Below, piece after piece: positions 1 to 64,000 of a stretch of DNA of 64,000 nucleotides. The DNA is taken from the NCBI GenBank assembly GCA_947371015.1, contig CANBNK010000003.1, forward strand, positions 1 to 64,000, given 5' to 3'. Every line of letters starts with the position of its first letter. The first letter of the stretch is position 1. The notes beneath the pieces were generated by a model. It saw only the letters and a list, made by a program, of their open reading frames with translations. It did not search any database and was not told where the DNA came from. Source of the stretch: Acetobacteraceae bacterium (lineage in GTDB: Bacteria; Pseudomonadota; Alphaproteobacteria; Acetobacterales; Acetobacteraceae). A program made the translations under genes and the position numbers.

Positions 1-780
1 GTCGGAGGCCATGTAGCGCGCCTCCGCTTCCTCCATCGTCTTGCCGACGGTGACTGAGAACTGCACGGCGACTTCCACTGCCATCGGGTCGCGGCCCTGC
101 TCGGCGGTCAGGCGGCGCAACAGTTGGATGCGCTCGGCCAGTTCTTCCCACGGGCGCCAGCCGGGCAGCCAGCCGGTGCCCCACTTCGCCGCGCGCTCCA
201 CCGCCGCGATGTTGTGGCCGCCGGGATAGAGCGAGTAGGGCTTCTGCGCCGGCTTGGGCGCCATGGCGACGTCGTGGCACGCATAATACTTGCCGTCGAA
301 GGTCACGCGGTCCTGGGTGAACAGCGCGTGCATCATGGCCAGCGCCTCGTCCAGCATCTCCCCGCGATGCGCTGTCTTGGCCAGGCGCGGCGCCCAGGCG
401 GTGAACTCCTCCCGGTACGCGCCGATGCCGACACCGAGGTCGAAGCGGCCGCCGGACATGGCGTCCAGCGTCGCCGCGGTCTTGGCCAGCCAGAGCGGGT
501 CGCGCATCGCCGGCACGGCCAGGGCGGTGCCGACGCGCAGCCTGGTGGTGGCGGCGGCGCAGAAGGACAGCACCGTCATCAACTCATAGAAGCGCGGCAC
601 CTTGCCGGGGAACTTCTTCTCCACGTAGTGCTGCGTGGTGATGTGGTCGTTGCCCCAGACGCCGTCATAGCCCAGGCGCTCGCAGAGCTGTGCCAGCGGC
701 ACGAAGTCGGTGGCCTCGACGAAGGGAATCGGGTGCATCACACCCTCGAACCCCGTGGGCAGGCAGACGCTGAACTTCAT
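1..780 (-). CDS. LLM-class flavin-dependent oxidoreductase (3' end off window)
   Basis: Luciferase-like monooxygenase (LLM) superfamily enzyme, a TIM-barrel FMN or F420 oxidoreductase; the substrate cannot be read from sequence. The protein begins MKFSVCLPTGFEGVMHP and shows the LLM pattern: LGYDGVWGNDH near residue 37, RVGTALAVPAMRDPLWLAKT near 82, and GGRFDLGVGIGAYREEF near 105. The ATG at 780 overlaps the TGA of the upstream gene (ATGA), so the two are translationally coupled and probably work together. The C-terminus lies beyond position 1. Confidence 0.88.
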   Translation of the reverse strand, partial: MKFSVCLPTGFEGVMHPIPFVEATDFVPLAQLCERLGYDGVWGNDHITTQHYVEKKFPGKVPRFYELMTVLSFCAAATTRLRVGTALAVPAMRDPLWLAKTAATLDAMSGGRFDLGVGIGAYREEFTAWAPRLAKTAHRGEMLDEALAMMHALFTQDRVTFDGKYYACHDVAMAPKPAQKPYSLYPGGHNIAAVERAAKWGTGWLPGWRPWEELAERIQLLRRLTAEQGRDPMAVEVAVQFSVTVGKTMEEAEARYMASD

Positions 781-1763
781 GCGCGAGCTCCGTTCAGCGC
801 GACGGTCATGGCCGCGGGGGTTTGCAGCGTGGCCAGCGCGATCTCGTCCAGGCCCGCTTCGTGCAGACTGGCGCAGGCGGCGGCGAGCTCGGCCGGTTCG
901 CCGGCCACGGCGTGGCGGGCGATGACCTCGGGCGTGATCAGCGCCATCGCGGCGTCCCAGTCGCCGGCCTGGGTCAGCTGCCACAACAGCGCCTGGTCCA
1001 GCACCGTGCCGGCGGCGGCCAGGTTGGGGGCGTGATGGGCACCGCGCAGCACGAAGGCCAGGCGGCGGCGCACCGGCCCCAGCAGCGCGTTGCGCTCGGC
1101 ACCCTGTGGCACCGGGGCGGCATAGACCAGGCTGATACGGGCGACGGCGCGGCCCTGCGCGGCATCGCCGACCACGTCCAGGCATTGCCGGATATAGGCG
1201 CCCGAGGAGCCGCCCGAGAGCAGCACACCATCGGCATGGCAGCCGGCGACGCGCAGCATGGCCGGGCGGGTGGCGGCGAGGATGATGGGGATGTCGACGG
1301 CGCCGCCCACTAGGCCGCGCAGCCCGGGGGCGCTGAACACCTGGCCTTCCAGCTTCACCGCTTCCCCGGCGAACAAGCCCCGGCAGAGCAGGATGGCCTC
1401 GCGCAGCGCGGCGGCAGGGTGGGGGGCGGCCAGGGCGGCAGCTTCACGGTCTGCGGGCGCGCCGGCGCCGAGGCACAGCACGACGCGGCCGGGGTGGAGT
1501 TCCGCCAGCGCGGCAGCGGCCATGGCCAAGTGGACCGGGTGCATGGCGTAGGGGCTCATCGCCATCAGCGCCACGCGGATGCGCTGGGTGGCCAGCAACG
1601 CGACGTGGGCGATGGTGATGGGGTCGCGCAGATACAGGTGGCTGGCGACCCAGAAAGTGCCGGCGCCGGCGGCCTCGGCGGCCTGCGCCAACGCGGGGAT
1701 TTCCGCCAGCGTCTCGCGGCCTTCGAGGGTGACGCCGAAGCGGGCGGGCCAGGCTGTGTTCAT
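777..1763 (-). CDS. LLM-class flavin-dependent oxidoreductase
   Basis: Second LLM-superfamily protein, 328 residues, close to the usual length. It opens MNTAWPARFGVTLEGRETLA and carries a characteristic TQRIRVALMAMSPYAMHPVH segment followed by LAELHPGRVVLCLGAGAP, matching the LLM core. It overlaps the next LLM gene by four bases, so the pair forms one operon and may be a two-protein monooxygenase or two related oxidoreductases. The substrate is unknown. Confidence 0.85.
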   Translation of the reverse strand: MNTAWPARFGVTLEGRETLAEIPALAQAAEAAGAGTFWVASHLYLRDPITIAHVALLATQRIRVALMAMSPYAMHPVHLAMAAAALAELHPGRVVLCLGAGAPADREAAALAAPHPAAALREAILLCRGLFAGEAVKLEGQVFSAPGLRGLVGGAVDIPIILAATRPAMLRVAGCHADGVLLSGGSSGAYIRQCLDVVGDAAQGRAVARISLVYAAPVPQGAERNALLGPVRRRLAFVLRGAHHAPNLAAAGTVLDQALLWQLTQAGDWDAAMALITPEVIARHAVAGEPAELAAACASLHEAGLDEIALATLQTPAAMTVALNGARA

Positions 1764-1902
1764 GCGGCCAGCCTAGCCGGTGGCGCCCGGCTGTCGAGGC
1801 GGAATCACCGGTGCGCCGGCCGCCGCCTTCACCTGGCCGCGGCGGGAAAGAAGTCTCCGTACCGGACCGCGAGCCGGCTGGCGGTGGTGCCGTCCCGGTC
1901 GG

Positions 1903-2448
1903 TTACGAGGCGCCGAGCCAGACCTGCTGCGCCTGGGCCACCACCTGCGCCATGCGGGCCTGCATTTCGGCATCGGTGATGCTGCTGATCGGGTGGTCGA
2001 TGACGACCGGCTGCAGGCCGGGCATGCCGATGGCGGCGCGGGTCAGCTTGGTCTCTCGCAGGAATTCCGTGGTGATGATGACGGCGCTGGGCACGCCCAA
2101 CTGCTCCAGCGCGATGCCGTCGCGGACGCAGCAGGAACAGCAGCTGCCGCAGTCACCGATGGCGGTCAGCACGATGTCGCATTCGGCCGCGATCTGCTGG
2201 ATCAGCTCCGGCGCGGCGTCCTTCGAGAAGCTGTGCTTCACGTAGTAATTCACCGCGGCGAATTCGTGCTGCGCCTTCAGCGACGCCAGGCTGCCGCGCA
2301 GCAGCTTGTTGGCGTTCCACTTGCTGTTGTCCAGCACGCCCAGGCGCAGCCCGGCCAGTGCCTGCACGCGCGGCGCGGTGGGGGTGACGGTCTGGCGCAG
2401 CGTGCCGCGCGGGTCATAGACGGTCAGGGTGTCGATCGTGGTGAGCAT
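1903..2448 (-). CDS. UGSC-family protein (cysteine form)
   Basis: Protein of 181 residues with the motif GDCGSCCSCCVRDG near residue 137, which fits the UGSC family. Members carry selenocysteine or cysteine in a U/C-G-S-C motif and are thought to be thiol-redox proteins of unknown substrate; here it is the all-cysteine form. The ATG at 2448 has a good ribosome site (GAGGAAACCACC). It lies 14 bases downstream of its usual partner gene in the same operon. The biochemical role is not established. Confidence 0.75.
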   Translation of the reverse strand: MLTTIDTLTVYDPRGTLRQTVTPTAPRVQALAGLRLGVLDNSKWNANKLLRGSLASLKAQHEFAAVNYYVKHSFSKDAAPELIQQIAAECDIVLTAIGDCGSCCSCCVRDGIALEQLGVPSAVIITTEFLRETKLTRAAIGMPGLQPVVIDHPISSITDAEMQARMAQVVAQAQQVWLGAS

Positions 2449-2462
2449 GGTGGTTTCCTCCG

Positions 2463-3593
2463 TTACAGCGCGCAGGTGCCGTCGATGCAGACCGGGCCGC
2501 CCGGCTTGGCTTCGACGGGGCCGATACTGCGCAGCACCGGCGTGTTCATGTGGCCCCAGCCGGGGATGAAGACCGAGAAGCGGCCAGCCTCACCGCCCAT
2601 GACGAACAGATGGATGTTGTCGGCGCTGGGGACGATGGGGATGCGGCTGTCGGGGTCGCGCTTGACCCATTTGGGCAGGTTGCGGTTGTAGACCTTGCCG
2701 TAGCGGTGGTCGCGGCTGATCAGCCGGAAGGCGTTGCCGCTGTGCATCCACAGGTAGTTGCGGATGTCGCTGCGGGTCCAGCCATGCTGGGCGATGGTGT
2801 TGGCGTGTTCCAGCCCCAGCACCACGACGCAATGGCCGCCGAGCACGGCGTTGTTGCTGCCGATGGTGCTCATGGCCGAGCACATGGTGTCGAGGATGCC
2901 CTCGGGGTCGTTGCATTGGTGGTCGGTGACGCTGTGCGGCGCTTCCGCGGCGATGGCGAAGACGGTGCTGTCCGTGGCGGCGTAGCCCTTGTCCACGTGG
3001 TAGGGGGCGAAAGGGCTTTGCGCCTCGTTCTCGGCCACGCAGAAGCTGTACTTGGCCGGGCTGCCGAGGGTGGATTTGTCCAACTCGGCCGGCCAGCCGC
3101 CGCCGACGTTGAGCATGATGAGGCGCACGGCGCGGCCGATGGTGGCATTGGCACGGTTGCCACTGCCAAAAGCGTTGCAGCCGCCATTCATGCCGATCTC
3201 GGCCGCCAGCGGGCCGTTGACGATGATGAGCGGGCTGGCGACATGCGTGGTGGCCTGCACGCCGTTCAGGTTGAAGGCGCGGTCGGTGATGGCCAGCATC
3301 GCTGCGCGCACCACCGGTGCGTATTCGGGCCGGCAGCCGGCCATGACCATGTTGATGGCCATGACTTCCCGCGTCAGCACGCCCCAGCGTGGGGCGACGC
3401 GGCATTCCTCGAACTGCGCGTCTCCGCCGAGGGCGGTGATGCAAGCCGCAACCTTTTCCGGTGTGGGCGGCACCACCGGCAGGCCGTCGGTGAAGCCGCG
3501 GTCGTAGTACCACTCGATCAGGTCTGTGCCGGGAGGGACGCTGCCACGGGTCTCGGCGCCGCCATGCAGGTCGCGTTCGGTAAAGCCGTCCAT
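2463..3593 (-). CDS. UGSC-operon partner, conserved hypothetical protein
   Basis: Protein of 376 residues, starting MDGFTERDLHGGAETRG. I chose the ATG at 3593 because AAGCGGAGG lies just upstream; an in-frame start 45 bases further up lacks such a site. Recognisable parts are LIEWYYDRGFTDGLPVVPPT near the N-terminus, several glycine-rich loops (NGGCNAFGSGNRANATIGRA) and a cysteine-containing tail (GGPVCIDGTCAL). I know this type of protein as a neighbour of UGSC proteins and cannot assign an activity. Operon position supports joint function with the UGSC protein. Confidence 0.7.
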   Translation of the reverse strand: MDGFTERDLHGGAETRGSVPPGTDLIEWYYDRGFTDGLPVVPPTPEKVAACITALGGDAQFEECRVAPRWGVLTREVMAINMVMAGCRPEYAPVVRAAMLAITDRAFNLNGVQATTHVASPLIIVNGPLAAEIGMNGGCNAFGSGNRANATIGRAVRLIMLNVGGGWPAELDKSTLGSPAKYSFCVAENEAQSPFAPYHVDKGYAATDSTVFAIAAEAPHSVTDHQCNDPEGILDTMCSAMSTIGSNNAVLGGHCVVVLGLEHANTIAQHGWTRSDIRNYLWMHSGNAFRLISRDHRYGKVYNRNLPKWVKRDPDSRIPIVPSADNIHLFVMGGEAGRFSVFIPGWGHMNTPVLRSIGPVEAKPGGPVCIDGTCAL

Positions 3594-3665
3594 GGTCGCC
3601 TCCGCTTGCTTGGCGGGCAGCTTTCGCCGAAGCGGCATCCATACGCAAGCTGAACTCGATGCCGG

Positions 3666-4613
3666 TTATTCTTCCACTTTGCGCATGGGTCGGCGTGGCC
3701 GCATGGCCTGGCGGATCGCGGCCAGCAGCCCCTCGGCCGCCGGGCTGGGCGGGCGTTCGGCCAGGCGCAGCACGCCGACCTGGCGGCTGAGCCTCGGCGC
3801 GGCCAGCGGGCGGAACACCAATTCCGGGGCGGCCAGCAAGGGCCCGGCGCCACCAGGTACCACCGAGATGCCGGCGCCGGCCCGCACCAGGGCGTAGAGC
3901 GTGGCGAACTGGTTCACCCCGATGCCATGGCCGAAGCTGAAGCCCGCCGCGGCCGCGGCACCGTCCAGCAGGCGGCGGGTGCGGCTTTCCGGCGGCAGGG
4001 AGACCAGCCTTTCCCCGCGCAGCGCCGCCAGCTTCACCCGCGCCGGGCCGGCCAGCGGGTGGTCGCGCGGCAGCACCACGTGGAATTCCTCCCGCGCCAG
4101 GGCCTCGGTGGCAAAGCCGGGCGGCAGGTCCTCGATGTAGCCCAGGCCGAAATCGGCCAGGCCGGCGCGCACATCCTCCTGCACCTGGCCCTGGACGCCT
4201 TCGCGCAGTTGGATCTCCACGCCCGGGAAGCTGCTGAGATAGCCGGCCAGCAAGGCGGGCAGCACGACCTGCCCCAGCGACATGATGCTGGCGACGATGA
4301 CCTGGCCGCGGCGCTGGTCCGCCAGGTCGCGCATTGCTGCCAGGCCGATGCGCATTTCCGCCAGCAGGCGTTCGGCCAGCGCGGCGAACTCGCGGCCGGC
4401 GGGGGTGACGCTGACCAGGCGGGTGCTGCGGCTGAACAGCGCGACGCCGAGGAGGGCCTCGACCTGCTGGATGGTGCGGGTCAGGGCGGGCTGGCTGGTC
4501 TTCAGTTCCACCGCGGCGGCGACGAAGCTGCGGTTTTCCGCCACGGCCACCACCGCGCGGAGTTGGCGGGTGGAGAGTTCCGGCGCGCGGTGCTTGGGCG
4601 GGGGCTTGGCCAT
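3666..4613 (-). CDS. LysR-family transcriptional regulator
   Basis: LysR-type regulator of about 315 residues. The N-terminal winged helix reads STRQLRAVVAVAENRSFVAA then AAVELKTSQPALTRTIQQVE, a textbook LysR helix-turn-helix, followed by a periplasmic-binding-like effector domain with GLGYIEDLPPGF and RAGAGISVVPGGAGP. I start at the ATG at 4613; a TTG at 4649 is possible. It lies in the same orientation upstream of the UGSC pair rather than divergent, separated by about 70 bases, and probably controls that operon. The effector is unknown. Confidence 0.88.
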   Translation of the reverse strand: MAKPPPKHRAPELSTRQLRAVVAVAENRSFVAAAVELKTSQPALTRTIQQVEALLGVALFSRSTRLVSVTPAGREFAALAERLLAEMRIGLAAMRDLADQRRGQVIVASIMSLGQVVLPALLAGYLSSFPGVEIQLREGVQGQVQEDVRAGLADFGLGYIEDLPPGFATEALAREEFHVVLPRDHPLAGPARVKLAALRGERLVSLPPESRTRRLLDGAAAAAGFSFGHGIGVNQFATLYALVRAGAGISVVPGGAGPLLAAPELVFRPLAAPRLSRQVGVLRLAERPPSPAAEGLLAAIRQAMRPRRPMRKVEE

Positions 4614-4725
4614 GCCCGGCCAGGGTAGCCGAAGCCGGCGCCCGGACAATCGGTAGCGGGATGCGCGGGAAGGGTTGCAGAGCGGCCGCCCAGCGGCTAG
4701 AAGCCGCCGCCTGCGACCATGGTTC

Positions 4726-4800
<75 letters not shown>

Positions 4801-4891
4801 CCGCAACGCGTTGATCGCGTTGGGTATTCAGGCAGATCAAGCACTTGCAGGGCTTCCGTGCTACAAGGAAGTGCTACAAGTGGCCTTGCAG

Positions 4892-6375
4892 ATGACCCGA
4901 CCGACGCGGCACCCCAGGACTCAAATCTTCCGGATGCGGAAGGCTGTGCCGCCCGCGCTGCGTGCGGTGGTCGGCAAGCGTGAGCTTGAGGAGTGCCTGG
5001 GAACCCGCGACCCTGTTGAGGCGTGCCGGCTTGGCCATGCCGCAGGGGCGCGCATAGAAGCCACTCTCGCCGCCGCCCGCGAGGTCGTCGCCCGGCCGCC
5101 GCAGAGCCTGACCGCGCGTCAAGTCGGCGTGCTAGTGGGCGAGTGGTATCGGGAGCAAGTGCCGGTCGTCGAGGCGAGCCGCGACAGCGTTGGCGGGTGC
5201 GAGGCGGCGCTTGATAGCCTGCTAGACCGGGTCGAAGGCGACCGCGAGGAACGGGAGTTCACCCCGCAGGCTGCCGACTTGGCCGATGCCGCCGAGGTGC
5301 TCGAAGCCCGTGGAGTCTACGCTGACGCGGGCACGATCTACGACGCCGCCTGCCAGCTATTCGGCGCGCGCGTTGGTCTGGCGCACCACGCCATTCGCAT
5401 CGCCGGGCGAGACTTCAGGCCGGATGACGTCTTGGCGCAGTTCCCGGTGGCGGCCGATGCGCTGCCCGGCGCCGGCACCCAGGACGAGCCGCCGCGCCCG
5501 GCCATGCTGCCCGCAGCCGCGCCGGCCAAGCCGCTGCGCCGCGTCTCGCCGCCAGACTTGCCGCCTCTCCTGGCCGCCGATCTGCTGGCCTCCTGGGCGG
5601 CCGAGGCGGCTCCTGCACCAGCTACCTTGCGCAAGTACGGCGCCACCTTCCGCCAGCTAGCGCGCGTCCTTGGCTTCGATGACGTGCGGCGGATCACCGA
5701 AGTCGACGTGGTGAAGTTCAAGGCTGCCCGCCTTGCCGCCGGGATCAACCTTGGCACGATCACAGATGACGTGCTGGCGGCCGGCGGCGTCTGCTCCTGG
5801 GCAGTGACGAACAAGCACCTTCTCAACAATCCGTTCAAGGGGCTGGCCCTGAAGGCTGTGCGCCGCCGTGGCCCGGCAGCCCGCGTGCCCTTCGATGACG
5901 ACGACGCGCGGCGCATCCTGCTGGCAGCGCGCAACGAAACCGGCTGCCTGCGGTGGGTCTCGTGGCTGCTCGCGTTCACGGGCGCCCGCATCGGTGAGAT
6001 CGCAGAGTTGCGGCGGCAAGACGTGCGGCAATACGACGGTGTTTGGATACTCGATGTGGTGCCGACTGCGGATCGCGCCCTGAAGAACGAGGACTCGCAG
6101 CGCATGTTGCCGCTGCACCCGGACGTTCTCGCAGAGGGCTTCCTCGCATACGTCGCTGGCCTGCCGAATAACCCAGCGGCGCCACTCTTCGCGGACCTCA
6201 AGCCGGCCCCTGTCGGCGGTCGCGCTGCGGCGGCAAGCACGCTGCTTGGCCGCTGGGTCCGACAGACGGTGGGCATCACCGCCGCAGACAGGGCACCGAA
6301 CCATTCGTGGCGCCACCGCATGCAGGACGAGCTTCGCCGCGTCCAGGCGCATCCCGAGATCAAGCCGGCGCACCG
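4892..6375 (+). pseudogene. Tyrosine-recombinase integrase, C-terminus lost
   Basis: Phage/island integrase that targeted the adjacent tRNA-Thr. The chosen ATG gives MTRPTRHPRTQIFRMRKAVP, typical of this integrase subfamily. A core-binding SAM-like domain spans roughly residues 230-300, and the catalytic domain has the arginine motif FTGARIGEIAELRRQDV, the lysine hairpin ADRALKNEDSQR and the box II sequence NHSWRHRMQDELRR. Homology stops near 6363-6380: the expected GH...Y tail with the tyrosine nucleophile is absent and the frame enters the antisense of a broken HNH-like gene. The open frame runs on to 6883 by chance. The enzyme should be inactive, leaving the island immobile unless helped in trans. 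Confidence 0.8.
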
Positions 6376-6381
6376 CTGCCC

Positions 6382-6708
6382 GGTGACGGCGCGTAGAGCG
6401 AGGCGACCCGCGCGGACGTATGAGCGGCCATGCCCGTTGGTGACGAGGCTCCAGGCCGCGCCGTACTCGGCTTCCACGCGGGACCAATCGGCCTTGTCGA
6501 TGGTGAAGCTCTTGCCGTCGCTCCGAGAGCCTGACAGCGCGACGGCCAGGATGCCGGCCGCCGGGTTGCGGTGGTGGACGACAGGCGCCGGGTTCAGCCG
6601 CTGCGGGGGCTTGCGAAGACCGCTACGCTTCGGGGGCGTTGGTGATGATGACGCCAGGGCCTCCACGGAAGCGGCCGGGTCGGATGACGTGATGGTGCTG
6701 TTGTTCAC
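6382..6708 (-). pseudogene. HNH-like protein fragment (5' part only)
   Basis: N-terminal fragment of a gene paralogous to the one at 7905-8357. Both begin MNN, share the GILAVALSG / GRVLAVELSG segment, FTIDKADW / FRIDEADW, GAAW and YVR, and then diverge after an AVT tripeptide at about 6382. From there the frame runs through antisense integrase sequence to 5338. The start would be a GTG at 6708. The gene appears to have lost its 3' half in the same deletion that removed the integrase tail. Confidence 0.65.
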
Positions 6709-6879
6709 TGTGGATGATCTTCCATGGTTCGCACGCCGGCTGCCTTGCGGCTCCGGGCGGTGCTTGCTGATGAAGTTGATGATTGGGATGGTGGCCGCTT
6801 GTGCGGACGGGCCACCTGGCTGCCGACCCAGGGCTACGACGCGCCGGGTCGATGGTCGGTTGGTAGGTGAAGCAGCGGG

Positions 6880-7908
6880 TTAGAAGTCGGTGCTGCCGGC
6901 TGCTTCTGCCGCGTCTGCTGGCTGCCGCCGCGCTGCGGCCACGGCCTCGAAGGTGCGCTTGATGGCACCACGGTTCAGCCGTCCTTCAGCCTCGGCCCGC
7001 GTGACCATCTTCGAGGCCTTGGCTTCGGACCAGCCCAGCGCCTGCGCCACTTCGCGCTGCGTGGCATGCTCGGCGCTGTTGATGGCGCGGACCAGTTGCT
7101 CAAGGGCGCAGTCCTCGGACGCCACGGCCTGCCACTCGGCCTTGCCACTCACCTCTGCCAGGGTGACTTCCTGCGCCGTGGTGGCCTCCGTCGCCTTGCC
7201 CCGGAACTTCGTCCACTCGGTGGTGAAAGCCGCCGTGCCAACCGGGGCGCCATCCTTCCGCTTCAGGCCCAAGATGACCTCGAACGTGGTGGCCAGCTTG
7301 CTGCTTCCTCGGTACGTCGTGCCCGACTTGCCCGAGTGATGCACCAGCACGCACGCCAGCCGCCGCGCCTTCAGTTCAAGCAGGAAGTTCAGCACCGGGT
7401 TCATAGCTGAAGCCTCATTCTCGTCGTCCAAGGTGGCCAGCGTCGAGAGGTTGTCCAACAGGATCAACTCGGCGCCGTGCAACTCGGCCTGCCGCACGAT
7501 CTCCCGTTGCCCGGCCTCTGCGGCAAGGTCGGGGAAGTCGCCGGCCTGGGTGCCTTGGTCCTGCCGGCTGACGACCCGCAGGTTGCGCCCTGCCGCCACC
7601 GGGTCGAACCCGGCGATGGTGCCGGCGAGCATGGCAAGCCGCGCCTGAAGGTCTTCGATGCTCATCTCGCCGTCCACCAGCAGCACCCGACGCGGCACGG
7701 CGGATGACCAGCCCAGGAAGGCACCGCCGCCGGCAACCGCCAGCGCCATGGTCAAGGCTACCTGGGTCTTGCCGACCCCGGCCGCTGCCCACAGCATCGC
7801 GGACTCGCCCTGCCGAAGCCACGGCGCCAACAGGTAGTGGCGCGGCGGGAACTCGGCACGAAGCAGCGCCTCGAGCGTGCGCGTCTTCAGCGGCTCCGCG
7901 CCGCTCAT
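6880..7908 (-). CDS. RepA-like AAA ATPase / helicase-type replication protein
   Basis: RecA-fold ATPase of 342 residues resembling RepA/AAA_25 proteins found in phage satellites and plasmids. Visible: YLLAPWLRQGESAMLWAAAG leading into Walker A (AAGVGKTQ, residues 42-49), Walker B in AELILLDNLS, and a C-terminal winged-helix-like segment TQREVAQALGWSEAKASKMV that could bind DNA. The ATG at 7908 overlaps the stop of the upstream HNH-like gene (ATGA). It is the only replication-type gene of the element and suggests an excisable or plasmid-derived ancestor. Activity is inferred from fold only. Confidence 0.75.
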   Translation of the reverse strand: MSGAEPLKTRTLEALLRAEFPPRHYLLAPWLRQGESAMLWAAAGVGKTQVALTMALAVAGGGAFLGWSSAVPRRVLLVDGEMSIEDLQARLAMLAGTIAGFDPVAAGRNLRVVSRQDQGTQAGDFPDLAAEAGQREIVRQAELHGAELILLDNLSTLATLDDENEASAMNPVLNFLLELKARRLACVLVHHSGKSGTTYRGSSKLATTFEVILGLKRKDGAPVGTAAFTTEWTKFRGKATEATTAQEVTLAEVSGKAEWQAVASEDCALEQLVRAINSAEHATQREVAQALGWSEAKASKMVTRAEAEGRLNRGAIKRTFEAVAAARRQPADAAEAAGSTDF

Positions 7909-8357
7909 GCGCCGGCTCCGGTGGCGGGCTGCTGGTGCTGGCTCCTGGCCGCCTGCACGGCGCGCCTGGCTGCTTCGGCCCGCGTGCTGACCAGCAGATT
8001 GCACCGGGTCAGGTTCAACGGATCACCGTCGAAGTAGCTGACGACCTCGCCGGGCTGGGCGCCGGCCAGCAGTCGGGCCAGCGTGACGGCGCCGCCGGCC
8101 GCCCGGTGCTTGCGGACGTAGAGGCTACCGTAGCCGTCGCCGCTGCCGACCAGCCCCCAAGCCGCGCCGTGGCTGGCGGTGACGTAGTGCCAATCGGCTT
8201 CGTCGATGCGGAACACGCGGCCCGCGCCGAGGGCGCCCGACAGTTCCACGGCCAGGACGCGGCCGGTGGCGTCGGTGGGTCGGACTGCGGGCGTCTCGTT
8301 CAAGGCGCGCGTCTGCCTGCCCGGCTTGGTGCCAGGGGCGTCGTTCAGGTTGTTCAT
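7905..8357 (-). CDS. HNH/AP2-like DNA-binding protein with degenerate active site
   Basis: Protein of 150 residues. The C-terminal stretch GEVVSYFDGDPLNLTRCNLL (about residues 103-122) matches the HNH pattern VVDHIDGNPLNNRRSNLR, but the catalytic DH pair is replaced by SY, so nuclease activity is doubtful. The ATG at 8357 is preceded by AGGAACCGC. It is ATGA-coupled to the downstream ATPase, implying that the two act together. A truncated paralogue lies at 6382-6708. Confidence 0.6.
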   Translation of the reverse strand: MNNLNDAPGTKPGRQTRALNETPAVRPTDATGRVLAVELSGALGAGRVFRIDEADWHYVTASHGAAWGLVGSGDGYGSLYVRKHRAAGGAVTLARLLAGAQPGEVVSYFDGDPLNLTRCNLLVSTRAEAARRAVQAARSQHQQPATGAGA

Positions 8358-8482
8358 GCGGTTCCTGTCGGCCGCCTCGAGGGCTGGCCGTGGGTGGGAT
8401 GATGCCCGGATCGGGCGGGAGTGGGTCGGGAGGCGACCGGGGCCGGTGGGCACCCTTCGGCATAGGCGTGCCGTTGCTGGCA

Positions 8483-8502
8483 TACTAAGTCGCTGGACAG
8501 GC
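8483..8502 (+). repeat. Direct repeat copy 1, upstream of ATPase operon
   Basis: TACTAAGTCGCTGGACAGGC; the partner at 8547-8566 differs at two adjacent positions (AG versus GA). Spacing between copies is 64 bases. It could be an operator or iteron for the minus-strand HNH-ATPase operon. Confidence 0.6.
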
Positions 8503-8546
8503 AGCCGGTGGGGTTCCGTCCTGTCAGTGGCGTTCGCCGTCGTGCT

Positions 8547-8566
8547 TACTAGATCGCTGGACAGGC
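8547..8566 (+). repeat. Direct repeat copy 2, upstream of ATPase operon
   Basis: TACTAGATCGCTGGACAGGC; see the copy at 8483-8502. Same orientation, 64 bases apart. Confidence 0.6.
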
Positions 8567-9023
8567 GCGACCAGAGGCCAGACCTCTACATCTTTCCAGT
8601 CGGATCGAAACCCGCTGCATCTGGCCGCCCGCAAACCCAGGCAAACAGCCGACTTGCCGCAGCTTTCCGGCTTTCACCCCGTAGAGAACAGGGAAAGAGG
8701 AAAGATCGATCCTCCGAGAGGGCTGACGCCCCCTCGAGGTACACCGCGCCACCCGCCGCGACTTCTGCCGGCCCACCTCGCAGCCGTCTCGGAGACCCCG
8801 GCAGCCGCGCCACCGGCACCCGCCAGCAGCCCCGCCAGGACTCCCCTGGCCGCCTCCGCGCCTGCCCCGCTGCCACTGCCTCACGCGGCCCGCCGAAGCC
8901 GCCCAGCGAGTCCCCAGGCCCGCCCAGACTAGGCCGGCAGAGTTCGCGCCGTTCCTGCTGGTGGCGGCTGCGTCGGGGCCTGCCGCGTGGCCCGACCCCG
9001 TGCGCTGCCCGGCGGGTGGGCGG

Positions 9024-9389
9024 CTAGGCGTTCCCGGTGACGCACCCCACGCCCTGCCCCGCGCCAGCCCCGGCGTCCAGCGCCAGCCCGACGGAGGGGA
9101 ACACCCCGATGGTCTGCCAGGTCTTCGCGTCGAACACCGCGAAGCCTTCGGCTGTCCGTTCGATCTGGACAGCGTACTCGCCCGCCTCGTCGTCGCCGTG
9201 CGGCCCCCGGGCTGTCACCGGGTCGGGCTGCTGGGCGATGAACAGCCCGAACCTGCCGTCGTCTGTCGGGATGGCCTCGGCGGTCCATTGTGGCCCGGCC
9301 CTGCGGCACCACGAGATGGCGATCTCGTGGTCTGAGGCGGTGGTGGTCGGGCCAGTGGGGCTGGTGGCCGGGGGCTGAAGGCTGGTCAT
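9024..9389 (-). CDS. Hypothetical island protein
   Basis: Protein of 121 residues starting MTSLQPPATSPTGPTTTASD, with a low-complexity N-terminus then HEIAISWCRRAGPQWTAEAI, two short beta-rich stretches (GRFGLFIAQQ, YAVQIERTAEGFAVFDAKTW) and a glycine/alanine-rich tail. GGAG lies nine bases before the ATG at 9389. I do not recognise a family. The codon use looks like its neighbours and it sits in the island between the replication and recombinase genes. Confidence 0.5.
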   Translation of the reverse strand: MTSLQPPATSPTGPTTTASDHEIAISWCRRAGPQWTAEAIPTDDGRFGLFIAQQPDPVTARGPHGDDEAGEYAVQIERTAEGFAVFDAKTWQTIGVFPSVGLALDAGAGAGQGVGCVTGNA

Positions 9390-9684
9390 GGCGGGAACTC
9401 CACTTTTTATGCTCGAAGAAGGAGCGAGGCGTATTCGATACAAAGATATTTAAGAGACAACATTTTGTGCTGGCCGGCGGTGGCGGCATCTACCTGTGGT
9501 GGGCAGGGGCTGATCTGATAGACCCGCAGATGATCCGTGGGTCTTTCCGGCGGGGCGGCGTTGAGTGCCGAACCCCATGGACTCCCGGAACCCGTGGCGG
9601 TCAATAGTCAATCTCACGTTAACTTGAAGTTATTCAGTCCACTTATCCGCATACCGGTGGAGTCTCATCAGTACCCGATGGCTA

Positions 9685-10281
9685 CTAGGCCGCTCCATTC
9701 GCCGCAGGTTCTTGCCCTTCTGCGCCACCGATGATGCGGTACACGCTGGCCCGCCCGATCCCGAGGCGTTCGGCTATCACGGTCGCCCCGACGCCCTCGG
9801 CCTTGAGCTTCAAGACTTCCGCTGACTGCCGCTGCGCCGTGGGGACGCGACCCTTGTACTTCCCCTCGTCCTTCGCCTTGGCAATGCCTTCCCGCTGCCG
9901 CTCGAGCATCAAGGCCCGCTCGAACTCCGCCACGGCGCCCAGTATCGTTAGCGTCAGACGACCGGTAGCCGACCGCGTATCAACCGGCTGCCCGCCCATA
10001 GACAGCACCAGAAGCCCGACCCCCTTGGCCTCCAGGCGCGCCACGATGGCCAGCAAGTCAGCCACGCTGCGGGCCAGCCGGTCGGGCTTGGTCACGACCA
10101 GGGTATCCCCATCGCGGACGTAGTCGATGGCGGCTTCCATCTGCGCCCGCTTGGCTACTGATGACACCCGTTCCGCGAACACCTTGCCGCACCCGGCTGC
10201 CTCGAGGTCGCGGTGCTGGGCTTCAAGCCCGGCCTCCTGCTCAACCGTGGACGTCCTGCCGTAACCGACCCGCATTGCCAT
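9685..10281 (-). CDS. Serine recombinase (resolvase/invertase family)
   Basis: Small serine recombinase of 198 residues. MAMRVGYGRTSTVEQEAG contains the catalytic serine (residue 11, R-T-S). Further motifs are VTKPDRLARSVADL, the GRLTLTILGAVAEFERALML helix E region, and a C-terminal Hin-type helix-turn-helix (GATVIAERLGIGRASVYRII). Length is normal, so it looks intact. The start at 10281 has AGGGG upstream. Inverted repeats just upstream (10308-10403) could be its res-type site. It may resolve or maintain the element; it is not closely tied to any neighbour. Confidence 0.88.
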   Translation of the reverse strand: MAMRVGYGRTSTVEQEAGLEAQHRDLEAAGCGKVFAERVSSVAKRAQMEAAIDYVRDGDTLVVTKPDRLARSVADLLAIVARLEAKGVGLLVLSMGGQPVDTRSATGRLTLTILGAVAEFERALMLERQREGIAKAKDEGKYKGRVPTAQRQSAEVLKLKAEGVGATVIAERLGIGRASVYRIIGGAEGQEPAANGAA

Positions 10282-10856
10282 GACGTGGAACCCCTGGCCC
10301 GGCTGAACGTCTCGCACGGGTCTAAGAGGATGATGCCTTGGGCCGTCTCGAAGATCAAACCCATTCGTGCGAGACGCTTTCGGCGCATGGTGAGACGACT
10401 CACACGGGCTTGCCCTAGCGAGACTGCCCGCTGCCGCATCTGTGGTCAGACCTAGGGTCGAAGTGCGTTGTCTAAGTCGGGAGGGACTGCGCGGCGGGCT
10501 GGGCGCGCCGATGACGAAAGCAGGACGCGACCCCCCACCCGTCGAAAAGCAACCTCTTTCAAAACTACGGTTGAAGCGGTTGTTGTTGTTGTCGACCCCC
10601 CACCCCGTCTTCGAGAGTGCACGCCGGAAGCCGGGGGTTACATTCCGGGTCCCCCCCCCCGAACCCAGGAGCCGGGGGACCCGCGCGTGGGTGCGCCAGC
10701 ACAATGTGGATGCAACTAAACTGGGTCGTTCCTTAGTAGTGTGGCAAGTAGTGGCCGCCTGGATGCATCGCACAGTGTTTGTTCGAGCCGGAACAAGATC
10801 GCATTGTAGTTGATTTGTTAATGGCCTACTGACTCGCACTCACTGGAGTACAGACC
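10282..10856. other. Intergenic region with inverted repeats and a 10-C run
   Basis: No supportable gene in 575 bases. It holds an 11-bp perfect inverted repeat (10308-10318 and 10366-10376), a GTGAG/CTCAC dyad (10390-10403), a repeated C-rich block starting at 10528 and 10593, and a run of ten C at 10651-10660. The part after about 10680 is less GC-rich and probably carries the promoter for the lipoprotein gene. Confidence 0.55.
10308..10403. promoter_or_regulatory. Candidate res/crossover site of the serine recombinase
   Basis: CGTCTCGCACG at 10308-10318 and its exact complement CGTGCGAGACG at 10366-10376, with a third related dyad GTGAGACGACTCAC at 10390-10403. The group begins 27 bases upstream of the recombinase start, where resolvases usually have their subsites. 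Function is inferred from position and symmetry only. Confidence 0.4.
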
Positions 10857-11150
10857 ATGCGACTTCGCGTCATGCTCACGCTCGCTGCCCTTGCCGTTCT
10901 GCCGGGTTGCGAGACGCCGACCCCAGAGCACATCGCCTACTGCCAAGCGGGCGGCTTCTGGGGCTGCGGCCATGGGACCCGGCTGATGGGCGCTGGCCTC
11001 ACAGGCATGGCCATTGGGAACAGCCTACGAAACCCGGCGCCGGTCTACGTGGTCCAACAGCCGGTCTACGCGGCGCCGCTCCCACCAGCACCGCCAGTAG
11101 TCTGTCAGACGAACCGCTTCGGAACCACCTCAACGACGACCTGTCGGTAG
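10857..11150 (+). CDS. Small putative lipoprotein
   Basis: Protein of 97 residues. MRLRVMLTLAALAVLPGCET is a lipoprotein signal with lipobox LPGC (Cys 18). The mature part is short, with GGFWGCGHGTRLMGAGLTGM, a proline/valine-rich segment (APVYVVQQPVYAAPLPPAPP) and a tail of small polar residues with two more cysteines. GGAG lies nine bases before the ATG. It resembles small glycine/proline-rich outer-membrane lipoproteins, with no assigned function. It is the last gene of the element before attR. Confidence 0.7.
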   Translation: MRLRVMLTLAALAVLPGCETPTPEHIAYCQAGGFWGCGHGTRLMGAGLTGMAIGNSLRNPAPVYVVQQPVYAAPLPPAPPVVCQTNRFGTTSTTTCR

Positions 11151-11284
11151 CCGGTAGCTACCTCCGCCGGCTGTCTCAGGTGGCAGTCGGCGGGGCTGTA
11201 AGCGGCTCCAACCTCGTGCTACAAGACCCGCCCCGACCATGCCGCGCAAGTATCTGCAAACGCTCAGTTCTTCCTGATCAACCC

Positions 11285-11311
11285 AGAGTTCAATCCTCTC
11301 TGGCAGCACCA
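11285..11311 (+). repeat. attR direct repeat (tRNA-Thr 3' end copy)
   Basis: Exact 27-base copy of 4774-4800, including the CCA. It marks the right end of the integrated element; the 6.5-kb interval between the copies holds integrase, ATPase, HNH-like and recombinase genes. Confidence 0.92.
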
Positions 11312-11399
11312 TTCCCCTCAGTGGGTTAGCGCAGTTTTACACAGCCTGACTGAGAACGTAGCGGCACCGCAAAGCGCGCCAATGAATAGCGCTCTGACA

Positions 11400-11426
11400 C
11401 AGGGCCGACACAGCCGCTTGGCCCTG
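11400..11426 (+). terminator. Candidate terminator of the original tRNA-Thr transcript
   Basis: CAGGGCC and GGCCCTG form a 7-bp stem around a 13-base loop, followed by TTCTTCATTTGTCTTT. It lies 90 bases beyond attR, so before the insertion it would have been just downstream of the tRNA. The U-tract is imperfect. Confidence 0.4.
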
Positions 11427-11595
11427 TTCTTCATTTGTCTTTGTAGGCGGATCGGCACCACGCACCGGTCCGCGCTACCTCCCCGCTGCATCGCCCAGCC
11501 CGACCGCCAAGCCCATGCAACCGTCAGCAGCGTGGCGACAAGCAACTCCAGGCACGCCCATTAGACGCCGGCCGAGTTCGGCGGGCGTGGCCGCT

Positions 11596-11910
11596 TCAGC
11601 AGGCCGGCGGGCAGTACAACTCGCGCAGCACCTCCAGCACCCGCGCCGCCTTGGGGTCCGCCAGCCGGTACCAGATGGTCTGCGCCTCGCGCCGCGTTGC
11701 CACCAGCCCGTCCTCCCGCAGCAATGCCAAATGCTGCGACAGCGCGGATTGCGAGAGCCCGATCGTGGCCACCAACTCGCCGACGTTCATCTCCCCGGCG
11801 CCGGCCAAGTGGCACAGCACCAGCAGGCGCTTCTCATGCGCGAGCAGGCGCAGCAGTCGGGCAGCCTCGGCCGCGCGGTCTTGCAGGATGTCCATCGCCA
11901 GGTCGGCCAA
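11596..11910 (-). CDS. ArsR-family repressor, SqrR/BigR (persulfide-sensor) type
   Basis: Winged-helix repressor of 104 residues. LAHEKRLLVLCHLAGAGEMN and GLSQSALSQHLALLREDGLV give the ArsR DNA-binding fold. Cysteines at 33 (LVLCHLAG) and 100 (ELYCPPAC) are 67 apart, matching the cysteine pair of SqrR/BigR/YgaV that forms a polysulfide bridge with reactive sulfur species. A metal-binding ArsR pattern is not seen. The start is TTG at 11910 or ATG at 11895. It is divergent from the YeeE/YedE genes, and two tandem operator-like sites lie between them. Predicted to release DNA on sensing persulfide and so induce the module. Confidence 0.82.
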   Translation of the reverse strand: MADLAMDILQDRAAEAARLLRLLAHEKRLLVLCHLAGAGEMNVGELVATIGLSQSALSQHLALLREDGLVATRREAQTIWYRLADPKAARVLEVLRELYCPPAC

Positions 11911-11926
11911 TTCCGCAGCCCCTAAA

Positions 11927-11944
11927 TATTAGATTAATCTGATT
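11927..11944. promoter_or_regulatory. Operator-like site 1, TTAG-N6-CTNA
   Basis: TATTAG-ATTAAT-CTGATT, in the 93-base gap between the divergent ArsR and YeeE/YedE genes. Its core AGATTAATCT is a perfect palindrome. It overlaps the next site by three bases. Confidence 0.7.
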
Positions 11945-11959
11945 TAGTCTAGTCTAATA
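11942..11959. promoter_or_regulatory. Operator-like site 2, TTAG-N6-CTNA
   Basis: ATTTAG-TCTAGT-CTAATA; the arms TTAG and CTAA are perfectly complementary. In tandem with site 1, which suggests cooperative autoregulation of the repressor. Confidence 0.7.
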
Positions 11960-12003
11960 GGGTTGGGGCCTCCGCTCAACCATCGTTGCAGAGGCCCTGC
12001 CAC

Positions 12004-12519
12004 ATGCCCGCGCTCACCGACCGTGCCTGGTCGCCCTATTTCGCCGGCGTGCTGATCGGCCTGCTGCAGATCCCCGCCTTCCTGCTGTTGGAAACCGCGC
12101 TCGGCACCTCCTCGGCCTACGTCACCGCGGGCGACAGCCTGGCGGCGCTGCTGGAGCCGGGCATCCGCGGCATCGACTACGCCGCCCGGCACCTCAGCGG
12201 TGCCAAGAACTGGTGGCAGGTGGCGGTCGTCGTCGGCATCGCGCTCGGCGCGCTGCTGTCCGCGCGGCTCTCGGGCACCCGGCGCCACGGCGTCTCGCCG
12301 GTTTGGGCGCGGGCCATCGGCAGCACGGGTCCGGCGCGGCGCTTCGCCATGGCCTTCGGGGCCGGCTTCATCATGCTGCTCGGCGCCCGCATCGCCGATG
12401 GCTGCACCTCCGGCCATGGCATTTCCGGCATGGCGCAGCTGGCGGTCGGCTCCATCGTCGCGGTCTGCGCCATGTTCGCCGGCGGCATCGCCACCGCCTT
12501 CCTGTTCCGCCGGGTCTGA
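12004..12519 (+). CDS. YeeE/YedE-family sulfur transport protein (N-terminal half type)
   Basis: Membrane protein of 171 residues with about four hydrophobic segments and the family signature LLGARIADGCTSGHGISGMA near residue 120. YeeE/YedE proteins transport thiosulfate; in many bacteria the function is split between two small proteins encoded together, as here. The ATG at 12004 has GAGG upstream. Together with the following gene it makes a complete two-part transporter, divergent from the ArsR repressor and so likely its primary target. Confidence 0.85.
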   Translation: MPALTDRAWSPYFAGVLIGLLQIPAFLLLETALGTSSAYVTAGDSLAALLEPGIRGIDYAARHLSGAKNWWQVAVVVGIALGALLSARLSGTRRHGVSPVWARAIGSTGPARRFAMAFGAGFIMLLGARIADGCTSGHGISGMAQLAVGSIVAVCAMFAGGIATAFLFRRV

Positions 12520-12531
12520 AGGAGCCGCCGT

Positions 12532-13149
12532 ATGTCCGTCCTCACCGCCATCCTGCTCGGCCTCGCCATGGGCACCGTCTTCGGCCTGGCGCTGGAGAAG
12601 TCCCGCGTGTTCGAGCCGGGCGTCATCCTTGGCCAGATGCAGCTGCGCAACTTCACCATGCTAAAGATTTTCCTGACCGCCGTGGTCACCGGGCTGCTGG
12701 TGCTGGCGGTGCTGAACGGGCTGGACCTGACCCGGCTGTTTCCCAAGCCGGCGCTGTACGGCGCGGACCTCATCGGCGGGGCGCTGCTGGGCGTGGGCAT
12801 TGCGCTGGCCGGCGCCTGCCCGGGCACCGTGGCGGCGCAGATCGGCGCCGGCTACCGCGACGCCTGGTACACCCTGGCCGGCGGGCTGCTAGGCGCCGTC
12901 GCCTTCAGCTATGCGGAACCGGTGCTGAACCCGCTGCTGCTGAGCGGCGGGCCAGGCAGGATCACCCTGGCCAACGTGACCGGCGCGCCGTTCTGGGTGC
13001 TGGCGCTGGGCTTCGCCAGCCTGCTAGTCGCCGGGCTGGTGGCGCTGGAACGCTGGCGCCCCTGGCGCGGCGAGTTGGGTGCCGCTGCCGATGGCCTGCT
13101 GCCGCTGCCGGCCCCGTACCCCGTGGTCAATGCCGTGGCTGCCGAGTAG
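12532..13149 (+). CDS. YeeE/YedE-family protein, second half (DUF6691 type)
   Basis: Membrane protein of 205 residues, partner of the preceding gene (12 bases apart, AAGGAG ribosome site). It shows LLGLAMGTVFGLALEKSRVF at the N-terminus and the signature ALAGACPGTVAAQIGAGYRD, whose cysteine is the counterpart of the thiosulfate-path cysteine in YeeE. Likely forms a sulfur-compound uptake channel with the first half. The C-terminal 40 residues are more variable. Confidence 0.85.
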   Translation: MSVLTAILLGLAMGTVFGLALEKSRVFEPGVILGQMQLRNFTMLKIFLTAVVTGLLVLAVLNGLDLTRLFPKPALYGADLIGGALLGVGIALAGACPGTVAAQIGAGYRDAWYTLAGGLLGAVAFSYAEPVLNPLLLSGGPGRITLANVTGAPFWVLALGFASLLVAGLVALERWRPWRGELGAAADGLLPLPAPYPVVNAVAAE

Positions 13150-13158
13150 GCTGCCGCC

Positions 13159-13476
13159 ATGCGCAAGCGCAGCCCCGTCCGTAGCGCCGTCCACTTCGCC
13201 CTGCGGCACATCGCCATCGGCTTCGTGCTGGCGACGCTGCTGCTGTCGGCGCTGTTCTGGGCCGACCCCGGCGGCTTCGCCAGCCTGATCCGGCGCGAAC
13301 CGAGCCACCCTTGGCCGGCGCTGGTGCTGTGGTTCTTCCTGGGCCTGACGCTCAGCAGCGTGCAACTAGCCATCGCCATCATGCAGCAGGGCAGTCCGCC
13401 GGATGATGACGGCCCCGGCGGCGGCACTCGCATCCCGGTGCTGGTGCCGGTTCGCGTCACCGCCACGCGGCGCTGA
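13159..13476 (+). CDS. Small membrane protein
   Basis: Protein of 105 residues starting ten bases after the YeeE-type gene. Two hydrophobic segments (IGFVLATLLLSALFWA near 20 and LVLWFFLGLTLSSVQLAIAI near 55) are joined by a charged loop, and the tail is rich in glycine and proline. I do not recognise the family. Position suggests co-transcription with the transporter. Confidence 0.65.
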   Translation: MRKRSPVRSAVHFALRHIAIGFVLATLLLSALFWADPGGFASLIRREPSHPWPALVLWFFLGLTLSSVQLAIAIMQQGSPPDDDGPGGGTRIPVLVPVRVTATRR

Positions 13477-13540
13477 GGCGCGGCCACTCGCCAGCTCCTC
13501 ACGTCGTCGCGCCTGGGCTTGTGGCAGCGCAAGGCCGCAA

Positions 13541-13558
13541 TGTTAGCCTTCGCTTAAG
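13541..13558. promoter_or_regulatory. Operator-like site 3, TTAG-N6-CTNA
   Basis: TGTTAG-CCTTCG-CTTAAG, ending 30 bases before the start of the ETF alpha gene, a position suited to repressor control of that promoter. Confidence 0.6.
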
Positions 13559-13588
13559 TAGGGTCTCTTGACTACGGAGGCCCCGCCC

Positions 13589-14515
13589 ATGACGGTTCTG
13601 CTGCTCGCCGAAACCCGCAACACCCTCGACGGCCGCGCCACCCGCGCCGCCGTGGCGGCAGCCCAGGCGCTGGGGCCGGTGGACCTGCTGGTCTGCGGCA
13701 CGGCTGAGACCGCCAGCGCCGCCACCGCCTGGCCCGGCCTGGCCACGGTGCTGCACTGTGCCGACCCAGCCTGCGCCCAGGGCCTGGCGGAGCCGTTGGC
13801 GGCCCTGCTGGCCGCGCTGGCTCAGAGCTACATCCATCTGGTGGCCCCGGCCACGGCGCAGGGTGCCAGCGTGATGCCGCGCCTGGCCGCCCTGTTGAAC
13901 CTGCAACCCATCCCGAACGTGGTCGGCATCCTTGACGCCCAAACCTTCACCCGCCCAACCTATGCCGGCAACGCGCTGGTGACGCTGCGCAGCGACCAGG
14001 CGCGCCAGGCCCTTACCATCAACCCGCTGGCCTTCGAGCCGGTGCCGCCGCAGGGCGGTGCCGCCGCGTTACGCGCGGTGGTGGCCCCGCCCGGCACCGG
14101 GCCCAGCGCCTGGCTCAGCTTCACCCCGCCGGCGGCCTCGGCGCGGCCCGACCTGGCCACCGCGCGGGTGGTGGTGGCCGGTGGCCGTGGCCTGGGCGGC
14201 ACGGAGGCGGTGCCGGCGCTGGAAGCACTGGCCGACTGCCTGGGCGCTGCCGTCGGCGCCAGCCTGGCCGCGGTGGAGGCAGGCTACCTGCCCAGTGAGT
14301 TGCAGGTCGGCCAGAGCGGCCTGGCCGTGGCGCCGGAGCTCTACATCGCCGCCGGCATCTCCGGCGCCATCCAGCATCTGGCCGGCATGCAGGGTGCCAA
14401 AGTGGTAGTGGCGATCAACCTCGACCCCGACGCGCCGATCCACGCCGCGGCGGATTATTCGCTGGTGGGCGACCTCACCGAACTCCTGCCCGCGCTGACC
14501 GCGGCACTGGGCTGA
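13589..14515 (+). CDS. Electron transfer flavoprotein alpha subunit, without a beta partner
   Basis: ETF alpha (FixB/EtfA) of 308 residues. The N-terminal domain starts [17 protein letters not shown]; the C-terminal FAD domain has [40 protein letters not shown] and [20 protein letters not shown], the classic FAD-binding signature. Normal ETF is an alpha/beta heterodimer, but no beta gene is adjacent or elsewhere in the window. GGAGG precedes the ATG at 13589. Its operator-like site and surroundings suggest a redox role in sulfur metabolism rather than fatty-acid oxidation; that is inference. It converges with the RND operon eight bases away. Confidence 0.85.
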
Positions 14516-14522
14516 GCCGCAC

Positions 14523-17500
14523 TCACGTCGGGTCGCGCAGCACGCGGTACAACGCGGGTATGGCCAGCACAGTCAGCGCGGTGGAGGACAGCAGCCCGAA
14601 CAGCAGCGCCACCGCAAGTCCCTGGAAGATTGGGTCGCCCAGGATGAAGCCGGCGCCGATCATTGCCGCCGCCGCGGTCAGCGCGATGGGCTTGAACCGC
14701 ACCGCCCCGGCTTCCAGCGCCACCGCGCGCAGGCTGCGGCCCTCGCGCGGAGCGTGGCGGATGAAGTCCACCAGCAAGATCGAGTTGCGGACGATGATGC
14801 CCGCCAGCGCGATGAAGCCGATCATGCTGGGCGCGGTGAAGGCGGCGCCGATCAGCGCATGGCCCAGCACCACGCCCGGCAGCGCCAGCGGCACCGGCAG
14901 CAGCACCACCAGCGGCAGCAGGAAGCTGCGGAACTGTGCCACCACCAGCACATAGATCCCGAGCAGCGCCACGCCGAAGGCCGCGCCCATGTCACGGAAG
15001 GTGATGCGCGTGACCTCCCACTCGCCGTCCCACAGCAGGCTCGGGCGGCTTTCGTCATCGGGTTGGCCCGCCAGACGGATGGCCGGCGCGCCGGGCATGT
15101 CGCGCAGCGCCTCCGCCACCGCCAGCATGCCGTAGATCGGCGCTTCATAGGCACCGGCCAGTTCGGCGGTTATCATCTCAGCGGCACGGCCGTTGCGGCG
15201 AAATATCGGCGGCGAGGCCGGCTCCTCGCTCACCTGCACCAGGCTGCCAAGGTCCACCGTGCCAGCGCGGCTGGGCACCGGCGTGGCCAATAGCTGCTCC
15301 GAGAGGAACAGCGCTTCCTTCGGCAGCCGAACCACAATTGCCATCGGGTTGCGCCCGGCGCCGCGATGCGAGAAGCCGACCGGCACGCCGCCCAGCAGGC
15401 TGCGCAGCGTGTCATGCACCGCGGCTTCCTCCACACCGAAGAACGCCAACTGGTCAGGCAGCAGCCGCACCCGTAGCCGGTGGCCGGGGTCCACGAAGGT
15501 ATCGTCCAGGTCCACCAGGAAGGGCACGCGGCGGAACGCCTCCCGCACCACGGCAGCGGCGGCGCGGCGGCTGGCGGGGTCGGGGCCATAGACCTCGGCC
15601 AGCAGCGTGGCCAGCACTGGCGGGCCGGGCGGCACCTCCACCAGCTTGAGGCGCGCATTCTCCGGCAGATGCAGCGCCGCCAGCCGGGCCCGGGCGTCCA
15701 GCGCAATGGCGTGGCTGTCGCGGTGGCGCTGGTGGCGGTCGGTCAGCAGCAGGTCAAGGTCGCCCCGGCGCGGTTCCTGCCGGCTGTAATAGTGCCGTAC
15801 CAGGCCGTTGAAGTTGAACGGCGCGGCGGTGCCGGCATTCAGCGTCACGCCCTGCAATTCCGGCAGGTCGCGCAGCAGCTCGGCAGCGGCCAGCAGCGTG
15901 CGCTCGGTATCCTCCAGGCTAGCGCCGGCGGGCATGTCGAGCAGCACCGCCAGCTCGGATTTATTGTCGAAGGGCAGCAGCTTCACCGTCACATCGCGGG
16001 TGACGAACAGCACCAGGCTGGCCAGCGTGGCGGCGCCGGTCAGGCCGAGGAACAGCCAAGCCCGGCCACGCCGTTCGATGATCCGCCGCGCCACCGCGCG
16101 GTACAGCGCGCCAAGCCGGCCCTCGCCGCCTTCGGCATGCCCGGCGCCCAGCTTTAGCATCAGCCAAGGCGTCAGCACCATGGCGGCAAAGAAGGAAAAT
16201 CCCATGGCCGCCGACGCCACCGCCGGGATCGGCGCCATGTATGGTCCCATCAGGCCGGAGACCGCCATCATCGGCAGCAGCGCTACGATGACGGTCAGCG
16301 TGGCGACGATGGTCGGGTTGCCCACCTCCGCCACCGCCTCCACCGCGGCGGTCACGCGGTCGCGGCCATCCCGCATCGCCCAGTGCCGGTCGATATTCTC
16401 GACCACGACGATGGCGTCATCCACCAGGATGCCGATGGAAAAGATCAGCGCGAACAGCGAAACGCGGTTCAGCGTGTAGCCCAGCATCCAGGCGCCAAAC
16501 AGCGTCAGCAGGATCGTCACCGGGATCACCACCGCCGTCACCACCGCAGCGCGCCAGCCGATGGCCAGCCAGATCAGCGCGACGATGGAAGCGGTGGCCA
16601 GCCCCAGGTGGAACAGCAGTTCGTCCGACTTGGCCTGCGCCGTTGCGCCGTAGTCGCGCGTCAGGTCGGCGGCGATGCCGGCCGGGATCATCCCGCCCTG
16701 CAGCGCAGCCAGCCGCGCCTGCACCGCCATGGTCACCGCCACCGCATTGGCGCCGGCGCGCTTGGCCACCGCGATGGAAACCGCCGGTGCCCGCTGCCAC
16801 TGGCCATCGGCGCCGCGCGTCAGCCGCCAGACCCGGGCATCGGTCGGCGCCGCAGCGGCGCTGATGCGGGCGACATCGCCAACATAGACCGGCCGGCCAT
16901 CCCGCGTCGTCAGCAGCAGCTGGCCGATGTCCGGCACCCCGCGCAGCGTCTGCCCGGCCTGCACCACCAGCGTCTCGCCTGCCTGGCGCAGGCTGCCGGC
17001 CTGGAAGCTGCGGTTGGCGCCCTGCAGCTTTTCCACCAGCTGGTTCAGCGTGACGCCATGCAGTGCCAGCCGGTCAGGCAGCGGTTCTACCCGAATCTCC
17101 GGCGCCCGGCCGCCGACCAGGTAGATAAGGCCCACGTCCGGCACCTTGGCCAACTCGGATAGCACGCGGTCCGCCACCTCATGCAACGCAGTGTCGGTCC
17201 AGCGGCCCTCGGCGGGGTGCTCCGGCCGCAGCGTCACCACCGCCACCGCCACGTCATTGATGCCGCGCCCGACCACCAGCGGCTCCGGGATACCGAGCGG
17301 AATGCGGTTCCAGTTGGCGCGCAGCCTCTCGTGCACGCGCAGGATGGCGTCGTCGGCGCTGGTGCCGACCAGGAAGCGCGCCGTCACCATCACCTGATCG
17401 TCCAGCGTATTGCTGTACACGTGTTCCACGCCCGGGATCGCGGTGACGATGGCCTCCAGCGGGCGGGTCACCAGCTCCATCGCATCGGCCGCGGCCAGGC

Positions 17501-17672
17501 CATCGGCGCGGACCTGGATATCCACCATCGGCACGCTGATCTGCGGCTCCTCCTCCCGCGGCAGCGCCACCAGGGCCAGCAGCCCCAGCGCCACGGCGGC
17601 CAACAGCAGCAGCGGCGTCAGCGGGGACCGGATGAAGCTGCGGGCGAGGACGCCAGAAAGTCCGAGGCTCAT
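14523..17672 (-). CDS. RND-family efflux permease
   Basis: Inner-membrane proton-driven pump, 1049 residues, full length for the AcrB/HAE family. The N-terminal helix is followed by the porter-domain signature ALPREEEPQISVPMVDIQV. TM4 carries the paired aspartates (FSIGILVDDAIVVVENIDRH), and the repeat in the second half ends GFIALAGIIVRNSILLVDFI. It is ATGA-coupled to its membrane-fusion partner; no outer-membrane TolC-type gene is nearby. The substrate is unknown; location in a sulfur-responsive module makes a sulfur compound or thiol-reactive toxin plausible. Confidence 0.92.
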   Translation of the reverse strand: MSLGLSGVLARSFIRSPLTPLLLLAAVALGLLALVALPREEEPQISVPMVDIQVRADGLAAADAMELVTRPLEAIVTAIPGVEHVYSNTLDDQVMVTARFLVGTSADDAILRVHERLRANWNRIPLGIPEPLVVGRGINDVAVAVVTLRPEHPAEGRWTDTALHEVADRVLSELAKVPDVGLIYLVGGRAPEIRVEPLPDRLALHGVTLNQLVEKLQGANRSFQAGSLRQAGETLVVQAGQTLRGVPDIGQLLLTTRDGRPVYVGDVARISAAAAPTDARVWRLTRGADGQWQRAPAVSIAVAKRAGANAVAVTMAVQARLAALQGGMIPAGIAADLTRDYGATAQAKSDELLFHLGLATASIVALIWLAIGWRAAVVTAVVIPVTILLTLFGAWMLGYTLNRVSLFALIFSIGILVDDAIVVVENIDRHWAMRDGRDRVTAAVEAVAEVGNPTIVATLTVIVALLPMMAVSGLMGPYMAPIPAVASAAMGFSFFAAMVLTPWLMLKLGAGHAEGGEGRLGALYRAVARRIIERRGRAWLFLGLTGAATLASLVLFVTRDVTVKLLPFDNKSELAVLLDMPAGASLEDTERTLLAAAELLRDLPELQGVTLNAGTAAPFNFNGLVRHYYSRQEPRRGDLDLLLTDRHQRHRDSHAIALDARARLAALHLPENARLKLVEVPPGPPVLATLLAEVYGPDPASRRAAAAVVREAFRRVPFLVDLDDTFVDPGHRLRVRLLPDQLAFFGVEEAAVHDTLRSLLGGVPVGFSHRGAGRNPMAIVVRLPKEALFLSEQLLATPVPSRAGTVDLGSLVQVSEEPASPPIFRRNGRAAEMITAELAGAYEAPIYGMLAVAEALRDMPGAPAIRLAGQPDDESRPSLLWDGEWEVTRITFRDMGAAFGVALLGIYVLVVAQFRSFLLPLVVLLPVPLALPGVVLGHALIGAAFTAPSMIGFIALAGIIVRNSILLVDFIRHAPREGRSLRAVALEAGAVRFKPIALTAAAAMIGAGFILGDPIFQGLAVALLFGLLSSTALTVLAIPALYRVLRDPT

Positions 17673-18637
17673 GGCCGCACCAGTTCATCGCCGGCATGCA
17701 GACCGGAGAGGATTTCAATGCCGCCGTCGCGGGCCGGCCCGCGCTGCACAGGCACCAGCGCGCCGGTAGCCAGCCGCACCAGGTCGAGACCAGGCGCGGC
17801 GAGCAGGTACTCGGCCGGCACCACCAGGGCCAGGCGCCGGTCGGCCGCCACAGTCACCCGCACCCGCTCCCCGACGAAGAAGTCGCCCAGCCCGGCAACT
17901 TCGGCATCCGCGACCACCTGGCCGTCCTGCATCTGCGGATAGACCAGGCGGATGTGGCCTTCCCCCAGCACGCCGTCGCCCAATCCGCGCGTCCCGACCT
18001 CGACGGCGTCGCCGGCGCGGAGGAAGCGGGCGTGGCGTTCCGGCAGGCGCAGCCGCAGCACGTAGTGGTCAGTGGCAATGCCGAACAGCGTCTCGCCCGG
18101 CTGCACCACGGCGCCGGGCGTCCCACGCACCCGCAGCACCCGCCCGCCCTGCGGCGCCAGCACCTGGCCCTCGCGCTGCTGTTGTTCCACCACGGCGCGT
18201 TCGGCGCGGCTGGCGGCGGCCTGAGCCTCCACCACGTCCAGCGCGGTCTGGGTCTCGTCAAGCCGCACCTGAGTGGCGGCGCCGGCGGCACGCAGTGTGC
18301 GGGTGCGGTCGTGGTCCAGCTGGGCCTGGCGGCGCTGCGCCGCCAGCGCGGCGAGGCGGGCATCCAGCGCGGCAAGTTGCATCGCCAGCTTTGGATCCTC
18401 GACCTCGGCCAGCAACTGGCCTGCCTGCACCGCATCGCCCTCGCGGGCGCCCAGGCTGCGCAGGGTTCCGGCGATGCGGGTACGCGCCTCGACCTCGCGG
18501 ATGCTTTCCACCGTGGCGAAGACCGGCTTGCGGTCCTCTACCTGGCTGGCGGCAACCCGGAACGGCGCCTGGGCCTGGGCTGGGACGGCTAACAAGGCCA
18601 GCGCCAGGGTGGCGCACCGCGTGCGTGATGCCAGCAT
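17669..18637 (-). CDS. RND periplasmic adaptor (membrane fusion protein)
   Basis: Adaptor of 322 residues. A signal peptide (MLASRTRCATLALALLAVPA, cleaved after AQA) is followed by the biotinyl-lipoyl-like half motif TLRSLGAREGDAVQAGQLLA, an alpha-helical hairpin rich in A/Q/R, and RVRGTPGAVVQPGETLFGIA. GGAGG lies six bases before the ATG. It overlaps the RND permease gene by four bases and forms a two-gene operon with it, transcribed divergently from thioredoxin across an operator-like site. Confidence 0.9.
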   Translation of the reverse strand: MLASRTRCATLALALLAVPAQAQAPFRVAASQVEDRKPVFATVESIREVEARTRIAGTLRSLGAREGDAVQAGQLLAEVEDPKLAMQLAALDARLAALAAQRRQAQLDHDRTRTLRAAGAATQVRLDETQTALDVVEAQAAASRAERAVVEQQQREGQVLAPQGGRVLRVRGTPGAVVQPGETLFGIATDHYVLRLRLPERHARFLRAGDAVEVGTRGLGDGVLGEGHIRLVYPQMQDGQVVADAEVAGLGDFFVGERVRVTVAADRRLALVVPAEYLLAAPGLDLVRLATGALVPVQRGPARDGGIEILSGLHAGDELVRP

Positions 18638-18664
18638 GGCAAGCCTCCATTTGAGCTTGCGGTT

Positions 18665-18682
18665 ATTTAGAATTATCTGATA
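18665..18682. promoter_or_regulatory. Operator-like site 4, TTAG-N6-CTNA
   Basis: ATTTAG-AATTAT-CTGATA, in the 84-base gap between the divergent RND operon and the thioredoxin operon, so it could control both. Confidence 0.68.
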
Positions 18683-18721
18683 TAAAGGGCAAGCTCAATC
18701 GGCACGCCAAGGGAGCCTGCG

Positions 18722-19156
18722 ATGGACGATGCCACCCAACTGATCTGCCCGCAGTGCGGCAGCATCAATCGTGTGCCCACCGCCCGCCTGGCCGACGGGC
18801 CGCGCTGCGGTAGCTGCAAGCGGGCGCTGTTCACCGGCCAGCCGCTGGCCGTTTCGGCCGAGGCGTTCCGCCGCCAGCTGCAGCATAGCGGCGTGCCGCT
18901 GCTGGTGGACTTCTGGGCCAGCTGGTGCGCGCCCTGCCACGCCATGGCGCCCGAATTCGCCGCCGCCGCACCGCTGCTGGAACCCGGCATGCGGCTGCTC
19001 AAGCTTTCCACCGAGGAGGCGCCGGACGTGGCGCGCGACCTCGGCATCAGCAGCATCCCGACGCTGGCGCTGTTCGCCGGCGGGCAGGAACGTGCGCGCC
19101 GCAGCGGCACCATGCCGGCGCGGCAGATCGTGGCCTGGGCCCGGCAGGTAGCTTGA
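18722..19156 (+). CDS. trxC: Thioredoxin 2 (zinc-ribbon thioredoxin)
   Basis: Protein of 144 residues with the TrxC layout: an N-terminal zinc ribbon (Cys 9, 12, 29, 32: ICPQCGS and RCGSCKR) and a thioredoxin fold with active site FWASWCAPCHAM (Cys 69 and 72) and the cis-proline loop SSIPTLALF. It reduces disulfides and persulfides in the cytoplasm; TrxC-type proteins are often induced by oxidative stress. Here it shares a divergent promoter region and operator-like site with the RND pump and is followed 31 bases later by a DUF2892 gene. Confidence 0.92.
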   Translation: MDDATQLICPQCGSINRVPTARLADGPRCGSCKRALFTGQPLAVSAEAFRRQLQHSGVPLLVDFWASWCAPCHAMAPEFAAAAPLLEPGMRLLKLSTEEAPDVARDLGISSIPTLALFAGGQERARRSGTMPARQIVAWARQVA

Positions 19157-19187
19157 ACCGGCGCATCCCAACCCAAGGAGACTCCCT

Positions 19188-19388
19188 ATGTTGACCCAGA
19201 ATGTCGGCGGCCTGGACAAGGTGCTGCGCGTGATCCTCGGCCTGGCGCTGCTGACGGCCGGCTATTTCGGCCCGCTGGGCTGGTGGGGCCTGGTGGGGCT
19301 GGTGCCGCTACTGACCGCGCTGGCCGGTACCTGCCCGCTCTACACCATCCTCGGCCTGCGCACCTGCCCGGTAGCGCGTCTGGGATAA
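19188..19388 (+). CDS. DUF2892 (YgaP-type) inner-membrane protein
   Basis: Protein of 66 residues. MLTQNVGGLDKVLRVILGLA then two hydrophobic helices and the ending TCPLYTILGLRTCP, the DUF2892 pattern found in the membrane part of the E. coli YgaP rhodanese. AAGGAG lies before the ATG. In other bacteria such proteins accompany rhodaneses and sulfur genes; a rhodanese gene lies 0.7 kb away. The exact role is unknown. Confidence 0.88.
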   Translation: MLTQNVGGLDKVLRVILGLALLTAGYFGPLGWWGLVGLVPLLTALAGTCPLYTILGLRTCPVARLG

Positions 19389-19596
19389 ACCGCGCTGAAT
19401 ACGCGCGAGGCTATGCCGGTTTGGCTGGCCAGCGGGCGGCCGGGCCGGGCGTGCGGCTCGGGCCAGCAGCTGCTGTAGCCCGCCTCGTCACCCAGGGTTG
19501 GGGTTGCAATGGCCCCGCCATCAAGCTGTCTCCGTCGCACGAGCCGGCCGCCGCAATCGCCGTATAGAAGGCGACGGCCGCGGCCACTCGGCCCGA

Positions 19597-19875
19597 CTAT
19601 TCTTCCTTCGGCAGCGGCTCGGCGAACGGGCTGCGCACGGGCCAGGCAGTGTTTAGCGCGCCGGGGAATTCAGCGATCCACATCAACAGCAATCCGAGCA
19701 TAGCGCAGCAACCTGCGACCGCCGACCACTGCCGTTGCCAAACCGCCAACCCGCCGACTGCCAGAAACAACACTGTGGCTGTCATGGGGTGTCCGAATAC
19801 ATAGCTGCAGCCCCACATAAAAATCCGGAGCGGCATAGCGCTCCAATGCGTGAATAAACGCCAGGCTGCCAGCAT
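19597..19875 (-). CDS. Small membrane protein
   Basis: Protein of 92 residues with a good ribosome site (GGGAGAAG) before the ATG at 19875. Hydrophobic stretches: ATVLFLAVGGLAVW and AGCCAMLGLLLMWIAEF; a short acidic tail ends PLPKEE. The family is not recognised. It lies alone between DUF2892 and rhodanese, on the minus strand, and may belong to the module. Confidence 0.55.
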   Translation of the reverse strand: MLAAWRLFTHWSAMPLRIFMWGCSYVFGHPMTATVLFLAVGGLAVWQRQWSAVAGCCAMLGLLLMWIAEFPGALNTAWPVRSPFAEPLPKEE

Positions 19876-20117
19876 GAACTTCTCCCATTTGTAGGATTCT
19901 ACTCGACAGGGAGGGTTCCTACTGGAGTTTCATTGGCCAATAACGATTATAAATATACTTTCATGACCGCGCAGAAGAACATGACAGCGACCCAAGTCGC
20001 CGGCCAGCTTGAAGCCTGGAAGGCACGCGGACTCGCGCGGCCAAGCCGCAGCATTTGCGCTTGGCGCCCTCCTGCGTCCGCGAACATGTTGCGGCAGCGC
20101 CCCGCCCGGGGATGCGC

Positions 20118-20486
20118 TCAACCGCCGCCCAGCAGGCGCCGCAGTCGCTGGATCAGTGGCACGCTGGGGGCCGACACAACGGGGAGGCCAGCGGCCACCC
20201 AGCCGCCAATGCCACCCCCAAGCACCATGGCCGTGCAGCCCGGTACCCGCTCCGCCAGCCGCGCCGCTTGCATGCCCGTGCGGGCGCCGGAAGCGCAGTG
20301 GAACACAACGGTCCCGCTCGTCGCCAATCCGGGCACAGCCTCCGCCAGCCGCGACAGCGGCAGGTGCAGGCTGCCATTGATATGCTGTCGCTGACGTTCC
20401 CCCGCCTCGCGGACGTCAACGAGGGTGATCGCTTCCGTCGCCAGCAGGTTGGCGACCTTGACGGCGCTGAGGGACGGAAGGACCAT
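20118..20486 (-). CDS. Rhodanese-like sulfurtransferase
   Basis: Single-domain rhodanese of 122 residues. It shows ITLVDVREAGERQRQHINGS (CH2A-like), the active-site loop VVFHCASGARTG with Cys 64, and GGGIGGWVAAGLPV at the end. It carries sulfane sulfur as a cysteine persulfide and transfers it to thiols or thioredoxin. It is a single gene with an operator-like site 31 bases upstream, so it is predicted to be controlled by the ArsR repressor. Confidence 0.9.
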   Translation of the reverse strand: MVLPSLSAVKVANLLATEAITLVDVREAGERQRQHINGSLHLPLSRLAEAVPGLATSGTVVFHCASGARTGMQAARLAERVPGCTAMVLGGGIGGWVAAGLPVVSAPSVPLIQRLRRLLGGG

Positions 20487-20517
20487 GCGGGTATCCAGTG
20501 TTGCTGCTTCCTCTGCA

Positions 20518-20535
20518 TATTAGTATATACTTATT
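20518..20535. promoter_or_regulatory. Operator-like site 5, TTAG-N6-CTNA
   Basis: TATTAG-TATATA-CTTATT; the core AGTATATACT is a perfect palindrome. It lies directly upstream of the rhodanese gene and just past the 3' end of the MBL gene. Confidence 0.7.
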
Positions 20536-20546
20536 TATTCAAGCCG

Positions 20547-21521
20547 CTACAGGCTGAACAGCTTGCCGACCGCAGCCGGCACCACTCGGTCGCCAAAGGC
20601 GCGCTCCAGCGCGTTGACCGCTCGCCAGCCGGTGCAATGCGCCGGGATCATCAAGGGCAGGTCGAAGCCCGCCAGGTCGGTGACGGTCTCGGGGATATTG
20701 GCCTCGTTCTCGCCGGAAAGGTGGAAGCCGCCCATGACGCCAAACAGCGGCACCTCCGGGAACCTGGCGTGGGCATCGTGCAGCACGTTGACGATGCCGG
20801 CATGCGAGCAGGCGCTGAACACCACCAGGCCCTTCCCGGCGACATGCACGGCGCAATAGCGCTCATCCATCAGCAGTTCGTCGCTCTCCCATGGGCTGCC
20901 CTCGCCGTCGCGGGCGACCTGGCCGGGCAGACCATGTTCGTAGCTGGTCAGGCGCGGGATCTCGCCGCTGATGAACAGCGTGTCGTCGAATAGCAGCTGC
21001 GGCTCTGCGGTGACCTGCGGCGCGGCGCCCATGGCTGCCCAGGCATCGGGAGGCGGTACGCGCTCCATCGGAAAGACACCGCCGTCCGGCTGGCGGCCGC
21101 CGCGTTCGCGGAACATGCCGGGGTGCAGGTGCAGCGGCACCGGCTGCCCCCCATTCGCCGCAGTGATGAACCGCAGCGCCGCCGGAATGCCGCCGGCGTG
21201 GTCCCAATGGCCGTGCGAAAGCATCGCTGCCTCGACGCCGCCGAAGTCGATCCCCAGCTTCGGGCCATTGCGTTCCACCGCGTAGGGGTCGGGGCCGCCG
21301 TCGAACAGGAAGCCATGGCGGCGCCCGCCGCGATGCAGCATCAGCACCAGGGCAAGGCCGTGATTGGCGCAGCACAGGGCCGGGCCGGAGGTGAAGCGCA
21401 TGCCCTGCCGCCGCAGCATGTTCCATTCCCGCGTCACGAAGGGCGGCGTGCGCGAAAGCGAGTCGGTCACGTTGTCCACCAGCACCTGGATCTCCAGGCG
21501 TTCAACCGGTTGCAGCAGCAT
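20547..21521 (-). CDS. MBL-fold metallo-hydrolase
   Basis: Metallo-beta-lactamase-fold protein of 324 residues, resembling the dihydropteroate-synthase-like MBL group. The metal motif is AMLSHGHWDHAGGIPAALRF (HxHxDH), with later ligands in VVFSACSHAGIVNVL and LMIPAHCTGWRAV and a LFDGGPDP aspartate before the first motif. It is not an ETHE1/BLH-type persulfide dioxygenase by motif, so its substrate is open. GGGAGGACC precedes the ATG. It is transcribed away from ccoG, with an operator-like site in the shared gap. Confidence 0.82.
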   Translation of the reverse strand: MLLQPVERLEIQVLVDNVTDSLSRTPPFVTREWNMLRRQGMRFTSGPALCCANHGLALVLMLHRGGRRHGFLFDGGPDPYAVERNGPKLGIDFGGVEAAMLSHGHWDHAGGIPAALRFITAANGGQPVPLHLHPGMFRERGGRQPDGGVFPMERVPPPDAWAAMGAAPQVTAEPQLLFDDTLFISGEIPRLTSYEHGLPGQVARDGEGSPWESDELLMDERYCAVHVAGKGLVVFSACSHAGIVNVLHDAHARFPEVPLFGVMGGFHLSGENEANIPETVTDLAGFDLPLMIPAHCTGWRAVNALERAFGDRVVPAAVGKLFSL

Positions 21522-21882
21522 GGGCGGGTCCTCCCTCAGGGCAGGCTAGCCCGCGCCAACCGCAGCCGGCAGGGCAAAAGCAGCGGTCCGGGCAAGCGGC
21601 TATCTGCCAGGGTCGACCGGTCGGCGGCCACGATCTGCGCCGGGCAACGATCCCACGCGAAAAACCATTCTCTTCTAATTTAGTTTTTGCTTATATTATG
21701 CCCCCGATGGCGAAGCGAAGATGGTAGCTGCGCGCGCCGCAGCCGACTGTCCTGCCACCACCCGTCCGGCGCTCAGAGGCACGTGACCATGTTGCCCGCC
21801 CAAAGACCTCCGCCGCGGCCTGCGCCGCCTTGCCGCCAGGCATCCCCCTGCGTCGTCATCGCTGGCTGCTGAGGCCCGCCCC
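21522..21882. other. Divergent intergenic region between MBL and ccoG
   Basis: No gene seen in 361 bases. It holds the operator-like site at 21678-21695 within an AT-rich patch that also contains TTATATTATG, a plausible -10 region. The rest is GC-rich and featureless. Confidence 0.6.
21678..21695. promoter_or_regulatory. Operator-like site 6, TTAG-N6-CTNA
   Basis: ATTTAG-TTTTTG-CTTATA in the AT-rich patch between the divergent MBL and ccoG genes, about 160 and 190 bases from their starts. Confidence 0.6.
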
Positions 21883-23320
21883 ATGAGCAAGATCACGCAC
21901 CCCGAGCCTGCCCAGGCGCCGGAGGCCTCAACCTCGCTCTACGCAGACCGGGTCAAGGTCTACCCGAAGGCGGTCAGCGGGCCGGTGCGGCGGGCCAAGT
22001 GGGTGGTGCTCGCGCTCTGCCTCGCCGCCTACTACCTGGTGCCCTGGCTGCGCTGGGACCGCGGGCCGGGCGCACCGGACCAGGCGGTGCTGGTGGATAT
22101 GACCCATGCCAGGCTGTACTTCTTTTTCATCGAGATCTGGCCGCAGGAGGTCTACTACCTCACCGGCCTGCTGATCCTCGGCGCCATTGGCATGTTCATG
22201 GCCACCAGCCTGTTCGGCCGCGTCTGGTGTGGGTTCACCTGCCCGCAGACGGTCTGGACAGACCTGTTCATGCTGGTGGAACGCTGGATCCAGGGCGACC
22301 GCAACGCCCGCATCAAGCTGGACGCGCAGCCCTGGGGGCCGGCCAAGCTGGCGCGCAAGGCCGCCACCCATGCCGCCTGGCTGGGCATCGCCGCGGCCAC
22401 CGGCGGCGCCTGGATCATGTACTTTCAGGACGCGCCGACCGTGATTCCCCAGTTGCTCACCGGCGCGGCCTCGACCCAGACCTACTTCTTCTTCGGGCTG
22501 TTCACCGCCACCACCTACGTCTTCGCCGGCTGGGCGCGGGAGCAGCTCTGCACCTACATGTGCCCCTGGCCGCGCTTCCAGGCCGCCATGCTGGACGAGA
22601 GCAGCCTGATGGTCTCCTACCGCACCTGGCGGGGCGAACCGCGCGGCAAGGCCAAGGCGCATGACGCCGGCGACTGCGTCGATTGCGGCGCCTGCTTCCA
22701 TGTCTGCCCTACCGGGATGGATATCCGCGAGGGCACACAGTTGTCCTGCATCGGCCCGGGGGCCTCATCGCCTTCGAGAGCGCCACCAACCTGGCCGCCA
22801 GCGAGGCGGCTGCCGCGCCCTTCCCGCCTGGCCCGCAGCGGCTGCTGGCCGGCATGGCGGCGCGCCAGGTACCTAAGATGATCCACGCCCGCACACTGGT
22901 TTATGCCGGCGTGCTGGCTGCGGTGGCCGCCGTGATGCTGGGCAGCTTCCTGCTGCGCAGCACGCTGACGCTGACCGTGATCCGTGACCGCGCGCCGATC
23001 TTCGTCCGGCTGTCGGATGGTGGCGTGCGCAACGCCTATACACTGAAGCTGGCCAACAAGCTGCGCGACCACGAGGACTACGTGCTGGACCTGCAAGCGC
23101 CGGCCGGCCTGGCGGTGCTGGTGCAGGACGCGGTGCTGGACAGCCAGGCCCGGCCGCTGGTGGCCTCGCGCGCGGATGGCATTACCCAGTGGCGCGCGCT
23201 GGTGACCGCCGCGCCCGGGCTGCACCTGGCCGAGAGCGTGCCGGTGATCTTTCGCCTGCTGGACGCCCAGGGTCGGGTGATGGCCAGCACCGCCAGCGTC
23301 TTCCTGGGGCCGCTGCCATG
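21883..23320 (+). pseudogene. ccoG: ccoG (cytochrome cbb3 oxidase accessory ferredoxin), decayed
   Basis: CcoG/FixG/RdxA helps load copper into cbb3 oxidase. The first part is good: SLYADRVKVYPKAVSGPVRR, SLFGRVWCGFTCPQTVWTDL, EQLCTYMCPWPRFQ and the first iron-sulfur motif DCVDCGACFHVCPTGMDIRE. At about 22752, right after LSCI, a deletion removes the second cluster motif (CxxC...CN) and shifts the frame; the other frame resumes with PGGLIAFESATNLAAS, the third TM region HARTLVYAGVLAAV and the C-terminal immunoglobulin-like domain. The C-terminus has no stop and runs in frame into the next gene. Not expected to make a working protein. Confidence 0.85.
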
Positions 23321-23361
23321 GGTCAGCGGAGGCGCGAGGTTGCGCTGCGTCAATGGTCTAA

Positions 23362-23379
23362 TGTTAGACTTCCCTCATA
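23362..23379. promoter_or_regulatory. Operator-like site 7, TTAG-N6-CTNA
   Basis: TGTTAG-ACTTCC-CTCATA, 32 bases before the AhpD-like start. It sits at the frayed 3' end of ccoG, so the AhpD-exporter operon brought or acquired its own promoter. A nearby GTCTAA/TTAGAC dyad overlaps it. Confidence 0.68.
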
Positions 23380-23411
23380 TTGAGCCAGCGACGCGGTGGA
23401 CGGAGACGATT

Positions 23412-23765
23412 ATGCACAAGGACTGGCCCGGCATGGCGGCAAGCCTCGCGGCCCCGCTGAAGGAGTTGCGCGGCGGCACGCCGGAGGTGATGCAGGGCTT
23501 CAGCGCCATGGCCCGCGCCGCGCTGGCGCCAAAGACGCTGGACGGCAAGGCCAAGGAACTGATCGCGCTGGGCATTGCGGTGGCAATCCGCTGCGATGCC
23601 TGCATCACCTTCCACGCCGAGGCAGCGCTGCGCCAGGGCGACAGCCGCGACGAGGTCATGGAGGTGATGGGCATGGCGATCTACATGGGCGCCGGCCCCG
23701 CGGTGATGTACGCCGCCCAGGCGGTGGAGGCTTTCGACCAATACGCGGCGAAGGCCGCCGGCTGA
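23412..23765 (+). CDS. AhpD-like carboxymuconolactone decarboxylase family protein
   Basis: Protein of 117 residues starting MHKDWPGMAASLAAPLKELR, with a GGAG ribosome site. Helices KAKELIALGIAVAIRCDACI and TFHAEAALRQGDSRDEVMEV contain the AhpD-type CxxC (Cys 61 and 64) with His 68, which in this family does peroxide or disulfide chemistry. The upstream reading frame is open into ccoG, but the internal ATG, ribosome site and operator-like site mark the true start. Ten bases before the HlyD-type gene, so it probably leads the exporter operon. Confidence 0.88.
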   Translation: MHKDWPGMAASLAAPLKELRGGTPEVMQGFSAMARAALAPKTLDGKAKELIALGIAVAIRCDACITFHAEAALRQGDSRDEVMEVMGMAIYMGAGPAVMYAAQAVEAFDQYAAKAAG

Positions 23766-23775
23766 GGCGGCACCG

Positions 23776-24912
23776 ATGCGCTTGAAGCTCCTGGCCGGCA
23801 TCGCCCTGCTCGGCGGCGCGCTGGCCGGCGGTGGCTGGCTGCTGCTGCACCAGCCCCTGACGCTGCCGGTGGTGGTGGCGGAGACCGACGTGCCGGTGCG
23901 GGTCTTTGGCCTCGGCACCATCGAGGCGCAGGTCTCGTCGCGCATCGGCTTCGAGGTCGCCGGCACGCTGGTGGAACTGCACGCCGACCACGGCGACCGC
24001 GTGGCCGCCGGCCAGGTGCTGGCGCGGCTGCATCCGGCGGCGCAGCAGGCCCGCGTCGCAAAGGCCGAGGCCGGGCTGCAAAGCGCCGAGGCGCAGCAAC
24101 TGCGCGTCGCCGCCGCACTGGACCGCGCCACCGCCCAGGCGCAGCAGAAGCGGACGCTGGCCAACCGGCGGCGCGAACTGACCGCACGCGGCACCACATC
24201 CGTCGAAGTCGCGGAACTGGCGGAAACCGAGGCGACCGCCGCCGCCGCCGACCTCGGCGTGGCCCGCGCCGACCTGGCGGTGGCCCGCGCGGCATTGGCC
24301 GATGCCCGCGCCAGCCTGCTGGCCGAACAGACCGCGCTGGCCAAGCATACACTGGCCGCGCCGTATGACGCCGTGGTGGTCAGCCGCCAGCGCGAACTCG
24401 GCAGCGCCACGGCGCCAAGCGAGCCGATCTTCACGCTGATGGATCCGGCGACGATCTGGGCGCTGGCCTATGTCGATGAAGGCCGCGCCGGCATGATCCG
24501 CGAGGGCCAGCCAGCCGAGCTGCGACTGCGCTCGCTGCCCGGCGAGGTGTTCCCGGCCCGCGTCGTCCGCATCGGCCTGGAGAGTGACCGCGTCACCGAG
24601 GAGCGCCGCATCTACGCCCGCTGCGAGCGCTGCCCACCGCGCCAGGTGCTGGGCGAACAGGTGCAGCTGGAGGTCGAGACCGGCCGCCTGCCCAGCGCCC
24701 GGCTGGTGCCGGAAGTGGCGGTGGAGGGCTACGACGGAGCCAGCGGCAAGGTCTGGGTGATCGAGGACGGGGCGCTGCACCAACGCGCGGTGCGCTTCGT
24801 GGCCCGCACGCTGGATGCGCGGCTGGCCCTGGCGCCGGAGTTCGCCGCGCTGGCGGTGGTAACGCGGCTGCCGCACGCGCTGCGCTTCGGCCAGGCGGCA
24901 CGCGCCGAATGA
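23776..24912 (+). CDS. HlyD/RND-type periplasmic adaptor of an ABC exporter
   Basis: Membrane-fusion protein of 378 residues. One N-terminal membrane anchor (LLAGIALLGGALAGGGWLLL) precedes a lipoyl-like motif (ELHADHGDRVAAGQVLARLH), a long alanine-rich coiled hairpin (about residues 95-200) and beta-barrel segments (PIFTLMDPATIWALAYVDEG). An unusual CERCPPRQ pair of cysteines occurs near residue 280. It is ATGA-coupled to the ABC permease, giving a MacAB/DevBCA-like exporter. Confidence 0.88.
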   Translation: MRLKLLAGIALLGGALAGGGWLLLHQPLTLPVVVAETDVPVRVFGLGTIEAQVSSRIGFEVAGTLVELHADHGDRVAAGQVLARLHPAAQQARVAKAEAGLQSAEAQQLRVAAALDRATAQAQQKRTLANRRRELTARGTTSVEVAELAETEATAAAADLGVARADLAVARAALADARASLLAEQTALAKHTLAAPYDAVVVSRQRELGSATAPSEPIFTLMDPATIWALAYVDEGRAGMIREGQPAELRLRSLPGEVFPARVVRIGLESDRVTEERRIYARCERCPPRQVLGEQVQLEVETGRLPSARLVPEVAVEGYDGASGKVWVIEDGALHQRAVRFVARTLDARLALAPEFAALAVVTRLPHALRFGQAARAE

Positions 24913-26129
24913 ACCTCGCTTTGCGCGACATCCGCCACAACCTCGGCCGCTTCCTGCTGACCTGCGTTGGCCTTGGCCTGCTGCTGGGCGTGGCGCTGGC
25001 CATGGTTGGCATCTATGGCGGCGTGGTGGAGGAAGCGCTCTCCCTGGCCCGCAACATGCGCGCCGACCTCTGGGTGGTGGAGGGCGGCTCGCGCGGCCCC
25101 TTCGCCGAGGCGAGCCGCATCCCCGGCGATGTCCGCGAGGCGGTGGCCCGGCTGCCCGGCGTGCGCGAGGCCGGCAGCCTGACCTTCCAAACAGTTGAGG
25201 CGCGGCATGCCGGCGGCCCCATGGGCGTACTGGGCGGCGCTGCCCCGAATGAGGAGCAGGTACGCGAACGCGCCGGGGAGGCCGGGCGACAGCGCATCGG
25301 CGCCGTGCTGCGGCTTCAGGTGGTGGGCTACGAGCCGGACCGGCCGGGCGGGCCGCCGGGCATCCTCGAAGGCCGCGGCATCACCCGCGGGCGGCTGGAG
25401 CTGGTGGCGGACCGCAGCGCCGGCCTGCCGCTGGGCGCCGTGGTGGAGATGGCGAACCTGCGCTACCGCGTCGTCGGCATCAGCACCCGCGCGGTCAGCA
25501 CCGGCGGCGACCCGCTGGCCTGGATTACGCTGCGCGACAGCCAGGATTTGCAGTTCCGGCTGACGCCGCCGGCGGCGCGCCGGGCGCAGCAGGGCGGTGG
25601 CGGCGCGCTGCCGCAGGACACGGTGAATGCCGTCATCGCCCGACTGTCACCGCATGCCGATGCCGGCGCCGTGGCCGCCGAGATCCGCCGCTGGAAGCAT
25701 TTCTCGGCGCTGACCGGGGCGGAGCAGGAGAACGTGCTGACCCGCAGCGTCGTGGACAAGGCGCGCAAGCAGATCGGCCTGTTCACCACCGTGCTGCTGC
25801 TGGTCTCGGCGGTGATCGTGGCGCTGATCATCTACACGCTGACGATGGACAAGATGCGGGAGATCGCCACGCTGAAGCTGATCGGCGCGCCGGACCGCAG
25901 CATCGTCGCGCTGGTGATGCAGCAGGCGCTGCTGCTGGGCGCGGTCAGCTTCACCAGCGGCACCGCGCTGCTGCTGGCGGCGAAGGACCACTTCCCGCGC
26001 CGCGTGGTGCTGGGGCTGGCGGAGGTCAGCGGCTTCGGCGTGCTGGTCTTCGTCATCTGCCTGCTCGCCAGCCTGCTGGGCGTGCGCTACGCGCTGCGGA
26101 TCGAACCGGCGCAGGCCCTGGGCGGATGA
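24909..26129 (+). CDS. ABC transporter permease (FtsX/MacB-like)
   Basis: Permease of 406 residues with the MacB/DevC layout: an N-terminal helix (FLLTCVGLGLLLGVALAMVG), a large periplasmic domain (about residues 50-270), and three C-terminal helices (TTVLLLVSAVIVALIIYTLT, QQALLLGAVSFTSGTALLLA, FGVLVFVICLLASLLGV) with the coupling motif TMDKMREIATLKLIGAPDRS. Overlaps both neighbours by ATGA, so adaptor, permease and ATPase are strictly coupled. Confidence 0.9.
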   Translation: MNLALRDIRHNLGRFLLTCVGLGLLLGVALAMVGIYGGVVEEALSLARNMRADLWVVEGGSRGPFAEASRIPGDVREAVARLPGVREAGSLTFQTVEARHAGGPMGVLGGAAPNEEQVRERAGEAGRQRIGAVLRLQVVGYEPDRPGGPPGILEGRGITRGRLELVADRSAGLPLGAVVEMANLRYRVVGISTRAVSTGGDPLAWITLRDSQDLQFRLTPPAARRAQQGGGGALPQDTVNAVIARLSPHADAGAVAAEIRRWKHFSALTGAEQENVLTRSVVDKARKQIGLFTTVLLLVSAVIVALIIYTLTMDKMREIATLKLIGAPDRSIVALVMQQALLLGAVSFTSGTALLLAAKDHFPRRVVLGLAEVSGFGVLVFVICLLASLLGVRYALRIEPAQALGG

Positions 26130-26809
26130 GCGCGCTGGTGGAACTGTGCGGCATCGCCAAGGGCTTCGGCAGCGGCGAGGCGCGGGTGCAGGCGCTGTCC
26201 GACATCACCCTGAGTGTCGATGCCGGCGAGGTGGTTGGGCTGCGCGGCCCTTCCGGCAGCGGCAAGTCAACGCTGCTGAACCTGGTGGCCTGCATCCTGG
26301 AACCCGATGCCGGCACGCTGCGCCTGGCCGGCGAGACGGTGTGGGACGGCCGTTGGTCCCGCGCCGATCTGCGGGCGCTGCGGCGGGAGAAGATCGGGTT
26401 CATCTTCCAGTTCCACAATCTGCTGCCTTTCCTGGACGCCACCGACAACGTGGCGCTGGCGATGACGCTGAACCGGGTGCCGCTGGCCGAGGCGCGCCGC
26501 CGCGCCCGCGCCTTGCTGGACCATCTGCAGGTGGGCAAGCGCGCCACGGCCATGCCGGCCAAGCTCTCGGGCGGCGAGGCACAGCGCGTCGCCATCGCCC
26601 GCGCGCTTGCCAACAACCCGCGCATCATCCTGGCCGACGAGCCGACCGCGGCGCTGGATAGCGAGCGCGCCCAGGTGGTGATGGACCTGCTGCGCCAGGT
26701 GGCGCGGGAACAGGCCGCCGCCGTCATCGTGGTGACGCATGACGACAAGATCTTCAGCCGCTTCGACCGGCTGGTCGGGCTGCGGGATGGGCGGGTGGAG
26801 ACGGTGTGA
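26126..26809 (+). CDS. ABC transporter ATPase (LolD/MacB-like)
   Basis: Nucleotide-binding subunit of 227 residues with all motifs: Walker A GPSGSGKSTLLNL, Q-loop FIFQFHNLLPF, signature LSGGEAQRVAIARAL, Walker B RIILADEPTAALD and the H-loop VVTHDD. Completes the three-gene exporter that follows the AhpD-like gene. Confidence 0.95.
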   Translation: MSALVELCGIAKGFGSGEARVQALSDITLSVDAGEVVGLRGPSGSGKSTLLNLVACILEPDAGTLRLAGETVWDGRWSRADLRALRREKIGFIFQFHNLLPFLDATDNVALAMTLNRVPLAEARRRARALLDHLQVGKRATAMPAKLSGGEAQRVAIARALANNPRIILADEPTAALDSERAQVVMDLLRQVAREQAAAVIVVTHDDKIFSRFDRLVGLRDGRVETV

Positions 26810-26979
26810 CGCCACGGCAGGCCGCCGTCTTCGCCATGAGGCTCGGAGGGCAACCGTGAAGCCACCAATTCCTTGCTGCACTTTCATGTTGCGCTTGCCC
26901 GGCATGGCCGAGGCAACGATCAGAGGTGGCTCTTTTCCAGGCGCGAGCGATTCAGCCACCAGAACCCAGAGGTTTACCC

Positions 26980-27515
26980 ATGCCTGCTCAAGTTCCACTC
27001 GGCGCGCCCACGATCGCGCTTTCCACGCCGAGCCGCCGCGGCTTGTTGCTGGCCCTGTTGGCCACGCCAGGCTTGGCCGAGACGCCGAGCCTTGGGGCAT
27101 CACCACCGGCCTGACGCTGTGGGCTGCGCAGCCCTTGCAGGCGGCGGGCTGGAACCTGGCGGCGCAGCCGTTCTGGCGAATAGAATGGGCCCGCGAGGCG
27201 CTGCTGGGTCCGACACTGGCCAACCATGCCTCGCTCTCGGATGTCGGGTTGGTGCTGGGGGCACTGGCGGCGGCGGCCTGGGATGGTGGCCTGCGTCATC
27301 GCGTGCCGCTCGGCTCGCCCGGCGCGCTGAGTGCGGTGATGGGTGGGCTGCTGATGGGCGTGGGGGCGCGGCTGTCCTATGGCTGCAATGTCGGTGCCTT
27401 CATCGGCGGCGTGGCGTCTGGCAGCCTGCATGGGTTCGTCTGGCTGCTGGCAGTGATCCAGGGCTGTTGGCTTGGCATTCGACTACGACCGCGCTTCGGG
27501 CTGCCACGCCGCTGA
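26980..27515 (+). pseudogene. YeeE/YedE-family transporter remnant
   Basis: C-terminal half of a long-form YeeE/YedE protein: WGITTGLTLWAAQPLQAAGW then MGGLLMGVGARLSYGCNVGA and FIGGVASGSLHGFVWLLAVI, the second thiosulfate-channel signature. The N-terminal half is missing, and the short segment before it (MPAQVPLGAPTIALSTPSRR) is in another frame, so at least one frameshift plus a large deletion occurred near 27100. A separate, intact split YeeE/YedE pair is at 12004-13149. Confidence 0.7.
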
Positions 27516-27540
27516 ACCGCGGGTATCAGGAGGAACCAAT

Positions 27541-27901
27541 GCATTGGCTTGAGACCCGCATCCCACCACCGGCCGTGATGCTGCTGACTAATTTGGCCAT
27601 GTTCGCGGCGGCCCCAGGGGACATGGCGTCAGGCGTCGCCTGGCCGCTGCGCGCGGCGGCGGCGGCAGCGCTGACGCTGGCGGCGCTGTGGTTCGGCCCC
27701 TGCGCCGTAAGGGCCTTCCGCCGTGCCGGCACCACCATCAGCCCGCTGCACGTTGAGCGAGCCTCGGCCCTGATAACCAGGGGCGGCTACGCCCGCAGCC
27801 GCAACCCGATGTACCTTGCCATGACGCTGGTGCTTGTGGCTTCACCAGACCCTGTGCTGCACGCCGGCCAAGACGGCAAAAGTCAGCACCGAGCTCTGTG
27901 A
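27541..27901 (+). pseudogene. Isoprenylcysteine methyltransferase-family protein, truncated
   Basis: Starts with a strong ribosome site (CAGGAGGAACC) and reads MHWLETRIPPPAVMLLTNLA, then membrane segments and GTTISPLHVERASALITRGG, YARSRNPMYLAMTLVLV. That is the ICMT/PEMT-like family up to its RNPMYL motif. After residue 100 the sequence becomes unrelated and stops at 27901, so the last helices are lost. The break marks the left edge of the foreign restriction-modification segment. Confidence 0.7.
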
Positions 27902-28044
27902 ACTGGCCGACATAGTGGTCGTTGTGGAAGAATGGGAAAAGAGTCAGGATCAGCATTTAAACTGACCCATTACCAACAATACCACTAACTTGAAACGCAC
28001 TCATATCTTATAGTTTTCTCGCGTTGGCGGCCGAGAGAAGGTAG
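27838..28044. other. Junction DNA, possible insertion-sequence end relic
   Basis: Less GC-rich than its surroundings. It contains GGATCAGCATTTAAACTGAC followed by CCATTACC, reminiscent of the end repeats of IS21-like elements (complement GGGTCAGTTTAAATGC). No terminal repeat pair or transposase could be found, so this is a weak call. It separates the truncated ICMT gene from the restriction-modification locus. Confidence 0.35.
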
Positions 28045-29589
28045 ATGAACAAGAAAGACCTCAGCGAGCGCGATATCTGCTCCAAGTTCATTACCCCGGC
28101 CATCAAGCAGGCGGGCTGGGACGAGATGCTCCAGATCCGCGAGGAAGTGGGCTTCACCAAGGGCCGCATCATCGTGCGGGGCAAGCTGGTTACCCGCGGC
28201 AAGGCCAAGCGCGCCGACTACGTCTTGTACCACAAGCCCAGCCTCCCGATCGCCATCGTCGAGGCTAAGGACAACAGCCACGCGGTTGGCGACGGCCTGC
28301 AGCAGGGGTTGGAGTATGCTGAGATACTGGGCATTCCCTTCGTTTTCGCCTCGAACGGCGATGGCTTCGTCTTCTACGACCGCACCGGCTTCCCCGCCCT
28401 CAAGGGCCTGCCGCTCACCGGAAAGCCTGGCGACCGCGCCCGCGTCGTGCGCGGCGTGTTCGAGGACGCCTACAACTACATGAAGTCCGGCCAGCTCATG
28501 CGCCAGGTGGTCAACAAGATCAGCGCGGTGGACTTCAACGACCTGGCTGAGCGTCGCCACTTCGGCGAGCTCTACGAGCAGATCCTCAACGACCTGCAGA
28601 GCGCGGGCAACGCCGGCGAGTACTACACCCCGCGCGCCGTCACCGCCTTCATGGTGGACCGCATCGACCCCCGCCCGGGCGAGACCCTGTTCGACCCCGC
28701 CTGCGGCACCGGCGGCTTCCTCACCTGCTCGGTCCGCCACATGCGGGACCGCTACGTGAAACGGCCCGAAGACGAGCAGCTGATGCAGGACTCGCTACGC
28801 GCCTTCGAGAAGAAGCCGCTGCCGCACATGCTCTGCGTCACCAACATGCTGCTGCACGGCGTGGAGGACCCGGGCTTCGTCCGCCACGACAACACCCTGG
28901 CAAAACCCTACATCGGCTGGACCCAGTCTGAGCGCGTGGACATCGTCCTCACCAACCCACCCTTCGGCGGGCGGGAGGAAGACGGCATCGAGGGCAACTT
29001 CCCCGTCCACTTCCGCACGCGGGAAACGGCGGACCTCTTCCTTGCCCTCATCATCCGCCTGCTGCGCCCGGGCGGCCGCGCCGCGGTGGTGCTGCCGGAC
29101 GGCACCCTGTTCGGCGAGGGCGTGAAGACCCGGCTGAAGGAGCACCTGCTGGAGGAGTGCAACCTGCACACCATCGTCCGGCTGCCGAACTCCGTCTTCC
29201 GCCCCTACGCCTCCATCGGCACCAACCTGCTGTTCTTCGAGAAGGGCACGCCCACCACCGAGACTTGGTTCTGGGAGCATCGGGTGCCCGCGGGCCAGAA
29301 GGCCTATTCCATGACCAAGCCGATCCGCCAGGAGCACTTGGCCGACTGCGCGGGCTGGTGGGGCGGCCCCAGCCGCCAGGGCCGCGCGGAAGGCCCGCAG
29401 GCCTGGCGCGTGACGGCCGAGGAGATCAAGGCCCGCGGCTACAACCTGGACATCAAGAACCCCCACGCCGTCGCCCTGGACCACGGCGACCCCGAGACCC
29501 TGGCCGCCGAGCTGGACGCCGCCGAGGCCGAGACCGCCCGCCTGCGCGACCAGCTGAAGGCCATTCTGGCCGAGGCGCTGGCCCGGTGA
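28045..29589 (+). CDS. Type I R-M fusion: HsdR nuclease domain joined to HsdM methylase
   Basis: Protein of 514 residues. Residues 1-115 read as the N-terminus of an HsdR subunit ([40 protein letters not shown]) with an intact PD-(D/E)xK site: Asp 58, Glu 73-x-Lys 75 and Gln 86. From about residue 130 it is HsdM ([43 protein letters not shown] motif DPACGTGGF at 217-225, catalytic NPPF at 304-307). The HsdR helicase and the first roughly 100 residues of HsdM are missing, so a deletion fused the two genes in frame. All catalytic motifs survive. The resulting nuclease-methylase plus separate S subunit resembles the type IIB (BcgI) layout; whether it works is unknown. Confidence 0.85.
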
Positions 29590-29625
29590 GCCGTGCTATG
29601 CTCCCCGGCCAAGGAGGCTGCCCCG

Positions 29626-29943
29626 ATGCTCGCAGAGCTTGAAGCCAGGCGCGACGCCCTCGCCGAGTTGTGCCGCCGCTTCGCCGTGGAGCGGCTGGAG
29701 GTGTTCGGCTCCGCCGCGCGGGAGGCCGACTTCACCCCCGCACGCAGCGACCTGGACCTGCTGGTGAAGCTGGCGCCGGCCACGCGCGACGACCTCGCCG
29801 CCTTCGCCGAGCTGCACGACGCGCTGGAGGCGCTGTTCGGCCGCCCGGTGGACCTGCTGGAGCGCGAGGCGGTGGAGGCCAGCCGCAACCCCATCCGCCG
29901 CCGCCGCATATTGGCCGAGGCCCGCCCGCTCTATGCCGCCTGA
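29626..29943 (+). CDS. mntA: MntA-like nucleotidyltransferase antitoxin
   Basis: Protein of 105 residues from the ATG at 29626, which has AGGAGG upstream. The minimal nucleotidyltransferase motif is RLEVFGSAAREADFTPARSD followed by LDLLV (GS...DxD). MntA proteins AMPylate and neutralise the HepT RNase. It overlaps the hepT gene by 11 bases, and the pair lies between the methylase and specificity genes of the R-M locus. Confidence 0.88.
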   Translation: MLAELEARRDALAELCRRFAVERLEVFGSAAREADFTPARSDLDLLVKLAPATRDDLAAFAELHDALEALFGRPVDLLEREAVEASRNPIRRRRILAEARPLYAA

Positions 29944-30292
29944 GCTGCCGGAGCGCGACCTGGCGCTGCTATGGGACATGCTGCTGGCGGCGCGGGACGC
30001 CCAGGGCTTCGTCGCCGAGTTGGACGAGGCCGGCTTCCTGGCCAGCCGGTTGCACCAGAACGCCGTTATCCGCTCCCTGGAAGTGCTGGGAGAGGCGGCG
30101 GGTAAGGTCTCCCGCCCCAGCTGCGCCGCGCTTCCCAACCTGCCGTGGCGGGAGATGACGGGGCTGCGGCACCGGCTGATCCATGGCTATGCCGAGGTTC
30201 GGCTGGACCTGGTGTGGCGCGTGGCGACCGAGCGGCTGGGGCCGCTGGTGGCGACGCTGGAAGCCCTGCTGCCGCCCGAGGAGGGCGCATGA
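29933..30292 (+). CDS. hepT: HepT-like HEPN-domain toxin (DUF86)
   Basis: HEPN ribonuclease-type toxin of 119 residues with the catalytic R-x4-H-x-Y motif in TGLRHRLIHGYAEV near residue 85, the site AMPylated by MntA. The upstream helix AVIRSLEVLGEAAGKVS is typical. Its TGA overlaps the hsdS ATG (ATGA), so toxin and specificity subunit are translationally coupled. Such a pair may stabilise the locus or act in defence. Confidence 0.9.
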   Translation: MPPELPERDLALLWDMLLAARDAQGFVAELDEAGFLASRLHQNAVIRSLEVLGEAAGKVSRPSCAALPNLPWREMTGLRHRLIHGYAEVRLDLVWRVATERLGPLVATLEALLPPEEGA

Positions 30293-32018
30293 CCGCCGAC
30301 CTGCTGCTGGATTTCTATGAGCGCGTCGCCGAGGCGCCGGACGCCATCGTGCGGCTGCGGCGGTTTGTGCTGGACCTTGCGGTGCGGGGGAAGCTGGTGC
30401 CGCAGGAGGCGGGGGATGAGCCGGCGTCGGTGCTGCTGAAGCGTGCCCTGCGCGACAGGCCGGTGGTCACGTCGCAGACGCCGCCTGACCGGTTGCCCTT
30501 TGACCCCCCTTCCTCTTGGTGCTGGACCATGCTTGGCAGTTTCGTACTCTCATCTGATGCGGGGTGGAGCCCCAAGACGGCCGATCATCCTCGACGCGAT
30601 GGACAGTGGGGCGTTTTGAAGGTCAGCGCCGTTTCCTGGCATCGCTTCCAGCCGCAGGAAAACAAGGGGGTCCTTCCGGGAACCGAACCGCGGCTGCAAG
30701 CGCAGGTATCCCGCGGTGACTTCCTCATCTCCAGGGCCAACACCGCCGAGCTGGTTGCCCGCGCCGTTATCGTGGACAGCGACCCTGCCAAATTGATGAT
30801 GAGGGACAAGATCGTGCGGCTGCGGCTCAGCGAGCATTGCGACCATCGCTTCGTCTGGCTGGTGAACAACTATGCCGACTTCGCGCGCCAGCACTACGCT
30901 ACCGCCGCGAGCGGCGTCAGCGCCTCGATGAAGAACGTCTCGCGCGACGTCATCCTAGCATGCTGCGGAAATTCGATTTTCGGCACCGGACGCCGCAACA
31001 TTGATTCGCGGCGACGACGCGGAGCGACAGGAAGTTTCAGGCAAAGGCCCGGACGGATTCCATTGCGACCTTTGCTGCCCTTCCGTGGTAGAATTTCCGC
31101 AGCCTGCTAGGGCTGCCGTTTCCCCTCCCGCCCCCGGCCGAACAGCACCGCATCGTCGCCAAGGTGGATGAGCTGATGGCGCTTTGCGACCAGCTGGCGG
31201 CGGCGCGGGAGGCGACGCGCGACCGGCTGGCAGCGGCCAGCCTCGCCCGCCTCAACAGCCCAGACCCCGAGACCTTCCCCGACGACGCCCGCTTCGCCCT
31301 CGCCGCGCTGCCCGCCCTCACCACCCGCCCCGACCAGATCAAGCAGCTCCGTCAGACCATCCTGAACCTCGCGTTGACCGGCGGACTTTTGTCGGAAGGG
31401 ACGTGGCCAGCGCATCCGCAGCCACTAAGCACCGTCGCTCAGCTTCAGAATGGCTATGCGTTCAAAAGCGAATGGTTCTCGACATCCGGCATCCGACTGG
31501 CCCGCAACGCGAACGTCGGCCATGGCCAACTCGACTGGGTGCAGGAAGTGAGGCTACCGGAAGCGCAGGCTACCGAGTTTGAGCGGTTTCTTCTGAATGA
31601 GGGTGATGTACTCCTTTCGCTGGATCGCCCCTTCATCGTGACCGGCACCAAGGTCGCTCGCGTCTGCGCCGCCGACTTGCCGGCGCTGCTCCTGCAGCGG
31701 GTTGGGCGCTTTATCGTCAGCGGGTCGCTCGACCGCGACTACCTGTATATCTGGGTCACCTCACCACACTTCACGGCGCAGATCGATCCGGGCCGCAGCA
31801 ACGGGGTCCCGCATATCTCATCGAAGCAGGTCGAAGCTGCGATGCTCTTCGTGCCACCCCTCGCCGAACAACAGCGCACCGTCGCCAAGGTGAGCGCGCT
31901 GATAGCGCTGTGCGACCAGTTGGAAGCCAGCCTCGCCACCGCCAGCTCCGCTCGCACGCAACTTCTGGAAGCCACGCTGCGCGAGGCCCTGGCCCCAGCA
32001 TTGGAACTCGCCGCATGA
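30289..32018 (+). pseudogene. hsdS: hsdS, type I specificity subunit, interrupted by a 150-bp element
   Basis: Specificity subunit split into two frames. The first part (273 residues, to 31110) begins MTADLLLDFYERVAEAPDAI, has the conserved LRRFVLDLAVRGKLVPQ and target-recognition domain 1. The second, from about 31110, reads LGLPFPLPPPAEQHRIVAKV, the central conserved helix, domain 2 (LSTVAQLQNGYAFKSEWFST) and a second PPLAEQQRTVAKV repeat. Removing the 150-bp element plus one TA joins DVIL to GLPF in frame and restores about 525 residues. In the present state two half-subunits could be made; half-S proteins can sometimes dimerise. Confidence 0.85.
30958..31107. mobile_element. MITE-like 150-bp element with TA target duplication
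   Basis: Terminal inverted repeats of 17 bp (GCATGCTGCGGAAATTC at 30958-30974; its complement with one mismatch at 31091-31107), flanked by TA on both sides (30956-30957, 31108-31109). There is no coding capacity. TA duplication is typical of IS630/Tc1-mariner-type transposition. It splits hsdS, and excision of element plus one TA restores the frame exactly. Confidence 0.85.
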
Positions 32019-32062
32019 CGTTGCACCACGCCATCTGGACCGTGGGGGCAAAGCCCAGCCCG
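32015..32062 (+). pseudogene. 5' remnant of a gene downstream of hsdS
   Basis: An ATG overlaps the hsdS stop (ATGA) and reads MTLHHAIWTVGAKPSPL before the sequence turns into IS481 remnant. This looks like the start of the next operon gene, cut after about 17 codons. The motif HHAIWTVG resembles the start of a family of restriction-type endonucleases, but too little remains to assign it. Confidence 0.5.
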
Positions 32063-32225
32063 CTAGTTGTCGTTGCCAAGGAGGTCATCCCTTGCGATGC
32101 GGCTGATGGGTGGCTTTCCCTTGAGGGCGGAGTGTGGCCTGGTTGTGTTGCAGGCGCTGAGCCATGGGTGCATGGCGCGGCTGCGCTCGGCCGAACTGGC
32201 GAATGGCGTAGCGCAGGCCCCTGTT
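32063..32225 (-). mobile_element. IS481-family transposase remnant (C-terminus)
   Basis: The reverse frame reads ATPFASSAERSRAMHPWLSA, then CNTTRPHSALKGKPPISRIA and RDDLLGNDN, the conserved C-terminal end of IS481 transposases (YNxxRPHSALxGKPPISR). Only about 50 residues remain; the catalytic DDE core is absent. It marks the right edge of the restriction-modification segment. Confidence 0.75.
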
Positions 32226-32397
32226 GTCGCGACCATGCGCCCCGTTGCGCCGCCGCGCCGCTTCGTGCTGAACTTTGTGGTGAACCGGCGGCTGCAGCCC
32301 GGGGCCAGTTCGGCGCGCCGGAGCAGCGCATCCAGCACCGCGTGGCGTTCGCGGGCAGCTTCGAGCATCGCGTCGTAACCCCGCAGGAGACCGCCTG
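32226..32397. other. Short non-coding stretch before the amidase operon
   Basis: No gene supported. The reverse frame is open but lacks IS481 similarity. It ends in the amidase ribosome site (CGCAGGAGACCG). Confidence 0.5.
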
Positions 32398-33846
32398 ATG
32401 ACCAGCGAAGCCTTCCTCCCTGCCTGGGTGCTGCTGCATCGGCTGAAGCGCGGCGAGACCACCAGCCGCGCGCTGCTGGAGCGCATGCTGGAGCGTGTGG
32501 CCAAGGTGAACCCCGGCATCAACGCCATCATTTTGCAGGACGCCCCGCGCGCCCGCGCCGCCGCCGATGCCGCCGACGCCGCACTGGCGCGGGGCGAGAA
32601 GCTGGGCGCGCTGCACGGCCTGCCGATGACGGTGAAGGAGACCAACAACGTCGCCGGCTGGCCCACCACCTTCGGCGACCCGGCCTGCCGGGAGGCGGTA
32701 CCCGCCCGCAGCGCCGAGATCATCCGCCGGCTGGAAGGCGCCGGCGCGGTCATCTTCGGCAAGACCAACGTGCCGCTGAACGCGCTGGACTGGCAGAGCT
32801 ACAACGCGATCTACGGCACCACGCGCAACCCATGGAATACCGCGCATTCGCCCGGCGGTTCCTCCGGTGGTTCGGCGGCGGCGCTGGCGGCGGGACTGAC
32901 GCCGCTGGAACTCGGCAGCGATGCCGGCGGCTCCATCCGCATCCCCGCGGCTTTCTGCGGCGTCTATGGCCACAAGCCGACCCCCGGGCTGGTGCCGGGC
33001 GAAGGCAATGGCCGCGGCAGCCTGCTGGACAACGACCTGGTCACCTCCGGCCCGCTCGCCCGCAGCGTGAAGGACCTCTCCCTGGCGCTGGACGTGCTGG
33101 CCGGCCCAACTGGCAAGCATGCCAAGGCCTGGCGCCTGCAACTGCCGCACGCCCGCGCCACCCAGGCGCGGGAGTTCCGCGTCGCGCTGCTGGAAACCTC
33201 CCCGGTCGCCGAGGTGGCCGACGACTACCGTGCCGCCATCCGCGCCCTGGCGGAAAAGCTGCGTGGCATGGGCGCCCAGGTTTCGCTCAACGTGCTGCCG
33301 TTCAGCGACCACGCGGCGCACCACGCCGCCTATGTGCAGTTGCTGCGCGGCAGCGCCGCGACGCGCCTGCCGGAACCCGCCTTCCGCGCCGCTATCGCCG
33401 AGACGGAACAACACGCCAGCAACGCCACGCCCTATGTGCGGCAGATGTCCGCCGCCTACGCCCAGCGCCACCGCGCCTGGCTGCAGGCCGAGGAATACCG
33501 CGCCGGTTTGAAGCGGGACTGGGCCGACTTCTTCGAGGAATTCGACGTCCTCGTGGCCCCCGCCGCCATGGGCCCCGCCTTCCCGCTCGACGAAGCCCGG
33601 CCGCGCGAGGAACGCACGCTGCGCATCAACGGCCGCGACGCCGACTACAACGACACGCTGTTCTGGGCCGGCATCGCCACCCTGCCCTCACTGCCCGCCA
33701 CGACGGCGCCCATCGGCTTTTCCGCGGCGGGCCTGCCGCTGGGCGTGCAGGTGCTGGGCCCAGCCTGGGAGGATCGCACCACCCTGGCCTTTGCTGCCGT
33801 GCTGGAAGCCTTGTTGCCCTTCACCCCACCGCCGGGATACGCCTGA
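32398..33846 (+). CDS. Amidase (amidase-signature family)
   Basis: Enzyme of 482 residues hydrolysing an amide bond by the Ser-cisSer-Lys triad: Lys 80 in HGLPMTVKETNNVAG, the glycine/serine loop SPGGSSGGSAAALAAG near 150-165, and the nucleophile serine in GSDAGGSIRIPAAFCGVYG. Length is normal. It starts an operon with a Rieske oxygenase and an SMP-30 lactonase (one-base overlap with the next gene), suggesting breakdown of an aromatic or heterocyclic amide; the substrate is unknown. Confidence 0.9.
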   Translation: MTSEAFLPAWVLLHRLKRGETTSRALLERMLERVAKVNPGINAIILQDAPRARAAADAADAALARGEKLGALHGLPMTVKETNNVAGWPTTFGDPACREAVPARSAEIIRRLEGAGAVIFGKTNVPLNALDWQSYNAIYGTTRNPWNTAHSPGGSSGGSAAALAAGLTPLELGSDAGGSIRIPAAFCGVYGHKPTPGLVPGEGNGRGSLLDNDLVTSGPLARSVKDLSLALDVLAGPTGKHAKAWRLQLPHARATQAREFRVALLETSPVAEVADDYRAAIRALAEKLRGMGAQVSLNVLPFSDHAAHHAAYVQLLRGSAATRLPEPAFRAAIAETEQHASNATPYVRQMSAAYAQRHRAWLQAEEYRAGLKRDWADFFEEFDVLVAPAAMGPAFPLDEARPREERTLRINGRDADYNDTLFWAGIATLPSLPATTAPIGFSAAGLPLGVQVLGPAWEDRTTLAFAAVLEALLPFTPPPGYA

Positions 33847-35183
33847 TGACCCAAGCATCCCCCAACGCCAGCTTCGCCGGCTACCACAAGGACCTGGCGA
33901 AGCCCGAGGCGGCCGAGCTGACGCATGTCCGCAAGGGCACGCCGGGCGGCGAATACCTGCGCCGCTTCTGGCATCCCATTGCGCTCACCACGCAGGTGAC
34001 GGCGCTGCCCAAGCGCCTGCGCATCCTCGGCGAGGACCTGGTGCTGTTCCGCACGCTGGGTGGCACGCTCGGCCTGCTGCACCTGCATTGCAGCCATCGC
34101 GGCAGCTCGCTGGAGTTCGGCCTGCCGACCGAAAGCGGCATCAGCTGCTGCTACCACGGCTGGCACTACGCGCCGGACGGCACCATCCTGGACACACCGG
34201 GCGAACCGGCCGACAGCCCGATCCGCCATCGCATCTCCCACGGCGCCTATCCGCTGCGCGAACATGGCGGCCTGATCTTCGGCTATTTCGGGCCGCCCGA
34301 GGCGATGCCGCCCTTCTTCCTGACCGATGCCGCCAGCGTGCCGGGCAACCACTTCCACCCCTACCTGCTGACCTTCGACTGCAACTGGCTGCAGGTGCAC
34401 GAGAACAGCATGGACCCGCTGCACAGCGTGTTCCTGCACACGCGGATGAGCGGCGTGCAGTTCTCCGAGGCCTTCGGCGCGCTGCCGGTGGTGCAGTATC
34501 GCCGCACCCCGCTCGGCGTCACCTCCACCGCGGTGCGCCGCATCGGCGACATGGTCTGGGCGCGGGTGAATGACGAGCTGACGCCGAACATCGCCCAGTT
34601 CGGCCCGCCATGGGAGGACGGGCAGACGCCCAAGCTGTTCGTGCCGCCTGCCATCACCCGCTGGATCGTGCCCTATGACGACACCAGTTGCATGACCATC
34701 GGCTGGCGCCACGCCAACGACCAGGTGGACCCGGATGGCCGCACAAAGATGGAGGAGATCGGCCTGGAGAGCGTGGACTTCTTCGGCCAGACGCCGAACC
34801 GCGACTACGCCGACCGCCAACGTGAACCCGGCGACTGGGACGCCCAGGTGTCGCAGCGGCCCATCGCCTTGCATGCGCTGGAAAACCTCGGTCGCACGGA
34901 TACCGGTATCGGCATGCTCAGGCAGAACCTCCGCCACGGCATCACCGCCCTGGCCCGCGGCACCGCGCCCCCGCCCCCGCCGCCGCCGACGCATGACGGC
35001 GTGCTGACCACCTTCGCGCACGACACGGTGCTGCACCTGCCCGCGCGCGGCAACGACGACGAGGCCTTCCTGCACCAGGTCTGCGACATCGTCACCGAGA
35101 TCACGCTAGGCACCGCGGGCCTGCCGCACACCACGCGCCGCGCCGAATGCATCAGCCGGCTGAAGGCCGCCGGGTTGTGCTGA
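33846..35183 (+). CDS. Rieske aromatic ring-hydroxylating oxygenase, alpha subunit type
   Basis: Protein of 445 residues. The N-terminal Rieske domain has CSHRGSSLEFG and CCYHGWHYAPDG (C-x-H...C-x2-H) for the 2Fe-2S cluster; the catalytic domain has the mononuclear-iron motif LQVHENSMDPLHSVFLH (His/His with the bridging Asp). The start ATG overlaps the amidase stop by one base. A run of seven prolines near residue 380 is unusual. No reductase or ferredoxin gene is adjacent. Likely hydroxylates or demethylates the operon's substrate. Confidence 0.9.
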   Translation: MTQASPNASFAGYHKDLAKPEAAELTHVRKGTPGGEYLRRFWHPIALTTQVTALPKRLRILGEDLVLFRTLGGTLGLLHLHCSHRGSSLEFGLPTESGISCCYHGWHYAPDGTILDTPGEPADSPIRHRISHGAYPLREHGGLIFGYFGPPEAMPPFFLTDAASVPGNHFHPYLLTFDCNWLQVHENSMDPLHSVFLHTRMSGVQFSEAFGALPVVQYRRTPLGVTSTAVRRIGDMVWARVNDELTPNIAQFGPPWEDGQTPKLFVPPAITRWIVPYDDTSCMTIGWRHANDQVDPDGRTKMEEIGLESVDFFGQTPNRDYADRQREPGDWDAQVSQRPIALHALENLGRTDTGIGMLRQNLRHGITALARGTAPPPPPPPTHDGVLTTFAHDTVLHLPARGNDDEAFLHQVCDIVTEITLGTAGLPHTTRRAECISRLKAAGLC

Positions 35184-36049
35184 AGGGCGAGATCCGCACG
35201 CTGGCGCAACTGTCGGCGCAGGTCACGGAATGCCCGCTCTGGGACCCCGTGCGGCAGCGGCTGCATTTCGTCGAAATCTACGCCCGCCGCATCCACACCG
35301 TGGACTGGGCCACCGGCGCCCGCCACGTCATCGAGACACCCGAGCCTGTCGCCAGCCTGGGTCTGGCGCAGAATGGCCTCCTGGTCGCCGGCCTCAGCCG
35401 CGGCGTGGCCCTGGTGGACCCCGACAGCGGCGCCTGCACGCCCCTGGCCAGCATTGACGAAGGCCCGGCCAACCGCCTGAATGACGGCCGCTGCGACCCG
35501 GATGGCCGGTTCTTCTGGGTCGGCTCCATGGTGGAGGCGCTGGATCGCCCCGGCGGCACGCTCTACCGGGTCAGCCCCGATGGCGTCGCCTCGCCGATGG
35601 TACCGGGCCTGATCTGCTCCAACGGCCTGGCCTGGAGCCCGGATGGCGCCACCATGTTCCACGCGGATTCCCGCCTCGGCACCGTCTTCGCCTACGACTA
35701 CGCCGGCGGGGAGATCAGCAACCGCCGCGTCTTCGCCGTCGCCGCCCCGGGGGAAGGCCGCCCCGACGGCGCCGCGATGGATGACGAGGGCTGCTACTGG
35801 GTGGCGCGCTACGATGGCTGGCGGATCGTGCGCCATGCCCCGGATGGCCGGGAGCTTTTCGTGCTGCCGGTACCGGTGCAGAACCCGACGATGTGCGGCT
35901 TTGCCGGTGAGGGGCTACGCACGTTGGTGTTCACCTCCGCCCGCGGCTCGCTCTCGGCGGCCGAACTGGCGGGGCAACCCCTTGCCGGAAGCGTCTTCGC
36001 GGTGGAAGTCGGCGTCGCCGGCCTGCCGGAGCCGCGCTTCCGCGCGTGA
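35177..36049 (+). CDS. SMP-30/gluconolactonase-family lactonase
   Basis: Six-bladed propeller hydrolase of about 290 residues. Metal/catalytic positions are visible: Glu in VTECPLW, NRLNDGRCDPDGRFFWVGSM, ICSNGLAWSPDG, and RPDGAAMDDEGCYW. I prefer the GTG at 35177, which overlaps the end of the oxygenase gene; an ATG at 35147 has no ribosome site. Third gene of the amidase operon, probably opening a lactone made by the upstream steps. Confidence 0.88.
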   Translation: MLKGEIRTLAQLSAQVTECPLWDPVRQRLHFVEIYARRIHTVDWATGARHVIETPEPVASLGLAQNGLLVAGLSRGVALVDPDSGACTPLASIDEGPANRLNDGRCDPDGRFFWVGSMVEALDRPGGTLYRVSPDGVASPMVPGLICSNGLAWSPDGATMFHADSRLGTVFAYDYAGGEISNRRVFAVAAPGEGRPDGAAMDDEGCYWVARYDGWRIVRHAPDGRELFVLPVPVQNPTMCGFAGEGLRTLVFTSARGSLSAAELAGQPLAGSVFAVEVGVAGLPEPRFRA

Positions 36050-36111
36050 CGTTCATCGGGTTGGTGGCGCAGGGGGCCGGCCGCCGCGCGGCTGTGCGCG
36101 CAGGCGGCAGG

Positions 36112-37422
36112 TCAGCCAGCCAGGGATACGCCGGCCAGGCGCTGGCGCAGTTCCGGGTATTCGGCTGAATGGCGCTCGATCGCCGCGCTCAGCACCTGCG
36201 GGCTCCAGCCCATCAGGTTGTCGGCCGCCTTGCGGGCCGCGACGTAGTCGGCGAAGTCCGGGTGCGGCGCCTGGATGAAGAAGCGGCTGAACAGGCTGCC
36301 ACAGCGGTCGCGGAAGGTGCCGAAGCCCGGGCGGGCGCGCAGCGCTTCATAATAGGCCCTCTGCAGGGCCGGCGCAGCACCCAGCGTCACCGCCACCACG
36401 AAGGCCCGGTAAGTGCCCAGCAACTCGTCCTTGTGCTCGCTCAGCAGGCGCAGCGCCAGCGCATGTATCTGCAGCCGGTAGCAATGGTCCAACCGGCCCA
36501 GGGCATCGCTCGGGAAGGGCGGTTCATCCTCGCCGCCCTGCCAATAGCGTCCTTCGAAATAGCCGAAGGTCAGGTAGGAGGTGAACAACTGCTCGTCGGG
36601 CCAGCCAAGTTGGGCCAGGTCAGTCTGCAGCTTGCGATACCCGCCGAAGGGCCAATCCTGCATGCGGATGCGGGCCAGTGCCGCCGGATCATCCATGCCC
36701 CGCTCGATCATATCACATAGCGAGGCGACGGGAGCAGCCGGCTCCGCCGCGGCGGGGCGGGCCAGGGCGAGAACCGCCACCAGCAGCTTAAACCAGGCCT
36801 CCACCGAGGCATCGCCGGCGTTGGAATAGGCGGCGAAGCGGTCGAGGAAACCCAGGAACAAGCCGGGGCGAAGCTGCCGGGCCGTACCGGGCAGGTCGGC
36901 ACCGCTGGCCAGGTTCACAACCAGTAGTTCCACCGGGCCGTAGGGTTGCAGCGCTCCATGCAACTCCAGCGCCTCGGCCTCAGTCACGCCGTCGTTCCGC
37001 TTATAGACGAAGATCTTCCGCCCCTCTGCCAGCTTGCGCCGGGTGGAGACGATCAAGTGCGTCATCTTTTGGTATTCGTTGGAATAAAGATCCAGCCGGC
37101 TGTCCTCGTCGGCCAGAAAGGTCCAGGCTCCACGCTTGTAGGCGGACCGCATGTCGCTGTGGAAGGCGATGCCATACGCTCTGTCCAGGACCATTTCGCC
37201 GCCGCCATAGGGCTCCAGGTTCTCGAAGTCATAGAGACCGGCGCAACGGTTCCGCAGCAGGGTGAGCAGTTCCGGGACGGATTCCGAGAAGGCCCAGCGG
37301 AACAGGTTGCTGTACTCAACCCCCCAGGCGCGCTGGAGCATGCCGAGTTCGCAATTGTCGCCCAGGCTCTCGAACTGCCGGGCAACGTCGTGGCGCCGCC
37401 CATATGTCTCGATGTCGTTCAT
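36112..37422 (-). CDS. Hypothetical protein, 436 residues
   Basis: Soluble-looking protein with a clear N-terminal pattern, FESLGDNCELGMLQRAWGVE then YSNLFRWAFSE. The SLGDNCE(F/L)G motif occurs in a group of alphaproteobacterial hypothetical proteins, sometimes near glycan genes, with loose likeness to papain-like DUF1796. The C-terminal half is helical with no motif I can name. No signal peptide or membrane segment. It stands alone between the lactonase and the DUF3126 gene. Confidence 0.65.
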   Translation of the reverse strand: MNDIETYGRRHDVARQFESLGDNCELGMLQRAWGVEYSNLFRWAFSESVPELLTLLRNRCAGLYDFENLEPYGGGEMVLDRAYGIAFHSDMRSAYKRGAWTFLADEDSRLDLYSNEYQKMTHLIVSTRRKLAEGRKIFVYKRNDGVTEAEALELHGALQPYGPVELLVVNLASGADLPGTARQLRPGLFLGFLDRFAAYSNAGDASVEAWFKLLVAVLALARPAAAEPAAPVASLCDMIERGMDDPAALARIRMQDWPFGGYRKLQTDLAQLGWPDEQLFTSYLTFGYFEGRYWQGGEDEPPFPSDALGRLDHCYRLQIHALALRLLSEHKDELLGTYRAFVVAVTLGAAPALQRAYYEALRARPGFGTFRDRCGSLFSRFFIQAPHPDFADYVAARKAADNLMGWSPQVLSAAIERHSAEYPELRQRLAGVSLAG

Positions 37423-37523
37423 CGCTTCTTGCCCCAGGGCGCCAGGCCTGCCTGGAGGCAGGAATAACGCCCTCGTCGCCTCACCGCCAGCGCTTTGCTC
37501 CCTGTCCCCAGGGGGCCGGCGGC

Positions 37524-37775
37524 TCAGTTCGGGCGGCGCTTCGGCGCGGCGGCGACCTTCGGCAGCGGCGGCAGGTCTTCCTCCAGCACGGTCAGGTGGA
37601 TGGAGTAGGAAACCTCACCCTCATCCTCATCACGGTGCAACGTGCCGATGACCTCGTCCTGCACCGCAACCTCCACCGAAAGCCCGGCGCGGGCCGGGGC
37701 CAGCAGGTTGATGCGCTCGGTGCCGAGTAGGCGGCGGAGATAGGCCTGCACGCGGTCGATATCGGCTTTGGTCAT
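37524..37775 (-). CDS. DUF3126 family protein
   Basis: Small protein of 83 residues from the ATG at 37775: MTKADIDRVQAYLRRLLGTE, then the beta-rich INLLAPARAGLSVEVAVQDE and VSYSIHLTVLEEDLP. It matches the short alphaproteobacterial DUF3126 family; function unknown. The alternative start five codons upstream is less likely. Confidence 0.82.
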   Translation of the reverse strand: MTKADIDRVQAYLRRLLGTERINLLAPARAGLSVEVAVQDEVIGTLHRDEDEGEVSYSIHLTVLEEDLPPLPKVAAAPKRRPN

Positions 37776-37907
37776 CGTGGCGGTTCCCAATGGTTTCGGC
37801 GCTTTCTATGCACCGGCGACGCAGTTGGGTCGAGGGGTTGGGCGCGCGCCGCCAGCCCCGCGACCGCCTTGGCCATATGGGGCAACGCGTGGCAACCTGT
37901 ATCGGCC

Positions 37908-38111
37908 ATGCCCACCGAAGACCCTCCGTCCACGCCGCCAAAGCCGGCTGCCCACGCCACCGGCCAGCCCACCGGCCAGGCAGCGCGGCAGGCCGCGCGC
38001 GAAGCCCGCCTGGCGGCGGCGCTGCGGGCCAACTTGCGCCGGCGCAAGACGCAGGCTCGCGCGCGGGATGAACCTGCCCCGCCGCCACCGCACCCAACCG
38101 ACGAGACCTAG
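37908..38111 (+). CDS. Small alanine/arginine/proline-rich hypothetical protein
   Basis: Open frame of 67 residues, MPTEDPPSTPPKPAAHATGQ followed by a basic alanine-rich helix and a proline tail. No ribosome site is obvious and the composition is low-complexity, so it may be non-coding. It lies between DUF3126 (opposite strand) and the tandem repeat. Confidence 0.35.
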   Translation: MPTEDPPSTPPKPAAHATGQPTGQAARQAAREARLAAALRANLRRRKTQARARDEPAPPPPHPTDET

Positions 38112-38128
38112 GCCGCAAGGCTGCTTCG

Positions 38129-38276
38129 CGGCCCACGGCGATTCCGCCTTGGCCGATCAGGCACCCGTTCCGCGAGGCCAATTCACGGCCCACGGCGCTT
38201 CCGTCTTGGCCGATCAGGCACCCGGTCCGCGAGGCTGATTCACGGCCCGCGGCGATTCCGCCTTGGCCGATCAGGC
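38129..38276 (+). repeat. 57-bp tandem repeat, about 2.6 copies
   Basis: The block containing TTGGCCGATCAGGC starts at 38149, 38206 and 38263, giving a period of exactly 57 bases; each unit also has ACGGCCCACGGCG and CCGCGAGGC. Copies differ at several positions. It ends about 110 bases before dcd and may influence that operon's leader. Confidence 0.8.
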
Positions 38277-38384
38277 TCGAGGTTGCCGCTGCCGCCCGGC
38301 TGGGCTAAGGGCTGGCGCCCTGGTTGCTGGCCGGCGCCAGCCCTTCGCCGTGCCCGCAACGCAGTCCCGAAAAGGCCGTTGCCC

Positions 38385-38939
38385 ATGCCCATCATGCCAG
38401 ACCACTGGATCCGCCGCATGGCGGCCGACCGCGGCATGATCGAGCCGTTCGTCGAGAGCCAGCGCCGCGAGGGTGTCATCAGCTACGGCCTGTCCAGCTA
38501 TGGCTACGACGCGCGCGTGGCCGACGAATTCAAGATCTTCACCAATGTGGACAACGCCTTGGTAGACCCGAAATCGTTCAGCGAAACCAGTTTCGTCACG
38601 CGGCAAGGGCCGGTCTGCATCATTCCGCCGAACAGCTTCGTGCTGGCCCATACGGTGGAATATTTCCGCGTACCGCGCGACATCCTGGTCATCTGCCTGG
38701 GCAAGTCCACCTATGCCCGCTGCGGGCTGATCGTGAACGTCACCCCGCTGGAGCCGGAATGGGAGGGCCAGGTGACGATCGAGATCAGCAACACCACGCC
38801 GCTGCCGGCCAAGGTCTATGCCAACGAGGGCATCTGCCAGTTCCTGTTCCTGCAGGGCGAAAGCGCGCCAGAGGTCAGCTATGCCGACCGCGCCGGCAAG
38901 TACATGGGCCAGCGCGGCGTCGCGCTGCCGCGGCTGTAG
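38385..38939 (+). CDS. dcd: dCTP deaminase
   Basis: Converts dCTP to dUTP for thymidylate supply. The protein is 184 residues, the usual length, starting [20 protein letters not shown]. Motifs: [20 protein letters not shown], the catalytic [20 protein letters not shown] (with the conserved glutamate in PLEPEWEGQ) and the C-terminal KYMGQRG. The upstream in-frame extension is not conserved. Followed 10 bases later by murA. Confidence 0.96.
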
Positions 38940-38949
38940 GGGCGGAAAG

Positions 38950-40221
38950 ATGGATCGCATCCGGGTACGCGGCGGGCGGCAGTTGAACGGCCGCATCGCC
39001 ATCGGCGGCGCCAAGAACGCGGCGCTGCCGCTGATGGCTGCGGGCTTGCTGACCGCAGGGCCGCTGGTGCTGGAGAACGCGCCGGACCTGGCGGATATCG
39101 CCACCATGGCCGGCCTGCTGCGCCAGCACGGGCTGGCGGTGGAGCACGATAAGGTCGCCCGCAGGCTGACGCTTTCCGGCAGCGTCAACAACCTGGAGGC
39201 GCCCTACGACCTGGTGCGCAAGATGCGCGCCTCGGTGCTGGTGCTGGGGCCGCTGGTGGCGCGCTTCGGCCGGGCGCGGGTTTCGCTGCCTGGCGGCTGC
39301 GCCATCGGCACCCGGCCGGTCGATCTGCACCTGAAGGGGCTGGAGGCGATGGGCGCGAGCATCACGCTCGACGCCGGCTACATCAATGCCGAGGCCCCGA
39401 ACGGCGGGAAGGGCCGGCTGCATGGCGGCCGCATCCTGTTCCCGCAGGTTTCCGTGGGTGCCACGGAGAACCTGCTGATGGCCGCTGCCCTGGCCGATGG
39501 CGTGACCGAGTTGGTCAATGCGGCGCGGGAGCCGGAGATCGAAGACCTCTGCGTCCTGCTCAATGCCATGGGCGCGAAGATCGAGGGCCTGGGCACCGAC
39601 CGGCTACGGATTGAAGGCGTGACCGAGTTGCACGGCGCCACCCATTCCATCGTGCCCGACCGGATCGAGGCCGGCACCTATGCCTGCGCCGCCGCCATCA
39701 CAGGCGGCGAGGTGCTGCTGGTGGGCGCCGGCATGGCGCATCTCGGCGCCGTGGCCCGCACGCTGCGCGAGGCTGGGGTGCTGATGGAGGAAGGGCCGGA
39801 AGGCGTCAGCGTCTCGCGCCTCAACGGCCTGCATGGCGTGGATGCGATGACCGAGCCCTACCCCGGCTTCGCCACCGACATGCAGGCCCAGTTCATGGCG
39901 CTGATGGCGGTGGCCGAGGGTGCCTCCATGCTGACCGAGACGATCTTCGAGAACCGCTTCATGCACGTACCGGAACTCAACCGGATGGGCGCGCGCATCA
40001 ACGTGCATGGGTCGTCGGCCATCGTCCGCGGCGTGGCGAAGCTCTCGGGCGCACAGGTGATGGCGACGGACCTGCGCGCCAGCGTTTCCCTGGTGCTGGC
40101 GGGGTTGGCGGCGGAAGGCGATACCATCGTCAACCGGGTCTATCACCTGGACCGGGGCTATGAGCGGGTGGAAGCCAAGCTGGCCGCGGTCGGCGCCGAT
40201 ATCGAACGCATTGCCGGGTGA
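38950..40221 (+). CDS. murA: UDP-N-acetylglucosamine 1-carboxyvinyltransferase
   Basis: First committed step of peptidoglycan synthesis, adding enolpyruvate to UDP-GlcNAc. The protein is 423 residues. [20 protein letters not shown] has the substrate Lys 22 in GGAKNA; the catalytic, fosfomycin-reactive cysteine is Cys 117 in [20 protein letters not shown]. Other conserved parts are [15 protein letters not shown] and [11 protein letters not shown]. Start has GGCGGAAAG upstream. Within the dcd-murA-hisG-hisD operon. Confidence 0.97.
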
Positions 40222-40226
40222 AGACG

Positions 40227-40916
40227 ATGGACCTGCCTGCCTCCAACCTGACCACCAGCAGCGACCTCGGCCCCGTCATCCTGGCGCTGCCGAAGGGCCG
40301 CATCCTAAAGGAACTCGGCCCGGTGCTGGCGCGTGCCGGCATCACTCCGGCGGCGGACTGCATGAACGAGGACAGCCGCCGGCTGCGCTTCGAGACCACC
40401 GACCCGGGCCTCGACGTGGTCCGTGTCCGCAGCTTCGACGTCGCCACCTTCGTGGCGCATGGCGCGGCGCAGATCGGCGTCTGCGGCGCCGATGTGCTGA
40501 TGGAGTTCGACTACCCCGAGATCTACGCCCCGCTGGACCTGGGCATTGGCGGCTGCCGGATTTCAGTGGCCGCGCCCAAGGGCTTGGCGGAAGAAGAGGA
40601 CAGCAGCCGCTGGTCGCGCATCACCGTGGCCAGCAAATACCCCGGCATTGCCCGCAAGCACTACGCCCAGCGCGGCATCCAGGCCGAGATCGTCCACCTG
40701 AACGGCGCGATGGAACTGGCCCCGGCGCTGGGCCTGTCCAAGGTCATCGTCGACCTGGTGGATACCGGCAGCACGCTGCGCGCCAACGGCCTGGTGGAGA
40801 CGGAGGTCATCGCCCACGTCACCTCCCGCCTCATCGTCAACCGCACCGCGCTGAAGACCAGGCCCGAAGAGATCGCCGGCTGGATCAACCGCTTCAGGGC
40901 GGCGCTTGCCGCATGA
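40227..40916 (+). CDS. hisG: ATP phosphoribosyltransferase, short form
   Basis: First step of histidine synthesis (PRPP + ATP). About 229 residues, the short form that needs a HisZ regulatory subunit encoded elsewhere. Motifs: VILALPKGRILKELGPVL, QIGVCGADVLME and the PRPP loop KVIVDLVDTGSTLRANGLVE. I take the ATG at 40227; a GTG at 40218 overlapping the murA stop is also possible. ATGA-coupled to hisD. Confidence 0.94.
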   Translation: MDLPASNLTTSSDLGPVILALPKGRILKELGPVLARAGITPAADCMNEDSRRLRFETTDPGLDVVRVRSFDVATFVAHGAAQIGVCGADVLMEFDYPEIYAPLDLGIGGCRISVAAPKGLAEEEDSSRWSRITVASKYPGIARKHYAQRGIQAEIVHLNGAMELAPALGLSKVIVDLVDTGSTLRANGLVETEVIAHVTSRLIVNRTALKTRPEEIAGWINRFRAALAA

Positions 40917-42208
40917 AGACGCTGGACACGACCGAGGCGGGCTTCGAGGCCGCCTTCACCGCACTGCTGAACGAAGCGCGGGAGACCACGGCACGGGTGG
41001 ATGGCGCGGTGGCCGAGATCATCGCCGCCGTGCGCGCCCGCGGCGACGCCGCGCTGCGGGACTACACCACGCGGTTCGACCGCCATACGCCGACGACGCT
41101 GCGGATCACCACCGCCGAGATCGACGCCGCCACCGCCGGCATCGCGCCGGAGCTGGCCGCCGCGCTGGACCTGGCGGCCGAGCGGATCGAGCGTTTTCAT
41201 CGCGCGCAACTGCCCAGCGACCTGGAGTTGCCGGACCCGGCGGGGCTGACGCTGGGCATGCGCTGGAACGCACTGGATGCGGTGGGCCTGTATGTGCCCG
41301 GCGGCAAGGCCAGCTACCCGTCCTCCGTGTTGATGAACGCGCTGCCGGCCAAGGTCGCCGGCGTGCAGCGCATCGCCATGTGCGTGCCGACGCCGGATGG
41401 CGAGTTGGCGCCGCTGGTGCTGGCCGCTGCACGGCGTGCCGGCGTGACCGAGGTTTATCGCGTCGGCGGCGCCCAGGCGGTGGCCGCGCTGGCCTATGGT
41501 ACCGAGAGCGTCGCGCCGGTGGACCGCATCGTCGGGCCGGGCAACGCCTTCGTGGCGGAGGCCAAGCGCCAGGTTTTCGGCCGGGTCGGCATCGACAGCA
41601 TCGCCGGACCTTCCGAGGTGGTGGTCATGGCCGACGCCGCGCAGAACCCGACGCTGGTAGCGATGGACCTGCTGGCCCAGGCCGAGCACGACGAGAGCGC
41701 GCAGAGCATCCTCATCACCGACAGCGCCGCGTTCGGCGTGCAAGTGGCGGCGGCCGTGGAGGCCGCGCTGTCCGAGCTGCCCCGCGCGGCGATTGCCGGG
41801 GCCAGCTGGCGCGACCATGGCGCCATCATCGTGGTGCGCGACTGGGCGGAGGGCATCGCCCTGGTCAACCGCCTGGCGCCGGAGCACCTGGAGATACTGC
41901 TGCCCGACCCGGCCGCGGTCTTCGCCCGGGTGCGCCATGCCGGCGCCGCCTTCCTCGGCCCCTGGTGCCCGGAGGCGCTGGGCGACTACTGCGCCGGGCC
42001 GAACCATGTACTGCCCACCGGCCGCACCGCGCGCTTTGCCAGCGGGCTTTCGGTGTTCGACTTCCTGAAGCGGACCACCTGGGTGCAGGCCTCGGCCGCC
42101 GGCTTGGCCGCCATTGGCCCCGCCGCGGTAGCCCTGGCCGCCGCCGAGGGGCTGGACGCGCATGGCCGCAGCGTAGCGCTTCGCCTGGCCTTGAACGACC
42201 AAACTTGA
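40913..42208 (+). CDS. hisD: Histidinol dehydrogenase
   Basis: Last two steps of histidine synthesis (L-histidinol to histidine, NAD-dependent, zinc enzyme). 431 residues, normal length. Motifs: GLYVPGGKASYPSSVLMNAL, IVGPGNAFVAEAKRQVFGRV, GIDSIAGPSEVVVMAD, LLAQAEHDESAQSILIT and FLGPWCPEALGDYCAGPNHV containing catalytic and zinc residues. ATG overlaps the hisG stop. Confidence 0.96.
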   Translation: MKTLDTTEAGFEAAFTALLNEARETTARVDGAVAEIIAAVRARGDAALRDYTTRFDRHTPTTLRITTAEIDAATAGIAPELAAALDLAAERIERFHRAQLPSDLELPDPAGLTLGMRWNALDAVGLYVPGGKASYPSSVLMNALPAKVAGVQRIAMCVPTPDGELAPLVLAAARRAGVTEVYRVGGAQAVAALAYGTESVAPVDRIVGPGNAFVAEAKRQVFGRVGIDSIAGPSEVVVMADAAQNPTLVAMDLLAQAEHDESAQSILITDSAAFGVQVAAAVEAALSELPRAAIAGASWRDHGAIIVVRDWAEGIALVNRLAPEHLEILLPDPAAVFARVRHAGAAFLGPWCPEALGDYCAGPNHVLPTGRTARFASGLSVFDFLKRTTWVQASAAGLAAIGPAAVALAAAEGLDAHGRSVALRLALNDQT

Positions 42209-42299
42209 CCCCAAGGGGCGCGGCGACCATGTTCCGCCCCTTCCGACCACCTCCCGCGACGCCGCTCCGGGCCGCCGCGCCCGCCATTGAAGAGGCCTG

Positions 42300-42518
42300 A
42301 TGTCAAAAGAAGACATGATCGAGTTCAGTGGCACCGTCACTGAACTGCTGCCCAACGCCATGTTCCGGGTGAAGCTGGACAACGAACATATGGTCCTGGC
42401 GCACACCAGCGGCAAAATGCGCAAGAACCGCATCCGCGTGCTGGCCGGGGACCGGGTGAACGTCGAGATGACGCCGTATGACCTGACCAAGGGCCGCATC
42501 ACCTTCCGCTTCAAGTAG
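42300..42518 (+). CDS. infA: Translation initiation factor IF-1
   Basis: OB-fold protein of 72 residues, exactly IF-1 length: [60 protein letters not shown] and [12 protein letters not shown]. It binds the ribosomal A site in initiation. 92 bases after hisD, with AAGAGGCC upstream; followed closely by maf. Confidence 0.98.
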
Positions 42519-42521
42519 GCC

Positions 42522-43151
42522 ATGCCGTCCGATGGCCAAGGGGCTGATGGGCCTGGAGGCCTGACTGAGCCGGGCGCTGACCGCCTTCCGCTGGTCCTGG
42601 CCTCCGCCAGCCCGCGCCGCCTGGAACTGCTCGCGCGCATCGGTGTGGTGCCAGACCAGGTGCTGCCGGCCGAAATCGACGAAACGCCACTGAAGGCCGA
42701 GCAGCCGCACCGGCTGGCCGCCCGCCTGGCGCGGGAAAAGGCGCTGGCGCTGGCGCCGATGGCAGCCCTGGTGCTGGCCGCGGATACCGTGGTCGGCGTC
42801 GGTCGCCGCATCCTGGGCAAACCGGCCGATGCCGCGGAGGCCCGGCGCTTCCTGGCGCTGCTGTCCGGCCGCCGCCACCGCGTCCACACCGGGCTGGCGC
42901 TGCGCCTGCCGGATGGCCGGCTGCGCGAACGCCTGGTGGAAAGCTGCGTTACCTTCCAGCGGCTGACCGACCAGCAGATCGACGCCTACCTGGCCACCGA
43001 TGAATGGCAGGGCAAGGCCGGCGCCTACGCCATCCAGGGCCGGGCGGAGGCCTTCGTGCGCTTTCTGTCGGGCAGTCATTCCAACGTGATCGGCCTGCCG
43101 CTGTACGAAACCACACAGATGCTGCGGGGCTGCGGATGGCTGCGACCATAG
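42522..43151 (+). CDS. Maf-like nucleoside triphosphate pyrophosphatase
   Basis: House-cleaning pyrophosphatase of 209 residues. LPLVLASASPRRLELLARIG carries the SxSPRR substrate motif; VLAADTVVGVGRRILGKPAD, HRVHTGLAL, and WQGKAGAYAIQGRAEAFVRF and GSHSNVIGLPLYET complete the family. The first 20 residues are an extension before the fold. The C-terminus overlaps the next gene by 16 bases. Confidence 0.93.
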   Translation: MPSDGQGADGPGGLTEPGADRLPLVLASASPRRLELLARIGVVPDQVLPAEIDETPLKAEQPHRLAARLAREKALALAPMAALVLAADTVVGVGRRILGKPADAAEARRFLALLSGRRHRVHTGLALRLPDGRLRERLVESCVTFQRLTDQQIDAYLATDEWQGKAGAYAIQGRAEAFVRFLSGSHSNVIGLPLYETTQMLRGCGWLRP

Positions 43152-44266
43152 GCAGGTCCCCGGCGGGGCTGGCCATCCGTGTCAGCGCCTCACCCGGCGA
43201 AGTCCGCACCGCGCTGTTGGACGGCGACCGGCTGCTGGAAGCATGGGTGGAACGCCCGGGCCGGCCGGATGGCGTCGGCGACCTGCACCGCGCACGCATC
43301 GCCGCGCTGGCGCCTGCCATGGCCGGCGCCTTCGTCACCCTGGCGGGGGACGAGACCGGGTTCCTGCCGGAAAGCGAGGCCTCGGCCACGCGCCAGCCCA
43401 TCGCCAAGGCGGTGCATGAGGGCCAGGTGCTGCTGGTGCGCGTCACCCGTGGCGCCCAGGGCGGCAAGGGGCCGCGGCTGACGGTGAAGCTTGGCCAGAC
43501 CACCACGGCAGCGATCCCCGGCAATCAGCCAGTGTTGCTGGCGCGCGGGCCGACCGCGGCCGAACGGCTGGCGGCGCAGCACCCCCAGGCGCCGGTGCTG
43601 GTGGACGACGCGGCGCTGCTGGCCCGGTTGCGGCTTGGCGCGCGCGCCACGCTGCTGCGCCAGGCCGCCTTCGACGACGCGCTGGAAGCGGAGTTCGAGC
43701 AACTGGCCAGCGGCGAGGTCGCGCTGCAGGGCGGCGGCCGGCTGCTGGTCTGCCCGACCCCGGCGCTGGTGGCGTTGGATGTCGATAGCGGCGGCGCCAC
43801 CCTGCCTGAAGTGAATGAGGCCGCGATGGCGGAAGCCGCGCGGCAGATCCGGCTGCGCAACCTGGCCGGCGCCATCCTGCTGGACCTGGCCGGCCTGCCG
43901 CTGAAGCGCCGCGCGGGCCTGGAAGAACCGCTGCGCCAGGCGCTGAAGACCGACCATCTGGTGCGGCTGCTCGGCATCGGGCCGCTCGGGCTGTTCGAGA
44001 TGCAGCGCCAGCGCATCCACCCGCCGCTGCATGAGGTGCTTGCCGGGCCGCTGACCCCTGGGCTGGCGGCGCTGCGGCGGGCGGCGCGGGATGCCGCGGC
44101 CCAGCCGGGGCGGCGCTGGGTGCTGACCGCGTCGCCGGCGGTGCTGGCGGCGCTGCAAGGGCTGCCCGGCGCGCTGGAGGAAGCCACGGCGGCGCTGGGG
44201 CAGCCGCTGGAGCTGGTGGCCCAACCTGGCCTGGCCTGGGGCGCCGAGACTGTGCATGCCCGCTGA
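43136..44266 (+). CDS. Ribonuclease E/G family protein (short RNase G-like)
   Basis: Endoribonuclease-family protein of 376 residues. N-terminal S1-like part ([20 protein letters not shown]), the catalytic DNase-I-like domain with the metal aspartates in [20 protein letters not shown] and [11 protein letters not shown], and [16 protein letters not shown] (FxxTR-like region). It is shorter than canonical RNase G (about 490), as in other Acetobacteraceae copies next to maf and yacG. The ATG overlaps maf; yacG overlaps its 3' end. Confidence 0.85.
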
Positions 44267-44441
44267 CCCGCCCAGCCCGGCCAACCAGAAGCCCTGCCCG
44301 GTCTGCGGCAAGCCGCTGGCGCCGCAGTTCCGGCCATTCTGTTCGGCGCGTTGCCGACAGGTGGACCTCGGCCGCTGGCTGGCGGGGGACTACGCCATCC
44401 CCGCTGGCGAGCCGCTGCCCGACGAGGACGACGATGGCTGA
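44256..44441 (+). CDS. yacG: DNA gyrase inhibitor YacG (zinc-binding)
   Basis: Protein of 61 residues with the YacG zinc site: [22 protein letters not shown] (CxxC...CxxxC), followed by [16 protein letters not shown] and an acidic tail. YacG binds GyrB and inhibits gyrase. Overlaps the RNase gene by 11 bases, the usual arrangement here. Confidence 0.94.
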
Positions 44442-44644
44442 GGGCACTTGGCCGTGGGGCGGCCTTACTGCCTGACAGGAGGCTCGACGCGACAATGGCG
44501 GTCTTCGTCGGCCGAGGCAACCGGAACGCGCCCCGCCGCCTGATCCACGTCGGCGGCATCGCCGACGTGGCAGCATGAGCCATCACCGCGGTAGCCACGG
44601 CGCGCGTTAACCCCCGGCTTGTCGCTTCATGCTAATCTTGGCGC

Positions 44645-45406
44645 ATGTCCGTCCTATCTCTGGTTTTGTTGGCGTTGCTGCTGCTGGCCGCCGGTGCCGC
44701 CCTGTGGGCGCAGCGCCGCGCCACCACCGCCCTGGCGCGTGCCTCGGCCGCCGAGGCGCGTGGCGCCGGCCATGCCCGCTGCCTGGGGCTGCTGGCGGAG
44801 GAGTTGCAGGGGCCGGGCCTGGCGCTGCTCGGGCTGGCCGGGCGTCTGGGGGACCCGGGCAAGCCGGTGGAGGCCGAGGCACGTCTGGTGCTGCAGCTGG
44901 TCGATGAGGTGAAGGAAGTGCTGGCCGCCAGCGCCGGGCCGCGCAGCCTTTCCGAGGAAAAGGTGGAGTTGGCGCCGCTGCTGCAGGAAGTGCTGGCCGG
45001 GGTGACGGCCCAGCTTGGCCAAGGCCGCCGGCAATGGCGGCTGGCGCAGGATTTTTCCGGGCTGTGCGTGCAGGCGGACCGTCGGGCGCTGCGCGGCGCG
45101 CTGTCCCAGGTGCTGGCCCGGGCGGCGCGGCTGACCCGGGAAGGCGACTGGATCGACCTGCGCCCAGTGGTGACCAGCGAAACCCTGGCGATTGTGGTCG
45201 AGGACGAAGGGGCCGGCCTGGGCGCCGAGGACCTGGCCGCCGGCGCCCCCACCGAGACCGACCGCACCCGCGGCCTCAGCTTCGGGCTGGCCGTGGCGCG
45301 CAGCCTGCTGGAAGCGCATGGCGGCGAGCTGCGGCTGGAAGCCCAGCCCGGCATCGGCGCCCGCGCCTGGCTGATGCTGCCCAGGACGCGGTTGCTGCCG
45401 GGCTGA
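44645..45406 (+). CDS. Histidine-kinase-like protein with degenerate catalytic boxes
   Basis: Membrane-anchored protein of 253 residues: an N-terminal hydrophobic helix (LSLVLLALLLLAAGAALWAQ), a dimerisation-like helix, then a GHKL ATPase-like domain with VVEDEGAGLGAEDL (G1-like) and GLSFGLAVARSLLEAHGGEL (G2-like). The H-box reads LGLLAEELQGP with no histidine, and the N-box (LRGALSQVLARAARLT) lacks the catalytic asparagines. It therefore probably neither autophosphorylates nor binds ATP normally. No response regulator is adjacent. Perhaps a pseudokinase scaffold. Confidence 0.7.
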   Translation: MSVLSLVLLALLLLAAGAALWAQRRATTALARASAAEARGAGHARCLGLLAEELQGPGLALLGLAGRLGDPGKPVEAEARLVLQLVDEVKEVLAASAGPRSLSEEKVELAPLLQEVLAGVTAQLGQGRRQWRLAQDFSGLCVQADRRALRGALSQVLARAARLTREGDWIDLRPVVTSETLAIVVEDEGAGLGAEDLAAGAPTETDRTRGLSFGLAVARSLLEAHGGELRLEAQPGIGARAWLMLPRTRLLPG

Positions 45407-45449
45407 CGCGGGCGGGCGCCGGTTCCCCCTGCGGGGTGCCGGGAGCGAG

Positions 45450-46004
45450 TTAGAATTCCTCGCGCGCCACTTCGCTGACGCGATGGAAGGCGCTGATGGC
45501 GTCGAAGCATTGCTGCCCGATGTCGGCCGGGCTGTCGTTCAGCCGGCCCAGCACGCAATACAGCCGGCCGCGGCCGACATTGCCCTTGGACGCCGCGAAT
45601 TCGAGGTCGGCCCATTCCGGCGCGCCCAGGCGGGTCAGGTCTTCCACCTTCAGCGGCTTCGGGCCGATGCGCTTGCTGTCGTACCATTGGCGCAGCATGT
45701 AGGTGCAGCCATCCGAGGCGACGCCGACGGCGCCCGAATTGTTGCGGTCCAGCGGCGTGTAGGACGCCGACTTGTCCACCAGCTTGATATCGATATCCAG
45801 GCCGCCGCGCAGGCCCTTCGGCCGCAGCAGGGCGCGCCATTCGATCAGGCGGGTTTCCTCGGCCGGCACGGCCTCCACCTTCGACCCCGTGCGGAAGCGG
45901 TTGCCAGCACCCTGGAAACGTTCATCCGTCTGCAGCGCCTCGCGCCACATGCGGAACCAGGTATCCACTTCGCTGCTGGCCTCCACCGGCCTCAGACTCA
46001 ACAA
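45450..46004 (-). CDS. Hypothetical protein, 184 residues
   Basis: Soluble protein starting with TTG at 46004 (GGAAG six bases upstream). Features: WFRMWREALQTDERFQGAGN, LDIDIKLVDKSASYTPLDRN and GRLYCVLGRLNDSPADIGQQ; three cysteines, no membrane segment. I do not recognise it. It lies 69 bases downstream of the CaiB/IpdAB operon, on the same strand. Confidence 0.6.
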   Translation of the reverse strand: MLSLRPVEASSEVDTWFRMWREALQTDERFQGAGNRFRTGSKVEAVPAEETRLIEWRALLRPKGLRGGLDIDIKLVDKSASYTPLDRNNSGAVGVASDGCTYMLRQWYDSKRIGPKPLKVEDLTRLGAPEWADLEFAASKGNVGRGRLYCVLGRLNDSPADIGQQCFDAISAFHRVSEVAREEF

Positions 46005-46072
46005 CTGCTTCTTCCAATCTTGGCTTTGCGGCCGAAGCCTCCCCTCTCGGGAAGGCTCCTGCCCTTGGTTAG

Positions 46073-47293
46073 CTACTTGCGGCGGGTGTCGACCAGCACG
46101 CCGGAAGCGCGCAGGGCCTTCAACTCCTCCACGCCGAAGCCGTGGGCCGCGAGCACCGTATCGGTGTGCTCGGCGAAGCGCGGCGGTTCGGCGCGGGTGC
46201 CGCCCGGGGTACGGGAAAGCTTGATGGGTGTGCCCAGCCCGACATAGTCGCCCAGCCGGCTTACCATCTCCCGATGTGCCGTATGGTCCTGTTGCATGGC
46301 TTCGTCCACATGCAACACTGGCCCCGCCGGTAATCCGGCAGCCAGCATGCGCCGGCAGAGGTCGTGGCCGTCCTCCGAGGCGAAGCGCGCTTCCAGAACT
46401 TCCGTGAGTGCATCACGGTTGATGACCCGCCCGCCATTGGTGGTGAAGCGCGGATCCTTCGCCGTCTCGGGCATGCCGAGGAAGGCGCAGAACTTCTGGA
46501 AGGCGGGGTCGTTGCCGGCGGCGACGAAAATCTCGCAGGTCTTGGTGCGGAACTTGGAATAGGGCACCAGGTTGGGGTGCGGGTTGCCCGTGGCCTTCGG
46601 GCGGTTGCCGTTCAGGAAGAAGTTCGGCGCATGCGGGTGCAGCAGCGCCATGCCGCAGTCGTGCAGCGTCATGTCGCAGTATTGCCCGAGGCCCGACTTG
46701 GAGCGTTCCGCCAGCGCCATCAGGATGGCGATGGTGCTGAACAGGCCGGTGGCGATATCCACGATCGGCGTGCCCAGCCGCGTCGGGCCGCTATCCGCCG
46801 TGCCGTTGATGCTCATCAGCCCGGTCATGGCCTGCAGCACCGCGTCGTAGCCCGGAAAGCCGCCAAGCGGGCCGGTGGCGCCGAAGCCGGAGACGCGGCA
46901 ATGGATCAGGCCCGGGAACTGCTTTGACAGCACGGCCTCATAGCCCAGGCCCCACTTCTCCATGCTGCCCGGCTTGAAGTTCTCGATGAGGACATCCGCG
47001 CCTTCGAGCAGCCGCAGCAGCACCGCCTTGCCCTCGGGCTTGGACAGGTCCAGGCCGACCGACTTCTTGTTGCGGTTGATGTTGATGAAGTAGCTGGCGC
47101 TGCCGTTGTTGTCGAAGGGCGGGCCCCAGTCGCGCACCTCATCGCCCTGCGGCGGCTCCAGCTTGATCACCTCGGCGCCGTGGTCGCTCAGGACCATCGT
47201 GCAGTACGGCCCGCCCAGCACGCGGGTCAGGTCGATGACCTTCAGCCCGGCCAGTGCCCCGGCGGACTTCGCCAGGCCCATTCCTTCACTCAT
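46073..47293 (-). CDS. CaiB/BaiF family CoA-transferase (class III)
   Basis: Family III CoA-transferase of 406 residues, moving CoA between acyl groups through a glutamyl/aspartyl anhydride. LAGLKVIDLTRVLGGPYCTM, DHGAEVIKLEPPQGDEVRDW, SVGLDLSKPEGKAVLLRLLE, DVLIENFKPGSMEKWGLGYE, and the catalytic aspartate in TPIVDIATGLFS. Its ATG overlaps the stop of the IpdB-like gene, so it ends a three-gene CoA-transferase operon. Confidence 0.92.
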   Translation of the reverse strand: MSEGMGLAKSAGALAGLKVIDLTRVLGGPYCTMVLSDHGAEVIKLEPPQGDEVRDWGPPFDNNGSASYFININRNKKSVGLDLSKPEGKAVLLRLLEGADVLIENFKPGSMEKWGLGYEAVLSKQFPGLIHCRVSGFGATGPLGGFPGYDAVLQAMTGLMSINGTADSGPTRLGTPIVDIATGLFSTIAILMALAERSKSGLGQYCDMTLHDCGMALLHPHAPNFFLNGNRPKATGNPHPNLVPYSKFRTKTCEIFVAAGNDPAFQKFCAFLGMPETAKDPRFTTNGGRVINRDALTEVLEARFASEDGHDLCRRMLAAGLPAGPVLHVDEAMQQDHTAHREMVSRLGDYVGLGTPIKLSRTPGGTRAEPPRFAEHTDTVLAAHGFGVEELKALRASGVLVDTRRK

Positions 47294-48042
47294 GCAGCCA
47301 ACTTCCTTCCAAACACACGCGCGCAGAAATCCGGGTAGGTTTCCAGCATCTCGTCACATACCGCGCCGCGCAGCAGCGCCAGTTCCTGGTCGCTCGGCGC
47401 TGGGGTTTGCGGCACCTCGCCGTCAACGTCAAAGTCGAAGCCGGTGGCGGCGCGGATGCTGTCCACCGTCTCCCCGGCATGCACGCTGGCAAGCGAGAAG
47501 CGGGCGCGGTCCGGGTGGAAGCGGAACACGCAGCGCCCGGTCACCAGCGCCTGGGCATGGCCGCGGCGGAACACGCCGGGCGGCGAGACGCCGTTGGCCG
47601 AGATGTTGTCCACCTTCTGCACCAGCACGCGCGGAGAGTGCTCTTCGCGGAACAGGATGATGCGCGGCGTCATCATGTACATGAAGGCGCTGCCGAAGCT
47701 GCCGGGGAAGCGGACGCCCTTCCCTGGCCATTCGCCGGTGCCCACCAGGTTCAGGTTGGCCTCGCCGTCGATCTGCCCGCCGCCCAGAAAGAACAGGTCA
47801 ATGCGGCCCTGCCCGGTCAGGTCGAACAATTCGCGCGTGCCGTCACTGAACGGGTTGCCCTGGGTGCGCGCCAGCAGCGAAAGCCGGATCGGGTAGCCCA
47901 ACTTCTGCGCCAGGTAACAGGCCGCTGCCGGCACCGGGCTGGCGGCTCCCACGGCCACGTGGCGGGCAGTCGGCGCGCTGGGGTCCAGCACCAGGCGGCA
48001 GATCGTCGCCGCCAGGAATTCCTCGGGCTTGCAGTCGCTCAT
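47290..48042 (-). CDS. CoA-transferase beta subunit, IpdB-like
   Basis: Family I CoA-transferase-fold subunit of 250 residues from MSDCKPEEFLAATICRLVLD. It has IDLFFLGGGQIDGEANLNLV and GSAFMYMMTPRIILFREEHS. The usual catalytic-glutamate (ENG) motif is not seen; that fits IpdB-type subunits, which act in ring-opening hydrolysis of cyclic CoA thioesters in mycobacterial steroid degradation. ATGA-coupled to both neighbours. The substrate here is unknown. Confidence 0.8.
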   Translation of the reverse strand: MSDCKPEEFLAATICRLVLDPSAPTARHVAVGAASPVPAAACYLAQKLGYPIRLSLLARTQGNPFSDGTRELFDLTGQGRIDLFFLGGGQIDGEANLNLVGTGEWPGKGVRFPGSFGSAFMYMMTPRIILFREEHSPRVLVQKVDNISANGVSPPGVFRRGHAQALVTGRCVFRFHPDRARFSLASVHAGETVDSIRAATGFDFDVDGEVPQTPAPSDQELALLRGAVCDEMLETYPDFCARVFGRKLAA

Positions 48043-48863
48043 TCGGCGGCCGCCGCGCGGGTCTCGAAGACGTGGATCGCCAGCCACTCGCGGAAGCCCT
48101 CGGCGCTTTTCGCCATGCGGGCGTAGTCGCTGATGTAGGCGGTATCCATGCGGTATTCGTCCAGCAGCGCCACCGGGCGGGCGCCGCGCTCGGCAATGGC
48201 GATGCCGTCGATATAGGTGGCGCTGATGCAGCCTGGCGCCAACGTCTCATCGGCCAGGAAGTCGCCTTCCACCACGCGCTCCACCGTCACCAGGCTGGCC
48301 TTGGAGGCGTGGGCGATGGTGGCGCATTCACGCTTGCGGCCCAGCCAGACATTGCCCTTCGCATCCGCCATCACCGCGTGAAACACGCCGAAATCCGGCT
48401 GCAACGCCGGCAGCAGCACGATGGGGTCACCTGATTCGGCGAAGGGATTGTCCATGACGCGCCAGTCCGGCCGATGCGCCAGGATGTCGCTGCCGATGAT
48501 GCCGCGCAGCGGCATGAAGGGCACGCCCTTCTCGCTGGCCTGCAACATGGTGTGGATGGCCGGGCAGGTGGCGTCCTTCATCTCGATCTCGCCGGCCTTC
48601 AGTGCGGCGGAGAAGCGCGGCGCGAAGCCGGCCTCCCCCAGGGAGACAGCGCTGGTCTCCACTTCTGCCACGCAGCCGGCACCCACCAATATGTCGGTGG
48701 CGAAGCCGGAGGTCGGCACGCCGACCAGGCGCAGCCCGCGCACACCTCGGCGGATCAGCGCCTTGGCCAGCGCCACGGAGGGCAGCGAGTTGTCGGGCGG
48801 CATCGCCAGCCGGCTGCCATCCGGCACGCGGGCGGCCAGGCTTTCCAGGTCGACGAGGCTCAT
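48039..48863 (-). CDS. CoA-transferase alpha subunit, IpdA-like
   Basis: Partner subunit of 274 residues: LAMPPDNSLPSVALAKALIR, GVRGLRLVGVPTSGFATDIL, FMPLRGIIGSDILAHRPDW and VFHAVMADAKGNVWLGRKRE are the family I alpha pattern. GGAGG before the ATG at 48863 marks the operon start. Works with the IpdB-like beta subunit (ATGA overlap) and the CaiB-type enzyme in acyl-CoA catabolism. Confidence 0.82.
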   Translation of the reverse strand: MSLVDLESLAARVPDGSRLAMPPDNSLPSVALAKALIRRGVRGLRLVGVPTSGFATDILVGAGCVAEVETSAVSLGEAGFAPRFSAALKAGEIEMKDATCPAIHTMLQASEKGVPFMPLRGIIGSDILAHRPDWRVMDNPFAESGDPIVLLPALQPDFGVFHAVMADAKGNVWLGRKRECATIAHASKASLVTVERVVEGDFLADETLAPGCISATYIDGIAIAERGARPVALLDEYRMDTAYISDYARMAKSAEGFREWLAIHVFETRAAAAE

Positions 48864-48981
48864 TGGTGGTTCCTCCTGCGGGACAAGCTACCCCCCGGGC
48901 CGGCCCCTGCGAAGGGGCGAGGTGTTCCGCTGGCCGCGGTATCGCATTACGCTGCCCGGCGCGACCCCAAGGGAGGCTTCC

Positions 48982-49374
48982 ATGTTGGCACGTCTGGCAG
49001 CGCTGGTGCTTGTTACGCTTGGCCTGGGCCTCAGCCTGGCCCCGCCGGCCCGGGCGGCCTGGATGTGGACAGGGTGGGAGGAGTTCACCGGCAGCCAGGA
49101 GGAATGCCTGCAAAGCGCCTCCCGCCAATTGCAGGCGATGAACTTCACCGTGACGGTAAACCCGCAGACCACCTTCGGCTGGCGCGGGCAGGATGGCGTC
49201 AGCGTGCGCTGCATCGCCGAGCGCCGGGTCGCGGTGATCTTCGTCTATGCCTCGACCAACTCGGACGAGGGCCGCAGCATTCTGGACCAGATGCGCTCCG
49301 CCTATAAGCCGGGCGGCGCGGCAACGCCGCCCGCGGCGCCGCCGGCGCCCGGCCGCGGCGGCAGCAAGTTCTGA
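48982..49374 (+). CDS. Small secreted protein
   Basis: Protein of 130 residues with a signal peptide (MLARLAALVLVTLGLGLSLA, cleavage after ARA), then WMWTGWEEFTGSQEECLQSA, FTVTVNPQTTFGWRGQDGVS and VIFVYASTNSDEGRSILDQM, ending in a proline/glycine-rich tail. Two cysteines may form a disulfide. GGGAGG lies eight bases before the ATG. Family not recognised. Its TGA overlaps the next ATG by one base. Confidence 0.78.
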   Translation: MLARLAALVLVTLGLGLSLAPPARAAWMWTGWEEFTGSQEECLQSASRQLQAMNFTVTVNPQTTFGWRGQDGVSVRCIAERRVAVIFVYASTNSDEGRSILDQMRSAYKPGGAATPPAAPPAPGRGGSKF

Positions 49375-49922
49375 TGACCCTGAACGGGCCGCGGCTGCGG
49401 CTGCGGCCCATTGCCACGGGGGACGCCGCTGGCTTTGCGGCGCTGAACGCCGACCCGGTGGCGATGCGCCACTTCCCGGCGCCACTCAGGCGCACGGAGA
49501 GCGATGCCGCGTTGGAGCGTGCCCTGGCGCACCACGCCGAGCACGGCTTCGGCGCCCAGGCGGTCGAGTTGCATGACGGCACCTTGCTGGGCTTTCTCGG
49601 CCTGGCGCAGGTGCAGTTTCCCGCGCACTTCGCCCCGGCCGTGGAAATCGGCTGGCGCTTCCTGCCGGCGCATTGGGGCCAGGGCTATGCCGAGGAAGCC
49701 GCCCGGCTGACCTTGGCGCATGGCTTCGGGCCGCTCGGCCTCGACGAGATCGTCAGCTTCACCGTGCCGGCCAACCAGCCCAGTTGGCGGCTGATGCAGC
49801 GGCTTGGCATGCAGGCCGATGGCGGCTTCGACCACCCGCGCCTGCCAGAGGGGCACCCGCTGCGGCCGCATCTGCTGTACCGGCTGGCCCGCGTGGACTG
49901 GCTGGCACGGCTGTTTGGCTGA
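49374..49922 (+). CDS. GNAT-family N-acetyltransferase (RimJ/RimL-like)
   Basis: Acetyl-CoA-dependent transferase of 182 residues: LNGPRLRLRPIATGDAAGFA at the start, IGWRFLPAHWGQGYAEEAAR as the acetyl-CoA loop (Q-x-x-G-x-G/A-like), then FTVPANQPSWRLMQRLGMQA. These acetylate protein N-termini or small amines; the target is unknown. Coupled to the upstream secreted protein gene by a one-base overlap. Confidence 0.9.
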   Translation: MTLNGPRLRLRPIATGDAAGFAALNADPVAMRHFPAPLRRTESDAALERALAHHAEHGFGAQAVELHDGTLLGFLGLAQVQFPAHFAPAVEIGWRFLPAHWGQGYAEEAARLTLAHGFGPLGLDEIVSFTVPANQPSWRLMQRLGMQADGGFDHPRLPEGHPLRPHLLYRLARVDWLARLFG

Positions 49923-49989
49923 GTCGGCGCGGTCCCCGGCTTTCCGCGGCGAGCAAGGCATCGTAGCCTGTCTCGACGAGGAGACGCCG

Positions 49990-50499
49990 ATGACCGTGAC
50001 CAGGCAGGAATTCCGTGACGCGATGGCCCGGTTGGGTGCGGCGGTGAATATCATCACCACCGCGGGGCCGGAGGGTAAGGGTGGCTTCACCGCCTCCGCC
50101 GTGTGCAGCGTGACGGACGACCCGGCGATGCTGCTGGTCTGCATCAACCGCAGCAGCAATTCCGGCGCTGTGGCCAAGGCCAATGGCATCCTGTGCGTGA
50201 ACACCCTGGCCGCGGGGCATGAGGAACTGGCCGGCGTGTTCGCCGGTGCCACCAAGTGCAGCATGGAAGACCGCTTCCTGGTCGGCGACTGGGGCGAATT
50301 GGTGACGGGCGCGCCGGTCTTGCAGGACGCGGTGGTCAGCTTCGACTGCCGCATCACCGACATGGTGGACAAGGGAACCCACACGGTGCTGTTCGCCGAG
50401 ATCCACGCCATCCGCCAGGGCAATGCCGGCGGCCAGGCGCTGATCTACTTCGGCCGCGGCTACCATGGCGTGGGGCAGATGGTGGGCGAGGGCGCGTAG
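49990..50499 (+). CDS. Flavin reductase family protein
   Basis: FMN-binding split-barrel reductase of 169 residues (RutF/HpaC type) supplying reduced flavin to a monooxygenase. MTVTRQEFRDAMARLGAAVN, IITTAGPEGKGGFTASAVCS, VTDDPAMLLVCINRSSNSGA and the GRGYHGVG tail. GAGGAG precedes the ATG. No partner monooxygenase is adjacent; the LLM enzymes are 48 kb away. Confidence 0.92.
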   Translation: MTVTRQEFRDAMARLGAAVNIITTAGPEGKGGFTASAVCSVTDDPAMLLVCINRSSNSGAVAKANGILCVNTLAAGHEELAGVFAGATKCSMEDRFLVGDWGELVTGAPVLQDAVVSFDCRITDMVDKGTHTVLFAEIHAIRQGNAGGQALIYFGRGYHGVGQMVGEGA

Positions 50500-50588
50500 C
50501 GGCGCCAGCCGCTGACCGCATCTGGCGGGTCTGAATCGGCCGGCCCGCCGCCCGATGACCGCAGGTCTGAATCGGCCGGACAGACTAT

Positions 50589-52151
50589 CTACCACTCGCC
50601 CAGGAAGACGCCGGCCTTCTTGTAGCTGTCGGTCCGCAGCTCGATCTCCTGCCACTCCACCGTGGTGCGCCGCTTCAGCCCGGTGAACCAGGCCAGCAGT
50701 CGCTCGCGCAGTTCGTCGCGCACGGCCGTATGGGCAGGGTCGGCGCCGAGGTCGTGGAATTCCTGCGGGTCGGCCTGAAGATCGAACAGTTGCGGCCGGA
50801 AGCCGCTGCTCCAATGCACGTATTTCCAGCGCTCGGTCCGCACCATCCAGGCATGGTGATGCCCGGTCGGTTGCCCCAGCCGCCGGCGCGCACCCTTGAA
50901 GGTCCAGTCCAACTCGCTGAAGGCGGCATCGCGCCATTCGACACCTTCACCGCGCGTGAGCGGCAGCAGCGAGCGCCCCTCCACCACATGCCGCGCCGGG
51001 TCCTGCGCCAGCGCGTCCAGGATGGTCGGCACCACGTCGATGGCCTCCACCAGCCGCGTGTCGGTGCTGCCGCGCGTGGCGTCGGCGGCGGCATCCGGGT
51101 CGTACAGGATGAAGGGCACCCGCTGGATGCAGTCGTGGAACAACTCCTTCTCGCCCAGCCAGTGGTCGCCCAGGTAGTCACCGTGGTCGGCGGTGAAGAT
51201 CACCAGCGTGTCCTGCCAGCGGCCCAGCGCCTCCATCTCCGCGAAGACCCGGCCGAGATGCGTGTCCAACTGGGTGATCAGCCCCTGGTACACCGGCTTC
51301 ACCGTGTCCTGGCATTCCTGACTGCGGAAACTCTCGGCCACTTCCTCATCCTGGAAGGCGCGCATGACGGGATGGGCGGCGTCGCTGCGTTCCTCGGCGG
51401 CGCGCTGCAGCGGCAGGCATTGCTCGGGCGTGTACATGTTGTGGTAAGGCGCCGGCGCCACGTAGGGCCAGTGCGGCTTGACGTAGCTGAGATGCATCAC
51501 CCAGGGGTCGTCGCCCTTGGCGCGCATGAAGTCGATGGCCAGGTCCGTGGTGTAGGCGGTCTCGCTGTGTTCCTCGGCGACGCGGGCGGGCCACTTCACG
51601 TTGCGCATCTTCCAGCCGGAATGCACGCCACCTTCCGGGTCCACTGTGCTGATGACGTAGTCGCTCCAGGGGTCGCGGCTGTCATAGCCCTTGCTGCGCA
51701 ACCACTGAGCATAGGCGCCGTTCGGCTCCGCATGGTGTCCGTCATAGCGGTCGATCGGGCGGAACCAGCCTTCCTCCACCAGCACCTTCAGCTCATCGGC
51801 GCCGTCCAGTTGCAGGCGGTTGATGCCGTGGCGGTCGGGCATCACGTGGGTCTTGCCGCACAGCGTCAGGTCGCGGCCGCTGTTGCGCAGGTGCCAGCCC
51901 AGCGTCACTTCCCCCACCGAAAGCGGCACGCGGTTATGCGTGGCGCCATGGGAGGAAACGTAGCGGCCGGTATAGTAGCTCATGCGGGAAGGCCCGCAGA
52001 TGCCGGACTGCACGAAGCTGTTGGCGAAGCGCACGCCGCGTTTGGCCAGCGCGTCGATGTTTGGGGTTTGGATATGCGGGTGGCCGGCGCAGGCCAGGTG
52101 GTCCCAACGCAGCTGGTCCGACATGATGAACAGCACGTTCTTGATGGCCAT
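50589..52151 (-). CDS. Sulfatase-family hydrolase (possibly phosphonate monoesterase type)
   Basis: Alkaline-phosphatase-superfamily enzyme of 520 residues. KNVLFIMSDQLRWDHLACAG holds metal aspartates; SGICGPSRMSYYTGRY is the CxPxR formylglycine site; later VIFTADHGDYLGDHWLGEKE gives the remaining metal ligands. The motif layout fits arylsulfatases and phosphonate monoester hydrolases; sequence alone does not separate them. No signal peptide, so cytoplasmic. A hairpin and a tiny ORF lie directly upstream and may control it. Confidence 0.9.
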   Translation of the reverse strand: MAIKNVLFIMSDQLRWDHLACAGHPHIQTPNIDALAKRGVRFANSFVQSGICGPSRMSYYTGRYVSSHGATHNRVPLSVGEVTLGWHLRNSGRDLTLCGKTHVMPDRHGINRLQLDGADELKVLVEEGWFRPIDRYDGHHAEPNGAYAQWLRSKGYDSRDPWSDYVISTVDPEGGVHSGWKMRNVKWPARVAEEHSETAYTTDLAIDFMRAKGDDPWVMHLSYVKPHWPYVAPAPYHNMYTPEQCLPLQRAAEERSDAAHPVMRAFQDEEVAESFRSQECQDTVKPVYQGLITQLDTHLGRVFAEMEALGRWQDTLVIFTADHGDYLGDHWLGEKELFHDCIQRVPFILYDPDAAADATRGSTDTRLVEAIDVVPTILDALAQDPARHVVEGRSLLPLTRGEGVEWRDAAFSELDWTFKGARRRLGQPTGHHHAWMVRTERWKYVHWSSGFRPQLFDLQADPQEFHDLGADPAHTAVRDELRERLLAWFTGLKRRTTVEWQEIELRTDSYKKAGVFLGEW

Positions 52152-52201
52152 CTGCGCGCCCCCTGGTTGGGGTGAGGTTAGCGCGATGTCAGAAAACGCA
52201 G

Positions 52202-52231
52202 AAGGCCTCGCCGGCGTCCCGGCGAGGCCTT
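52202..52231 (-). terminator. Terminator/attenuator-like hairpin
   Basis: AAGGCCTCGCCGG and CCGGCGAGGCCTT form a perfect 13-bp stem with a 4-base loop. Read on the minus strand it is followed by CTGCGTTTTCTG. It sits after the tiny ORF and 50 bases before the sulfatase start, so it either ends the transporter operon or attenuates the sulfatase. Confidence 0.7.
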
Positions 52232-52265
52232 CCCATTGCGTCTGCCGTTGCCGGCCGGCGCTAGC

Positions 52266-52343
52266 TCAGGAAGCCGTCCCCACGATGGTGGGAACGGAGA
52301 TCCAGGCCGCGGGCAAGCAGTGCGGCGAAGGGCAATGAGACAC
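52266..52343 (-). CDS. Putative 25-residue leader peptide with strong Shine-Dalgarno
   Basis: GTG start at 52343 preceded by AAAGGAGGTGATCCA, a near-complete complement of the 16S rRNA 3' end at ideal spacing. The peptide begins MSHCPSPHCLPAAWIS and ends VGTAS, with two cysteines and three prolines in the first ten residues. A hairpin follows its stop by 34 bases, then the sulfatase gene. The architecture resembles a regulatory leader peptide; alternatively it is a small expressed peptide or chance. No homologue could be checked. Confidence 0.5.
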   Translation of the reverse strand: MSHCPSPHCLPAAWISVPTIVGTAS

Positions 52344-52490
52344 TGGATCACCTCCTTTCAGTAGGTTTCGGATCACCCCAGCCTGCCTGCCCGCCGCCGC
52401 GTCGCGCAAGTGAATTCGCGCGGCGATTCGCGTCGTTTGGCCTGCGATTCACGCCCTTCGGCACCAGCGCCTCGGACGACCGCGGCCTGG

Positions 52491-53600
52491 TCACATCTCC
52501 GCGTAGGTGCCGTTGCGCCAGACGTAGAAAACGTAGTCCGGCACGGTGACATCGCCCTTCGGCGTAAAGCTGGTCTGCCCCAGCACGCTGCCCCACGGCC
52601 CCTGCCGCTTCAGCGCATCCGCCACCTTGCGGGCATCCACGGTCTTGGCCTTTTCCGCCGCCGCCGCCCAGATCTGCATGGCGCCGTAGGTGTACAGCAC
52701 ATAGCCTTCCGGATCGACATTGCGGGCGCGGAAGCGCTGCACCACCGCGGCTGCCGTGGCGCGCTTGCGCGGGTCGCTGCTGAAGGTCATCAGGCTGCCC
52801 TCGCCGGCGGCGCCGGTGATGGACCAGAACTCATTCGTCACCAGCGCGTCACCGCCGATCAGCGTGGCGTTCAGCCCCTGTTCCTTGGCCTGGCGGATGA
52901 TGAGCCCGGCTTCGGTATAGTAGCCGCCGACATAGATGACCTCGATGCGCTCCTGCTTCATCCGGCTGACGATGGCGCTGTAGTCGCGCTCGCCCGGCGT
53001 GTAGGCGCTGTACAGCGTCTCCTGCTTGCCGGCGGCGTTCATCGCCTTCTTGGTCTCGTCCGCCAGGCCCTTGCCGTACGCGGAGTTATCATGCAGCACC
53101 GCGACGCGCTTATCCTTCATGCTGCGCGCGATGTAGCCGCCGGCGACCATGCCCTGCTGGTCGTCGCGGCCGCACACCCGAAAAGTGTTCCAGCTGCCTT
53201 CATCCGTGTACTTCGGGTTGGTCGAGGCCGGGCTGATCTGCAGCACGCCTTCCTCGCCATAGACCTTGCTGGCGGGAATGGAACTGCCGGAGCAGTAATG
53301 CCCGGCCACCATCGCCACGCGCTGCCCGGCCAGCTTGTTGGCCACGCTGACCGCCTGGCGCGGGTCGCAGGCGTCATCCTCGATGGAGAGCGCCAGTTGC
53401 CGGCCCAGCACGCCGCCACGGGCGTTCAGGTCGGCCACCGCCTGCTGCGCGCCGATCTTCATCTGGTCTCCGGCGGCGGCGTTGCTGCCGGTCATCGGAC
53501 CTGCGCAGGCCACCTTGATGGGGTTGCTGCGATTCTGCGCGAAGGCCGGCAATGCCAGGCCGGACGCGGTGGCGCCCAGTATCAGTCGACGAGTGAACAT
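52491..53600 (-). CDS. Branched-chain amino-acid-type ABC transporter binding protein
   Basis: Periplasmic LivK-like binding protein of 369 residues. Signal peptide MFTRRLILGATASGLALPAF (cleaved after AFA), then SNPIKVACAGPMTGSNAAAG, QAVADLNARGGVLGRQLALS, and [27 protein letters not shown] lies before the ATG at 53600; an upstream in-frame start is poorer. Last gene of the liv-type operon, though a hairpin repeat separates it from livF. The true ligand may be an amino acid, amide or aromatic acid. Confidence 0.9.
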   Translation of the reverse strand: MFTRRLILGATASGLALPAFAQNRSNPIKVACAGPMTGSNAAAGDQMKIGAQQAVADLNARGGVLGRQLALSIEDDACDPRQAVSVANKLAGQRVAMVAGHYCSGSSIPASKVYGEEGVLQISPASTNPKYTDEGSWNTFRVCGRDDQQGMVAGGYIARSMKDKRVAVLHDNSAYGKGLADETKKAMNAAGKQETLYSAYTPGERDYSAIVSRMKQERIEVIYVGGYYTEAGLIIRQAKEQGLNATLIGGDALVTNEFWSITGAAGEGSLMTFSSDPRKRATAAAVVQRFRARNVDPEGYVLYTYGAMQIWAAAAEKAKTVDARKVADALKRQGPWGSVLGQTSFTPKGDVTVPDYVFYVWRNGTYAEM

Positions 53601-53621
53601 GCCCGTTCTCCTTTCTACGTG

Positions 53622-53750
53622 TGATACCGGCACGAGCCCTTGCTCGTGCCGCGGCGCCGAATGGCGCCCGCAACCAGTGTGGCGTAAGCCAAGACGGCGA
53701 AGGCCGGCGCGTCATGCCGAAGGCGTGCCTCCGGCACGACGCGTCTGAGG
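53622..53750 (-). repeat. Dispersed hairpin repeat, copy A
   Basis: Contains the stem GGCACGAGC-CCTT-GCTCGTGCC (53629-53650) and GGCGCCGAATGGCGCCCGC (53653-53671). A related copy of about 110-130 bases lies in opposite orientation at 60010-60140. REP/BIME-like. Here it lies inside the liv-type operon, between livF and the binding-protein gene, where it could modulate relative expression. Confidence 0.65.
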
Positions 53751-53754
53751 GCTC

Positions 53755-54467
<713 letters not shown>

Positions 54468-54471
<4 letters not shown>

Positions 54472-55262
54472 GCCGCTTCGTCCTCGTCGCCTTCGCCGAG
54501 ATAGGCGCTGATGACCTTCGGGTCGGTGCGCACTTCCGCGGGTGTGCCGTCGGCGATCTTGCGGCCATGGTCCAGCACCACGACGTGGTCGCTGATCTTC
54601 ATCACCACGCCCATGTCGTGCTCGATCAGCAGGATGCTGGTGCCCTCGCCGCGGATCTGCAGCAGCAGACTAGAGAGTTCGTCGCTCTCGCGCGGGTTCA
54701 GCCCAGCGGCGGGTTCGTCCAGGCAGAGCAGCGCGGGTTCGGTGCACATGGCGCGCGCGATCTCCAACCGCCGCTGCGCGCCATAAGGCAGCGCGCCGGC
54801 GGGGTCGTCGGCGCGCTCAAGCAGGTGCGTGGCGTTGAGCCAATGCTTGGCGCGCTCCAGCGCATCCGCCTCAGCCGCCGGATAGCGGGAAAGCCCCAGC
54901 ACGGCGCCGATGCCCCAGCCGGTGGCGGCCATCAGCCGGTTGTGCTGCGCCACCAGCAGGTTCTCCAGCACCGTCATGCCCGGGAACAGGCGAATGTTCT
55001 GGAAGGTGCGCGCCACGCCGGCTCGGGCGATGCGATGCCCCGCCAGCTTCTGCAACGCCACCTCGCCGCTCCGACCGAACAGGGTCAGCTTGCCGCCGCT
55101 CGGCCGGTAGAAGCCGGTAATGCAATTGAACACCGTGGTCTTGCCGGCGCCGTTTGGTCCGATCAGCGCGGTGATCTCGCCGCGCCTGGCCTGGAAGGAA
55201 ACCGCATGCACCGCGGTCAGCCCGCCGAAGCGCATGGTCAGTTCGGCAACGTCGAGGATCAT
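54468..55262 (-). CDS. livG: Branched-chain amino-acid ABC transporter ATPase LivG
   Basis: ATPase of 264 residues: Walker A GPNGAGKTTVFNCI, FNCITGFYRPSGGKLTLFG, RTFQNIRLFPGMTVLENLLV, a signature region LPYGAQRRLEIARAMCTEPA and Walker B LLCLDEPAAGLNP, with the LivG tail GRKIADGTPAEV. The ATG at 55262 overlaps the livM stop by one base (TGATG). Confidence 0.96.
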
Positions 55263-56539
55263 CAATGGCCCTCACTGACGTAGTTGCCGCCGATCGCGCG
55301 TTTTTCCCCCAGCGCGATGCTGGGCGTGCGGGTGCCGACCAGGCCGCGCGGCCGCACCACCATGATGACGACCATGGCCGCGCCGAAGATCAGCATGCGC
55401 CACTCCGCCAGGTCGCGGAACAGCTCGGTCCCGCCGATCAGCAGCAGCGCAGCCACCGCGACGCCAAGCTGGCTGCCCATGCCGCCCAGCACGACGATGG
55501 CGAGGATGATGGCGCTTTCGATGAAGGTGAAACTCTCGGGACTCACAAAAGCCTGGCGCGTGGCGAAGAAGCTGCCGGCGAAGCCCGCGAACATCGCGCC
55601 GATGGCAAACGCCGTCAGCTTCGTCACCGTCACGTTGATACCCAGCGCGCGGCAGGCGATCTCGTCCTCGCGCAGCGCTTCCCAGGCCCGGCCGAGCGGT
55701 TGGCGGCGCAAGCGCAGCGTCACCCAGTTGGTCAGCAAGGCCAGGCCGAGGATGAGGTAGTACAGAAAAATCACCCGATGCACCGGGTCGTAGTCCAGGC
55801 CGAAGAAGTCGGCGAAGCCGCCTTCCTCGCTGGTGAAGCTGAGCCCGAACAGGCCGGGGCGCGGAATGCCGGAAAGCCCGTTCGGCCCGCCGGTCAACTC
55901 CGTCCAGTTGGTCAGGACAACACGGATGATTTCGCCGAAGGCCAGGGTGACGATGGCCAGGTAGTCCCCGCGCAGCCGCAGCACCGGGAAACCCAGCAGC
56001 ACCCCGGCAAAGGCGGCAAGGATGCCGGCCAGCGGCAGGCACACCCAAAAACTCAGCCCATAGGTCAGCGACAGCAGCGCGTAGGAATAGGCGCCGACCG
56101 CGTAGAAGGCGACATAGCCAAGGTCCAGCAAGCCCGCGAGGCCAACGACGATGTTCAGCCCCCAGCCGAGCATCACATAGGTCAGCACCAATATGCCGAG
56201 GTCGAGCTCATAGCGTTCGATGAAGGGCAGCCAAGGCAGCAGCAGCGCCAGGCCGAGGAAGAACGGCGCGGCATACTGCCCGGCACGGGCAAGCGGCGCC
56301 GGCAGCGTCAGCCGCGGCAGGCGGCGTCCGGCCAGCAGCAACAGCGCCAGCCGGCCGACGAAGGCCAGCAGCACCAGCCAGGCCACGTCATCCCAGCGGC
56401 CGCGCAGCGCCAGGCCGCCTTCCACCACATCGGTCCGCAGCCCGACCAGCGGGGCAAACAGGCCGAACGCGACCAGCGCCGCCAGCCCGGCGTCGCGAAC
56501 TGCGTGCAGCACGCCGTCGCGTGACGCAACGGGCGTCAT
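55262..56539 (-). CDS. livM: Branched-chain amino-acid ABC transporter permease LivM
   Basis: Permease of 425 residues with about ten membrane segments and the family motifs [60 protein letters not shown] and [20 protein letters not shown]. The N-terminal 100 residues add extra helices, as in longer LivM proteins. ATGA-coupled to livH. Confidence 0.95.
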
Positions 56540-57450
56540 ACCTTCTCGACCTCCTGCCGGCCGAGCAGCCCAGAGGGCATCAGCACCAGCGTCAGAATGA
56601 GGATGGAGAAGGCGGCGACATCCTTGTACTGCGCGCTGAAATAGGCGCTCCAGAACGTTTCTATGAGCCCGATCAGCAACCCACCCAGCACCGCGCCAGG
56701 CAGCGACCCGATGCCGCCCAGCACCGCCGCGGTGAACGCCTTCACCCCGGCGAGGAAGCCGATGTAGAAATCGATCACGCCATAGCGCAGCAGGTACATG
56801 CAGCCCGCCACCGCGGCCAGCGCGGCGCCGATGACGAAGGTCAGGCTGATGATCCGGTCGGTGTCGATGCCAAGCAGCGCGGCCATCTTGCGGTCCTGCT
56901 CGCAGGCGCGCATGGCCCGGCCCATCGACGTGCGGGTGACCAGCAGCGTGAAGCCGGCCAGCACCGCCAGCGTGACCACGATGATCAGCATCTGCACATA
57001 GCTGAACTGCACGTTGAAGCCATCGGTCTCCATCAAGGTCACGCCGCCCGGGACCAACGCGCCGATCGGCTTCACCCGCGCGCCCTGCGCCACCTGCACG
57101 TAGTTCTGCAACAGGATGCTCATGCCGATGGCGCTGATCAGCGGCGCCAGGCGGAAGCTGCCGCGCAGCGGGCGGTAGGCCACCCGCTCCACCGTCCAGC
57201 CATACAGCGCGGTCACGCTCATGCCCGCCAGCAGCACCAGCAGCAGCGCGCCAGGCCCGGCGGCGCCACCGCCCAGCCCCAGCAGCAGCGCGGTGATGAG
57301 GGAGACGAAGGCACCGACCATGAAGACATCGCCATGGGCGAAGTTGATCATGCCGATGATGCCATAGACCATGGTGTAGCCCACCGCGATCAGGCCATAG
57401 ATCATGCCCAGCGACACGCCGTTGATCAGCTGCTGCAGCGCGTAGGCCAC
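56536..57450 (-). CDS. livH: Branched-chain amino-acid ABC transporter permease LivH
   Basis: Permease of 304 residues starting with GTG at 57450 ([20 protein letters not shown]). Motifs: [40 protein letters not shown] and [20 protein letters not shown], all LivH. The frame stays open 150 codons further upstream, but that part has no family likeness, and GGGGGA precedes the GTG. First gene of the transporter operon, divergent from the CMD-like gene. Confidence 0.93.
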
Positions 57451-57595
57451 GCAGTATCCCCCGTTGTTGGAAGCCTCGGGGCGGAGGCTAGACCATTGAA
57501 AGGTCCATGCAAGCGCTGTGCTGGTACCACTCCGGCAGGTTGCCGGGCGGCGCCGCCCGGCGCATGCTGGCCGCAACGATAAGGAGGAAACCCGC

Positions 57596-58255
57596 ATGAC
57601 CCGATTGCTGCGTGCCGCCTGCCTGGCGGCCGCCCTGGCCACGCCGCTGGCCATTCCCCTGGCCAGCTTCGCCCCCGCCCACGCCCAGGATGCCCGCTTC
57701 CCTACCCTGGCCCCGGCCGAGATGACCGAGGCGCAGACCCGCGTCGCCGCCGCCATCGCCGGCGGCCCGCGCGGCCGCATCGCCGGGCCGTTCAACGCCT
57801 GGCTACGCAGCCCCGATATCGGCGACCGCCTGCAGCGCGTCGGCGAGGGCGTCCGCTTCAAAAGCTCCATCCCGCGCGACCTGAACGAGTTCGCCATCCT
57901 GATCGTCGCCCGCGAGTGGACGGCGCAATATGAATGGTACGCGCATCACCGCCTGGCCATGGAAGCAGGCCTGCCGGAGGCGGTGGCGGCCGACCTGGCC
58001 CAGGGCCGCAAGCCCCGGCGGATGAGCGCCGACCAGGCGCTGGTCTATGACTTCTGCATGCAACTGCACCGCGACCACCAGGTGACGGACGCCACCTTCA
58101 ATGCGGTGAAGGCGCGCTTCGGCGAGCAGGGCGTGATCGACCTGATTGCGGTCAGTGGCTACTACGTCATCGTCTCGATGACGCTGAACACCGCGCAGAC
58201 CCAGCTTCCCGCCGGCGTGCAGCCGCCGCTGCCCGTGCTGCGCCGCCGTTCCTGA
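57596..58255 (+). CDS. Exported carboxymuconolactone-decarboxylase-like protein
   Basis: Protein of 219 residues with a signal peptide (MTRLLRAACLAAALATPLAI, cleaved after AHA). The mature part has GGPRGRIAGPFNAWLRSPDI, NEFAILIVAREWTAQYEWYA, HHRLAMEAGLPEAVA and RFGEQGVIDLIAVSGYYVIV, the CMD/AhpD-like fold without a CxxC. AAGGAGG before the ATG. A cytoplasmic paralogue follows directly. Function is unknown; possibly a lactone or peroxide-related activity in the periplasm. Confidence 0.85.
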   Translation: MTRLLRAACLAAALATPLAIPLASFAPAHAQDARFPTLAPAEMTEAQTRVAAAIAGGPRGRIAGPFNAWLRSPDIGDRLQRVGEGVRFKSSIPRDLNEFAILIVAREWTAQYEWYAHHRLAMEAGLPEAVAADLAQGRKPRRMSADQALVYDFCMQLHRDHQVTDATFNAVKARFGEQGVIDLIAVSGYYVIVSMTLNTAQTQLPAGVQPPLPVLRRRS

Positions 58256-58346
58256 TCCAGGGTCAGCGGGGCCGTACCGTCGGGAGCCCGGCGGCGCGGC
58301 CCGCCCCCTGCACCAACCCACCCTGAGCCGACAAGGACCCCAAGCC

Positions 58347-58907
58347 ATGCGCCTGCCGCCCATTCCCGACGCCGACCGCACGCCCGAACAGCAGCGCGTC
58401 GCCACCGCCATCGCCGCCGGCCCGCGCGGCGACCTGCGCGGCCCGTTCAACGCCCTGCTGCGCAGCCCCGTGGTGGCGGAACGCGTGGCCGTGCTGGGCG
58501 AATACCTGCGGTTCAACACCTCCATCCCGTTCGACCTGAACGAACTGGCCATCCTGGTCACCGGCCGCGCCTGGGATGCGCAGTTCGAGTTCTATGCGCA
58601 TCGCCTGCTGGCGCTGAAGGCCGGGCTGCCGGACGCCATCATCCAGGCCATCGCGGAAGGCCGCCGGCCCGAGGCGATGACCGACGACCAGGACATGGTC
58701 TGGCAATTCGCCAACGAGTTGCACCGCGACCGCAATGCCTCGGACGCCAGCTATGCCCGGGTGAAGGCCCGATTCGGCGAACAGGGCGTCATCGATCTGG
58801 TCGCCGTGATGGGCTACTACTCGCTGGTCGGCATGGTGCTGAACGTGGCCGGCGTGCCGGTGCCGGCCGGTGAGCCGCTGCCGCTGAAGCCACTTACCAA
58901 GGCGTAA
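58347..58907 (+). CDS. Carboxymuconolactone-decarboxylase-like protein, cytoplasmic paralogue
   Basis: Protein of 186 residues, paralogous to the preceding gene without its signal peptide: MRLPPIPDADRTPEQQRVAT, GPRGDLRGPFNALLRSPVVA, NELAILVTGRAWDAQFEFYA and RFGEQGVIDLVAVMGYYSLV align directly. No CxxC. The pair probably arose by local duplication, one copy having a periplasmic location. Confidence 0.87.
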   Translation: MRLPPIPDADRTPEQQRVATAIAAGPRGDLRGPFNALLRSPVVAERVAVLGEYLRFNTSIPFDLNELAILVTGRAWDAQFEFYAHRLLALKAGLPDAIIQAIAEGRRPEAMTDDQDMVWQFANELHRDRNASDASYARVKARFGEQGVIDLVAVMGYYSLVGMVLNVAGVPVPAGEPLPLKPLTKA

Positions 58908-58996
58908 CGCTTCGCCACCACGCACGGGCTGGGGTTACCGCCCGGCCAAGGCTATATCCACGGCGTGGACCCGCGCCGTGGAGGGCGACTGACCGC

Positions 58997-59962
58997 GTGA
59001 ACGCCCGAGCCCCGCGCATCCCCCGCTTCGCCGCCAGGGCGCAGGCGCAGCAGCAATTCCGGCTGCGGCTGCGGGTCTGGGCGCGTCGTCCCGCGCTCCG
59101 GCGGGCGGCGGTGGCTTCGGTTGTCGTCCACCTGGTCTTCGTGGCGGTGTTGATCCTCGCCAACCTGCAATGGCAGCAACGCCACCAGGCCAATGCCCCG
59201 GCCCCGGCCGAAGTGGAAATGGTGTGGCGCGGCGGCGCCCCGGAAATGCCGGGGCAAAACGTTCCCGACCGCCCCGCCGATGCCTTCGCGCCGCCCGGCG
59301 ATGAAGCGCTGCCGGTGCCGCCGCCGGCCAGCGCGCCGCCGCCCGCGCCAGCCTCGCCCGCGCCGGAAGCCGCGCCGCCGCCCTTGCCACCGCCGGCCGC
59401 GCCCAGCCCCACCGGGGAATTGCCGCCGCCGCCACCTCCGGCGCCGCCGCAACCGCGCCGGCAGCAGGCACAGCCTGCCCCTCCGCGCCAGGTGCAGCCG
59501 CAGCAGCAAAGCTTCCCGCAGCTGGACTACGTCCCCGGCCCGTTCACCGCCGGCCCGCCCGCACCACCCTTGCCCAGCGGCCGCCCCGGCGAGCGCAGCG
59601 AACGCGACCAGGCCGGCATCCCCGGCCGCGGCCGGCTGGACGCCAACCCGTCATCCGACCTGCAGGCCAGCCGCAACCTGGGGCCGGATTGGCGCAACCA
59701 GTTCCGCCGCTGGGTGGATGACAACAAGCGCTACCCAACCAACGCCGTGGCCATGGGGCATCAGGGGCCGGTGACGGTGCGTATCCTCGTCGGCCTGGAT
59801 GGCCGGGTGCGCACGGTCAGTATGGTCGGGCCGAACGACTCGCCGTTCCTGAACTCCAACCTGATGAACATGTTCCGCAACGCGCAACTGCCGCCGCTGC
59901 CACCCGGCGCCGACCCGGCCGGGGAGACCATCACCTTCACCATGCGCTACATCCTGTACTGA
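58997..59962 (+). CDS. TonB-family energy transducer-like protein
   Basis: Protein of 321 residues starting with GTG. One membrane anchor (VASVVVHLVFVAVLILANLQ, residues 39-58) follows a basic N-terminus; a long proline/alanine spacer (about 90-180) crosses the periplasm; the C-terminal domain has RRWVDDNKRYPTNAVAMGHQ, GPVTVRILVGLDGRVRTVSM and RYILY, a TonB-like fold. No exbB, exbD or TonB-dependent receptor is adjacent. A strong terminator follows. Confidence 0.85.
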   Translation: MNARAPRIPRFAARAQAQQQFRLRLRVWARRPALRRAAVASVVVHLVFVAVLILANLQWQQRHQANAPAPAEVEMVWRGGAPEMPGQNVPDRPADAFAPPGDEALPVPPPASAPPPAPASPAPEAAPPPLPPPAAPSPTGELPPPPPPAPPQPRRQQAQPAPPRQVQPQQQSFPQLDYVPGPFTAGPPAPPLPSGRPGERSERDQAGIPGRGRLDANPSSDLQASRNLGPDWRNQFRRWVDDNKRYPTNAVAMGHQGPVTVRILVGLDGRVRTVSMVGPNDSPFLNSNLMNMFRNAQLPPLPPGADPAGETITFTMRYILY

Positions 59963-60003
59963 TACCTGCGGCCAAGTTCCTTGGCCGTTGGTATCAGCTT
60001 TTT
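59959..60003 (+). terminator. Rho-independent terminator of the tonB-like gene
   Basis: CTGATACC...GGTATCAG encloses a second stem CGGCCAAG-TTC-CTTGGCCG, followed by CTTTTTCTT. The stem includes the stop codon of the TonB-like gene. Strong and well placed. Confidence 0.88.
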
Positions 60004-60009
60004 CTTACC

Positions 60010-60140
60010 CTCAGTCGCCGTGCGGAACGCACGCCTTTAGCGTGACGCGGAAACCTCCGGTTTCCTTGGCTTCGCGGCACTTGCCGCGGGCGCCATTCGG
60101 CGCCTCGGCACGACGCAAAGCCTCGTGCCGTCGGTATTTG
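60010..60140 (+). repeat. Dispersed hairpin repeat, copy B
   Basis: Inverted copy of the repeat at 53622-53750: it shares GCGGGCGCCATTCGGCGCC (60086-60104), the GGCACGAC/CTCGTGCC stem (60107-60129), and stretches around GGCTTCGCGG and AACGCACGCC. It fills the gap between the convergent TonB-like and methyltransferase genes. Confidence 0.6.
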
Positions 60141-60181
60141 GCGCGACGGCGGCAGCGCCGCGCCGGCGCGGTCGCCCGGTG

Positions 60182-60937
60182 TCAGCGGGGGGCAGCTTCC
60201 AGCCGCAACTCCCGGGTGCGGTACTTCGCCACGCTGCCACCGGCCGGCACCTTCTGCAGCACCAGGAAGTAGCTGTGGTTCTTGCGGGCGTGGACCTGCT
60301 TCAGCAACCGCGCCACGCCGGCCTTGTTGGACCGCATCAGCACGAACAGGTCGCGCGCATAGAAGCCAAGTTCGGCGAATCCGCCCAGCAGTTGCACATG
60401 CGTCAGCTCCTGCCGGTTGGCGGAAACCTCGTCCTGGCACTTGACGATGAAGATGCCGTGGTCGCGCAGTACCCGCCGCGCCTCCACTGCCGCCGCCAGA
60501 TACAGGTCCAGCACCGCCTGGTGCCAGCGGGCCGTCGGCGGGGCTTCGTCGCCATTGCTGTAGTAGCTGCGGAACTGGGCGTGGCTGCCCTGGCCGCCGC
60601 GGGTCGCCGCCTTGCCGCGCAACAGGCCCTCCAGATAGGGCGGGTCCAGCACCAGCGCGTCCAGGCTGGCATCGGCATAGGGCAGCGCCCGGCAGTCCAC
60701 GCCATCGGCCAGGTCGGTGGCCAGCAGCCTGTAGCGGCCCGGCGGCACCTGCTTCCAGAACACGCCGGAGCCGTAGGTCACATCCGCCACGGTGGCGCCA
60801 TCCGGCACATGCAGCGCCAGTACCTGCGGAAACAGCTCCGCATTGCCGCCGATATGGGCGGACTGCACCACATCCGCGGTTGCCACGCCGGATTGGCGGC
60901 GGCGCGGCGCCGCGGGCGGCACCTCGGCTTCGCTCAC
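60182..60937 (-). CDS. Orphan DNA methyltransferase
   Basis: SAM-dependent DNA methylase of 251 residues: motif I region [20 protein letters not shown], an acidic motif II (LLATDLAD) and catalytic motif [17 protein letters not shown] (DPPY), consistent with N6-adenine or N4-cytosine methylation. No restriction enzyme or recognition-subunit gene is adjacent. Its ATG overlaps the aat stop (ATGA), an odd coupling of a DNA methylase to a protein-degradation gene. Target sequence unknown. Confidence 0.82.
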
Positions 60938-61590
60938 CCGCGTAGCGCCCGTATCGCGGCTTCAAGCTCGACGGGGTCCGGCGCCACCAGCCAGCGCGCC
61001 GGGGTCTCGATGGCCCGGGCCAGGCGGCGCTTGTAGTCGGCGCGGGCCAGTTCCTCGGTGCCGAACTGGGCCAGGTGCTCGGTCAGGAATTGGGCGTCCA
61101 GCAGCTGGTAGCCGCAGAGTTTTAGCCGCGCCACCAAGTGCACCAGCGCCACCTTGGACGCATCCCGCGCGCGCGAAAACATGCTCTCGCCGAAGAAGGC
61201 GGCGCCGACGGCAACGCCGTAGAGGCCGCCAACCAGCTCCCCATCCGCCCAGGTTTCCACCGAATGCGCGTGGCCCTGCTGGTGAAGCGTGGTGAACAGG
61301 CCCTCGATCTCGGCATTGATCCAGGTGTCCTGCCGGCCGGGCGCCGGCGCGGCACAGGCCTGGATCACCCGCGAAAAGCAGGCGTCGGCGGTCACGGTGT
61401 AGGGGCCGTGCAGCACCGTGCGCGCCAGCCGGCGGGGTAGGTGGAAGCCCTCAAGTGGGATGACGCCGCGGCGTTCAGGGTCCAGCCAATACAACCGCGC
61501 GGTGTCGCGCCCTTCCGCCATGGGGAACAGGCCGGCGCGATAGGCGCGCAGCATCAATTCCGGGGTCAGGTCGATATGGCGGCGGCTCAC
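60934..61590 (-). CDS. aat: Leucyl/phenylalanyl-tRNA-protein transferase
   Basis: N-end-rule enzyme of 218 residues that adds Leu or Phe to basic N-termini, marking proteins for ClpS/Clp[82 protein letters not shown] and [20 protein letters not shown] are all diagnostic. Length normal. Lies downstream of accC on the same strand. Confidence 0.96.
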
Positions 61591-61667
61591 CGGTGCAGTA
61601 TGCGCCGCCTGGCGGGCCGCTTGCTACCCCTGCCGCCCCCGGCTTGTTTCAACGCGCAGAGCCGCGG

Positions 61668-61740
61668 CTTCAATCCGCGCGGAGACCCTACCTTCAATCC
61701 GCGCGGAGACCCGCGACTTCAATCCGCGCGGAGACCCGCG
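61668..61740 (-). repeat. Triplicated accC 3' end
   Basis: Three copies of CTTCAATCCGCGCGGAGACCC begin at 61668, 61692 and 61717 (spacings 24 and 25). On the minus strand the unit encodes the last accC codons (GLRAD and stop); the right-most copy is the real gene end and the other two are downstream duplicates. Confidence 0.85.
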
Positions 61741-63068
61741 ACGAACTTCTCCAGCCAATGGATGGTGTAGTCCCCCGCCACGAACTCCGGCGCCTCCATG
61801 ATGGCCCGGTGCAGCGGCAGGGTGGTCTTGATCCCCTCCACCACCATCTCGTTCAGGCTGCGGCGCATCCGCGCGATGGCTTCCGGCCGGGTAGCGGCAT
61901 GCACCACCAGCTTGGCCACCAGGCTGTCGTAGTTCGGCGGCACCGAATAGCCGCTGTACAGCGCGCTATCCACCCGCACGCCAAGCCCGCCCGGCGCATG
62001 GTACATGGTCACCCGGCCCGGCGAGGGCGCGAAGGTGTCGGGGTCCTCGGCGGTGATACGGCATTCGATGGCGTGGCCATGGAAGCGCACATCCTCCTGG
62101 GTGTAGCCCAGCGGTTCGCCGGCGGCGACGCGAAGCTGTTGCTTCACCAGGTCCACGCCGCAGACCATCTCCGTCACCGGATGCTCCACCTGCAGGCGGG
62201 TGTTCATCTCGATGAAGCAGAACTGGCCGTCCTGCCACAGGAACTCCAGCGTGCCGGCGTTGCGGTAGCCCAGGTCCTTCAGCGCCCGGGTCACCTGGGC
62301 GCCCAGCGCGTCGCGGTCGGCGGTGGTCAGCACCGGGCTGCCCGCTTCCTCCACCAGCTTCTGGTGGCGGCGTTGCAGCGAACAGTCGCGCTCGCCGAAA
62401 TGCACCACATTGCCGTAGCTGTCGGCCATCACCTGCAATTCGATGTGGCGCGGCTTGTCCAGGTACTTTTCCAGGTAGACCGCGTCGTTGCCGAAGGCGG
62501 CCTTGCTCTCGGTGCGGGCGACGCGCCAGGCTTCCTCGATCTCGGAAGCGTCATGCGCCACCTTCATGCCGCGCCCGCCACCGCCGGCGGCGGCCTTGAT
62601 CAGCACCGGGTACATCACCTCCTCGGCGACGGCCCGCGCCTCCTCCAGCGTCGCCAATTCGCCGAGGGAGCCAGGTACCAGCGGCACGCCCAGGCGCCGC
62701 ATCGCGTCCTTGGCGGCGATCTTGTCGCCCATCATGCGGATATGCGCGGCGGTCGGCCCGATGAAGGCCAGGCCATGCGCCTCCACCATCTCGGCGAAGT
62801 TGGCGTTCTCGGAGAGGAAGCCATAGCCGGGATGGATCGCCTCGGCGCCGGTGATGGCGGCGGCGGAAAGGATGGCCGGCACATTCAGGTAGCTGTCGCG
62901 CGCCGATGGCGGGCCGATGCAGACGCTCTCATCCGCCAGCCGCACATGCATGGCGGCGGTATCGGCGGTGGAATGCACCGCCACGGTGCGGATGCCCATC
63001 TCCTGGCAGGCGCGATGGATGCGGAGCGCGATCTCGCCGCGATTGGCGATCAGCACCTTCTTGAACAT
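61719..63068 (-). CDS. accC: Acetyl-CoA carboxylase biotin carboxylase subunit
   Basis: ATP-grasp enzyme of 449 residues that carboxylates biotin on AccB. MFKKVLIANRGEIALRIHRA, AEAIHPGYGFLSENANFAEM, the glycine-rich ATP lid KAAAGGGGRGMKVAHDASEI, VEHPVTEMVCGVDLVKQQLR and GHAIECRITAEDP are conserved. Forms accB-accC with aroQ upstream. Its final codons are tandemly duplicated beyond the stop. Confidence 0.97.
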   Translation of the reverse strand: MFKKVLIANRGEIALRIHRACQEMGIRTVAVHSTADTAAMHVRLADESVCIGPPSARDSYLNVPAILSAAAITGAEAIHPGYGFLSENANFAEMVEAHGLAFIGPTAAHIRMMGDKIAAKDAMRRLGVPLVPGSLGELATLEEARAVAEEVMYPVLIKAAAGGGGRGMKVAHDASEIEEAWRVARTESKAAFGNDAVYLEKYLDKPRHIELQVMADSYGNVVHFGERDCSLQRRHQKLVEEAGSPVLTTADRDALGAQVTRALKDLGYRNAGTLEFLWQDGQFCFIEMNTRLQVEHPVTEMVCGVDLVKQQLRVAAGEPLGYTQEDVRFHGHAIECRITAEDPDTFAPSPGRVTMYHAPGGLGVRVDSALYSGYSVPPNYDSLVAKLVVHAATRPEAIARMRRSLNEMVVEGIKTTLPLHRAIMEAPEFVAGDYTIHWLEKFVAGLRAD

Positions 63069-63087
63069 CGGAATCGGCCGGGCCCGC

Positions 63088-63579
63088 CTATTCGATGACC
63101 AGCAGCGGCTCGCCGTATTCGACGGGCGTGCCGGTCTCGATCAGGATGCGGGTGACGGTGCCGGCCTTCGGCGCCTTGATCTGGTTGAAGGTCTTCATCG
63201 CCTCGATCAGCAGCACGGTCTGGCCCTGCGCCACCTTGCCGCCCAGCGTGATGAAGGGCGCCGAGCCGGGCTCAGGCGAGAGGTAGGCCACGCCGACCAT
63301 CGGGCTGATCACCATGCCCGGGTGCTTCGGATCCAGCGTATCGACCACCACGGCCGGCGCCGCGGCGACCGCGAGCGGAGCAGCTGCGGCGGGCGGCTGC
63401 ATCATCATGCCGGCGGGCCAGGGCATCTGCGGTGCAGCGGCGGCAGCCGGCGGGTGGCTGCGCGCCACGCGGATGCGGCTGTCCTTCTCCACCAGCTCGA
63501 TCTCGGTCAGGTCGGTGTCCTTGAGGATCTGCGCCAGCGCGCGGATCGTCTCGGGGTCGAAGGTGATGCCGTTGCTCAT
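63088..63579 (-). CDS. accB: Biotin carboxyl carrier protein of acetyl-CoA carboxylase
   Basis: Protein of 163 residues: MSNGITFDPETIRALAQILK, an alanine/proline linker (about 50-80), and the biotinyl domain ending LLIEAMKTFNQIKAPKAGTV with the biotinylated lysine in EAMK. The ATG at 63579 overlaps the aroQ stop (ATGA). Adjacent to accC as usual. Confidence 0.96.
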   Translation of the reverse strand: MSNGITFDPETIRALAQILKDTDLTEIELVEKDSRIRVARSHPPAAAAAPQMPWPAGMMMQPPAAAAPLAVAAAPAVVVDTLDPKHPGMVISPMVGVAYLSPEPGSAPFITLGGKVAQGQTVLLIEAMKTFNQIKAPKAGTVTRILIETGTPVEYGEPLLVIE

Positions 63580-64000
63580 GCGTCCTGCTCCGTGTCCAGC
63601 ATCCCGGCCATGGCGCGCAGCGCCAGCACGTAGCCCTGCACCCCCAGGCCAGCGATAACGCCCGTCGCGGCCTTGGAGATGAAGCTGTGGTGGCGGAATT
63701 CCTCCCGCCTGTGGATGTTGGTGATGTGCACCTCGATGGTCGGCAGGTTCACCGCCAGCAGCGCGTCCATGGTGGCGATCGAGTTCGTGGTGTAGCCGGC
63801 CGGGTTCATGATGATGCCGGCGCAGCGGCCACGGCATTCCTGCACCCAGGTCACCAGCTCGCCCTCGCTGTTGGTCTGGCGGAAGTCGATCGCCAGGCCC
63901 AGATCTTCGGCCGCATCGGCGCAGAGCTGTTCCAGCTCGTCGATGGTGGTGGAGCCGTATTTCTCCGGCTCACGCATGCCGAGCATGTTGATGTTGGGGC
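63576..64000 (-). CDS. aroQ: Type II 3-dehydroquinate dehydratase (5' end off window)
   Basis: Shikimate-pathway dehydratase, cut at the window end. Visible: the PNINMLGMREPEKYGSTTID start region with the catalytic tyrosine loop, RQTNSEGELVTWVQE, IIMNPAGYTTNSIATMDAL, and the conserved EVHITNIHRREEFRHHSFIS with the catalytic histidine. Only about ten N-terminal residues are missing. ATGA-coupled to accB. Confidence 0.95.
   Translation of the reverse strand, partial: PNINMLGMREPEKYGSTTIDELEQLCADAAEDLGLAIDFRQTNSEGELVTWVQECRGRCAGIIMNPAGYTTNSIATMDALLAVNLPTIEVHITNIHRREEFRHHSFISKAATGVIAGLGVQGYVLALRAMAGMLDTEQDA

Follow-up and report, generated by a model that had tools for sequence, protein, structure and literature searches.

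A short reading frame with an unusually extended Shine-Dalgarno (SD) sequence lies on the minus strand of the DNA analysed here (the window, that is, the whole stretch of 64,000 nucleotides), between genes for a periplasmic binding protein and a sulfatase. The features of the locus are as follows, listed from upstream to downstream.

52491..53633, minus strand: upstream gene for a periplasmic binding protein (PF13458, Peripla_BP_6), a neighbour
52405..52410, minus strand: -35-like CTTGCG; CTTG(N) recurs at about the same distance in relatives
52203..52367, minus strand: RF01867 (CC2171) small RNA, matching the model over its full length (1-159)
52345..52358, minus strand: extended SD, AAAGGAGGTGATCC, 14 nt, complementary to the canonical 16S 3' tail
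52343..52349, minus strand: P2 5' strand GAUCCAG, the SD end and the first base of the start codon
52266..52343, minus strand: mini-ORF, GTG start, 25 codons plus TGA; frame conserved, peptide not
52332..52340, minus strand: P1 5' strand UCUCAUUGC, codons 2-4
52299..52305, minus strand: P2 3' strand CUGGAUC, inside the ORF at codons 13-15
52231..52239, minus strand: P1 3' strand GCAAUGGGA, overlapping the terminator stem by its final three bases
52200..52233, minus strand: intrinsic terminator hairpin with a TTTT-containing tail
50589..52151, minus strand: downstream sulfatase gene (PF00884, SGSH_C), a neighbour outside the element

The arrangement described in an earlier note on this DNA is present in full. 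The GTG (52343-52341) is positioned 7 nt from the GGAGG of the SD and opens 25 codons, translated as VSHCPSPHCLPAAWISVPTIVGTAS with cysteine codons at positions 4 and 9, that end at a TGA (52268-52266); a 15-bp hairpin with a T-containing tail (52233-52200) follows, and the ATG of the sulfatase gene, at 52151 on the same strand, lies beyond it. The SD is the complement of the canonical 3' tail of 16S rRNA (...GGAUCACCUCCUUU), a complementarity that rests on the canonical sequence since the draft genome is without a 16S gene. The match is far beyond chance: the 14-mer occurs once in the window, where 2.3 occurrences are expected only with 3 mismatches allowed, and is likewise unique in the 5.37-Mb draft genome, and the 29-mer running from the SD to codon 5 is found exactly in the genomes of 10 other species. 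A remnant of 16S rRNA on the plus strand was also considered, since CTGGATCACCTCCTTTC resembles the 16S 3' end, and was ruled out because the homology goes no further, an Rfam search of the window yields no rRNA, and the segment is a conserved part of RF01867.

Membership and distribution of the CC2171 family

The segment 52367-52203 matches Rfam family RF01867 (CC2171, a Caulobacter sRNA) with 69.3 bits (E 7.7e-14 in the genome; gathering score 75), and the locus alone gives E 1.8e-13 in a permissive Rfam scan; the default Rfam scan of the window misses it. Membership of the window copy follows from orthology with a copy in the same genus (L042), which has the same neighbours and, at 76.0 bits, scores above the cut-off. 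Both the P1 closing helix and the terminator stem of RF01867 are conserved, and the 5' end of the small RNA is likely to lie a few nucleotides beyond 52367, further upstream. In work by Landt in 2008, CC2171 is said to be expressed as a small RNA in Caulobacter. The label "non-coding" does not describe the family as collected here, every copy of which has a conserved ORF; this coding content challenges the annotation of CC2171, not its homology.

Across Alphaproteobacteria, 148 distinct copies of CC2171 were gathered, providing 104 mutually divergent representatives. RF01867 is found in 61 of the 289 genomes sampled from the class and 116 of the 249 sampled from the bacterial family, nearly always as a single copy, and in all six genomes of the same genus; among 14 control genomes, Caulobacter is the only one with a match. 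The pattern of SD plus start codon occurs once per genome in 42 of approximately 86 alphaproteobacterial genomes sampled, in none outside Alphaproteobacteria among 299 genomes sampled across the phylum, and never in the reversed control. Two genomes (G012 and G244) each have two RF01867 matches, one with an MSHC-type and one with an MSHG-type start, suggestive of paralogues. Members of the bacterial family listed without the element mostly have genomes of ~2-3 Mb, and carriers mostly have genomes of more than 3 Mb; loss of CC2171 in reduced lineages is likely. On plasmids of Azospirillum oryzae and A. lipoferum (L175:1504-1731 and L178), the same SD box, GAAAGGAGGTGATCCAATGTCTCATGG, precedes a 59-codon ORF that has a signal-peptide-like start and lies upstream of a carbonic anhydrase gene; this is possibly a relative or a case of a captured ribosome-binding site (RBS).

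With regard to the transcription unit, a terminator closes 146 of the 148 copies, and the stop codon of the mini-ORF always lies upstream of it, at a distance of 22-93 nt. A CTTG-type -35 and a CAT/TAT-type -10 are found at a steady upstream distance in many relatives; a sigma-70 scan of the window returned no promoter, and the -10 is weak in the genus. The neighbours are far less constant. By a coding heuristic applied to 139 loci, the next gene downstream has the same orientation in 78 and the opposite one in 61. A sulfatase-family ORF is downstream in only 14 loci, from near relatives. In the bacterial family the commonest upstream neighbour is a periplasmic binding protein, and the copy in Azospirillum lipoferum 4B (RF01867 match of 69.7 bits) follows a TRAP transporter, with the TRAP permease upstream. 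Because the neighbours vary and the terminator is near-constant, the element is best regarded as a gene of its own, and comparison of the copies makes it highly probable that CC2171 is a stand-alone transcript. There is no constant same-strand downstream gene of the kind that an attenuation leader requires, and comparative evidence indicates that the ORF is translated from a small transcript of its own, as in dual-function sRNAs.

Constraint on the frame and drift of the peptide

All 148 copies have a start codon beside the SD (GTG in 116, ATG in 27, TTG in 5), usually 2 nt past the GATC of the SD, and in all of them the first in-frame stop follows after 18-35 codons (sd 2.9), with TGA, TAG and TAA used 78, 37 and 33 times; the first stops of the other two frames scatter from 1 to 585 codons. 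The combination of SD, start and stop in range is found in 104 of 104 divergent representatives versus 24.7 expected from dinucleotide shuffles, and a stop in the same range is found in the other two frames in 14 and 31 of the 104. The covariance-model search favours conservation of the SD and start codon, but cannot bias the stop in this way, and loci found by pattern instead of by the covariance model fit in 20 of 20 cases, this set partly overlapping earlier genomes and close relatives. Any formal improbability overstates the significance of these counts, since the copies are related by descent. The use of three stop codons at differing positions implies turnover under constraint, and no part of the element varies less than the SD box. 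Given the conserved ribosome site and the open frame across relatives, the mini-ORF is very probably translated, as the earlier note had supposed, and the conservation that it suggested looking for in relatives is evident for the ribosome site, the ORF and the hairpin, and absent for the peptide.

A comparison of 41 independent close pairs gives, for the part of the ORF past codon 5, 99 synonymous versus 252 non-synonymous changes, corresponding to a dN/dS of 1.07 (95% 0.87-1.33), with the changes distributed over the codon positions as 120/130/101. Thus, the purifying selection on the peptide that would be looked for in a dual-function sRNA is not seen past codon 5. The start of the peptide, MSHC, is the P1 strand itself, and reads MSSE, MSHG, VSHR or MSNE in other clades. 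The codon for Cys4 forms part of the P1 helix strand CAUUGC/U, and other clades have Arg, Ser, Glu or Gly at this position; Pro5 and the second Cys are lost even among close relatives (L004, L042). Sensing of cysteine supply by the translating ribosome, as had been suggested from the residues near the start of the ORF, is therefore not supported: Cys is not conserved, dN/dS is close to 1, and the start corresponds to the P1 strand. The conserved codons for a sensed amino acid that are typical of attenuation leaders are likewise missing. Indels inside the ORF show no enrichment for multiples of three (6 of 22), which fits a peptide that is free to change, but also implies that slips of the frame happen and are rescued. 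From these comparisons it is very likely, if slightly less so than that the transcript is free-standing, that the CC2171 mini-ORF is translated without its peptide being selected.

An RNA family listed as non-coding thus carries a mini-ORF that is conserved in frame, and not in sequence, across Alphaproteobacteria. Such an arrangement would be a natural bacterial case where the act of translation, and not the product, appears to be selected in a free-standing small RNA, and it makes the start and stop codons prime mutation targets for studying CC2171.

Pairings, candidate mechanism and relation to known systems

Two pairings involve the mini-ORF. In the case of P1, codons 2-5 pair with the strand preceding the terminator, as evidenced by 26 double-change cells versus 6.1+-1.9 in shuffled data and by a covariation score of 0.204 versus at most 0.096 when the strands are slid. 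Exchanges on both strands include AUGAGAUU/AAUCUCAU (L033), CGAGAUC/GAUCUCG (L039) and CAUCGC/GCGAUG (L057). RNAalifold on a MAFFT alignment missed P1 because of its variable internal length, and the covariation was therefore counted directly. In the case of P2, GAUCCxG at the RBS and start codon pairs with CyGGAUC at codons 13-15, where x:y (base -1 : ORF base) is A:T in 56 copies, G:C in 10 of the 10 copies with GG at -1/+1, and T:A in 3. Within the ORF, stretches complementary to the RBS are enriched, with a mean z of -1.30 over the 104 representatives and in both clade groups; P2 itself is clear in ~60% of the copies, with other SD-complementary stretches, or none obvious, in other clades. 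For instance, in several clades outside Acetobacteraceae (L033, L034, L037, L142-L145, L150, L152, L165), GGAGCAACCTC/GGGGCAACCTCC-like stretches at the end of the ORF, encoding the peptide EQPS/EQPL, show complementarity to the SD and may stand in for P2. When the window RNA is folded, enforcing P2 is 7.4 kcal/mol worse than the unconstrained structure, and the structure with P1 nearly equals it; at this cost, P2 would be a transient or clade-dependent pairing in the window RNA. As the P1 5' strand sits in the P2 loop, the two pairings would either be mutually exclusive or form a pseudoknot.

The explanation that we favour overall, with moderate confidence, is that CC2171 is a stand-alone translated RNA acting as a ribosome-gated switch. 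The gene would span ~165-180 nt and consist of a promoter, a short 5' leader that in most relatives resembles UCAACAAC, a near-maximal SD, the mini-ORF and an intrinsic terminator. A frame that is kept over a peptide that drifts implies that the selected trait is for a ribosome to load, elongate over a limited distance, and stop before the pre-terminator strand. In the absence of a ribosome, P2 or P1 would shape the RNA; a 30S subunit caught at the extended SD, followed by the ribosome during elongation, would clear P2 and P1, such that the activity or lifetime of the RNA would follow ribosome occupancy. Any such activity would presumably be exerted in trans, as a base-pairing sRNA. Of these parts, the switch between P1 and P2, as suggested by the pairing patterns, is put forward tentatively, and activity in trans is slightly more doubtful still. 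A broader reading, which we consider unlikely, is that of a class-wide ribosome-gated riboregulator that combines a near-maximal SD with a CUGGAUC... stretch, resembling the 16S 3' end, inside its own ORF. Here, occupation by ribosomes would open P2 and expose the CUGGAUC... stretch, and the RNA might report or buffer the supply of free ribosomes, for example by touching other SD sites, with the peptide as a by-product.

The explanation along the lines of the earlier note, that the mini-ORF is a translated leader or attenuator of the downstream sulfatase gene responding to cysteine or sulfate, accounts for the order of SD, ORF, hairpin and gene on a single strand, for the Cys codons at 4 and 9, and for the sulfatase gene that immediately follows the element in the genus and in a few relatives. 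However, the terminator is constant, the element persists beside unrelated or oppositely oriented genes, the Cys and Pro residues are not conserved, and dN/dS is close to 1, making this explanation very improbable. Equally improbable is a purely non-coding sRNA in which the SD-like box pairs with 16S rRNA or mRNAs without translation. The invariance of the box and the Rfam listing as an sRNA agree with it, but a correctly spaced start codon and an in-frame stop within a narrow range in every copy, provided by three different stop codons, would be pointless without translation.

Somewhat less improbable, though still quite unlikely, is that the transcript is a small mRNA for a functional micropeptide of ~24 aa, an ordinary unannotated small protein. 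The 148 open frames with a strong SD and the recurrent MSH/MSS start would be expected of such an mRNA; the neutral dN/dS past codon 5, the coincidence of the conserved start with the P1 strand, and peptide sequences that are unrelated between orders argue against it. The strongest of the rivals, albeit unlikely, is a base-pairing sRNA in which the SD and mini-ORF serve solely to recruit ribosomes that protect the RNA or promote its turnover, without a switch, and the stop codon keeps ribosomes from running into the terminator. The constant position of the stop ahead of the terminator, the freedom of the peptide to drift, and the stability of P1 without P2 in the window RNA are all consistent with such loading, but the P2-type covariation between the RBS and the ORF interior suggests that access to the RBS is itself regulated, as in the ribosome-gated switch.

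In the literature searched, CC2171 is mentioned only twice, by the Rfam 15 paper and by a table of Mesorhizobium sRNAs, neither mention being functional, and a conserved ORF is nowhere described for it, which is not proof of novelty. No text matched the element by its SD motif, and the titles retrieved looked like uses of 16S primers. Schrader et al. 2014 (PMC4117421) report that two Caulobacter RNAs earlier predicted to be ncRNAs are in fact translated.

Compared with the Rfam description of CC2171, the locus shares the full-length match, including the SD box, the P1 strands and the terminator, but Rfam lists a non-coding sRNA gene where a mini-ORF is conserved in all 148 distinct copies, and the P2 pairing is absent from the printed consensus structure. 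Attenuator leaders of the trpL type similarly combine a mini-ORF with alternative pairings and a terminator hairpin after it; CC2171 differs in having neither a constant downstream gene nor conserved regulatory codons, and in having a terminator in nearly every copy that is tied to no structural gene. Dual-function or coding sRNAs of Alphaproteobacteria, such as Pos19 of Rhodobacter and rnTrpL of Sinorhizobium (PMC5036791, PMC10117765), are likewise short trans-encoded RNAs with a translated small ORF. For these, however, a particular ORF or peptide is described (for example, peTrpL), whereas the peptide sequence of CC2171 is not under selection. Extended pairing between SD and anti-SD near the start codon is also known from Staphylococcus aureus (PMC13009471), where it is a general property of the mRNAs of one species; in CC2171, by contrast, it is confined to a single, fixed gene for a small RNA within a class, and the exact 14-mer of the locus has a single occurrence in this genome.
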